From the NCBI GenBank assembly GCA_020832985.1, contig JAJHRE010000005.1, forward strand, positions 1 to 43,686: a stretch of DNA of 43,686 nt, read 5' to 3'. Source of the stretch: Desulfurococcaceae archaeon. Its GTDB lineage: Archaea > Thermoproteota > Thermoprotei_A > Sulfolobales > NBVN01. The translations under genes were made by a program, and so were the position numbers. The notes below the pieces were generated by a model. It made no database searches. It saw only the letters and a program-made list of their open reading frames with translations, and was not told the origin of the DNA. Shown here piece by piece: positions 1 to 43,686 of the stretch (position 1 is its first letter; each line of letters opens with the position of its first letter).

Positions 1-2
1 TT

Positions 3-569
3 AGAGGTGGGTGGAGAGCTGGTTTTCAAGTAGCTTTAGGACATACATTATTTGAGTTACCCTACGTAGTACTACTCACAACACTCTACGCTAACTTAAT
101 TAATCTACTAGAGTTACCAGTAGTTAAATACTTACTAACTACTACGGTAGTTATCTTCTGCTTCTTCTTCGCATACTTACTAATAAATGATGCAGTTAGT
201 ATTGGGGGTAGTAGGGAGAGGTTAGGGAATACTAAATTCTCTAATATTAGGAATCCATTACTTATCGGTATAATCCTAACAGGGCTTAACCCATTCTTCC
301 TGATATGGTGGGCAACCATAGGTCTACCACTTATAGAGGGTGTGTATAGGTATGGTGTAGTGTTAGGGTTAGTGATTATGTATTCATCACATGTGTGGAT
401 GGATTATATATGGTTATCATTACTAGCATATACATCTTCTAAGGGTGTTAAGTACTTAAGCTTGAAGGGTTATAAGATACTACTAATAATACTTGCATTA
501 GTGTTGGTTGTATTCGCTATAAATACTATGTTTAAAACATTCTTAAACATCCCTATAATACCGTTATAA
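3..569 (+). CDS. LysE-family translocator-like membrane protein, 5' truncated by window edge
   Basis: Frame of ORF 342..569 stays open upstream to position 3 (RGGWRAGFQVALGHTLFELPYVVLL...IILTGLNPFFLIWWATIGLPLIEGVYRYGV...); hydrophobic, LysE-like GLNPFFxxWW pattern. The antisense ORF 86..319 is spurious. Confidence 0.7.
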   Translation, partial: RGGWRAGFQVALGHTLFELPYVVLLTTLYANLINLLELPVVKYLLTTTVVIFCFFFAYLLINDAVSIGGSRERLGNTKFSNIRNPLLIGIILTGLNPFFLIWWATIGLPLIEGVYRYGVVLGLVIMYSSHVWMDYIWLSLLAYTSSKGVKYLSLKGYKILLIILALVLVVFAINTMFKTFLNIPIIPL

Positions 570-1454
570 CTAACTTAAACATGCTAACACCTTAAGTATA
601 TCTGTACGTGTTATAATCCCTACAGGCTTATCACTAACTACTACTATAACCCTACCAGTGTTATACTTATTCATCTTATTAACGATCTCAGCAACTTCCT
701 CCTCAGGTGATACTGTAACTACATTAGTCCTCATATACTTAGATACTGGAGCTTCCCCATCATCATTTAAATACGCTTTAATAACATCAGCACTCGTTAT
801 CAAACCTAATAATCTACCATCACCATCAACTACTGGTAAACCTCTAATATTCTCTACAGCTAATATCTTAGCAACCTCATTAACAGTATGGTTAGCATCA
901 ATAGTGATTAACTTACGTGAGTTAATAATATCTTTAGCAGTTATCTTAGGGAGACTTACTAAACTCTCAACCTCTACAACTACCTCACCCTTATAAGTAT
1001 TAATTAGTAGTATTGAACCGCTTAACACTAACCTATAAGTTGGTAGTGGCCCAACTCTAATCCTATCACCAACTCTAATCCTATCTATATCACCAACTAA
1101 CTTAAGTATAGCCTTAGTAGAGTATGGGTTAGATACATCTATGAATTCAACATCTAATACATACACATCTAACTCCTCACTATCTTTACGTATCCTAGCG
1201 TACGGTGTCGGCATCTCTAATGAGGTCCTTAAGTAGCTATAAGCCTTACTAGTAGGTTTATAACCTCCTCTAGGTCCTGTCTTACTCTCAATAAGACCTA
1301 AGGACTTAAGACTTAAGATAACGTTCCTTATAGTCCCGTCATCCTTACCTAACTCCTTAGCTATATCAGTACTCTTAACTAGTCTTTGAGTTTTATCATA
1401 TAGTTTAACCAAAGCTCTTAAGATCTCCCTCTGAGTGAATGATAGCCCCTCCAT
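570..1454 (-). CDS. HTH-CBS domain transcriptional regulator
   Basis: N-terminal winged helix (ILRALVKLYDKTQRLVKSTDIAKELGKDDGTIRNVILSLKSLGLIES) and two C-terminal CBS motifs (IRGLPVVDGDGRLLGLITSADVIKAY; RVIVVVSDKPVGIITRTDILK). Confidence 0.85.
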   Translation of the reverse strand: MEGLSFTQREILRALVKLYDKTQRLVKSTDIAKELGKDDGTIRNVILSLKSLGLIESKTGPRGGYKPTSKAYSYLRTSLEMPTPYARIRKDSEELDVYVLDVEFIDVSNPYSTKAILKLVGDIDRIRVGDRIRVGPLPTYRLVLSGSILLINTYKGEVVVEVESLVSLPKITAKDIINSRKLITIDANHTVNEVAKILAVENIRGLPVVDGDGRLLGLITSADVIKAYLNDDGEAPVSKYMRTNVVTVSPEEEVAEIVNKMNKYNTGRVIVVVSDKPVGIITRTDILKVLACLS

Positions 1455-1486
1455 ACCCTATCACTACCATATGATAATTCTAGATG

Positions 1487-2182
1487 CTATTTAAGAATTT
1501 TGTTAATCACATTCTTAGGTATGTTGAAGAGTATCTTAGCAACCTCCCTGATATACCCATCTGAAGGTACAGCCTTAGGTATACCTACATTTAAAGAGAG
1601 GAGTTGCTTATTTATCTCCTTCATCATCTTATTCTTTATAACCCCATTAGCTATATCTGAGGATATCTTAATAGCTATGAAGAATTTAGTAAACCTCCTT
1701 ACAGTCTCTATATACTCCGGAAACACGTTTGATACGTTCTTTAACACCTTAACTACGTATTCATGACTTACGAAGTCTAAGTAGTAGAGTACCATAGCTA
1801 ATCTAAGAACTTTAGCTATATCTGACTCACTCACATCCCTACCTAATAACTGCTTAATCCTCTCCTTCATAGAGATAGTATCATCACCTTCTAAGACCTT
1901 TAAAACCTCATCATATACTACCTCATTACTGAATAACTTATTAAATTTCTCAGGGTAGTCTTGATGAATACCTAAACCTCTAGTCCCGACAACATATAAT
2001 GAGATTAACTCCTTCTCATAAATATCTGGAGGGTTTGAAATACCTCTAAACGGTTCAACACCATTAGATTTAAGAGCTTCCTTCAAAACATTTATAGCTA
2101 ATTCTCTAGAAGGGTCTTCCACCACCATCAAATTACTTAAAGCATCTACGTATGCCTTAACCCTCTTCCTCTTCAGACTCAA
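1487..2182 (-). CDS. conserved archaeal hypothetical protein, DUF2192-like
   Basis: 231 aa intact ORF; sequence character resembles crenarchaeal DUF2192; not verified by search. Confidence 0.5.
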   Translation of the reverse strand: MSLKRKRVKAYVDALSNLMVVEDPSRELAINVLKEALKSNGVEPFRGISNPPDIYEKELISLYVVGTRGLGIHQDYPEKFNKLFSNEVVYDEVLKVLEGDDTISMKERIKQLLGRDVSESDIAKVLRLAMVLYYLDFVSHEYVVKVLKNVSNVFPEYIETVRRFTKFFIAIKISSDIANGVIKNKMMKEINKQLLSLNVGIPKAVPSDGYIREVAKILFNIPKNVINKILK

Positions 2183-2257
2183 CCCACATCACATCTCTAA
2201 TACTGAAGTCTACAACATAATTATTAATAACGTTTATTAAGGTATAGTACTCTTCAC

Positions 2258-2524
2258 TTGTTAGGTGTGTTGAAGTTGATTAGAAGTGATCTTGAGAAGA
2301 TGTATGTAGTTAAGGAAGGTTCTAAGAAGTACTTAGTAGAGATTAGGAAGTGCCCTACAGGTAAGACATACGTAGTAGTACATAGGAATATGAGTATGAC
2401 TTACGTTAAAGGTGATGAGGTTAAGGAGTGGTCTCACGATACGAGTAAGGCTGAGGAGGTAGATTTTAAGTCATTACCAACACATATTAGGAGTGTAATT
2501 TCCTTAAACTTAAGGAAGCTTTAG
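2258..2524 (+). CDS. small hypothetical protein (start uncertain)
   Basis: 88 aa ORF with TTG start, followed by the JAMM gene; internal starts also possible. Confidence 0.55.
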   Translation: MLGVLKLIRSDLEKMYVVKEGSKKYLVEIRKCPTGKTYVVVHRNMSMTYVKGDEVKEWSHDTSKAEEVDFKSLPTHIRSVISLNLRKL

Positions 2525-2562
2525 TCTAAGTAGGGTAGTGAGGTTGTAGGAAGCGTGATGAG

Positions 2563-2964
2563 TTGATTAAAGAGATAGTAATTCCTAAAGTAGTTGTAGA
2601 TGTTTTCAATTCTTTAGTAGATATAGCTAATGTAGAGTTAGTAGGTCTACTACTCGGTAGTATTAGATACGATTCAGTCTACGTTGAGGAACTAGTCATA
2701 GGTGAGAACATAGACTACTCATCAACATCCTTTAGATTAGACCCTCACGCGATCATAGCTGCTTACGATTTAGCGAAGATGTTAAGCTTAGATATAGTAG
2801 CTCTGATACACTCACACCCAGCACCACCATACCCTAGCCCTAAGGATTTAGCCGGTATGAGGTTATGGCCTATCCCTTGGGTTATAGTAGATAGTATCAC
2901 CCGTGAGGTTAGGGTCTGGGCATTAGATAAAGGTTTAGTAGAGGTTAAGTTAGTAATTACTTAG
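2563..2964 (+). CDS. JAB1/MPN/Mov34 (JAMM) metallopeptidase
   Basis: JAMM signature HSHPAPPYPSPKDLAG with upstream Glu (VELVGLLLGS). Confidence 0.85.
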   Translation: MIKEIVIPKVVVDVFNSLVDIANVELVGLLLGSIRYDSVYVEELVIGENIDYSSTSFRLDPHAIIAAYDLAKMLSLDIVALIHSHPAPPYPSPKDLAGMRLWPIPWVIVDSITREVRVWALDKGLVEVKLVIT

Positions 2965-3017
2965 CCGAAGTCATATAATGCTTAAAAGACTTTATTCATA
3001 CTTTAAGATTAGGTGGT

Positions 3018-4010
3018 ATGATGGTTAATATGTCGTTAATGAAGCTTAAGTTGAGTATGTACAGTACTATAGCTTTAGTAATAGGTTTAAGTACCTTAAT
3101 ACTTACAGCTATATTCTATGTAGTAACCCCTACAACTGATGTAGCTGTGATAATTTGGGGTTCCTTACTATTCATAGTAATTATCCATATAATCCAGTGG
3201 TTGTTAGGGCCTAAGATAATTGAAGCTGTCTACAGGGTTAGACCTGTCGGTGTTGAGGATTCATGGCTTGTTGAGGCTGTCCGTAGGATTGCTGAGGCTA
3301 GCGGTTTAAGTAGAGCACCTAAAGTAATGATAGCTAATGTAGATGTACCTAACGCATTCGCTTACGGGAACGTACTCACAGGTTATAAAGTAGCTGTGAC
3401 TAAGGGTTTAATCAACAACTTACCTAGGGATGAGGTCGAGGCTGTCTTAGCTCACGAGGTAGGACATATAAAACATAAGGATGTTGAGGTCATGATGGTC
3501 ATAAGCATACTACCAGCCCTAATCTACTGGTTAGGTCAGGTATTAATTAGGTATGGATTCATATCAAGTATCGCTGGTGGGAGGAGGAATGAGAGGGGGT
3601 CACAGTCCTTACTACTAGTAGGTATGGGGTTCGGATTAGTAGTTATAAGCTTTATATTCAACTTATTCGTCCTATACTTAAGTAGGTTAAGAGAGTATTA
3701 CTCAGATAGTCATGCAGCAACTACTGTTCCAGGAGGTGCTCTAAAACTTCAGAGGGCTTTAGCTAGGATTATAGTTGTTTCAGAGGGTTTAAGGAGGGTT
3801 GGTAGTAGGAGTATTACCGAGGTTAGTAAGTTTAAGGCATTACTAATAACAGATCCTGAGTTGAGGGTGGGTGGTAGGAGGTTTCATAATATTGATGAGG
3901 TTGTAGAATATATAAAGAGTTTGAAGAGTTTAACACCTTTAGAGATATTCTCAACACATCCAGACCCTGCGAAAAGGTTGAGGTTCTTAGATAAGTTTAA
4001 GAGCATTTAG
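3018..4010 (+). CDS. htpX: M48 family zinc metalloprotease HtpX
   Basis: HEVGHIKHKD zinc motif, N-terminal TM helices, downstream YSDSHAA glutamate/aspartate region. Confidence 0.9.
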   Translation: MMVNMSLMKLKLSMYSTIALVIGLSTLILTAIFYVVTPTTDVAVIIWGSLLFIVIIHIIQWLLGPKIIEAVYRVRPVGVEDSWLVEAVRRIAEASGLSRAPKVMIANVDVPNAFAYGNVLTGYKVAVTKGLINNLPRDEVEAVLAHEVGHIKHKDVEVMMVISILPALIYWLGQVLIRYGFISSIAGGRRNERGSQSLLLVGMGFGLVVISFIFNLFVLYLSRLREYYSDSHAATTVPGGALKLQRALARIIVVSEGLRRVGSRSITEVSKFKALLITDPELRVGGRRFHNIDEVVEYIKSLKSLTPLEIFSTHPDPAKRLRFLDKFKSI

Positions 4011-4052
4011 GTATTAAAGCTTTACTACTCCTACTATCTAGGGGACCCCCTA

Positions 4053-5075
4053 TTGTCACGTCATGTAAAGCCTAAGTTATTCGTAACTAGGGAGGTATTC
4101 CCTGAGGTAATTAAGAGGTTAGAAGATTACTATGACATCGAGGTTTGGGATAGATTTACTAATCCACCCCCGAATGTGTTGGAGAGTAGGGTACGTGAGT
4201 ATGATGCGTTACTCACTATGGTTGGTGATAGGATAACATGTAGTATGTTAAGTAATGCTAAGAACCTAAGGATAATCTCTCAAATGATTGTAGGATATGA
4301 TAACATAGATGTTGAGTGTGCTACTAGGTTAGGGATTTACGTTACTAACGCACCAGGTATAATCTCTGAAGCAACTGCAGACTTCACATGGGCTTTAATC
4401 CTAGCTACTGCTAGGAGGGTTGTTGAAGCTGATAACTACGTTAGGTGGGGCGAGTGGTTTAGGGATAGGACTCCATGGCATCCGTTGATGTTCTTAGGTA
4501 CCTTAGTATACGGTAAGACCTTAGGAATCATAGGTTTCGGAGCTATAGGTAAGGCCGTAGCTAGGAGGGCTAAGGGATTCGGTATGAAGATACTCTACTA
4601 CGACATAGTTAGACCTCCTAAGGAAGTTGAGGAGGAGTTAGGTGCAGAGTATAGGGATTTAGAGAGTCTACTTAGGGAATCAGATATAATAACAATACAT
4701 ACACCACTAACTAAAGAAACATACCACTTAATAAATGATGAGAGACTTAAACTAGTTAAGAAGGGTGCAATCCTAATAAATGCTGCTAGAGGTCCTATAG
4801 TCGATACTAACGCATTAGTAAGAGCTTTAAGTGAGGGGAGGATTGCTGGTGCAGGTCTAGACGTCTTCGAGGAAGAACCACTACCACCAAACCACCCACT
4901 AACTATGTTTAAGAACGTCGTATTAGCACCACATATAGCTAGCGCAACCTACGAATCAAGACTGGAGATGGCTTCAAAAGCAGCTGAAAACTTAATAGCA
5001 TTCGCTGAAGGTAGAATACCGCCAAACCTAGTAAATAAGGACGTAGTTAAGGTTAGGAGCCCTGGATTCAAGTAA
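4053..5075 (+). CDS. D-isomer-specific 2-hydroxyacid dehydrogenase (glyoxylate reductase-like)
   Basis: GKTLGIIGFGAIGKAVARRAKGFGM Rossmann motif, INAARGPIVDTNAL, catalytic H in VVLAPHIASAT. Confidence 0.9.
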   Translation: MSRHVKPKLFVTREVFPEVIKRLEDYYDIEVWDRFTNPPPNVLESRVREYDALLTMVGDRITCSMLSNAKNLRIISQMIVGYDNIDVECATRLGIYVTNAPGIISEATADFTWALILATARRVVEADNYVRWGEWFRDRTPWHPLMFLGTLVYGKTLGIIGFGAIGKAVARRAKGFGMKILYYDIVRPPKEVEEELGAEYRDLESLLRESDIITIHTPLTKETYHLINDERLKLVKKGAILINAARGPIVDTNALVRALSEGRIAGAGLDVFEEEPLPPNHPLTMFKNVVLAPHIASATYESRLEMASKAAENLIAFAEGRIPPNLVNKDVVKVRSPGFK

Positions 5076-5170
5076 GTATGTATAATTTACCTCCTAACAC
5101 TCAATCAACAAACTTAGAAAGTATTTTATGAGTAATCTCTAAAACAAATTAAGGTGTAAGGGTTTAAGAC

Positions 5171-5485
5171 GCGGCACGTAGCCCCCCACTAATGTGTGGT
5201 CCAAACCACACACTTAACCCTAAGCCGTCCTCTTACCGGTGACCTACGAACGTCGACGTCAGGGGTTAGGTTGCTCCCTTCCGGGCCTGGCCTGGTTCCC
5301 CCTGTAAGGGTGGTTAGGACCCTCCCTCCAGAGGGTCCCCCACCGCCGTCGACCCCGTAGGGCGGTATTCATCGCTGACTTAGGGGGTGTGTGGTTTGAA
5401 CCACATATTAGCGGGGTTACTGGTCCCGCATTACGCCTTCGGCTATGGGGAGGCGGCGACCCTCCCAACCCTACCTACGTGCCGC
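5171..5485 (-). ncRNA. archaeal SRP (7S) RNA
   Basis: Minus strand contains the SRP helix 8 core GGGGAACCAGGCCAGGCCCGGAAGGGAGCAACC; terminal helix GCGGCACGTAG (5' end) pairs with CTACGTGCCGC (3' end); about 315 nt and GC-rich in an AT-rich background. ORF 5259..5468 lies inside it and is spurious. Confidence 0.95.
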
Positions 5486-5506
5486 ATTAATATTAATTAC
5501 TTCATA

Positions 5507-5516
5507 ATTTTTAAGT
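5507..5516 (-). promoter_or_regulatory. TATA box of SRP RNA gene
   Basis: Minus-strand CTTAAAAATT centred about 26 nt upstream of the inferred SRP RNA 5' end. Confidence 0.6.
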
Positions 5517-6248
5517 TTAAACTCTCTTTAAGGTCTTCTTACTCTTAATTAGAGTCCTTAACGCTTCGTCGAAGGTCTCATCAGGTCTTAACACGTATTT
5601 TAAGTAAACACCTGTTCTACCGAACTCATCCCTCCTACTCAACACTTCAACTCTTTCCTTAACAGTCTCTAAAGCTACCTTAACAATTCTAGCGACGTAA
5701 CCTTCATAACCTATTACAGGTAGTTCGTCATGACCGTAATCTCTAGGGATTATCAGGATTAACTGTTTATTAACTCCTGGAACCCTAACCCCTCTAATTA
5801 AGTCCTTAAGATTAAGTAGTCCTCCAAATAGGTAGAACTCGTACTCTCTAGGTGATAAGTCCTCTAATGGGAATGATATGTTCTTCAACCCTTTAGGGTC
5901 TAACTCAATATATGCCTTAGGTGTTGATGTAGGAGTTGCCTGAACTATGTACTTACTAGTAGGTTTTAAATTACTTAACTCTAAACATAACTCAACCTCA
6001 TACGGTCTTACTGTGTAGGGGATCACTATATCTATATCACTATCTGGACTCACATCACCTCTAGCTATAGACCCATGAACTATAGGGTTAAAACCACAAG
6101 CAACTAACTTCTCCATAAGCTCTGTAGAATCTCTCCTAAGCTTCCTAAGTAACTCCCACCTATCCTCACTATAGTGAACTTCCCTGAACTCAGGGGTTCT
6201 AACAACCTTATGCTTAGGTACAGACGTCATCCCTACGATCATCTTCAA
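5517..6248 (-). CDS. nucleotidyltransferase domain protein
   Basis: Pol beta-type nucleotidyltransferase motif GSIARGDVSPDSDIDIVI. Confidence 0.8.
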   Translation of the reverse strand: MKMIVGMTSVPKHKVVRTPEFREVHYSEDRWELLRKLRRDSTELMEKLVACGFNPIVHGSIARGDVSPDSDIDIVIPYTVRPYEVELCLELSNLKPTSKYIVQATPTSTPKAYIELDPKGLKNISFPLEDLSPREYEFYLFGGLLNLKDLIRGVRVPGVNKQLILIIPRDYGHDELPVIGYEGYVARIVKVALETVKERVEVLSRRDEFGRTGVYLKYVLRPDETFDEALRTLIKSKKTLKRV

Positions 6249-6287
6249 TAAACTTATAAAGTTATCATTAAGTCTATCAAGGGATTA

Positions 6288-7321
6288 ATGGACATAACGA
6301 TAGTTATAGGAGTGTTGTTGATGTTGTACATAGCGTGGAGTATAGGTGCTAACGATGCTGCAAACCCTACATCATGTGCTGTAGGTGCTGGAGTACTTAA
6401 CATTAAGAAGGCATTAATACTATTCTCAATATTCGTATTCTTAGGTTCTGTCCTACAGGGCTGGATGGTTATGAAGACATTCGGAGGCGGTATAACTGAG
6501 ATTAGAAGTATTTATGATGCTATAGTAGCGACGTTAGCTGCGGGGATATGGATTACATTAGCTTCTTACTTAGGTATGCCTATATCAACAACTCATAGTG
6601 CTGTTGGGGGGTCTTAGGTATAGGCTTAACTCATACGTTACTATACGGTTACACCAGTATAAGATATGACGTCCTCCTTAAAGTCGTGATTAGCTGGATA
6701 ACATCACCGTTAAGTTCTATACTACTCACGTTCACCCTATATAAAACACTAGTAAAACTCTATAAGTTGTTGGAGGTTGGGGGGTTAGACCCTGATAAGG
6801 TCTTCAGGTACTTAGCGATCTTTAGTTTAGCTTTCTCAGCATATAGTTTTGGAGCTAATGATGTAAGTAATTCTACAGGTGTATATGTAGCAATTATAAA
6901 GGTCTCCGGATACAGTGTAGGGGGTATTGATATCGTAGCAGCTATAATCTTAGCAGTTATTGGGGCTTTAGGAATCATCATCGGAGGATTTACAGTTGGT
7001 GCTAAGGTCATAACCACAGTAGCTCTTAAGATAACTAGGTTAGACCTCATAAGCGGTGTTGCCGCCGGGTTATCAAACGCATTAGTTGTTTGGGTATTCA
7101 CTACAATACCGTACATAATGTTCGGGTATGGTATGCCTATATCAACTACCCACGCAGCTGTCTCAGCAGTCATCGGTGCTGGATTATTTAAGGGTAGGTC
7201 AAGGTCTGTCAATAAATCCACAATCATAAACATAGTGAGTTCTTGGTTACTAACAGTCCCACTAACTGCTCTGATAGCATTAGGTTTAAGAATCCTGATA
7301 CATAATATATTGAACGTGTAA
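6288..7321 (+). CDS. PiT-family inorganic phosphate transporter, interrupted by a frameshift
   Basis: ORFs 6288..6617 (SIGANDAANPTSCAVGAG...MPISTTHSAVGG) and 6686..7321 (SFGANDVSNSTG...MPISTTHAAVSAVIGAG) are the two PiT repeats. Adding one base to the G6 run at 6606-6611 continues as VGGVLGIGLTHTLLYGYTSIRYDVLLKVVISWITSPLSS. Confidence 0.9.
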
Positions 7322-7332
7322 TCGGTGATCTG

Positions 7333-7998
7333 ATGGTATCTATGTGGTATTGGGTTGGTACTCGTGTAGGTAGGAGGGCGCTTCAGAGGTCTGACACTCA
7401 TATAGAACTCATAATTGAGGTAGCTAAGTCGGCATTACAGCTATTTAAATGTTTTAAAGATGATGATGTAGGTTGTATTCAGGAGATGTTTAATAAGGTG
7501 TTTAACTATGAGAGAGAAGCTGATAACGTTAAGAGGAGTATATTTGAGGAGTTAAGTAATGGCTTTATACACCCTATAGATAGAGATGAGATTGTTAGGC
7601 TGGTATTAGCAGCTGATGATATAGCAGCATACTTGAAAGCAGCTAGTAGGAGGGCGTTACTAGTAAATCCTAAAATCATAGATTATGAGGTTAAGATTTA
7701 CGCATTAACCATGTGTGAGAAGGTTTTAAATGCTGTAGGTCTACTTAAGGAGGCTGTTAAGTCATTACCTACAGAACCTAATAAAGCATTAGCTATAGCT
7801 AACGATGTGGAGAGGATTGAGGAGGAGATTGATGATATTAGGATGAGAGCGTTGGAGAGGGTCTTAAGGTTCTGCAACCATACTGAGGTATCTGCATGTA
7901 TAATAGCTAAGGAGATCATAGATTCCTTAGAAAACTCTGCTGATAGGTGTGAGGATACCGCAGATGTGATTAGGGTATTAGCTGTCTTAAGAGCTTAA
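7333..7998 (+). CDS. DUF47/PhoU-like phosphate transport regulator
   Basis: Helical PhoU/DUF47-type sequence directly downstream of PiT, the usual pit partner arrangement. Confidence 0.8.
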   Translation: MVSMWYWVGTRVGRRALQRSDTHIELIIEVAKSALQLFKCFKDDDVGCIQEMFNKVFNYEREADNVKRSIFEELSNGFIHPIDRDEIVRLVLAADDIAAYLKAASRRALLVNPKIIDYEVKIYALTMCEKVLNAVGLLKEAVKSLPTEPNKALAIANDVERIEEEIDDIRMRALERVLRFCNHTEVSACIIAKEIIDSLENSADRCEDTADVIRVLAVLRA

Positions 7999-9593
7999 CC
8001 TACATTCCCTCCCCTAACAACACCTACAACATCACCAAATACCTCACGATCGTTTAACACCTTAGTAACCCTCACTAAAACAATACTACCTATACCCACT
8101 GTAGAACTTCTAACATATGTTACCGGGCCGTGAGGTAGTGGGTAAGTGATGAGGTAAGGACCTTTACGACTAACTACGACAGCCTTAACCACATTACCAA
8201 TCAACCTCTCCTTTAACTTAATGTTTAACTCCTTAACAACATCATATAACTTCCTAGTAGTTCTAGATTTAACAGCAGGTTTAGGTTTTGGGAATCCTTC
8301 AAAAGCTGTATACTTTATAGGTGTGAACCTGTAGAGTGTGAATTTCTCTATGTTGAACTTACTAAGCTTCCTCACAACTTTAATAGTGTTTCTAATAGCT
8401 AAATCATCCTCTAAAGGTAGGCCGTGTATTAGGTATATATGAGGTTTAAGACCATACTCATGTAGTAATTCAACAGCCTTCACAACCTCACCAACTGTTG
8501 ACGGCCTACCTAGGGCTTTATGGAGTCTATTATCACCGGTCTCTAAACCTATACCTACTGAAGTACCTCTTAAGTACTTACTAAGTAGTTCAGCAACACT
8601 ACGATCTATTAGGTTAGGCTTTATATTCTCTATAGTTACATAGACCTCACCACTAGCGATTTCAGATATTTCAAACAACTTACTAAGTAATTCTTCAAGA
8701 GCTACTAGGTTAGGTTTAGGTTCTCTAGGGTCTGTTAACGGTTTAGGAGTTACTAACCAATCCCTACCATAATCTAGAAAGTCAGGAGCACTTAAAACAA
8801 CCCTACTAACACCTAACTTAACCAACTCCTTAACCTCACTCAAGACCAGACTAACAGGCTTACTCCTAGCAGGTCCGTAGAGGTGGGGTACAGAACAATA
8901 ACCACATCCTGGAGGTATACCTAGAGGGCAGTTAACCCTTAACTCTAAATCCCCAGACCTACATAGACCACAACCACTACATACAACACCACTAACTAAC
9001 TTAATAGTCGGTCTGTAGAAGTTACTACAACCTCTAACAACCTCAACATAGACTCTAGCAGCCCACCAACCCCTATACCTCCTAACAACCTTAACCGACG
9101 GTGTATACCTCCAAAGTAATTCAGGACTTAAGTACTTACGGGGAAACTCACCAAATACCTTACCATCCACAACCCTGAAAACACCTGGTACATCACTTAC
9201 GAGCTTACCGTATGTTAAGACCTCCTTAACTACCTGAGGTATCTTATCCTCAGCCTCACCCCAAACAACTACGTTATAACCACCCCTCAACAACCTCTCA
9301 TACTCTACACATGCTGGGCCTCCAGCAATAGCTACTCCATCCCTACCCCACAACCTAATCAACTTAGTCATAGATGTTAAGTCTGTAGACATCCCAGAAA
9401 CTAGTAATATGTTGAAGTCCTTCAACACGTCAGGATCTCTAAAAACATCACTACCTACGAAGTATTCATAATTAACACCTAAGTAATCTAAAATACCAGC
9501 TATTAATCTAGGACCAACACCGATGACATCAAGAGTTGATAACCTCCTACCCTTACTACCATGTGCTAAACAATCAATTACAGCTATACTCAT
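7995..9593 (-). CDS. archaeal radical SAM protein with N-terminal cobalamin-binding-like domain
   Basis: Cys cluster CSGCGLC...CPLGIPPGCGYCSVPHLYGPARS, TIM-barrel motifs VSRVVLSAPDFLDY and GIGLETGDNRLHKALGRP. Confidence 0.8.
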   Translation of the reverse strand: MSIAVIDCLAHGSKGRRLSTLDVIGVGPRLIAGILDYLGVNYEYFVGSDVFRDPDVLKDFNILLVSGMSTDLTSMTKLIRLWGRDGVAIAGGPACVEYERLLRGGYNVVVWGEAEDKIPQVVKEVLTYGKLVSDVPGVFRVVDGKVFGEFPRKYLSPELLWRYTPSVKVVRRYRGWWAARVYVEVVRGCSNFYRPTIKLVSGVVCSGCGLCRSGDLELRVNCPLGIPPGCGYCSVPHLYGPARSKPVSLVLSEVKELVKLGVSRVVLSAPDFLDYGRDWLVTPKPLTDPREPKPNLVALEELLSKLFEISEIASGEVYVTIENIKPNLIDRSVAELLSKYLRGTSVGIGLETGDNRLHKALGRPSTVGEVVKAVELLHEYGLKPHIYLIHGLPLEDDLAIRNTIKVVRKLSKFNIEKFTLYRFTPIKYTAFEGFPKPKPAVKSRTTRKLYDVVKELNIKLKERLIGNVVKAVVVSRKGPYLITYPLPHGPVTYVRSSTVGIGSIVLVRVTKVLNDREVFGDVVGVVRGGNVG

Positions 9594-9743
9594 ACATCAT
9601 TCTACAGCATAAGTTATTAATATAAGGTTTAAAAATTTGAAGATAGACACGTAACTGAACATTAGGTTACGACCCTACAATTCATGTAGTAGGTGTGAGG
9701 AGAGTTATCAGCTAGTTTTCGATATGGTTTTTAATCTTAAGGT

Positions 9744-10790
9744 ATGAACTTAACATGGTGGTATGTGGTGGTGAAGGTCGTATCCCCGGGTGAGCTTAAG
9801 TCACTACTATTTAAGGTCTTTAAAGCACTTAATGTTTACGATGAACATGCTGAGTTGATAGCTGATTCCTTAGTATGTGCTAATTTAAGATGTGTTGACT
9901 CTCACGGAGTTTCTAGGGGTTTAGACTTCATCAACGGTATTAGGGTTGGTGAGATTAACCCTAGACCTAATATTAGGGTTATTAGAGAGGATAGTGCTTC
10001 AGTACTTATTGATGGTGATAGAGGTATAGGGATTCCAGTAGCTTATGAAGTCACTAGGAGGGTTATAGAGAAAGCTAAGAGGTTGGGTGTGGGGGTGGGT
10101 GCTGCTAAGAACTTATGGAATGTTGGAGCACTAGCTTACTACGTCATGAAGATAGCTAATGAGGGGTTAGTAGGTATTGCATTAGCTAATGCTAGGGCTA
10201 GGATATCAATACCTGGTGTTAAGTCAGCTATAGTAGGTACTAACCCGATAGCTGTGGGTATACCTACAGCTTCAGAACCGATAATACTTGATATGGCCTT
10301 ATCCACTGCAGCATTCGGGAAGATAGTCCTAGCCGCTAGGAAGGGTGAGAAAATACCTGAGGGTTGGGCATTAAATAAGGAGGGTAAACCTACTACAGAC
10401 CCTAAAGAAGCTTTAGAAGGATTCCTCCTACCAGTAGGTGGTTATAAGGGTTTCGGACTAGCTGTTGTAGTTGATATACTATGTAGTATATTTATCGGGG
10501 CTCCATACAGCTTAGTAATAAGTGGTAAGGGACCTTACACTCAAGGAGGTTTCCTAATAATGGCTATGAGTCCTAACATGTTCAGAAGTTATGATGAATT
10601 CGTTAAAGATATGGATAACTACGTAAGTACGTTGAAGTCCTTACCGAAGGACCCTGGAGTTGAGATCTTAATGCCTGGCGAACCTGAAGCAAGATGTTAT
10701 AAGGAGAGGTTATCTAAGGGTATACCATTAGATGATGAGATATGGGGTCAGTTAGTTAAGATCTCGAAGGAGTTAGGAATTAATGTATGA
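9744..10790 (+). CDS. malate/L-lactate (Ldh2/sulfolactate) dehydrogenase family protein
   Basis: Conserved DSHGVSRG, GTNPIAVGIP, GGYKGFGLAVVVDILC motifs; true start may be a GTG near 9771. Confidence 0.85.
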   Translation: MNLTWWYVVVKVVSPGELKSLLFKVFKALNVYDEHAELIADSLVCANLRCVDSHGVSRGLDFINGIRVGEINPRPNIRVIREDSASVLIDGDRGIGIPVAYEVTRRVIEKAKRLGVGVGAAKNLWNVGALAYYVMKIANEGLVGIALANARARISIPGVKSAIVGTNPIAVGIPTASEPIILDMALSTAAFGKIVLAARKGEKIPEGWALNKEGKPTTDPKEALEGFLLPVGGYKGFGLAVVVDILCSIFIGAPYSLVISGKGPYTQGGFLIMAMSPNMFRSYDEFVKDMDNYVSTLKSLPKDPGVEILMPGEPEARCYKERLSKGIPLDDEIWGQLVKISKELGINV

Positions 10791-11085
10791 TTCTAAAGTC
10801 TTTGAACTCACCTCTAAAATCCTCATAAACTACCTTAACATCAGTAATGAAGCCCGGCCCCTCATCCCTAACCCTACTTATTAACTCCTCTATAGCTTCT
10901 TCATCACCTTCAACAACAAACTCTACAGAACCATCATCTAAATTCCTAACATACCCTCCCAACCCTAACTTCCTAGCCTCCCTCCACACATAATACCTCA
11001 TACCGACTCCCTGAACGATACCGTAGAGTCTTACTACAGCCCTCCTCATAGTTAAACACCTACTCCTGACATGAGGTGTAAGCAT
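10780..11085 (-). CDS. acyP: acylphosphatase
   Basis: RLYGIVQGVGMRYYVWREARKLGLGGYVRNLDDGSVEFVVEGDEE signature. Confidence 0.93.
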   Translation of the reverse strand: MLTPHVRSRCLTMRRAVVRLYGIVQGVGMRYYVWREARKLGLGGYVRNLDDGSVEFVVEGDEEAIEELISRVRDEGPGFITDVKVVYEDFRGEFKDFRIIH

Positions 11086-11362
11086 CTATAACAGCACTTA
11101 CTAAGTCATCTATTGAAGCCCCTAAAAACTCTACACTACCTCTAAACCCATCTAATATACTAGCTACTTCAGAAACCTTCCTCCCAGTTAGACTAGACTC
11201 AATATCATGTATAGCTTCCTCAGGGTATAGGAAGAAATCCCCGCTTATGACGACCTTCACAATAGTATCGTTTACTACTTCAATGTCCACCTTAACTGTC
11301 TTACCACCAACTCTCTTAGTGGATGTACACACCTTCATAAACACTACCTCTGGAATACCCAC
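11060..11362 (-). CDS. lplB: separate lipoate-protein ligase C-terminal (accessory) domain protein
   Basis: KTVKVDIEVVNDTIVKVVISGDFFLYPEEAIHDIESSLTG resembles the LplA C-terminal domain; overlaps the catalytic subunit gene. Likely start at the internal ATG (MKVCTSTK). Confidence 0.75.
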   Translation of the reverse strand: MGIPEVVFMKVCTSTKRVGGKTVKVDIEVVNDTIVKVVISGDFFLYPEEAIHDIESSLTGRKVSEVASILDGFRGSVEFLGASIDDLVSAVIDAYTSCQE

Positions 11363-12108
11363 TCAACACTCCTATACTTCTCAATAAGTTTATTAGCTAA
11401 TTCCAACTCCTCACGAGTGTAGTGACCTCGGTAGAAGTCAGTGTTTAAGGCCTTACTAAACCCCTTTATAAGAGCACTGATGACTTCATCCTTACTTACA
11501 GTCCTACCTAACTCCCTAGATATAGTCGTAACCCTCTCTAATATTGATGTTACCCTATGTACTGATAACTTCTCCTTAGGAGCTCTAAGCGACTTACTTA
11601 ACGTTATTAAGTCTGTATTATACATTAACGTCCCATGCTGTAGTAATGCATTCTTCCTCCTAGACTGAGCACTACCAGATACTTTCCTACCATTAATTAC
11701 TACATCATTTATAGGTATGAAATCAGCGTTAAGTCCGAATTCCTTAATAGCGTATATTATACCACTACATATAATCCTGTAACTATCCATTATGTTTGTG
11801 GAGATGTCTTTAATAGATGCTACTACTGAGTATGTGACCTCACCGTTAACGTCATGATATACTGAACCCCCACCGCTAATCCTCCTAGTGAAGCCTATAT
11901 TATTACTCCTTAAGAACTCTAGATTAACTGCATCCTCAACTCTTTGGAAGTATCCTATAGTTACAGCACTTGGTTTAAATACATAGAGTCTCAACGTATT
12001 AGGTATGATGTTGGAGTCTCTCAACAACAACATAGCTTCATCTACAGCCATATTCCAATACACATCACCTTCATCAATAATTAACCTCCACATAATAACA
12101 CCTAACAT
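11344..12108 (-). CDS. lplA: lipoate-protein ligase A, catalytic domain
   Basis: RRISGGGSVYHDVNGEVTYSVV and GRKVSGSAQSRRKNALLQHGTLMYNTD motifs. Confidence 0.9.
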   Translation of the reverse strand: MLGVIMWRLIIDEGDVYWNMAVDEAMLLLRDSNIIPNTLRLYVFKPSAVTIGYFQRVEDAVNLEFLRSNNIGFTRRISGGGSVYHDVNGEVTYSVVASIKDISTNIMDSYRIICSGIIYAIKEFGLNADFIPINDVVINGRKVSGSAQSRRKNALLQHGTLMYNTDLITLSKSLRAPKEKLSVHRVTSILERVTTISRELGRTVSKDEVISALIKGFSKALNTDFYRGHYTREELELANKLIEKYRSVEWVFQR

Positions 12109-12164
12109 ATAGTTAATTAAGATTTATTTAAGTTTAAGGTGGTGAGTACTTAGGTAGTTAGTAG

Positions 12165-13154
12165 TTGATTGTGAGGGCCTCTATAGGGACTCTAGCAACT
12201 ATAGGACTCTTAAACATAGATATTGTTGAGAAGCCTACTACTGCCTACATACTCCTATACTCACAGAGTGGTTGTTTAGGTACGTGTATGTTCTGTTCTC
12301 AAAGCATGTTAAGTACTTCTAGTAAGTCCTTAGTATCTAGGGTTTCATGGCCTGAAGTAGATCTGAAGGTACTTACTAGAGGTATTAAAGGTTGTGATGT
12401 CTTCGAAAGAGTATGTATCCAGACAGTTATTAAGGAAGGGTTTAAAGAGGATGTTTTAAAGATTATAAATACTTTAAGGAGTGAAGGTATTGGTAAACCA
12501 GTTAGTGTGTCATTAACACCTACGGATAAGGACTACCTCATACTCCTTAAGGATTTAGGAGTTGATTATTTAGGGATTGGTTTTGATGCTGCAACACCTA
12601 AAACCTTCAACTTAGTGAAGAAACCGTATAGCTGGCAGACATATCTTGAATTCCTGAGGGATTGTATGGATGTGTTCGGTCCTAATAAAATCTACATACA
12701 CTTAATCTACGGGTTAGGTGATAATGATTTAGAATTCATCAACGCTATGAAGTATTTCATAGGCTTAGGGGTTAGGATAGCGTTATTCGCATTTACACCA
12801 GTTAAAGGTACTCCATACGAGTCTCGTAATAAGCCTAACATAATTAATTATAGGAAGGTACAGATTTTAAGGTATCTCCTAACTCTAGGTTACAACGTAG
12901 ATGATTACATCATCGTGAATAACGGTAATGTGTACCTAAGGAGGGAATTAGTTAGAAACATCTTAGAGAATATTGATGGGTATTTAAATGTTTTCATAAC
13001 TAGTGGTTGTCCAGGATGTAATAGGCCATTCTATAACGAGAGTGTTAGGGGGCCATACTATAACTACCCATCAACAAACTTCCTACGTAAGCATATCTCA
13101 GATTTAATGAGGGAGTTAAGGATATTGATGGATGAAGGTGGTAGTATTAGGTAG
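12165..13154 (+). CDS. radical SAM protein, probable archaeal lipoyl synthase component (LipS1/LipS2 type)
   Basis: CX3CX2C (CLGTCMFC) and C-terminal TSGCPGCNRPFYNESVRGPYYNYP; divergent from lplA and overlapping the next radical SAM gene. Confidence 0.75.
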   Translation: MIVRASIGTLATIGLLNIDIVEKPTTAYILLYSQSGCLGTCMFCSQSMLSTSSKSLVSRVSWPEVDLKVLTRGIKGCDVFERVCIQTVIKEGFKEDVLKIINTLRSEGIGKPVSVSLTPTDKDYLILLKDLGVDYLGIGFDAATPKTFNLVKKPYSWQTYLEFLRDCMDVFGPNKIYIHLIYGLGDNDLEFINAMKYFIGLGVRIALFAFTPVKGTPYESRNKPNIINYRKVQILRYLLTLGYNVDDYIIVNNGNVYLRRELVRNILENIDGYLNVFITSGCPGCNRPFYNESVRGPYYNYPSTNFLRKHISDLMRELRILMDEGGSIR

Positions 13155-14001
13155 TATTAAGGTCTTCATACCAGGTCTTAAATACCCAAGCATAAGTATC
13201 ACAGGTGATTACTGCTCACTAATGTGTGACTACTGTAGAGCTCATTACTTGAGGGGTATGAAGAAAGTACTAACACCTAAGGAATTATATGACTTAGTCA
13301 GGATGTTATATAAGAAAGGTATTAACGGAGTCTTAGTAAGTGGTGGTTTTAATACTGAAGGATCCCTCCCAATAGACCCCTACATACCTGTGATTAAGGA
13401 TATTAAGAAGGACTTCAAGATAGTGGTTAGCGTACATACAGGATTGATTAGTAGGTCTTTAGCGAGTAAGTTAAGAGATGCTGGTGTTGATATAGTTGAT
13501 TATGAGTTAGTAATTGATGATTACGTAATTAAGGAGGTAATGCATTTAAAGAGTAAGAGAGGTGAAGACTTCCTAAAAACTTATGATGAACTTGTAAAGT
13601 ACGGTCCTCCATACATAGTACCACATATATTAGTAGGTGCTAACTACGGTAGAGTGATAACAGAATTCAAAGCTATAGACATACTAAGAGATTATAACCC
13701 ACCAATAACAGTCCTCCTAATACTAAAACCAACTGAAAACACACCTATGGCTAACGTAAGAACACCTACAGAAGAAGTGATTGAAGTATTCAAGTATACG
13801 AGGAAGAGATTAAGTAGTGAGATAGCTTTAGGGTGTATGAGACCTCTAGAAGTAAAATACACATTAGACTTCAAACTAACTGAGTTAGGACTTATAGACA
13901 GAATAGTAAACCCGCTGAAGAAGTTCATAGATGAGTTCCAAGTAGAGATCATTGAAACATGCTGTTCACTACCTAACGAATTAATTAAGAACTTATCATG
14001 A
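13132..14001 (+). CDS. radical SAM protein, probable partner lipoyl synthase component (LipS1/LipS2 type)
   Basis: SITGDYCSLMCDYCRAHYLRGM (CX3CX2C), GVLVSGGFNTEG, CMRP motif; overlaps the upstream radical SAM gene. Confidence 0.72.
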   Translation: MKVVVLGSIKVFIPGLKYPSISITGDYCSLMCDYCRAHYLRGMKKVLTPKELYDLVRMLYKKGINGVLVSGGFNTEGSLPIDPYIPVIKDIKKDFKIVVSVHTGLISRSLASKLRDAGVDIVDYELVIDDYVIKEVMHLKSKRGEDFLKTYDELVKYGPPYIVPHILVGANYGRVITEFKAIDILRDYNPPITVLLILKPTENTPMANVRTPTEEVIEVFKYTRKRLSSEIALGCMRPLEVKYTLDFKLTELGLIDRIVNPLKKFIDEFQVEIIETCCSLPNELIKNLS

Positions 14002-14038
14002 TAATCAGTAAGAACCCCTTAATAGTTTTAAAACCAAA

Positions 14039-14050
14039 GGTTTATAAACG
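14039..14050 (+). promoter_or_regulatory. TATA box upstream of tctC
   Basis: GGTTTATAAACG about 36 nt before the GTG start at 14080. Confidence 0.5.
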
Positions 14051-14079
14051 TCATTAAACCTAACTTATAGGTGTGATTA

Positions 14080-15210
14080 GTGTCTGCTAAGATATCATCT
14101 ACCTTAACTGTTGTGTTGGTTGTCTTGATTGTTGTTGCTGGTGTTGTTGGTTATTTTGCAGGTTCTTCAGCTGTACCACCACCTAAGACTGTAACTATAA
14201 CTACTACTGTAGGTACTCCAACAACAATAACAACTACAGTAACTACTACAATAACTGAGAAAGTAACAGTTACTATAACACCAACTCCTACACCAACACC
14301 TACAACCCCACCACCTATTGCATGGCCTACTAGACCTGTGACTATAATTGTTGGTTTCGGTGCTGGTGGTGGTAGTGACTTAGCTGCTAGAGCTATAGCT
14401 CCAGTACTTCAGAACTTAACAGGTGTTCCTTGGGTTGTTCAGAATATGCCTGGTGCTGGTGGTGCTATTGCTGAGGCCTACGTAGCTGAACAACCAGCTG
14501 ACGGGTATACAGTACTACTCTACGGTGCTTACGCACTAACTAACATAATTATGGGTAAGAACCCTCATAAGATGGAGGAGTATATACCTATCTGTAGGTT
14601 CCAATGGGATGTCGGTGGTTTATGGGTTAGAGCTGATGATACTAGGTTTAAGACTATTCAAGACTTCATAAACTACGCTAAGGAACGTGAGGTAACTGTA
14701 GGTGGTACTGGATTAGGTGCGGTCCCAGACCACCTGAATACTGCACTACTTGCTAAGTATACAGGTACTAAGTTGAAGTACATCCCCTACGAGTCTGCTG
14801 CTGAGATGAGGACTGACTTACTTGGAGGTAAGATAGATGCTATGATGGAGGAACCAGGTATTATAGTACCCCTAATTAAGGAGGGTAAAGTTAGAGCTCT
14901 AGTATTCTTCATAGATAGGAGGTTAAGTGACTTCCCAGACGTACCAGCAGCTACTGAATTAGGTCTAAACATAACCTACGGTTTATGGAGGGGTCTAGCA
15001 GTCAAGGCTGGAACACCGTCAGAGATAGTTAAGAAGTTAGAATGGTTATGTGAGCAAGCATATAATAGCCCATACTATAAGGAGCAAGAGAAGAGGCAGT
15101 ACCTCTACTACAGGCCTGGATTACTAGTAGGTGATGCGTTCAGAGAATTCGTAAAACAGGAATACTCAACATACTTACAGGTATATAAGGAGCTTGGATT
15201 AGCTAAGTAA
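14080..15210 (+). CDS. tctC: tripartite tricarboxylate transporter substrate-binding protein (TctC family)
   Basis: N-terminal hydrophobic signal, Thr/Pro-rich linker, then WPTRPVTIIVGFGAGGGSDLAARAIAPVL...PGAGGAIAEAYVAEQPADGYTVLL. Confidence 0.92.
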   Translation: MSAKISSTLTVVLVVLIVVAGVVGYFAGSSAVPPPKTVTITTTVGTPTTITTTVTTTITEKVTVTITPTPTPTPTTPPPIAWPTRPVTIIVGFGAGGGSDLAARAIAPVLQNLTGVPWVVQNMPGAGGAIAEAYVAEQPADGYTVLLYGAYALTNIIMGKNPHKMEEYIPICRFQWDVGGLWVRADDTRFKTIQDFINYAKEREVTVGGTGLGAVPDHLNTALLAKYTGTKLKYIPYESAAEMRTDLLGGKIDAMMEEPGIIVPLIKEGKVRALVFFIDRRLSDFPDVPAATELGLNITYGLWRGLAVKAGTPSEIVKKLEWLCEQAYNSPYYKEQEKRQYLYYRPGLLVGDAFREFVKQEYSTYLQVYKELGLAK

Positions 15211-15215
15211 CTTAG

Positions 15216-15710
15216 GTGATGGGAGTGTATGGTGAAATAATAGTTTTTTTATCCCTCCTCATATCTTCTTCATATCTCCTCTACGAAGCTCTTAAACTAC
15301 CTAAGTTACCGTTTGTTGTTATAGGGCCTGAGGTATGGCCTTCAATACTTTTAATAGGTATTATCATATCCTGTATTTCAGCAGTAGTTTACAGGTATGT
15401 TAGGAAGAACTACTATAGACCTCCTAAACTAGGGAGGGGTGGCTTAATCAGGGTGTTAACAACTATAATGTTTATAGTTATTTACGCTTTAGTCTTCGAG
15501 TATATCGGGTTCTTCATATCAACACTATTACTAATCCCGATATATTTAAAGTTCTTGAGGATTAGGACGTTAACATCGTTGGTAGTAGGCTTCATATTTG
15601 CTATGTTAGCACTCCTGTTATTCCCTGTATTTCTACTAATACCGTTGCCTAGAGGGTATGGGGTATTCTACGACTTAACCACATACATACTAGGTTTATT
15701 CGGTAGGTGA
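15216..15710 (+). CDS. tctB: tripartite tricarboxylate transporter small membrane subunit (TctB family)
   Basis: About 164 aa, 4 TM; GPEVWPSILLIGIIISC; lies between tctC and tctA. Confidence 0.8.
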   Translation: MMGVYGEIIVFLSLLISSSYLLYEALKLPKLPFVVIGPEVWPSILLIGIIISCISAVVYRYVRKNYYRPPKLGRGGLIRVLTTIMFIVIYALVFEYIGFFISTLLLIPIYLKFLRIRTLTSLVVGFIFAMLALLLFPVFLLIPLPRGYGVFYDLTTYILGLFGR

Positions 15711-17236
15711 TTACTGTGATGGAGTATCACTTAATCAATATATACCAAGCATTCATATACATAATCACCAACCCTTTAAACATGGGTGTACTGATTCTAG
15801 CATCTTTTATAGGGTTGTTAGCTGGTGCAACCCCTGGGATAACTTCAGTAGCTATTACAGCTATATTACTCCCATTCACTATATGGTTACCTCCAGAAAC
15901 AGCTATAATAGCTTTAGTAGCTGCCTACGCTTCAGCAGTTTACGGTGGTTCTGTCTCAGCAGTACTCTTCAGAATTCCAGGCAGTACTGAGAATATCATG
16001 ACGGCTTTAGATGGTTATGAGTTGACTAAGGCTGGTAGGAGTGGTTTTGCGTTAATGCTCTCTAGATTCTACTCATTCCTAGGTGGTTTAGTAGGAGGTC
16101 TTATAACGTTATTCCTCACACCTATACTAGCTGATGTAGCTGTAATGTTCGGGCCTTCAGAGATGTTCGCCTTAGTCGTTATGGCTATTTCATTCTTAGC
16201 GACATTTGAAGGAGGTGTTAAGGCTGTAATATCAGCCTTACTAGGTTTCTTCTTAGCTACTATAGGTTCAGACCCAGTCACAGGTGTGTATAGGTTTACG
16301 TTTGGGGTAACGATTCTAGGAGGTGGTTTCGACTTAGTCGCGGTTTTACTAGGTATATTCGCTATATCAGAAGTACTTAGGTTACTTGAGTCTGAGTTAA
16401 GGTTTGAGGTTGTTAAGGAGAGGTATAAGTTTAGAGAACTAATGTTCCCTAGTAAGGAATTATTCCTAAGGTTAGCTCCACCAGTCTTCTTAATAGCTGC
16501 CCCCATAGGTTGGTTAATTGGTTTCCTACCAGGTGTTGGGGCTACTACAGCAGCTGTAGTTGCTTACTTAATGGCTAGGAGGTTCTCTAAAAGTCCTGAG
16601 AAATGGGGTACAGGAATTCCTGAGGGTGTTGCAGTACCTGAGACAGCTAATAATGCAGCTGCTATGGGTACTCTAGTACCTACATTAGCCCTAGGTATTC
16701 CTGGAGGTGCTGCAACAGCGATAGTCTTAGGTGCTTTAATGATTCATGGAGTAATTCCCGGTGCGTGGGTATTCACCTACAGAGCTCAGTTAGGTTATAC
16801 AGTACTAGTAGGTACTGTCTTATCTAACGTAGTCTTCTACTTACTAGCACCTGTAGTTATCTACATGTTCTTAAGGTTAGGTGAGTTCTTAAGGAGGAAT
16901 ATACCGTTCTTAGCAGTTATGGTGATATTCTTCTGTGTATTCGGAGCTTACGTAATTAGGAATTCAGTAATAGATATAATAGCAACCCTGATTATAGGTG
17001 TTATCGCTTACGTGTTAAGTAGGTATAAATTCCCGACAGCACCTATGGCTATAGGCTTCGTTTTAGGACCTCTAGCTGAGAAATACTTCAGACGTTCACT
17101 CGATATAGCATTCGGTAATCCACTAGTATTTATATCAAGCCCTATAAGTCAGTTCATCTACATAGCAACCGCACTCGCAATCGTAGTACCTACACTATAT
17201 ACTAGACTTAAAACTCGTAAGGATGTTAAATCTTAA
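15707..17236 (+). CDS. tctA: tripartite tricarboxylate transporter large membrane subunit (TctA family)
   Basis: GLLAGATPGITSVAITAILLP, GSVSAVLFRIPGSTENIMTALDGYELTKAG, GFLPGVGATTAAVVAYLMARRFSK, PETANNAAAMGTLVPTLALGIPGGAATAIVLGALMIHGVIPG. Confidence 0.95.
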   Translation: MITVMEYHLINIYQAFIYIITNPLNMGVLILASFIGLLAGATPGITSVAITAILLPFTIWLPPETAIIALVAAYASAVYGGSVSAVLFRIPGSTENIMTALDGYELTKAGRSGFALMLSRFYSFLGGLVGGLITLFLTPILADVAVMFGPSEMFALVVMAISFLATFEGGVKAVISALLGFFLATIGSDPVTGVYRFTFGVTILGGGFDLVAVLLGIFAISEVLRLLESELRFEVVKERYKFRELMFPSKELFLRLAPPVFLIAAPIGWLIGFLPGVGATTAAVVAYLMARRFSKSPEKWGTGIPEGVAVPETANNAAAMGTLVPTLALGIPGGAATAIVLGALMIHGVIPGAWVFTYRAQLGYTVLVGTVLSNVVFYLLAPVVIYMFLRLGEFLRRNIPFLAVMVIFFCVFGAYVIRNSVIDIIATLIIGVIAYVLSRYKFPTAPMAIGFVLGPLAEKYFRRSLDIAFGNPLVFISSPISQFIYIATALAIVVPTLYTRLKTRKDVKS

Positions 17237-17274
17237 GTATTTTTCCTCCTAAACCATTTTACTTAGGGTAATAT

Positions 17275-17949
17275 GTGAAGGTAGTAGTTAAGTTAACTGG
17301 TAAGTTATTCGACTTAGGTAACGTAGATATTCTTAAGTCCTACTGTAGAATTATTAGGGATAGGTTCTTAAGAGGTTATAGATTCGCTATAGTATGCGGT
17401 GGTGGTTCTACAGCAAGACATTATATAGGTATGGCTAGGAAGTTAGGGGTTAGTGAGGGTTGGTCTGACTTACTAGGTATTAATATATCTAGGGTTAACG
17501 CATTACTCATGAACGCTGCCTTAGGTGATATCGCATATAGCTACATACCTAAGAATGTTGATGAGGTGTTAACAGCTTGGTCTTCAGGTAAGGTAGTCAC
17601 TTTAGGTGGTTTACAACCAGGCCAGTCAACTAATGCCGTAGCTATGGTAATTGCTGAGTTAGTAGGTGCTGACTTAGTAGTGAATGCTACTGATGTTGAC
17701 GGTGTATACGATAAAGACCCTAAGAAGTATAGTGATGCTAGGTTACTACCTAAAATAACTATAAATGAGTTGAAGAACTTAATCAGTAGTAGGTCTGAAG
17801 CCGGAACCTACGAACTCTTCGACCAACTAGCAATATCTATAGCTGAGAGGTCTAAAATCAAAATATACTTCGTAAACGGGTTTAAACCTGAGAATATCGA
17901 GAAGGTATTAGACGGTGTTAACGTAGGTACTGAAGTAATCTACACATAA
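17275..17949 (+). CDS. pyrH: UMP kinase (uridylate kinase), archaeal type
   Basis: VVVKLTGKLF, IVCGGGSTARHYIGMARKLG, VVNATDVDGVYDKDPKKYSDARLLPKI. Confidence 0.92.
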   Translation: MKVVVKLTGKLFDLGNVDILKSYCRIIRDRFLRGYRFAIVCGGGSTARHYIGMARKLGVSEGWSDLLGINISRVNALLMNAALGDIAYSYIPKNVDEVLTAWSSGKVVTLGGLQPGQSTNAVAMVIAELVGADLVVNATDVDGVYDKDPKKYSDARLLPKITINELKNLISSRSEAGTYELFDQLAISIAERSKIKIYFVNGFKPENIEKVLDGVNVGTEVIYT

Positions 17950-17992
17950 ATACCTAAACAATATAAGCCCTATAAATAACTTACTATATGGT

Positions 17993-18100
17993 GCGGGGGT
18001 GCCCGAGCCAGGGCAAAGGGGACGGGCTCAAGTTTCCAGCTACTAATGAGAGACCCGTTGGCGTAGGCCTGCGTGGGTTCGAATCCCACCCCCCGCACCA
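17993..18100 (+). tRNA. tRNA-Leu(CAA) with intron 18033..18052 and encoded CCA
   Basis: GCGGGGG...CCCCCGC acceptor + A + CCA; anticodon stem ACGGG/CCCGT with loop CTCAAG-A; about 20-nt intron after position 37; T arm GTGGGTTCGAATCCCAC. Confidence 0.93.
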
Positions 18101-18134
18101 CCTCAACAACATGTAATGTTGAAGCCGTTGTACA

Positions 18135-18234
18135 TACATTAATAGCATCATTAGTATTGGTTGAGGATTTAAACTAATGTTTCAAGTTCTAGAAGATTTA
18201 GTTGTGAGTATGATGATATGCTATTAGTAATGTA
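18135..18234. repeat. imperfect inverted repeat (17-bp arms with bulges)
   Basis: Left arm TACATTAATAGCATCAT (18135-18151); right arm ATGATatGCTATTAgtaATGTA (18213-18234). Confidence 0.6.
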
Positions 18235-18347
18235 GGAGTTCATTAAACTTAAATGGATGTTAGGTGGATTCTACTTTTAAGTCTTAATTATATGGTAATT
18301 AAACGTTAAGTTAATTAATACTATATTGAGTATGTCTTGGTACGAAT

Positions 18348-19400
18348 ATGGCGTTGATTAGGAGTTTAACTATACATGTTAAGCCGTTAGGTGATGTTAA
18401 GGATTTTAAAGACTTAGTTGATGAGAGGTTAGATATTATTAAGAAGTTAGTTAGGGAGTTAGGACTTGATGTGTGGAGTTACCGTGTTGTCTTACCTCCA
18501 GGACTACCTACTGATTATCAGTTAAGACTAACTCAGGACTTATGTAGGGATGATGTCCTACTAGCCTCATACCATGTAGATGCTAGTGAGGTCAGGTCTG
18601 AAGACATAGTATCTGTGTTGACGTCTTGTGAACGAAGTTATATTACCGTACGCTTACCTACTACAGATTTAATCGATAACGTTACTAACCTCTACTTAAA
18701 ACTAATTAAGTCTATAGATGTTAACGACTTCACTAGATTAGGTATCTCAATACCTGACTACATAGTAACTCCCTACTTCCCCCTAGCAACTACTTATGAT
18801 GAGGGTATATCAGTAGCTTTAAGGTATGTTGACTTATTCTACAGGTATGTTAGAGGTGATGAGGAGCCGTTAATTAAGTTCATTTTAAACATTAGTAGGT
18901 TGGTTAGTGAGTTAGCTGGTAGGGTGGGTATGAAGTTCTTAGGGTTTGACTACTCATTATCTCCTTGGCTATCAGAAAGTGTAGTTGGTATTATAGAGTA
19001 TTTAAGTGGTATTAAGTTTGCGTATCCAGGTAGTGGTTATGCAGTTAAGAAGTTAAATGAGTTGATAGGTAGGTTATCAAGTACCTTAGGTATCAGTAAT
19101 GTAGGTTTTAACGAGGTTATGTTACCGGTTGCTGAGGATGACTTACTTAAGGAGAGGGTTGCTGAGGGTTCAGTAACTCTTAAGGACTTAACATACTTAT
19201 GTAGTTACTGCTTAGTAGGTGTTGATATGGTAGTACTTAGAGATGATGTGAACTTAATTAAGGGTGTGGTTAAGGACGTGTTTACATCATCTGTTATTAA
19301 GGGTAGGGTAATAGGTGTTAGGTTGATACCTACTAATGCTTCAGAGGGTAGTGAGGTACTCCTTAAGAGGTTTGGTAAGGTACCAGTAATTAAGGTTTAA
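18348..19400 (+). CDS. DUF711 family protein
   Basis: PDYIVTPYFPLATTYDEGISVALRYVD, FDYSLSPWLSESVVGIIEYLSG, FNEVMLPVAEDDLL pattern typical of DUF711. Confidence 0.65.
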   Translation: MALIRSLTIHVKPLGDVKDFKDLVDERLDIIKKLVRELGLDVWSYRVVLPPGLPTDYQLRLTQDLCRDDVLLASYHVDASEVRSEDIVSVLTSCERSYITVRLPTTDLIDNVTNLYLKLIKSIDVNDFTRLGISIPDYIVTPYFPLATTYDEGISVALRYVDLFYRYVRGDEEPLIKFILNISRLVSELAGRVGMKFLGFDYSLSPWLSESVVGIIEYLSGIKFAYPGSGYAVKKLNELIGRLSSTLGISNVGFNEVMLPVAEDDLLKERVAEGSVTLKDLTYLCSYCLVGVDMVVLRDDVNLIKGVVKDVFTSSVIKGRVIGVRLIPTNASEGSEVLLKRFGKVPVIKV

Positions 19401-20555
19401 TCATATACCTAGAGACTCAATAAGCGTTATTATAATACCTGCGAATATAGGTGATGTTATCTGACCTGCTAAGTTAGTAGTTATTGAGTACATCAAAACT
19501 ATATTACCTGGAGATGCCTTACTAACCTCCCTCTGAACAACCCTAGCAGATATCGGGAATGCTGAGTTTGCTGAAGCACCTATAGCAGGGTTGATCCTAC
19601 CCCTACTCAATATAGAGACTACCTTACCAACTAATATACCGACTACGATATCACCTGCGAAAGCTACTACACCTAAAGTAAATACTGTTAAGACCTTAAA
19701 CGGTAGGTCAGGACTAGCTGTAATTATCTTAGATGATAGTGTAGAACCTACTGAAAGCCCTAGTAGGAAAGTCACTAAGTCCGTCAATACTGTGGAGAAA
19801 GTCTTATTATACCTCTCCACAAACTCAGTCACACCGCACTCACGTAGGAAGTTACCTAGAGCTAACATACCGATTAGAGGTAAACCACCAGGTATGAATA
19901 TCATTGACAGGAGTATCAATACTATTGGGAAGGCAATAACTACTAAATCACTTACGTCCTCACCGGAAGTTACAGGCATCCTAATACTCATCTCCTTCCT
20001 ACTTATTAAAGCCCTCATAAGGGGTACTTGAATTAAGGGGACTATAGAGATATACGTATATGCAGCTAACCCAACAGCCCCTAATAAGTGGGGAGCATAC
20101 TTACTAGATACGAATATAGCTGTAGGTCCGTCAGCACACCCTATAATACCTACAGCTATAGACTCCCTAAAATTAAACCCTAGGAGTAGTGCTAGTATTA
20201 AAGCAAATATAACTCCTGACTGACCTGAAACCCCGAATAAGAGTAGCCAAGGCTTCCTAAGTAATGGTCTGAAATCCATCATAGTACCTATAGTTAGGAA
20301 GGCTAAGCATGGGAGTACCTCAGTCATCAGTAACTTCTCCCTTATCAGGTATAGGAGTCCGTATGGGGGGTCGTTAAGACCGCTGAGTGGGATATTACCT
20401 AATAATATACCGAAACCTATGGGTACTAGCATAAGTGGTTCTAAACCCTTACGACTACCTAAGTATATAAAACATAGTCCAACAACTATTAAAATCAGTG
20501 ATACAGGGTCTGGAATACTTATCATGTTGTTCAGTAATGGCAACAGTACTACCAA
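19401..20555 (-). CDS. sodium ion-translocating decarboxylase beta subunit (OadB/MmdB/GcdB family)
   Basis: Multi-TM; GCADGPTAIFVSSKYAPHLLGAVGLAAYTYISIVPLIQVPLMRAL; NPAIGASANSAFPISARVVQREVSKASPGNIVLMYSITTNLAGQI. Confidence 0.9.
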   Translation of the reverse strand: MVVLLPLLNNMISIPDPVSLILIVVGLCFIYLGSRKGLEPLMLVPIGFGILLGNIPLSGLNDPPYGLLYLIREKLLMTEVLPCLAFLTIGTMMDFRPLLRKPWLLLFGVSGQSGVIFALILALLLGFNFRESIAVGIIGCADGPTAIFVSSKYAPHLLGAVGLAAYTYISIVPLIQVPLMRALISRKEMSIRMPVTSGEDVSDLVVIAFPIVLILLSMIFIPGGLPLIGMLALGNFLRECGVTEFVERYNKTFSTVLTDLVTFLLGLSVGSTLSSKIITASPDLPFKVLTVFTLGVVAFAGDIVVGILVGKVVSILSRGRINPAIGASANSAFPISARVVQREVSKASPGNIVLMYSITTNLAGQITSPIFAGIIITLIESLGI

Positions 20556-20670
20556 GTGTGAACTTCATCTAATACTTAAAACACTATGTTTAAGTGCTTT
20601 TTAGACAGCTGACTAACTCCGTAGGTATGTATTTAATGATGTACGATGACATTAACTTATATTAGAGTTT

Positions 20671-21459
20671 ATGAGAAAGATTTCGGTGGTTTGTTTGAGG
20701 TTGGTTGGTCGTGTAGCTATTGTTACTGGTGGTGCTAGAGGTATTGGTAGGGCTATTGCTGAGGAGTTCCTTAAGGAGGGTGCTAAGGTAGTTATAGTTG
20801 ATGTACTTGAGGAGGAGTTGATGAGTACTGCTAAGGAGTTGAGTAGGTATGGTGATGTAACAGCAGTAAAAGCAGACATAACTAAGAAAGAAGAGGTTGA
20901 GAAGGTTGTGAAGGTAACGTTAGAGAAGTACGGCAGAGTAGATATACTAGTGAATAATGCAGGTATAGCTATTCAGAAAGCAGCTATTGATATGGATTTA
21001 AGTGATTGGCAGAGGGTCATAGATATTAACTTAACAGCTGTGTTCTTATGTAGTCAGGCAGTTGCTAAGCATATGATTAAGAGTGGTAGGGGTGGTGTGA
21101 TAATTAACATCTCATCTATGCTTGGGTTTATGGGGTTAGAGTTAAGGAGTGCTTATTGTGCAAGTAAGGCAGGTGTTATAGGGCTTACTAAAGCGTTAGC
21201 TGTTGAGTGGGGTAGGTACGGTATTAGAGTTGTCGCGGTAGCTCCAGGTTACGTAGCTACTGAGAGGGTTGTAGATTTAATCCGTAGGGGTATAGTAAAT
21301 GAGGCTGAGTTGAAACGTAGGACACCTCTAGGTAGGTTAGCTAAGCCTGAAGAGGTAGCTAAGTTAGTAGCTTACTTAGCATCTGATGATGCTAGCTACG
21401 TAAATGGGGCTACAGTATTGATAGACGGTGGTTATACCTATAACGCAGGACCTATATAA
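20671..21459 (+). CDS. SDR-family oxidoreductase (FabG-like)
   Basis: AIVTGGARGIGRAIAEEF, NNAGIAIQ, YCASKAGVIGLTKALAVEW, PGYVATERV; start may be the TTG near 20701. Confidence 0.92.
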   Translation: MRKISVVCLRLVGRVAIVTGGARGIGRAIAEEFLKEGAKVVIVDVLEEELMSTAKELSRYGDVTAVKADITKKEEVEKVVKVTLEKYGRVDILVNNAGIAIQKAAIDMDLSDWQRVIDINLTAVFLCSQAVAKHMIKSGRGGVIINISSMLGFMGLELRSAYCASKAGVIGLTKALAVEWGRYGIRVVAVAPGYVATERVVDLIRRGIVNEAELKRRTPLGRLAKPEEVAKLVAYLASDDASYVNGATVLIDGGYTYNAGPI

Positions 21460-21604
21460 CATAAACTTAAGCTATTTTTACGTCGTTATAAGTACTTAAA
21501 CTAAGTGATTTGTTCGTACCTCGGAATGATCTTAGTATTCAGGACGTTATGAGTATTGTTAAACACTATTATTAACCCCGCACCGGGAAAACCTTTAGTT
21601 AGGT

Positions 21605-22939
21605 ATGGTTATGGAGGAGGTAGAACTCTATAAAGATCTGTACCCGTTCGTAGATTTACCACGTATAGTGTTGGGTGGTGGGGATGGTGGAGGTATGTAT
21701 GGTGTTCCTAGTAGGATCTACCTCACAGATACTACCTTAAGAGACGGTCAGCAAGGGTGGAGGAATTTAACTTTTGAGGAGTGTGTTAGGATTTATGAAT
21801 TGTTGGTTGAGTTGGGTGGGGATGGTGTTATAACTACTTGTGAGGTATTTTTATATACTGAGAAGGATAGGAGGGTTGCTAAGGCACTACTAGACCTCAA
21901 CTATAGGTATCCTAAGGTAATAGGGTGGATTAGAGCTTCACTTGATGACTTAAGGTTAGTTATTGATAACGGTTTAGATGAGACCGTAATACTTACGTCA
22001 ATTTCTGACTACCACATATATTATAAGTTAGGACTTACTAGGGACTTAGCTATTAGTAAGTATTTATCAGTTGTTGAGGAGGCTTTGAAGAGAGGTATAT
22101 CCGTTAAGTGTGCTTTAGAGGATATAACTAGGGCTAGCTTAACTAAGAATGTATTACCATTCATCCGTAAGTTGATGAGGTTGAGGGAGAAGTACTCAAT
22201 ACCTGTTAGAATTAAACTCTCAGATACGTTAGGTTTAGGACTACCATTCCCTGAAGTACCACCGCCTAGGGGTATACCATCACTGATTAGGACGTTAATC
22301 TCTGAAGGGTTTCCAGGCGAGGATATAGAGTTCCACGGACATAACGACTTCGGCTTAGTAGTTGCTAACCACCTAGCAGCTTGGATTTACGGTGCTGGAG
22401 GTTCTAACTGTACTTTATTAGGTATTGGTGAGAGGTCTGGAAACTGTCCGTTAGAGGTGATGCTAATACATTACCTAGGACTTAGACGTGATAAGAAGGT
22501 TGACTTAAGGGGTATTAAGAAAGTTGCTGAGTTCTTCACTGAGATAGGGTTTAGAATACCTGAGTTCCAACCAGTGGTAGGTTCTAACGCATTCAGGACT
22601 AAAGCAGGTATCCACGTAGATGGTCTGATGAAGAATCCTGAAGTGTACTTACCTTACGATACAGACCTAATACTGGGGATACCATACACTATATCTATAA
22701 CGCCATATTCTGGTAGGTCAGCGATAGCGTACTGGATCAACACATACTTCAGATTAAGTCGTGATGAAGCTTTAAGTAAGGATGACCCTAGGGTAAGTGC
22801 TGTTTATGAGGAAGTACAACGTATATTCTCGGAAGGTAGGAAGGATGCTTTAAATGATGATGAGATGTTAGCGATAGTTAGGAAGTACATACCGGAGTTG
22901 GTTGAAGGTAGGTTCCGTAGTGTGGGTGTTCATGGGTAG
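21605..22939 (+). CDS. HMGL-family acyltransferase, Re-citrate synthase/homocitrate synthase-like
   Basis: YLTDTTLRDGQQGWRNLTFEE, IKLSDTLGLGLPFPEVPPPRGIPSLIRTL, EFHGHNDFGLVVANHLAAWIYGAGGSNCTLLGIGERSGNCPLEVMLIHYLGL, AGIHVDGLMKNPEVYLPYD. Confidence 0.75.
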   Translation: MVMEEVELYKDLYPFVDLPRIVLGGGDGGGMYGVPSRIYLTDTTLRDGQQGWRNLTFEECVRIYELLVELGGDGVITTCEVFLYTEKDRRVAKALLDLNYRYPKVIGWIRASLDDLRLVIDNGLDETVILTSISDYHIYYKLGLTRDLAISKYLSVVEEALKRGISVKCALEDITRASLTKNVLPFIRKLMRLREKYSIPVRIKLSDTLGLGLPFPEVPPPRGIPSLIRTLISEGFPGEDIEFHGHNDFGLVVANHLAAWIYGAGGSNCTLLGIGERSGNCPLEVMLIHYLGLRRDKKVDLRGIKKVAEFFTEIGFRIPEFQPVVGSNAFRTKAGIHVDGLMKNPEVYLPYDTDLILGIPYTISITPYSGRSAIAYWINTYFRLSRDEALSKDDPRVSAVYEEVQRIFSEGRKDALNDDEMLAIVRKYIPELVEGRFRSVGVHG

Positions 22940-23984
22940 GAAGTATAGGGTAGGGGTTATATACGGGGATGGTATAGGTCCTGAGATTGTAGGTGTTACA
23001 TTAGACGTATTAGAGGGTTTAGGATTTAATGCTGAGTTTATAGAGGTTAAGGCTGGTTATGACTACTACAGACGTTCAGGTAAGGTTATTGAGGATGATG
23101 GAATTAATATCTTAAGGAATGTAGATGCGATACTTAAAGGCCCTATAACAACACCTCTCAACGTACCTAGTTTCAGAAGTGTTAATGTGATGCTTAGACG
23201 TGAGTTAGACTTATACGCTAATGTAAGACCTTTTAAGAGTTTTAAGAGGGTCTCATTAAGAGATTTCAACATAGTCTTGATAAGAGAGAATACTGAAGAC
23301 CTCTACGTAGGTGTTGAAACCCTAGTCTCAGGTGTTGCAGTAGCTTTAAAAGTTATCTCTGAGAGGGCCTGTAGGAGGATAGTAAGGTATGCCTTCAACT
23401 ACGCCCTTAAACACGGGTTTAAGAGAGTTACTGTAGTTCATAAGTCAAACATCTTAAGAGTTACTGATGGTTTATTCAGGGATATATTCTTTGAGGAGTC
23501 TAGAAATTACCAAGTAGAGGTTAATGAGATGATCGTTGATACTACTGCCTATAACTTAGTTAGGAATCCTGAAGTGTTTGGAGTTATAGTTACTGAGAAC
23601 CTATACGGTGATATCCTAGCAGACTTACTAGCTGGGTTAGTAGGTAGTTTAGGACTATGCGGGTCTGCTGAAGTAGGGGATACAGTAGCGTTATTCGAAC
23701 CAGTCCACGGGTCGGCTCCAGACATAGCTGGTAAAGGTATAGCTAACCCTATAAGTCAGTTAATATCAGCTAAGCTAATGTTGGAATACCTAGCTGAGAG
23801 ATTCAGTGATGAGGTATTAACGAGAATAGCTAATGCGTTAGAGTTAGGGATAAAGTCAGTAGTTGAGGAGGGGAAAGTATTAACACCCGACCTTGGAGGG
23901 AGCTCAACAACTAAGGAAGTAGCGTTAGAGGTCTTAAGAAGGAGTAGTACCTATTTAGGAACGCATGCTAGGGCATATCAATAA
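22932..23984 (+). CDS. isocitrate dehydrogenase (probably NAD-dependent), isopropylmalate/isocitrate dehydrogenase family
   Basis: Substrate loop KGPITTPLNVPSFRSVNVMLRRELDLYANVRP has the S-x-N-x3-R isocitrate signature; IRENTEDLYVGVE; HGSAPDIAGKGIANP. ORF track start is 22902; the ATG at 22932 overlaps the upstream stop. Confidence 0.82.
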   Translation: MGRKYRVGVIYGDGIGPEIVGVTLDVLEGLGFNAEFIEVKAGYDYYRRSGKVIEDDGINILRNVDAILKGPITTPLNVPSFRSVNVMLRRELDLYANVRPFKSFKRVSLRDFNIVLIRENTEDLYVGVETLVSGVAVALKVISERACRRIVRYAFNYALKHGFKRVTVVHKSNILRVTDGLFRDIFFEESRNYQVEVNEMIVDTTAYNLVRNPEVFGVIVTENLYGDILADLLAGLVGSLGLCGSAEVGDTVALFEPVHGSAPDIAGKGIANPISQLISAKLMLEYLAERFSDEVLTRIANALELGIKSVVEEGKVLTPDLGGSSTTKEVALEVLRRSSTYLGTHARAYQ

Positions 23985-24168
23985 CTAATATATTCTATGT
24001 CATAGGTCTTAAATAAGTGGCAGTTAATTACGAGTGTCAGAGATATTTAACTATCATTGATGTAGTACGTTAGTAATTATTGAAGATTCTACATAGCCTA
24101 CAGGTAAGCATATGAAGATATATTACTACCTCGTATGACGTGATATGAGTAAAATTTTTAAATGTATC

Positions 24169-24185
24169 CCCCTAATTATAAGGGG
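24169..24185. promoter_or_regulatory. dyad-symmetric element between TATA box and start codon of Nramp-like gene
   Basis: CCCCTAATTATAAGGGG, downstream of TATA-like AAAATTTTTAAATG (24151-24164) and 5 nt before the ATG at 24191. Confidence 0.45.
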
Positions 24186-24190
24186 TTTCT

Positions 24191-25669
24191 ATGAGTAAGG
24201 TGAGGTTCGGTTTAGGTGATGTAGAGGTTGTTGATGAGTTACCTACTCCTGAGGAAGTTTTTCAATTAGAGAGGTTAGGTGTTAAGGAGTTAATTCTTAA
24301 GGTCTTAGGCCCTAGTGTAATTGCTGTAGGTGTCGCTATAGGTGGTGGTGAGTGGTTGTTAGGTCCTGCAACAGCTGTTAAGTACGGGCTCGGTATGGCT
24401 TGGATAGTCTTAGTATCATCATTACTTCAGACAGTATATAACGTAAGCTTAGTTAGGATTTCAATGTATTGTGGTGAACCACCTATAGTATACCTTAAGA
24501 GGGTCCCTCCAGGCCCTAAGTTTTGGGGTATATTCCTACCAATCATGATCATTATCTGGGGTGCGTGGGGCTTAGCAGGTATTGCTGGTTCTGGAGCTAC
24601 TGCTTTAGGTTCAATAATTCTCGGTAGACTACCTACAGCAGGAGATGCTTGGTTAGTTAGGTACTTAACTATAGTTGTGATGGCTCTATGCGTAGCTATA
24701 GTATTATTCGGGTATAAGATTGAGAGGACCTTAGAAATTGCTAATTGGTTCTTTGCAGGCTTTATACTACTAACGCTGTTATTTATAGTTGCACCACTAA
24801 CTGTTAAGGCTGAAGTTCTTTATGAGGCTTTATGGGGTACCTTCAACTTCGGCTACATACCCCCAGGTGCTGATATGAGTTTAATAACTGCTTGGTGGGC
24901 GTATACAGCGTTAGCTGCAGGTCTTAACTTCATATTCATGAACTGGTATAGGGATAAAGGTTACGGTATGGGTGCTGTAGTTGGCTACATACCTGCGTTA
25001 ATAGGTGGTAAGAAGGTGATGTTATCACCTGTAGGTAAGGTATTCAAACTAACACCTAAGAATTTAGGGAGGTTTAAGACCTGGATGAAGATACTAAACT
25101 ACGATCAGTGGCTTATATTCTTCCCCGGAGCTATCTTAGGTATGTACCTACCATCATTAATAGCTGCCTCCCTACTCCCTAGGGGTCAGTCATTACCGGC
25201 ATGGGGAGTTGCTGCACATATAGCTAATCAATTCGCAGCTATCGTCGGTGTATGGGGTTACTACCTAATATGCTTGATAGGGTTTATAATACTCTTCAGT
25301 TCAGCTTTAGGTGCGTACGTAGACGCTGTACCGAGGAATTTAACAGACCTACTATGGGGTTTAGAAGGTGTGAGGAAGTACTTCAAAAACGACGTACGGT
25401 TACTATATTATACAATACTCGCTATATATGTAGCGTTCAGTATATGGGCACTATATCAGACACAACCGTTGGTAATGGTGATAATCGCAGCTAATACAGC
25501 AAACTTCATAGGGATATTCGTGATACCGGCAGTAATGTACCTCACATACAGACTACCTAAAGAGTTAAGACCTAAGCTCTGGGAATATGTGCTCTTAGTA
25601 GTATTCCTAATACTCTCAACATACTTCTTCCTAACATCAATACTACCGTACCTAGGAATTAAAATCTAA
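24191..25669 (+). CDS. Nramp-like APC-superfamily permease
   Basis: 11-12 TM; LGPSVIAVGVAIGGGEWLLGPATAVKYGLGMAWIV resembles divergent Nramp-family N-terminal helix; substrate not certain. Confidence 0.6.
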   Translation: MSKVRFGLGDVEVVDELPTPEEVFQLERLGVKELILKVLGPSVIAVGVAIGGGEWLLGPATAVKYGLGMAWIVLVSSLLQTVYNVSLVRISMYCGEPPIVYLKRVPPGPKFWGIFLPIMIIIWGAWGLAGIAGSGATALGSIILGRLPTAGDAWLVRYLTIVVMALCVAIVLFGYKIERTLEIANWFFAGFILLTLLFIVAPLTVKAEVLYEALWGTFNFGYIPPGADMSLITAWWAYTALAAGLNFIFMNWYRDKGYGMGAVVGYIPALIGGKKVMLSPVGKVFKLTPKNLGRFKTWMKILNYDQWLIFFPGAILGMYLPSLIAASLLPRGQSLPAWGVAAHIANQFAAIVGVWGYYLICLIGFIILFSSALGAYVDAVPRNLTDLLWGLEGVRKYFKNDVRLLYYTILAIYVAFSIWALYQTQPLVMVIIAANTANFIGIFVIPAVMYLTYRLPKELRPKLWEYVLLVVFLILSTYFFLTSILPYLGIKI

Positions 25670-25685
25670 AACTTAATTTTAGTTA

Positions 25686-26825
25686 TTAACTGCATAACCT
25701 ATAACGTTTAACCCTCCTATAATTCCTAACCTCAAAATCACTACATACTACACCATTAAGTTCTAAGGACTTAAGAGCCTTATAAACACCTCTTAATGTG
25801 AAATCCTTAAGTTTCTGCCAAATCTCATAAGCAGTTAGGTTGTCATCCCTACTCAGTAAATTGATAATACCTTCTTTAATACCACCCTTCACTACATTCC
25901 TCTTAGTACTTGGTCTATAACCAGCTGTTATAACAGCTATAGAATTTCTTAAATCTTCAGCTACCACATATGCTAATGTTGAGATAGGTTTTAATTTAAT
26001 ACCGTACCTACATAACCTCGTAAATACATCAAGTATTGTTTTAAGTCCTACCTCAACAACTTTCACCTCATTAGGTATTAACTTAGGTCTTGACTGACCT
26101 TTAATGAGGGCTGATACGACATTATAGTTAACATCTAATCCAGACTCCTTAAGCTCCTTAATACCTTTCCATAATGAGTATGTTAGTAAACCAGTTACTG
26201 CCGGTACAACGATATCCTCACACTTAATCCTTTTCTCATATATTTCAAAGACTATAGTCTTTAAACCCTCTATAGTTAGAGGATTTAGATAATCTAATTC
26301 TAGAGCATTACTGTTATTACTAGTTCTCTTACTAGGTATTAAGTTAACACCTAACTCAATCAACTTACCTAACTCATCACTATAGAAATCATTATCACAG
26401 ACCTCAACATCGACTTCGGCAATACCGTTTAAGTAGTAAGATAATGAGTAGGTGAAGTCTTCAGTAAATTTTATTCGTAATCTCTTAATATTACTTGAAG
26501 CTATGTAACTAGCTATTAATGCTGACGCCCTATCTGAGTAAGTCCCTGTAGGATTATACCTCTCATTCTTTATCAATACATTATGAATCCTACTTATCGG
26601 AGTTAATCCCTCACTATGTGTAACTACCCTACTAAAAGTCGGTAGTAAGGTTTCATACCTCCAAATATTTGCTTTACTTTTACATACCTTAAACTTAGGA
26701 TTAAGCCATATAATCTCTAGAGGCCCACCACATACCGGGCACTTCATAAGTATTTCATTAAACTCCCTCCTACAGAATAAGCAGGTTGTGAGAAACTTAT
26801 CACTTCTATCATTACTTAAGGTCAA
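25686..26825 (-). CDS. catalytically degenerate threonine synthase-like protein with N-terminal Zn ribbon and C-terminal winged helix
   Basis: CLFCRREF...CPVCGG ribbon; LTPISRIHNVLIKNERYNPTGTYSDRASA equals the TS lysine loop but with K to S; C-terminal LSRDDNLTAYEIWQKLKDFTLRGVYKALKSLELNGVV. Confidence 0.75.
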   Translation of the reverse strand: MTLSNDRSDKFLTTCLFCRREFNEILMKCPVCGGPLEIIWLNPKFKVCKSKANIWRYETLLPTFSRVVTHSEGLTPISRIHNVLIKNERYNPTGTYSDRASALIASYIASSNIKRLRIKFTEDFTYSLSYYLNGIAEVDVEVCDNDFYSDELGKLIELGVNLIPSKRTSNNSNALELDYLNPLTIEGLKTIVFEIYEKRIKCEDIVVPAVTGLLTYSLWKGIKELKESGLDVNYNVVSALIKGQSRPKLIPNEVKVVEVGLKTILDVFTRLCRYGIKLKPISTLAYVVAEDLRNSIAVITAGYRPSTKRNVVKGGIKEGIINLLSRDDNLTAYEIWQKLKDFTLRGVYKALKSLELNGVVCSDFEVRNYRRVKRYRLCS

Positions 26826-27424
26826 TTCTTCACCATAGACAGGAAATACTCGTAGAGTTTCCTTTCAGAAGTTACTTCAGGATGGAATGTCACAGCTAAT
26901 AACGGACCCTGAACAGCAACTATACCTACCCTACCTACTACTGGGTGGTTTAAGTAACTAATTATCTTAGCCGGGTCTCTAGCATCTATAATTCCAGGAG
27001 CTCTTATGAATACCGCATTAACATCACCTATACCTTCAACATAGACTTTAGTTATGAAGGAGTCTTTCTGCCTCCCGAATATATTCCTAATAACTGTTAT
27101 ATTCATGAGCTTTAGTATTGGTTGATTAACCTCTCCAACAACTCTATCTACGACCTTACTAGCTAGTAAGATAGCACCAGCACAAGTACCCATCACAGGC
27201 ATCCCACCCTTAACGAAATCCGTAATACCCTCATCAAGACCTTTAAACTTAATTAAACGTCCTATAGTTGTAGACTCACCTCCAGGTATTATGAGTGCGT
27301 CGAGGTCTCTAAGATGACTTGAGCACTTCACTAAAACTACATCTAAGTTAAATAATTCTCTTAATGCCTGCACATGTTCGAGGAAGTCTCCTTGAAGTGC
27401 TAAAACACCTACTCTCACCTTCAC
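26822..27424 (-). CDS. pdxT: pyridoxal 5'-phosphate synthase glutaminase subunit PdxT
   Basis: [59 protein letters not shown]. Confidence 0.95.
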
Positions 27425-28426
27425 TTACCTCTAACCTGCATTAACTCCTCTGGTTTAAGATTTCTCACATCAATTCCCAGCATTGACGCTTTTTCAGAAA
27501 CCATTTTCTGAGCTTCAACAACTACTTCAGGGTTGTCGTAAAACGTAGTTGCTAGAACTATAGCTTTAGCCCTCACCTCCGGATCCTTACTCTTAAAAAT
27601 ACCTGAACCAACGAATACACCATCAGCTCCTAACCACATCATCAACGCTGCATCTGCAGGTGTTGCTATCCCACCAGCTGCGAAATTCACTACCGGTAAT
27701 CTCCCTAACCTAGCCGTTAACAACGCTAATTCGAAGTTAACCTTATTCTCTTTAGAGTATATGTATATAGACTCAACATCTCCAGTCATATAATAACCTC
27801 TTAATAGAGCTATATCCCTATTCACAAGCTTCATATGCTTTACCGCCTCAGCGACATTCCCAGTCCCCGGCTCACCCTTAGTCCTAATCATAGATGCACC
27901 CTCAAATATACGTCTTAACGCTTCAGGTAAGTTCCTAGCACCATTAACAAATGGTGTTTTAAACACCCACTTATTTATGTGCTTTCTCATCAACTGGTGT
28001 TAAAACCTCACTCTCATCTATTAAGTCAACACCTACCTCCTCAAGCAACCTAGCCTCCCAACTATGGCCTATCCTACATTTAGCAGATACTGGTATAGTT
28101 ACAGACTCCATAACCTGAGTAATAACGTTTAAATCAGCTGTCCTAGCAACACCCCCAGCCATCCTGACATCATATGGGAGTTTATCTAGTACCATAACAC
28201 CAACAGCACCTGAATCCTCAGCAATACCTGCTTGTTCAGTGGTAGTTACATCCATTATAACCCCACCCTTAAGCATCGATATAAAACTGTATTTAATTAA
28301 TGGTGTCCCAGTCTTTAACGGAATTAATTCCTTACCTTCATCTCTAACTTTATCTCTGAATTCAAGTAGATTATATATGAGGTCATACAGTTTCTCTAGG
28401 AATACGTAGGAGTCAACCAACTTCAT
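27421..28426 (-). CDS. pdxS: pyridoxal 5'-phosphate synthase lyase subunit PdxS, interrupted by a frameshift
   Basis: ORF 27971..28426 ([33 protein letters not shown]...[12 protein letters not shown]...[12 protein letters not shown]) continues in another frame as ORF 27421..27993 ([25 protein letters not shown]...[11 protein letters not shown]...[30 protein letters not shown]). Confidence 0.93.
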
Positions 28427-28447
28427 ATACCGCCCTAACTAACTACG

Positions 28448-28479
28448 AATACACTGTATTAACCACTACTGAACGTTCA
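28448..28479 (-). promoter_or_regulatory. pdx promoter region with two perfect dyads
   Basis: AATACA-C-TGTATT (28448-28460, overlapping a TATA-like GTATTAA) and TGAACGTTCA (28470-28479), upstream of the pdxS start at 28426. Confidence 0.5.
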
Positions 28480-28494
28480 ATCAGTAAAGCTCAT

Positions 28495-29241
28495 TCATAC
28501 CCTACCACTAGTTAATATCTTCTCAAGCCATGTCAAGTACCTTAAGTCTAGACCTAAAGATCTTAACTTCTTAATAACTCCTTCAACATCGTAATGATTT
28601 CTGTATAGTCTAAACTCACCACTTCTTAAGTCTAGGATAGCTGCTGATGTCCTGTAATCACCATCTCTAGGCTGTCCAACACTCCCAGGATTTAAGACCC
28701 TCATACCTCTAATCCTTAAATCCATAGGTATGTGGGTATGTCCAACTACGATTAAGTCAGTATCTACAGGTTTAGGTCTGACTGCGTATATACTAGGGGT
28801 TAGAGCTAGTAGGATTTCCGATTCAGGTAATGATGGTTTTAAATACCCGTAAAGTGGGTTTCTAGGAGATCCGTGGGTTAAGTAAATCCTTACATTATCA
28901 ATTGTTAAGTTACGGGTTATTGGTAGGGATTTAAGCCAATCTATCTGCTCCTTACTTAACAACCTATACGAGATGTTAACTCTAGTATACTCGCTTAACT
29001 CATGTAATTCAGGAGCACACCTACAGTCAGTATTAAACGCTACTGCATAGTCATGATTACCCATTAAAACTACATCAGGTCTTAAACCCTTAATTAAATC
29101 CACTACAACATGTGGTTCAGGACCGTAATCAACTAAATCACCTAGGACGAATACGTAATCCCAACCACCGACACTCTCTAAAAGAGTCTTAAGTGCGTCA
29201 GCATTACCGTGGATGTCCGAGATAATTAAAACTTTAACCAT
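28495..29241 (-). CDS. calcineurin-like metallophosphoesterase (YfcE/MJ0936-type)
   Basis: VLIISDIHGNADAL, FVLGDLVDYGPEP, LMGNHDYA, VVGHTHIPMD, LNPGSVGQPRDGD. Confidence 0.93.
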   Translation of the reverse strand: MVKVLIISDIHGNADALKTLLESVGGWDYVFVLGDLVDYGPEPHVVVDLIKGLRPDVVLMGNHDYAVAFNTDCRCAPELHELSEYTRVNISYRLLSKEQIDWLKSLPITRNLTIDNVRIYLTHGSPRNPLYGYLKPSLPESEILLALTPSIYAVRPKPVDTDLIVVGHTHIPMDLRIRGMRVLNPGSVGQPRDGDYRTSAAILDLRSGEFRLYRNHYDVEGVIKKLRSLGLDLRYLTWLEKILTSGRV

Positions 29242-29312
29242 CTACACTAACCACCAACTTAATTAAGGTATATTACTAATAAATCTACAACATAATTAAG
29301 TTCGCAGCTACC

Positions 29313-30278
29313 TCACGTACTTAACGTATTGAGTCTAACTACTGATGGTTGAGTATTGATTATCTGTGGAATTGATTCCTTACTATTGACTCCAGTTTTA
29401 TCCGGTATAGCAACTACTAAGACCTTAATGACCTCAGGTATCTTAATGAGTATCTCCTTAGTTATACTAGATATTAATACTTGAGTTGTTTTTAGGGTTG
29501 CATTACTAGGTAACCTCACCCATAACTCAACCTCAACAAAACTCCCTAAATTCCTTAGTAATACCTTCTTAACCGATACGTTGGCATTCCTTTCAATGAT
29601 GTTAATTATCCTATACTTGAGGTGTCTAGGGTAGTTAATATCTAGTAAGTTAAATACTGATTCCTTAACAACATTTACAGAACACTTTATAGCGTATGCA
29701 GATACCATTAAAACCAGTATGTTCTCAATAATTACTAGTTGGAGTATGTTAGAGAGTATTAAAGCTATACTATTAACGAACTCTATCAACGCATCTAATG
29801 ATGTCTTCACAGCTGTTGACTTAACTAGGACCTTCCCATACCTACCATACTTTAAAACATACCTAGAGAATATGTATGAAAGGATACCACTACCTATTAA
29901 GTATAGTGAGAACTCAGATGAAGTAATCTCAGTATTCGCTAAAGTACTAGGTATTAAGTAAATCACTACTGAGATAGTGATTACGGCTATGAATATTGAT
30001 GAAACATCCTCAACCCTTAATAACTCATACCTACGACCGTTTAAGGTCTTAGAAGTAACTACCCTCAACACTATAAATAATGTTAGGTATGTTATAGAGT
30101 CTAGAATCCATAGTATAGAATCTATTAAGATTAAGTTAGACCTAACCACGATTAAGTACAGTAACACACCTAGTAATCCGTAAGTTAATGAGCTAATAAA
30201 TAGAATTTTAAATAAGTTCGCCATACGGTAAAACCTTACTATCTTCTTAACAGTAACTCTCCCTAACATAGGAATCAC
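29313..30278 (-). CDS. divergent cation diffusion facilitator-like membrane protein
   Basis: Multi-TM N-terminal half, CDF-like RSNLILIDSILWILDSI and STAVKTSLDAL, C-terminal ferredoxin-like cytoplasmic domain (YRIINIIERNANVSVKKVLLRNLGSFVEVELWVRLP). Confidence 0.5.
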   Translation of the reverse strand: MIPMLGRVTVKKIVRFYRMANLFKILFISSLTYGLLGVLLYLIVVRSNLILIDSILWILDSITYLTLFIVLRVVTSKTLNGRRYELLRVEDVSSIFIAVITISVVIYLIPSTLANTEITSSEFSLYLIGSGILSYIFSRYVLKYGRYGKVLVKSTAVKTSLDALIEFVNSIALILSNILQLVIIENILVLMVSAYAIKCSVNVVKESVFNLLDINYPRHLKYRIINIIERNANVSVKKVLLRNLGSFVEVELWVRLPSNATLKTTQVLISSITKEILIKIPEVIKVLVVAIPDKTGVNSKESIPQIINTQPSVVRLNTLST

Positions 30279-30465
30279 CTAAGTATAAACTAGGGTATGA
30301 GGCTGACGTCTAAAGAGTCTAATACCTCTAAAATAGTATTTGATTTACGACTTAAAAATTTTCACGAATTACTAGATATTATTTATGGTAAGACCTACTA
30401 GGTTAAGGTAATACCTACGCTTAAGTAAGTATCTTCGAGAACCCCATACTCAGTATTTTTAAGTT

Positions 30466-31548
30466 TTGATGATGTTATATCTTCTGGTGCTTAAGATACC
30501 ATTACATGATGATTTAATAGCTGAGTTATCTAGGGTTATTAACGATCTCCTTAGTAGGGTAGTTGCTGTTGATGATTTAAGTAGGTATGTCCGTGAGGTC
30601 TATTCATACCCTTTAAGAACTTCTCAAAGTAGTGAACCACCAGACGTCGTAGCTAGTGATTCGAGTAGGGTGGTTAAGAAGTTGTCCTTAGCTACGGTAT
30701 ACGCTATACAGGCAGTCTCAGCAAATATCTCCTTAAGGGAGTCTAGATCGAGTAGGTTCGTGATTAAGTGTACCTCAGGTTACTACATACCGACACCGAG
30801 TGAGGTCGTACCTGAGGAGTTAATGCTACGTATAACACAGTTACTCTCTAGGGTTTTAGAAGTTGATTCAGTACTTGAGGTTGTAGACCGTGCTGAGGTA
30901 GCGTTATTTGACGGCTCCTTAATATCGTTTTTATGGGGTTATAGTAGTAGGCCACTACCTAAGGGGTTGAGGTTTACAGGTTATAGCGGCTTCAGTAATT
31001 TAAGGGATATGTGGTATGAGATATTCAGGAAGATTACAGAGATTGTAAAGTTGGTGAAGCCTTTATTCATAGCTAAGACCCTTAGGAGGAGTTACTACGT
31101 GGATATTCTACTAAGTGGTGAGACCCCTAAAGAGATTAAATCTGAAGTTAATGACTTAATACTGATTAATATGTTGAGGAGGCTTGGTAAACTACCTAAG
31201 CAACCATACATACTCCAACCAGTTTACGTAACTACTGATAAACTGCCTAAGCCCCTCAATAGCTTAAATATAGACTTAAGCCCGTTAATACCTATGACCG
31301 TAACTTACGTAGCGTTTAACCACTCAACACAACCTTACCAGGTATCAGTACCTGGTGTATGGGGGGTTGATGAGTTAGTAGATATTATTAGTTCAATATA
31401 TATTTACTCACATACCGGTTATCCAGACCCTCTCAGAGTAGTCCATAGTAAGAGTAAGTTAAGTACTGAGGAGTTTAAGTATATACTGTATAAATTAGGT
31501 CTAAACTCTATACCTACAGGACGTGAACTACTGGGTGAGTTCCTATAG
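30466..31548 (+). CDS. nurA: NurA domain nuclease
   Basis: VVASDSSRVVKKLS and ALFDGSLISFLWG NurA-like acidic motifs; immediately upstream of herA-mre11-rad50; real start may be the GTG at 30484. Confidence 0.85.
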   Translation: MMMLYLLVLKIPLHDDLIAELSRVINDLLSRVVAVDDLSRYVREVYSYPLRTSQSSEPPDVVASDSSRVVKKLSLATVYAIQAVSANISLRESRSSRFVIKCTSGYYIPTPSEVVPEELMLRITQLLSRVLEVDSVLEVVDRAEVALFDGSLISFLWGYSSRPLPKGLRFTGYSGFSNLRDMWYEIFRKITEIVKLVKPLFIAKTLRRSYYVDILLSGETPKEIKSEVNDLILINMLRRLGKLPKQPYILQPVYVTTDKLPKPLNSLNIDLSPLIPMTVTYVAFNHSTQPYQVSVPGVWGVDELVDIISSIYIYSHTGYPDPLRVVHSKSKLSTEEFKYILYKLGLNSIPTGRELLGEFL

Positions 31549-31592
31549 ATAGACCGATAGGTATTGTCGGTGAGGTATCTAAACCAACTGAG

Positions 31593-33143
31593 GTGGATGT
31601 TAAGGCATTAACACCGGTACCTGTAGGTACTTACGTATATATAAGGTTCGTGGTTAGGGACCCGATAACTTATGAGGAACGTGTGAGGGAGGTCGTAGGT
31701 CTTATAGGTTCATCACTGTTTAAGTCTGTAGTACCTATAGTAACTACTCAGAATTTAACAACTTATGAGAGGACGTCACCGTTAAGTAGTTTAAAGAGTG
31801 AGAGTTATATGAAGGCTTTAATAATAGCTGATATCACTGGTGGGAGGGTAGAAGCACCTAGATACCCACCACCACCTGAGACCCCGGTATACCTAGCAAG
31901 ACCTGAACATGTAGGAGCTATATATAGGAATAACCCTGAAACCAGTGTGGAGATAGGGTCTTTAGTCGGTTTTGAAGACCTTAGAATTAGAGTTAATATC
32001 AACGCATTAACTAAGCACTTACTAATAACTGGGACTACAGGTTCTGGTAAGAGTAACTTAGTTGCTGTATTAGCTGATAGGGTTGCAGGGATTGGTGGTT
32101 CAGTAGTTATCTTCGACGTACATGGGGAGTACGGGGATTTAATCAGTGAGACTCCTGGTAAGGTAAGTATTGTTAAGTATGAAGCAGCTATAAATCCTAT
32201 AGAACTACCTATAAGCCTCTTAGTAAGCTTCATAATACCTGAAGGAACTGCAACTAAGCAGAGGAGGATTTTAAGGAATGTGTTGAAGGATTTAAACGAT
32301 AAGATTCGTGAGAGGTCTGTAAAGAGTAGGAAGCCTTACTCCCTAGTAGTTAAGGAGATCTACAAGGAATCACATACTCAGCAAACACTTGAAGACCCTG
32401 TCGATATGTATAAGGACTTACTGATTAGGAATATTAAGTTTAAGTCTCAAGATAAGGATGAGAAAAGCGTTACAGATGTCGTAGATAAGGTTGAGGATTT
32501 CTTCGAATGGCGTAGGATTGATTTAGAAGCAAGGAAGATTAGTGAGTTATTAGGTAATAGTAAGGTTGTAGTAGTTGATGTTTCTGCATTCACTGATGAG
32601 GAGAAAGACTACATGCTTAAAGTCGTAGCTGAGGACCTACTATGGTATCTTAAGGAAGGACTTAGGAAGGGGCTTAACGTCATACCGACACTACTTATTA
32701 TTGAGGAAGCACACATATTCTTAAGCAGTGATAACACTAAGTCTAAAGGAACCCTCCAGAGGTTTATTAGGGAGGGTAGGAAGTTCGGCGGTATGTTAGT
32801 CATAGTTAGTCAGAGGCCTAGAGCATTAGATATTAACGTAGTTTCTCAAATCCAGAACTACGTATTCTTAAAGTTAGTTCAGAGTAAGGATAGGGCTACA
32901 GTTATGGAGATAACTGATATATTAAGTGATGATTACGTCAACATACTACCTACACTACCACCTGGTTATGGGTTGATAATGGGTGAGTGGATCGGTAAGT
33001 ACCCAGCATACGTTAGGATAGATAAACATGAAGGTAAGAGGGCTGGGGCAACACCAGACGTAGTAAGTATTTGGAGGGAGGGTATGAGGATACGTAGTAA
33101 GTCTTTAGAGGTTAGGTCATTATCTAGTGAGTGGGAGGGTTAG
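31593..33143 (+). CDS. herA: HerA bipolar DNA translocase/helicase (N-terminus probably extends upstream of this start)
   Basis: Walker A TGTTGSGKSNL, FDVHGEYGDL, LLIIEEAHIFL, FGGMLVIVSQRPRALD. Confidence 0.93.
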   Translation: MDVKALTPVPVGTYVYIRFVVRDPITYEERVREVVGLIGSSLFKSVVPIVTTQNLTTYERTSPLSSLKSESYMKALIIADITGGRVEAPRYPPPPETPVYLARPEHVGAIYRNNPETSVEIGSLVGFEDLRIRVNINALTKHLLITGTTGSGKSNLVAVLADRVAGIGGSVVIFDVHGEYGDLISETPGKVSIVKYEAAINPIELPISLLVSFIIPEGTATKQRRILRNVLKDLNDKIRERSVKSRKPYSLVVKEIYKESHTQQTLEDPVDMYKDLLIRNIKFKSQDKDEKSVTDVVDKVEDFFEWRRIDLEARKISELLGNSKVVVVDVSAFTDEEKDYMLKVVAEDLLWYLKEGLRKGLNVIPTLLIIEEAHIFLSSDNTKSKGTLQRFIREGRKFGGMLVIVSQRPRALDINVVSQIQNYVFLKLVQSKDRATVMEITDILSDDYVNILPTLPPGYGLIMGEWIGKYPAYVRIDKHEGKRAGATPDVVSIWREGMRIRSKSLEVRSLSSEWEG

Positions 33144-33146
33144 ACA

Positions 33147-34313
33147 TTGTTAATACTCCATACATCTGATACACACTTAGGTGCTTCAAAACCTAGTAGG
33201 TTAAGGGATAGGGAGTTAGACTTCTACGAAGTATTTGATGAGGTTGTGGAGATAGCTATTAAGGAAGGTGTTGATGCTGTAATACACTGTGGTGACTTAT
33301 TCGATGATGCTAGACCGAACCCTCAAACATACTACTACGTATTTAAATCACTTAAGAAGTTAAGGGAGGCCGGTATTGAATTCCTAGTGATTGCAGGACA
33401 ACACGATATGCCTAAGGTATCAGCCCTATCACCTATTAAGGTCTTAGAGGAGGTTGGTCTTGTGAAGGCCTTAGCAACATCACAACCACTAACACATGTA
33501 GTTAAGCTACGTAGTGGTGAGTTAGGTATTACTGCAATACCTTACGCAGACCCCATAACAATTCAGGAGTATATTAGGATTGTTAAGAAGCCTAACACCA
33601 GTAAGAAGTTGTTGATGGCACACCTACTGCTTAAGGAGTTAAACATACCTGAAGCCCACGTAACTATCAATGACTTAAGAGTTAGTGAGTATAACTACGT
33701 AGCACTCGGTGATTACCATATCAGATATGAAGTTAATGTTAGTGGTACACCAGTTGTATATCCTGGAGCGACAGAGTCTTTAAACGTCTTAGAAGGTGTT
33801 AATGATAAGTATGTTGCGTTAGTAGACTTCAGCAGTGGTGGGGTAGTAGTTAATTGGGTTAAACTTAGTAAGCCTAGGAAGTGGTTAGTTGTGAAGCCTA
33901 AGGACTATGAGGAACTACGTAGGTTTCTAGAAGGTTTAGAATACAGTAAATTTAATAAACCTCCAATACTCCATATAGAGATAGGCAGTAAGGAAGTACT
34001 GAACTTAAGCCGTAAGTTAATCATCAACCTCTTAAGTAGTTTAAGAGATAAGGGTAAGATCCTCACATATAAGGTGGAAGCACCTGGAGTCTCAGAAGAA
34101 GGTGATGTAGGGTACCCTAATGAAGAACCTATACAGACCCCCACACTAGAGTTAGTAGTCCATAACTTAATTAAGGACCCTGTAATATCCGATTATGTAG
34201 TGAGGATCGTTAAGGGTTGTGATGATGTAGAGTTTATTAAGTTGTTAATTAACGGTCTTATAAACGACCCTGAAGTCATTAGTAAGTTGGAGAAGTTGGT
34301 GAGTGTTAAGTGA
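33147..34313 (+). CDS. mre11: Mre11 DNA double-strand break repair nuclease
   Basis: LHTSDTHLGASKPSR, DAVIHCGDLFDDARP, VIAGQHDMP, LGDYHIR phosphoesterase motifs. Confidence 0.93.
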   Translation: MLILHTSDTHLGASKPSRLRDRELDFYEVFDEVVEIAIKEGVDAVIHCGDLFDDARPNPQTYYYVFKSLKKLREAGIEFLVIAGQHDMPKVSALSPIKVLEEVGLVKALATSQPLTHVVKLRSGELGITAIPYADPITIQEYIRIVKKPNTSKKLLMAHLLLKELNIPEAHVTINDLRVSEYNYVALGDYHIRYEVNVSGTPVVYPGATESLNVLEGVNDKYVALVDFSSGGVVVNWVKLSKPRKWLVVKPKDYEELRRFLEGLEYSKFNKPPILHIEIGSKEVLNLSRKLIINLLSSLRDKGKILTYKVEAPGVSEEGDVGYPNEEPIQTPTLELVVHNLIKDPVISDYVVRIVKGCDDVEFIKLLINGLINDPEVISKLEKLVSVK

Positions 34314-36604
34314 TTATCAGGAGTGTTAAACTTACGAATATATTATCCCATGAGGATTCAGAGATCACGTTTCCTGACGGTATAATAGCTATAGTAGGTC
34401 CTAACGGTGCTGGTAAGTCATCAATAGTTGATTCAATCTACATAGCACTCTTCACAGAGGCTAGACCGGATATTAGGGGTATGGAGAAGGAGTTCATAGT
34501 TATGAGGGGTAAGAAGAGGGGTGAGATCTCAGTAGTTTTAGAAGTTGGTGGTGTTAAGTACTTAGTAGTTAGGGAGTTAAACGTTGATACCCCGGCTCAG
34601 GCCTACCTATACCTACTAGAAGGTAGTAGTAGGAAGGTTAAAGCTTACGGAGTGTTAAACGTTCCTAAGGAGTTAGGTAGGGTCTTAGGGTTAGTCACAG
34701 TAGATAGTAAGGGGTTAAGAGATATAATTAGGAGTACTATAATCGCACTTCAGGACGAATTAACTGAGATAATAGATATTAGGGATTCTGAGAGGAGGGA
34801 ACGGATACTATCGTTATTAGGCCTTAGCTACCTAGAGAAGTCACTATCAGTTATTAAGGAGTTGACTAAGGAGAAGGATAGATTGGAAGGGGTCTTAATC
34901 AGTGAGAAGAGGTCTTTAGAGGAGAAGAGGAATGAGCTTAAAGAACTTCATAGTATGAGGAGTAAGTACTTAACTCAGAAACGTGAGGAGGAGTTAAGCA
35001 TAAGTAGGTTAAGGGATAAACGTGATAGTTACGTCAGGAATATAGCGTTGGTTGAGGAAGCTTTAGAGGTATGTAATGAGTTGAGAAACTTAATGATCTA
35101 TAACAGAATTAAGGAGTTAGAAGATACTGTCTCGAAGTTAGGGGTAGTTGATGTGTGGGATCCTAGTAAGTACTCCCTAGTAACTAAGGAGTTAAGTAAG
35201 GCTTATGAAGAGTTAAACAACATTCAGAACACATTAACATCAATACTTAAGGAGGTTTCTACGAAGGTAGGTGTAGTAATTGATAATTACGAAGTACTTA
35301 ACATGTTAATTAATGATTTAAGACGTAGACGTGATGAGTTAAGCACATCTATTGAGAGGTTGAGGGCTCTTAAAGACATCTACACCATATACTTAGGGAA
35401 GTTCGAATCTACTAGTAGGTGCCCTATATGTGGTTCATTAATAACTAATCCTGAAGATATTAAGAGGAGGTTAGCTAATGAGTTAAGTAGTTTAGAAGAT
35501 AATATCAAGTCTATTAAGCAGGAATACGCAAGTGTAGATGCTAAGATAAGTGTTGTTGAGAAGTCGTTAAACACTATGAGTAGGTACTTAGGTAAGAAGG
35601 AGGTGGTGTTAGGTAGGGTTAATGAGGTTAGGAGTCAGGTTGAATCCCTTAACGACTTAGCACGTAAGTTATGTAGTGAGTTACTTAAGGGGTCTACCGG
35701 TATGGTGACTCAGCAAATCAGTGAATGTGTTGAGTCACTAAACATGCTGAAGGATAAGTTGTTGAGTCTTAGGAAGGAATTAGATTTCCTAAGGAGTTAT
35801 GAGGTAAGTATCTCATCAAGACCTGAGGGAGTTGGAATTGATGATCTAAGCAGTAGGTTGGAGAAGTTACTGGCAGGTATAGGTCTTCAAGTAGGTACCC
35901 CTAAGGAGTTAAAGGATTTTGATAGGTTAATCAGTGAGTTATCACTGAAGAGGAAGGAGTTACAGGAAGAGTTAAATAAAGTTATTGATGAGCTTTCTAA
36001 GGCTGAAGGTAGGTTAAAGTCTTTAGAAGATCGGTTAGCTGATGTTGATGAGAGGATTAAGTCCTTAGACTCATGGATTAAGAATAAGGAGAAGGAGGTT
36101 AGTGAGGTAGAACGTAAGATCAGATCTTTAAGAATTATCGATGAATTTAGTAGGAAGTACTTAGGTAAGGATGGGTTAATAGCTAAGGAGTTAACTAGGG
36201 TTGCTAGGTTAGAGCTTGAGAGGAGGGCTAATAAGATACTATCTAGGTTAGGTCTTAGACCTATAGAGATTAGTGATGATTTTAGGATAAGTGTTAAGGT
36301 GTTGAATGAGTCCTTACCGATTAGTAACGCAAGTGGTGGTGAGAGGGTGGGTATTGCAATAGCTCTTAGACTAGCATTAGCTGAGTTGGTAATGGGTAGG
36401 AGCCCTACAGTACTGATACTTGATGAACCAACGATCTACTTAGATGAGGATAGGAGGACACAGGTCTTCGAAGTTATTAAAGAACTAGGTAAGTCGTTAA
36501 AACAGGTAGTTGTCGTAACTCATGACGAGAGTGTAGTTGATATCGCTGATAAGGTGATTAAGGTAGAGAATGTAGGTGGTGTTAGTAGGGTTATCAGTAA
36601 TTAA
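34310..36604 (+). CDS. rad50: Rad50 DNA double-strand break repair ATPase
   Basis: GPNGAGKSSIVDSIYIALF, zinc hook CPIC, coiled coils, ASGGERVGIAIALRLAL, VLILDEPTIYLDEDRR; GTGA overlap with mre11. Confidence 0.96.
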   Translation: MIIRSVKLTNILSHEDSEITFPDGIIAIVGPNGAGKSSIVDSIYIALFTEARPDIRGMEKEFIVMRGKKRGEISVVLEVGGVKYLVVRELNVDTPAQAYLYLLEGSSRKVKAYGVLNVPKELGRVLGLVTVDSKGLRDIIRSTIIALQDELTEIIDIRDSERRERILSLLGLSYLEKSLSVIKELTKEKDRLEGVLISEKRSLEEKRNELKELHSMRSKYLTQKREEELSISRLRDKRDSYVRNIALVEEALEVCNELRNLMIYNRIKELEDTVSKLGVVDVWDPSKYSLVTKELSKAYEELNNIQNTLTSILKEVSTKVGVVIDNYEVLNMLINDLRRRRDELSTSIERLRALKDIYTIYLGKFESTSRCPICGSLITNPEDIKRRLANELSSLEDNIKSIKQEYASVDAKISVVEKSLNTMSRYLGKKEVVLGRVNEVRSQVESLNDLARKLCSELLKGSTGMVTQQISECVESLNMLKDKLLSLRKELDFLRSYEVSISSRPEGVGIDDLSSRLEKLLAGIGLQVGTPKELKDFDRLISELSLKRKELQEELNKVIDELSKAEGRLKSLEDRLADVDERIKSLDSWIKNKEKEVSEVERKIRSLRIIDEFSRKYLGKDGLIAKELTRVARLELERRANKILSRLGLRPIEISDDFRISVKVLNESLPISNASGGERVGIAIALRLALAELVMGRSPTVLILDEPTIYLDEDRRTQVFEVIKELGKSLKQVVVVTHDESVVDIADKVIKVENVGGVSRVISN

Positions 36605-36605
36605 T

Positions 36606-37931
36606 TTAAGTCTCTATATAGTTAATACCTAACCACTTACTAAGTAGTTTTAACCCACCCCTAATATCCCCGAACGCTATTACGTAGTGATTACCTACAA
36701 CCTCTTCTAAGAACTTAGAGGGGTTATCTATCCTAACCCTGATCTGGAGTGCATTACTGATACCGTAGCTAACTACATTACCTATGGTGACGTGGACCTT
36801 ATCTACGAGTTTACCGTAAATCCTAAAGATAGTTACTGTGGTTAACGGTATCTCAGGCCTGCAGTGGACTACCGGGATCCTATACCTTATAATTGAGGGT
36901 GGTTCACTAGAGACTATATGGACTTTAGAGCTATCCTCAGCTACAGAAGCAGGTGCTGCGCAATGCATGAAGGTTAAAACACCATCTCTACTCACTGAGA
37001 ACGGGTCTGATATCAGTGCTGACCTACCGCTTAAGTACCTAGCGATTAATAAACCAACAACGTTTAAAACCTCACCCTCACATCCTATGATCTGATCGTC
37101 TATAAACCCTAAACATGGGTTAACGTTGAATAACTGGAATAACTCTGTATAGCACTCCAACGCTATAGCATCCAACCTCATAACTTCTTGAATCTTCTTA
37201 ATAGCTAGGTATAACTTTAAAGCCTTCTTAACACCCTCTTCAGGAGCTTCTAAGACGTACTTACTCCTCACCTCACTCAACTTACTGTTGACTTCATCAT
37301 CTCTTACGTTATTGAAGGAATTCATAACCTCGTTAAGAGGTATATGAACTACATCAACTCCAAACCTATCCTTAAGTATAGTCCTATCGTAATGTGAGGC
37401 AACCATAGGCGGTATAATACCGCCTACAACCCCAATCCTAACATTAGATAACCTCCTCAGTAGGGCTGCTACCTTAATAAACTCCTCAATATCCTTAAGA
37501 ACGCTTAAATCCGTAGGTGGGCTATGAATTAACTTAACCTTTAAACCCCTCTCCCTTAAATAACCTACAGCACTAGCTGCTGTAGGGAAGGAATACCTAG
37601 ACGGTAGTGTCCAGATAACTGTAGGTAGTTTAACGTGGTCTACGAATAATGCCTGTAGATGGCCTGTGAACCCATGTAGTGAGAGTACTATCGAAGCATC
37701 GAAATCATACTTCCTAACCTCCTCAACCCTCTCTAAAATACTTACCTCATCATTAAGTGGTGACCCTATAACCAACTCAGCATCTAACTTCTTAAGAGTA
37801 CCTACTAATGACTCGTAATCACTACGTACATCAGGTGATGTTATAGAACCTATAGGCATTACGTAAACTTTAGGCTTACTGAACATTGTAATCCCTAGCA
37901 TATTACGTAGTACTAGGTAATAACTTTTCAT
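36606..37931 (-). CDS. L-fucose/L-arabinose isomerase-fold protein
   Basis: Two-domain isomerase-like layout; C-terminal GNHYVIAFGDIRGGLKLLSKWLGI; GCEGEVLNVVGLLIARYLSGR. Confidence 0.65.
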   Translation of the reverse strand: MKSYYLVLRNMLGITMFSKPKVYVMPIGSITSPDVRSDYESLVGTLKKLDAELVIGSPLNDEVSILERVEEVRKYDFDASIVLSLHGFTGHLQALFVDHVKLPTVIWTLPSRYSFPTAASAVGYLRERGLKVKLIHSPPTDLSVLKDIEEFIKVAALLRRLSNVRIGVVGGIIPPMVASHYDRTILKDRFGVDVVHIPLNEVMNSFNNVRDDEVNSKLSEVRSKYVLEAPEEGVKKALKLYLAIKKIQEVMRLDAIALECYTELFQLFNVNPCLGFIDDQIIGCEGEVLNVVGLLIARYLSGRSALISDPFSVSRDGVLTFMHCAAPASVAEDSSKVHIVSSEPPSIIRYRIPVVHCRPEIPLTTVTIFRIYGKLVDKVHVTIGNVVSYGISNALQIRVRIDNPSKFLEEVVGNHYVIAFGDIRGGLKLLSKWLGINYIET

Positions 37932-37974
37932 CTTAAGTATTAAAACCTGTGAGTGTAGTATCTATAGAATAACC

Positions 37975-38715
37975 ATGACTTCAGTAGTGGTTGAGGTTAA
38001 GGACTTAGTTAAGGATTATGACGGCTTCAGAGCTCTTAATAAAGTATCGTTTAATGTTTACGAAGGTGATATATTCGGGTTAATAGGTCCTAACGGTGCT
38101 GGTAAGACTACCTTATTCAGGATACTAGCTACCTTACTAATACCGACATCAGGTACAGCTACTATCTACGGTTATGACGTCGTTAAGGATTCTAATGAGG
38201 TGAGGAAGTTAATTACCTACCTACCTGAGGACGCAGGCATTTACAGGAATATAACAGCTTATGAATACCTAAGATTAATTGCTAAGGCATACTACACATC
38301 ATCATCAGATGTTGAGGAATGTGTTGAGTTAGGGGTTAAACTACTAGGTCTAGGTGATAGGATCTATGATAAGATGAAGACCTACAGTAAGGGTATGAGG
38401 AGGAGGGTTCAGGTTGTTAGGGCTTTAATGATTAGACCTAAAGTAGCTATACTTGATGAACCTACAGTAGGTTTAGACGTGATCTACTCGAAAGGAATTA
38501 GAGATCTTATAAAGGAGTTCAGTAAGACCTACGGAACAACAGTACTTATATCTAGTCATAACATGTTTGAAGTTGAGGGGTTATGTAATAGGGTTGCTTT
38601 AATATCTAACGGTAAGTTAATTGTTGAAGGATTTACTGAGGAACTCATCAGTAAGTACGGTGTTAAGAATCTTGAGGAATTATTCATAATGTTTGTGAGG
38701 GGTGTTAATGCTTAA
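37975..38715 (+). CDS. ABC transporter ATP-binding protein
   Basis: GPNGAGKTTLFRIL, YSKGMRRRVQVVRALMIRPKVAILDEPTVGLD. Confidence 0.95.
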   Translation: MTSVVVEVKDLVKDYDGFRALNKVSFNVYEGDIFGLIGPNGAGKTTLFRILATLLIPTSGTATIYGYDVVKDSNEVRKLITYLPEDAGIYRNITAYEYLRLIAKAYYTSSSDVEECVELGVKLLGLGDRIYDKMKTYSKGMRRRVQVVRALMIRPKVAILDEPTVGLDVIYSKGIRDLIKEFSKTYGTTVLISSHNMFEVEGLCNRVALISNGKLIVEGFTEELISKYGVKNLEELFIMFVRGVNA

Positions 38716-40012
38716 GGAGTTAATTCTTAAGGAGTTTAAAGACTTAGTTAGGGATCCTAGGATTTGGATACCGTTCATAATATCAGCGTTAGTACTACCT
38801 CTGACAGGCTTAATAGTATCTGGTGGTATGAGGGAGTCTATATCAGGGATAGCAATACCTTCTAACGTGTTAGTAAGTGATTTAGATAATACTCAACTAA
38901 CTAGGTATGTAATCAATAACTTAAACACTACTGGATTAGTAGCTAAGTTAGAAGTGGTTAATATATCAGATATGGAGTTACTGAAGGATATAGCTGTAAG
39001 TAAGGGTTATGAAGTCATCATAATAATAACTCCGGACTTCACCAACACAGTACTTAATAATTTAAGACCTAACTTAACTATCGTCGATGTAGTTAAATCT
39101 ATATCATTCATACCATCACTTAAGTCATCAATATTCTCATCAGTGATAAATGATTTAGTAGGGGACTACATACTTAAGACCCATGGTGTGAATCTAACAT
39201 TAGACTTAGTGAAACAACCTGTAAATACAGTCTCACTCACCTACATATCCACAATTAATCAGACAGTAGTTGGGGGTTCCGGGATCTTCGTACAGGTGAG
39301 TATGGCATCTATTTTAATGCCGATAATGTTCATGATCATAACAATAACTGTTCTTCAAATGGCTGCTACATCAACAGCTATCGAGAATGAAGAGAAAACA
39401 CTTGAAGTACTACTTACACTACCTATTAGTAGGTTTAAGATACTCCTAGGTAAGTTACTAGGTTCTTTTGCTGTGGCATTATTAGGTTCTCTCGCAAGTA
39501 TTGTAGGGTTTATAATCTATATATTAATGTTCTCAACAGTATTTCAGTCAATGATACCTAGTACTGAGGGGTTCAACATCACCCCTATCTTCAACCTAAT
39601 CAACTTTAAAAGTGTAGCGTTCTTAATAGTAAGTTTAATTCTGTCGTCATTCGCTATGGCGGCTTTAGGAGTTACTGTAGGTGTTTTAAGTAGTGATGTT
39701 AGGATTGCATCAACGGTCTCAAGCCCTATAGTGATGTTAGTTGTGTTACCAGGTTATTACGTAATGTTTGCTGATGTAGGTAGGTTAGGTAGTACTCTTA
39801 AGTACTTACTTTACATGATACCATTCACTCAACCGATGATTATGGCTAAAGAACTGATGTTCTCAAGTCCTGGGGAGTTAACGATTTTATGGTTGATTAC
39901 ATCGCTTATATTCTCATTAGTACTGATACTACTAACCTCACAATTACTGAGGTTTGAGAAGTTAGTTAGGGTTCAGAGGTTCGTTAGTAGGTTAAGGAGG
40001 AGATATACCTAA
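38702..40012 (+). CDS. ABC-2 type transporter permease
   Basis: 6 TM pattern with large extracytoplasmic loop, AIENEEKTLEVLLTLPISRFKILLGKLLGS motif; overlaps the ATPase gene. Confidence 0.9.
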   Translation: MLMLKELILKEFKDLVRDPRIWIPFIISALVLPLTGLIVSGGMRESISGIAIPSNVLVSDLDNTQLTRYVINNLNTTGLVAKLEVVNISDMELLKDIAVSKGYEVIIIITPDFTNTVLNNLRPNLTIVDVVKSISFIPSLKSSIFSSVINDLVGDYILKTHGVNLTLDLVKQPVNTVSLTYISTINQTVVGGSGIFVQVSMASILMPIMFMIITITVLQMAATSTAIENEEKTLEVLLTLPISRFKILLGKLLGSFAVALLGSLASIVGFIIYILMFSTVFQSMIPSTEGFNITPIFNLINFKSVAFLIVSLILSSFAMAALGVTVGVLSSDVRIASTVSSPIVMLVVLPGYYVMFADVGRLGSTLKYLLYMIPFTQPMIMAKELMFSSPGELTILWLITSLIFSLVLILLTSQLLRFEKLVRVQRFVSRLRRRYT

Positions 40013-40690
40013 CTCGTCCTCCACATTACTACGTATCTCAGTAGCTATATCATGTATGAGTTCTCTGTAGTGGTCGTCAGCTCTATACCATACAGTAGGT
40101 GGTTTCCTCAAACCCTTAAGTACTTGAGCCATTAACGTAACTATACGTCCTACATTAGCTGAGTCAAGCAGTAGTTTAGGGTCTTCTAAAGCGTTACCCT
40201 CACCTACATAGTATGCTAGAGCCCATGGAGGTATCACCATACCGAAACTGTTAGTCACAGCCATAAGATTAGATATTAGTGCTACAGCACCCTCATCATT
40301 ACCTACAGCAATGAATCCAACTACCTTACCGTCAAGCCAGCTCCTCCCATCAACGTATATCATGTTCTCAAGGACTGTCAACCTATCTAGGAAGTTCTTA
40401 AGTAGGCCGCTAACACCGAACCAGTAGATAGGTGATGATATTATAAGAGCGTCACATTCAATAACCTTCGGGTATAGTTTAACCATATCGTCATTTATAG
40501 GGCATGGGTAAACACATGCTTTAATATCGTCGCTAACGCATCCGAGGCAGGGCTTGATCTCATACTCATACAGATTTACTAACTCAACTTCAGCACCTTC
40601 TAACTCAGCAGCTCTTAAAGCTAGTTTCAATGCTTGGAAGCTATTACCGTACGGTCTCGGAGACCCGTTAATCCCTAACACCTTAACCAT
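39992..40690 (-). CDS. NADPH-dependent FMN reductase / flavodoxin-like iron-sulfur flavoprotein
   Basis: GINGSPRPYGNSFQAL, CLGCVSDDIKACVYPCPINDDM, ALIISSPIYWFGVSGLLKNFLDR. Confidence 0.9.
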   Translation of the reverse strand: MVKVLGINGSPRPYGNSFQALKLALRAAELEGAEVELVNLYEYEIKPCLGCVSDDIKACVYPCPINDDMVKLYPKVIECDALIISSPIYWFGVSGLLKNFLDRLTVLENMIYVDGRSWLDGKVVGFIAVGNDEGAVALISNLMAVTNSFGMVIPPWALAYYVGEGNALEDPKLLLDSANVGRIVTLMAQVLKGLRKPPTVWYRADDHYRELIHDIATEIRSNVEDELGISPP

Positions 40691-40784
40691 CGACTACACC
40701 CCCATAACTACTAAACCCTAACTACGTCATAGTAATTTAATTATTGATTGACTTATAAGCTATTAAGCTATGATCGAAGTTTAA

Positions 40785-41972
40785 CTAGATTATGTTTACG
40801 AACCCAGTCATGAGTAGTATAGCTGTAATAACTACAGTAGCCCACTGTACTACATTATTAACTTTAGTGAGGCCGTACTTCCTAGAGAACTCATAGATAA
40901 TCCTACCACCGTCTGTAACTATTAGTGGGGCTGCATTAAATATTGCGAGGCTTATGTTAACTAGGTAGGTCCAGTAAAGGACCCTACCTAGGTAGTATAG
41001 GTGTTTAGGTGTCTCAGGTGAGAGTCCCTCAACAACTAATATACCTAATCTAGACCAATTCGATGGTTTATTAACTACTACGACTTCAGGCTTATATAAC
41101 TCACTAACGATAACATCATCCTCTAACCCCTTAATCCTGGATATATTAATCACTAACGTAGTTGATATGTTAGCTATTGATGAGAGGTAATTCCTTAAGT
41201 CGTTTAAAGTCCTTATCCTAGTTCCGTTTATATCGTTGATCACTGAAGGTGTTGGTAGTCCAGCAACTACAGCTGGTGCTTGAGGACCTAAACTCCTATC
41301 TAATTCTTGAATTATAACTACTGAGTACTGACTAATACCTACTGAAGCAGTATTCAGTAGTAGGAGTGTTAGGAGTGCTATAGCTGTATTGGAGAGAACA
41401 CCTGCTGATAACACCTTAACCTTACTAATTAATGAGGCGTTGTTATAGTCGTTATCGTTGATCCTTACGTAAGCGAATGGGAATACTAAGAAGATTCCTA
41501 AACCCCAAGAATCAACCTTAATACCCTCATTCAGAGCTACTAAAGCGTGTGAGAACTCATGAACTATAATACCTATACCAACACCTACTAAGAAGTAGAG
41601 TATCGTCATACCCCTAATAGTTACACCTGGAACTACCGGGACTAGAGGAGCTTCAACAACCCTACTAACACCTAGTAAAGACTTAATGATATTGAGTACT
41701 GAAGGTAGTGCAATCCAGTAGAAAATAAGTATCAGAATCACCACGTTTAACATACCTACAAACCCGACAACCCTACTAACCACGGCAGACCTCCTAAAAC
41801 TTAAGTTAAACCTCGATACATCAACCATCACTGTGAAGAAGCTGATGGTGATGTTCCTACTCTTAACTAATGATGAGAACCCCCTACTATATATGTTGAG
41901 TAGATATAGTACCAACTCTACGATTATTATTAATAGCAGTACCTGTAGTACTGTATCCAACATCACATCCAA
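40785..41972 (-). CDS. site-2 protease family (M50) intramembrane metalloprotease
   Basis: HEFSHALVALNEGIKVDSWGLGIFL zinc motif and NAAPLIVTDGGRIIYEF motif; multi-TM. Confidence 0.9.
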   Translation of the reverse strand: MDVMLDTVLQVLLLIIIVELVLYLLNIYSRGFSSLVKSRNITISFFTVMVDVSRFNLSFRRSAVVSRVVGFVGMLNVVILILIFYWIALPSVLNIIKSLLGVSRVVEAPLVPVVPGVTIRGMTILYFLVGVGIGIIVHEFSHALVALNEGIKVDSWGLGIFLVFPFAYVRINDNDYNNASLISKVKVLSAGVLSNTAIALLTLLLLNTASVGISQYSVVIIQELDRSLGPQAPAVVAGLPTPSVINDINGTRIRTLNDLRNYLSSIANISTTLVINISRIKGLEDDVIVSELYKPEVVVVNKPSNWSRLGILVVEGLSPETPKHLYYLGRVLYWTYLVNISLAIFNAAPLIVTDGGRIIYEFSRKYGLTKVNNVVQWATVVITAILLMTGFVNII

Positions 41973-42053
41973 TACCTAATAAATCTACTACTTAAGCATT
42001 TATGTCTTATATTAAGTTATTAAGGGTTCATAACCTTAATATTAAGGTGTTAA

Positions 42054-42266
42054 GTGTTGAGGAGGGAGCAGGGTCAGAAATTAGTTGGTCTGATACTACT
42101 AGTTGGTTTAATGATAGCTATAGTTGTTTTAGGGGTTGTAGGTACTTTAATTGAGAGGAGTAAGGTGGGGAGTACCACACAAACTCAAATACCTACTAAC
42201 GTAAGTGTTGAGAAACCAAAATCTACAGAGAACACCACATCAACTACTGTAGTAATACCGAAGTAA
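42054..42266 (+). CDS. small single-pass membrane protein with Ser/Thr-rich exterior tail
   Basis: MLRREQGQKLVGLILLVGLMIAIVVLGVVGTLIERSKVGSTTQTQ...; divergent from the M50 protease. Confidence 0.6.
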   Translation: MLRREQGQKLVGLILLVGLMIAIVVLGVVGTLIERSKVGSTTQTQIPTNVSVEKPKSTENTTSTTVVIPK

Positions 42267-42277
42267 GTAACAATTAA

Positions 42278-42973
42278 TTAATGTTTTACTTGAACATAAC
42301 AACTGTTTAGAACCATACCTGACCTACCTGAGAGTAGGTCTACGTAATACATTACATTACTTACGAAGTCTTTAAACCTTAGAATAGGTACTATGAATGA
42401 CCCGTTAACATACCCACTCAAACTATCAGTTAGAGTTACTATCACAGGTATTAAGTACTTAGCCTTAGTCAATACCTTATAATCCTTCAAAACATAACCA
42501 CACCTAGCACTTAACTCCTCCACCTTAACCCTATGGTCACTAGCTATACGTGTAAGCCTCCCCCTCTTACTGTAGTTAGGACTCCAATGCTTACAATCTA
42601 TAACTAAACCCACCTCAGACGACTCCTCAATACCTACGACATCTACTTCATACCTCCTCAAACCAAACCTTAAATTCCTAATCACGTGATAACCACTTAA
42701 TGTTAAGTGATTACTAACTAATTCTTCAAAGTACTTCCAATTCAGTAGTTTTGAGATGGATTCAACATCATATCCAAGGGATAGTAGCTCTAACGCTAGA
42801 TTCACTAACGACTTAATACATACTTCACCACCTAATCCGAGGTATATTAAGTCCTTACTAATTAAGAACTCCACCAACGACTCAGACAACTCACTACGTT
42901 CTAAACAACTACGTTTGGAGAACTCCTCATAAACCCTGAATAACTTATGTATGGTCTCAGACGAGAACACCAC
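42278..42973 (-). CDS. PD-(D/E)XK nuclease-fold protein (restriction endonuclease-like)
   Basis: LRRYEVDVVGIEESSEVGLVIDCKHW, an E...VDVVG...xxDCK nuclease core pattern. Confidence 0.65.
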   Translation of the reverse strand: MVFSSETIHKLFRVYEEFSKRSCLERSELSESLVEFLISKDLIYLGLGGEVCIKSLVNLALELLSLGYDVESISKLLNWKYFEELVSNHLTLSGYHVIRNLRFGLRRYEVDVVGIEESSEVGLVIDCKHWSPNYSKRGRLTRIASDHRVKVEELSARCGYVLKDYKVLTKAKYLIPVIVTLTDSLSGYVNGSFIVPILRFKDFVSNVMYYVDLLSGRSGMVLNSCYVQVKH

Positions 42974-43136
42974 TCTTCACCTATCTAAGAGATCACCTCC
43001 CTCATCATCAACTAATGATATGTGGTAAGTACTTAAAAGTTAATTACTTCACTAAGAACTTATTCTTCGGTGTTTATACTGAGTAACTACAGCTACGGAA
43101 GCATATGTAGTAATGACTCTATAGTTGGTGGTTATC

Positions 43137-43686
43137 GTGAGTTCAGCATTAGATAAGTTATTAAGGGTTTTAGACCTAGTAGATATTAAGACATTCAAGA
43201 GGTTAGTACTTGTAGAATCAGATGAGGATTTAAACATGTTTAAGAGTTTCTTAGGTGATGAAGGTACTGCATACCTGCTTATACATGGGCTTCAGAATCC
43301 AGTAAGTAACTTCTGGTTTGAAATACCTGAGGACTCATTCCGAGAAATTATAACTTCATTTAAGCCTTACATAGTTGGTGAACTAACTGATTTGGTAGTA
43401 TACATTAGCTTAACCCCTTCAAACCTAGTAATTACTTACGAAGTACTTAAGGAGGTTAAAGTAGTTTGCGGTAATACTAGGAAGGTATTATTCATTAAGG
43501 TTAACTCACCAATTAATGATGATGAACTAACAAACATACTCACATATTTCGTGAGGGTCGTCAAGGAGGACTTAGTGAATTACGTAGTGATTATTAGTAA
43601 GGATTTATTAAAGTACTTAAGACTTATCAGCGATGATAATTCATTAATTAAATGTTTAGATATTATATTGAGGAATAGTGACGGTG
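43137..43686 (+). CDS. hypothetical protein, 3' truncated by window end
   Basis: GTG-initiated frame open from 43137 through the last base (MSSALDKLLRVLDLVDIKTFKRLVLVESDEDLNMFKSFLGDEG...), not in the supplied track; antisense ORF 43052..43237 is spurious. Confidence 0.65.
   Translation, partial: MSSALDKLLRVLDLVDIKTFKRLVLVESDEDLNMFKSFLGDEGTAYLLIHGLQNPVSNFWFEIPEDSFREIITSFKPYIVGELTDLVVYISLTPSNLVITYEVLKEVKVVCGNTRKVLFIKVNSPINDDELTNILTYFVRVVKEDLVNYVVIISKDLLKYLRLISDDNSLIKCLDIILRNSDG

Follow-up and report, generated by a model that had tools for sequence, protein, structure and literature searches.

A putative Re-type citrate synthase paired with a probable NAD-dependent isocitrate dehydrogenase in a Desulfurococcaceae archaeon

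The window analyzed here, a 43,686-nucleotide stretch of the genome of a heat-loving Desulfurococcaceae archaeon, carries two adjacent genes (Table 1) that most likely (with a probability of about 0.87) encode a Re-type citrate synthase (Re-CS) and an NAD-dependent isocitrate dehydrogenase (IDH). In the predicted, oxidative direction, the synthase would condense acetyl-CoA with oxaloacetate into citrate in a metal-dependent reaction of Re stereochemistry; the aconitase step would fall to LeuC/LeuD-type proteins, whose genes most relatives carry within the operon and which, in the window lineage, would be encoded at another site or do double duty in leucine synthesis; and the dehydrogenase would use NAD to convert isocitrate into 2-oxoglutarate, the precursor of glutamate. 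This arm would replace Si-citrate synthase (Si-CS), AcnA, and NADP-IDH. The sequence-only reading that preceded our analysis had proposed that the pair makes 2-oxoglutarate from oxaloacetate and acetyl-CoA instead of serving leucine or lysine synthesis; phylogeny, the searches for gltA and leuA, and the dehydrogenase motif support it. While Re-CS activity itself is already known, the gene assignment in an archaeal clade, the LeuCD-type operon, and the proposed module exchange are new.

Table 1. Coordinates of the gene pair, its overlap, and the upstream gene in the window.
Feature	Position	Strand	Details
Short-chain dehydrogenase	20671..21459	+	Directly upstream of the synthase in the window and in two relatives (G004, G005)
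HMGL-family (DRE-TIM) synthase, putative Re-citrate-synthase type	21605..22939	+	444 aa
Two-frame overlap ATGGGTAG	22932..22939	+	8 nt
Iso_dh protein, putative NAD-type isocitrate dehydrogenase	22932..23984	+	350 aa; motifs RSVNVMLRRELDLYANVRP, HGSAPDIAGKGIANP

Both open reading frames are present, as are both motifs quoted for the HMGL-family protein. The overlap reported between the synthase stop (TAG, 22937-22939) and the dehydrogenase ATG is also there, but it is slightly longer than a stop/ATG overlap; we prefer the ATG at 22932 to the TTG at 22902 of the mechanical ORF call, which was dropped. The overlap suggests that the two genes may be translationally coupled; the stretch upstream of 21605 showed no convincing promoter. 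The pairing is not due to chance because synthase orthologues (73-75% identity) occur in the same gene order in two relatives (G004 and G005) and the family is carried by 58 of the 398 genomes that were sampled from the phylum. The upstream short-chain dehydrogenase is possibly unrelated to the citrate genes.

Several other genes in the window deserve mention in their own right. A complete TctC/TctB/TctA tricarboxylate-type transporter (14080-17236, + strand) and the beta subunit of a Na+-oxaloacetate decarboxylase (19401-20555, - strand) lie no more than 8 kb from the citrate genes, and the order decarboxylase beta subunit, short-chain dehydrogenase, synthase, IDH is conserved in one of these relatives (G005, locus L091). 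The pdxS gene (27421-28426, - strand) is broken by a frameshift, perhaps an assembly error, into two overlapping ORFs, both matching SOR/SNZ (model positions 4-110 and 108-207); a PHO4-type phosphate transporter (6288-7321, + strand) is likewise split, and neither of its two ORFs covers the middle of the model. A PALP (threonine-synthase-like) protein (25686-26825, - strand) is a weak match (44 bits) in which the SFKDR stretch that holds the PLP lysine reads TYSDR; it may be a relative that lacks catalytic activity and carries an extra C-terminal region.

What kind of synthase is it? Like Re-CS, which belongs to the HMGL/DRE-TIM superfamily and is unrelated to Si-CS, the protein has an HMGL-like domain (PF00682, 122 bits) and HCS_D2, no Si-CS domain, and a predicted fold like those of homocitrate synthase (HCS) and isopropylmalate synthase (IPMS); its partner is an Iso_dh protein (PF00180, 307 bits). 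Neither protein passes the cut-off of any curated NCBIfam model. The synthase scores at most 158 bits with IPMS models (cut-offs 517-748) and 155 bits with TIGR02146 (homocitrate synthase, LysS; cut-off 413.55); the best curated model, the nifV homocitrate synthase, gives 167 bits, far below its cut-off of 463. This last match is one of the points in favor of the most serious competing explanation, one that we nevertheless consider improbable: that the pair is a homocitrate synthase and a homoisocitrate dehydrogenase that make lysine via the alpha-aminoadipate (LysW) route.

Phylogeny argues against this alternative. Among 60 relatives, identities fall into two sharply separated ranges: 46-75%, spanning most of the protein, for orthologues and 27-39% for paralogues. 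In two trees (81 and 61 proteins, the C. kluyveri Re-CS sequence not among them), the family is split from IPMS, HCS, and citramalate synthase (CimA) with 100/100 support and a branch length of 1.54, far from HCS; the synthase groups with bacterial Re-CS homologues (anammox, Desulfovibrio, Thermodesulfatator) and a protein from Ignicoccus hospitalis, a placement that bears out the sequence-only reading. The anchors that tie this group to Re-CS are indirect, Kuenenia through a gene neighbor and I. hospitalis through a cited activity. The family contains clade A, home to the window synthase; clade B, which holds the I. hospitalis protein; a clade of bacterial proteins; and clade C (family f31), presumably Pyrobaculum and relatives.

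The substrate-site residues narrow the choice further. The catalytic motif DTTLRDGQQ (residues 42-50) and the metal-ligand motif HGHND (244-248) are in place, and the likely metal ligands D47, H244, and H246 are conserved in a 27-sequence alignment; E80 and NCTLLGIGER are specific to the family, from which the H..T.NG and GHPAV/GFPAV signatures seen in IPMS, HCS, and CimA are missing. K168 aligns with the HCS arginine (R133 in T. thermophilus) to which 2-oxoglutarate binds through its distal carboxylate. At this position, 58 of 60 family members have R or K, whereas HCS has R, IPMS E or L, and CimA I or V; a basic residue in the family points to a dicarboxylic 2-oxo acid, either oxaloacetate or 2-oxoglutarate, as the probable acceptor. 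A basic residue here also suits homocitrate synthesis, as does the structural similarity: the predicted synthase structure (pLDDT 92) best matches homocitrate synthase 6ktq (TM 0.76), and the closest solved structure is S. acidocaldarius HCS; a search by sequence turned up no solved structure that carries a Re-CS label. However, while the Sulfolobales enzyme (LysS) shares with the window synthase the DRE-TIM fold and a basic residue in the acceptor-carboxylate site, it is only about 24% identical, belongs to a separate clade, and has the H..T.NG that the window synthase lacks.

If the synthase itself leaves two acceptors, can its partner choose between them? The isocitrate signature claimed for the dehydrogenase is confirmed: the isocitrate-binding S-x-N precedes LR....LYANVRP in RSVNVMLRRELDLYANVRP. 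The same motif is present in NADP-IDHs of relatives that have Si-CS and in all operon dehydrogenases examined except one (G242, SIT), from a genome that also has Si-CS. By contrast, isopropylmalate dehydrogenase paralogues lack S-x-N and read like GETSADVIVRLR, and homoisocitrate dehydrogenase (3asj) has GAIR at the aligned site, which speaks against the lysine route. S-x-N favors isocitrate as the likely substrate and therefore citrate as the likely product of the partner synthase; the acceptor chain length, probably that of oxaloacetate, is thus deduced from the IDH. The cofactor pocket is of the NAD type (D-I, HGSAPDIAGKGIANP), as opposed to the NADP type (K-Y) HGTAPKYAGK of the long NADP-IDHs of relatives, which combine it with RSLNVAIR.

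The distribution of the family is complementary to that of Si-CS. No PF00285 protein (gltA) was found in the window's own genome (82% complete), as expected if the synthase stands in for a missing Si-CS, and in the 398-genome sample Si-CS is present in only 3 of 48 genomes with clade A or B, as compared to 192 of 340 without the family (Fisher p 4e-12, relatedness ignored). The three exceptions are a long-branch synthase without an adjacent IDH (G034), a fragment (G387), and the genome with the altered IDH motif (G242). The contrast also holds within family f7, in which three genomes (G036, G055, G266) have the synthase and no Si-CS and one (G046) has Si-CS and no synthase; among the 60 relatives, AcnA-sized aconitases (over 800 aa) are found almost only in Si-CS genomes. 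A homocitrate synthase would leave this mutual exclusion unexplained. Clade C differs in that all 10 genomes that carry it have Si-CS. Two of its members (L108 and L115) have HGHGD in place of HGHND, and in three genomes that also have Si-CS the clade C gene lies in a LysW-type lysine/arginine cluster (the loci considered are L108, L116, and L120, from Pyrobaculum-sized genomes, and L103); clade C may possibly have changed function, e.g., to homocitrate synthase.

In 14 genomes (G002, G003, G010, G031, G036, G041, G051, G055, G253, G260, G281, G318, G391, G410), the genes are arranged in the order synthase, LeuC-type, LeuD-type, Iso_dh, and most of the operon LeuD-type proteins have the loop STDHIISGKYKF, unlike leucine LeuD. 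In some relatives, LysY-, LysZ-, and LysM-type genes adjoin the operon; they suggest a link to lysine or arginine and are compatible with either the homocitrate or the citrate reading because arginine synthesis needs glutamate. The homocitrate reading also draws on the lack of any curated HCS among the proteins found in the window genome; against it, a separate HCS that exceeds the cut-off coexists with the family in I. hospitalis and with the operon in two Pyrodictiaceae-type genomes (G036 and G055), which also encode CimA. Elimination thus excludes HCS only in I. hospitalis, P. delaneyi, and one more relative, each of which encodes HCS separately, and not in the window genome.

How, then, would citrate become isocitrate in the window lineage? 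The window genome (G000), G004, and G005 keep the synthase and the IDH and lack the operon LeuCD, a pattern that points to loss of the adjacent genes in this lineage; in these three genomes, no aconitase-family pair was found besides the leucine-type LeuCD. Either the leucine-type LeuCD also isomerizes citrate, or the gene is missing from three incomplete assemblies. A special promiscuous loop in the leucine LeuD of this lineage was considered and dropped, as AcnA-bearing Sulfolobales-type relatives share the K(Y/H)LKYTDP loop. Tentatively, and with slightly less than even odds, we propose that in Thermoproteota without Si-CS the conversion of oxaloacetate into 2-oxoglutarate is carried out entirely by leucine-pathway homologues encoded in one operon: a LeuA-like Re-CS, a LeuC/LeuD-like two-subunit aconitase with the new STDHIISGKYKF loop, and a LeuB-like IDH. 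This module would be exchanged as a unit against Si-CS, AcnA, and NADP-IDH; in the window lineage, where the operon LeuCD is gone, the leucine LeuCD would serve both pathways, as in an ancient broad-specificity 2-oxoacid elongation pathway.

Links to characterized systems come from bacteria and from Ignicoccus. A scan of named genomes, in which the query combined an approximate bacterial-like consensus, which enters no tree, with real archaeal rows, retrieved 80 bacterial family members, all real loci. Bacterial Re-CS homologues score 299-432 bits against the window synthase, as compared to 65-140 bits for IPMS, HCS, and CimA paralogues. Members of the C. kluyveri/anammox/Desulfovibrio type (EC 2.3.3.3) are 41-47% identical to it over 430-441 columns and share the family-specific residues; they differ in having DTTFRDGQQ(A/S)R where archaeal clade A has DTTLRDGQQGW, and, unlike them, clade A has an operon with LeuCD-type and LeuB-type genes. 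Many bacterial members, from Thermodesulfobacteriota and others (L160, L163, L191, and L178, among others), are about 600 aa long, some 150 aa more than the archaeal proteins, owing to a C-terminal extension. In Ca. Kuenenia hertensis (L169), two ORFs that, by eye, look like succinate-CoA ligase subunits come after the Re-CS-type gene, a setting like that of KSMBR1_RS10820 of K. stuttgartiensis, which is 55.1% identical to the C. kluyveri Re-CS (PMC8027424). Two genes downstream of the family member in a Lachnospiraceae genome (L204) is an ORF that, again by eye, resembles an isocitrate dehydrogenase.

In the literature that we found, archaeal Re-CS activity is cited only for Ignicoccus, with no gene named (Jahn et al., 2007, as cited in PMC12016533). 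I. hospitalis (G045) has IPMS, HCS, and CimA that all exceed curated cut-offs, and no PF00285 protein was found in its genome; a fourth HMGL protein (G045:C1:225340-226632) belongs to clade B and is 49% identical to the window synthase. By elimination, we infer that this fourth protein is the Re-CS of I. hospitalis; it is nearer to the bacterial proteins and lies outside any IDH operon, and the organism has a long NADP-IDH.

We know of no clade A enzyme that has been assayed in pure form or shown to be active. The four-gene operon is present in Pyrodictium delaneyi Su06 (G055), in which Pyrde_1539 is labelled citrate synthase and Pyrde_1536 isocitrate dehydrogenase (PMC8105010); this numbering fits the order synthase, LeuC, LeuD, Iso_dh. 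In the available passages of that paper, Pyrde_1539 is not called Re-type, aconitase is assigned to Pyrde_0502-0503 instead, the activities of citrate synthase, aconitase, and IDH are zero in extracts of nitrate-grown cells, with citrate synthase and IDH assayed aerobically, and citrate synthase is not seen in the proteome (PMC8105010). The null assay is weak counter-evidence because Re-CS activity is oxygen-sensitive (PMC12016533).

The same passages suggest that P. delaneyi uses citrate synthase in reverse and report an active 2-oxoglutarate oxidoreductase (PMC8105010), raising the slim chance that the same enzymes work backward, carboxylating 2-oxoglutarate reductively and cleaving citrate as part of a reductive citric acid cycle. 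However, Re-CS is treated as an irreversible step (PMC12016533), and 13C labelling showed oxidative synthesis of 2-oxoglutarate in Thermodesulfatator indicus, which has a homologue (PMC12743299); our family includes a member from this genus (L160).

Least probable of all is an isopropylmalate or citramalate synthase acting with 3-isopropylmalate dehydrogenase in leucine or isoleucine synthesis: the superfamily is the same and relatives have LeuC/LeuD-type genes in the operon, but the tree, the curated cut-offs, and the substrate-site residues led us to reject both synthase identities, the dehydrogenase motif differs, an IPMS-type protein is encoded elsewhere in the genome (contig C24), in an ilv/leu cluster beside leuC, leuD, and apparent ketol-acid reductoisomerase and acetolactate synthase ORFs, which answers the question of leuA raised by the sequence-only reading, and in four genomes (G002, G011, G260, G391) the Re-CS-type protein is the sole HMGL acyltransferase-like protein found, neither a curated HCS or CimA nor an IPMS-like paralogue having been detected. 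The only other such protein in the window's own genome is divergent (G000:C40:27876-29021, locus L111) and falls under all curated cut-offs.

A published genome analysis describes citrate synthase as absent from Pyrodictiaceae and most other Desulfurococcales (PMC5556600), a gap that a Re-type citrate synthase acting with an NAD-dependent IDH would fill. Because neither protein reaches a curated NCBIfam cut-off, such genes are easily misnamed as homocitrate or isopropylmalate synthases. If the module proposal is true, an arm of the citric acid cycle is assembled wholly from leucine-pathway-type enzymes. For the missing citrate step, the analysis provides a candidate gene together with a conserved operon and diagnostic residues, which makes direct assays possible.
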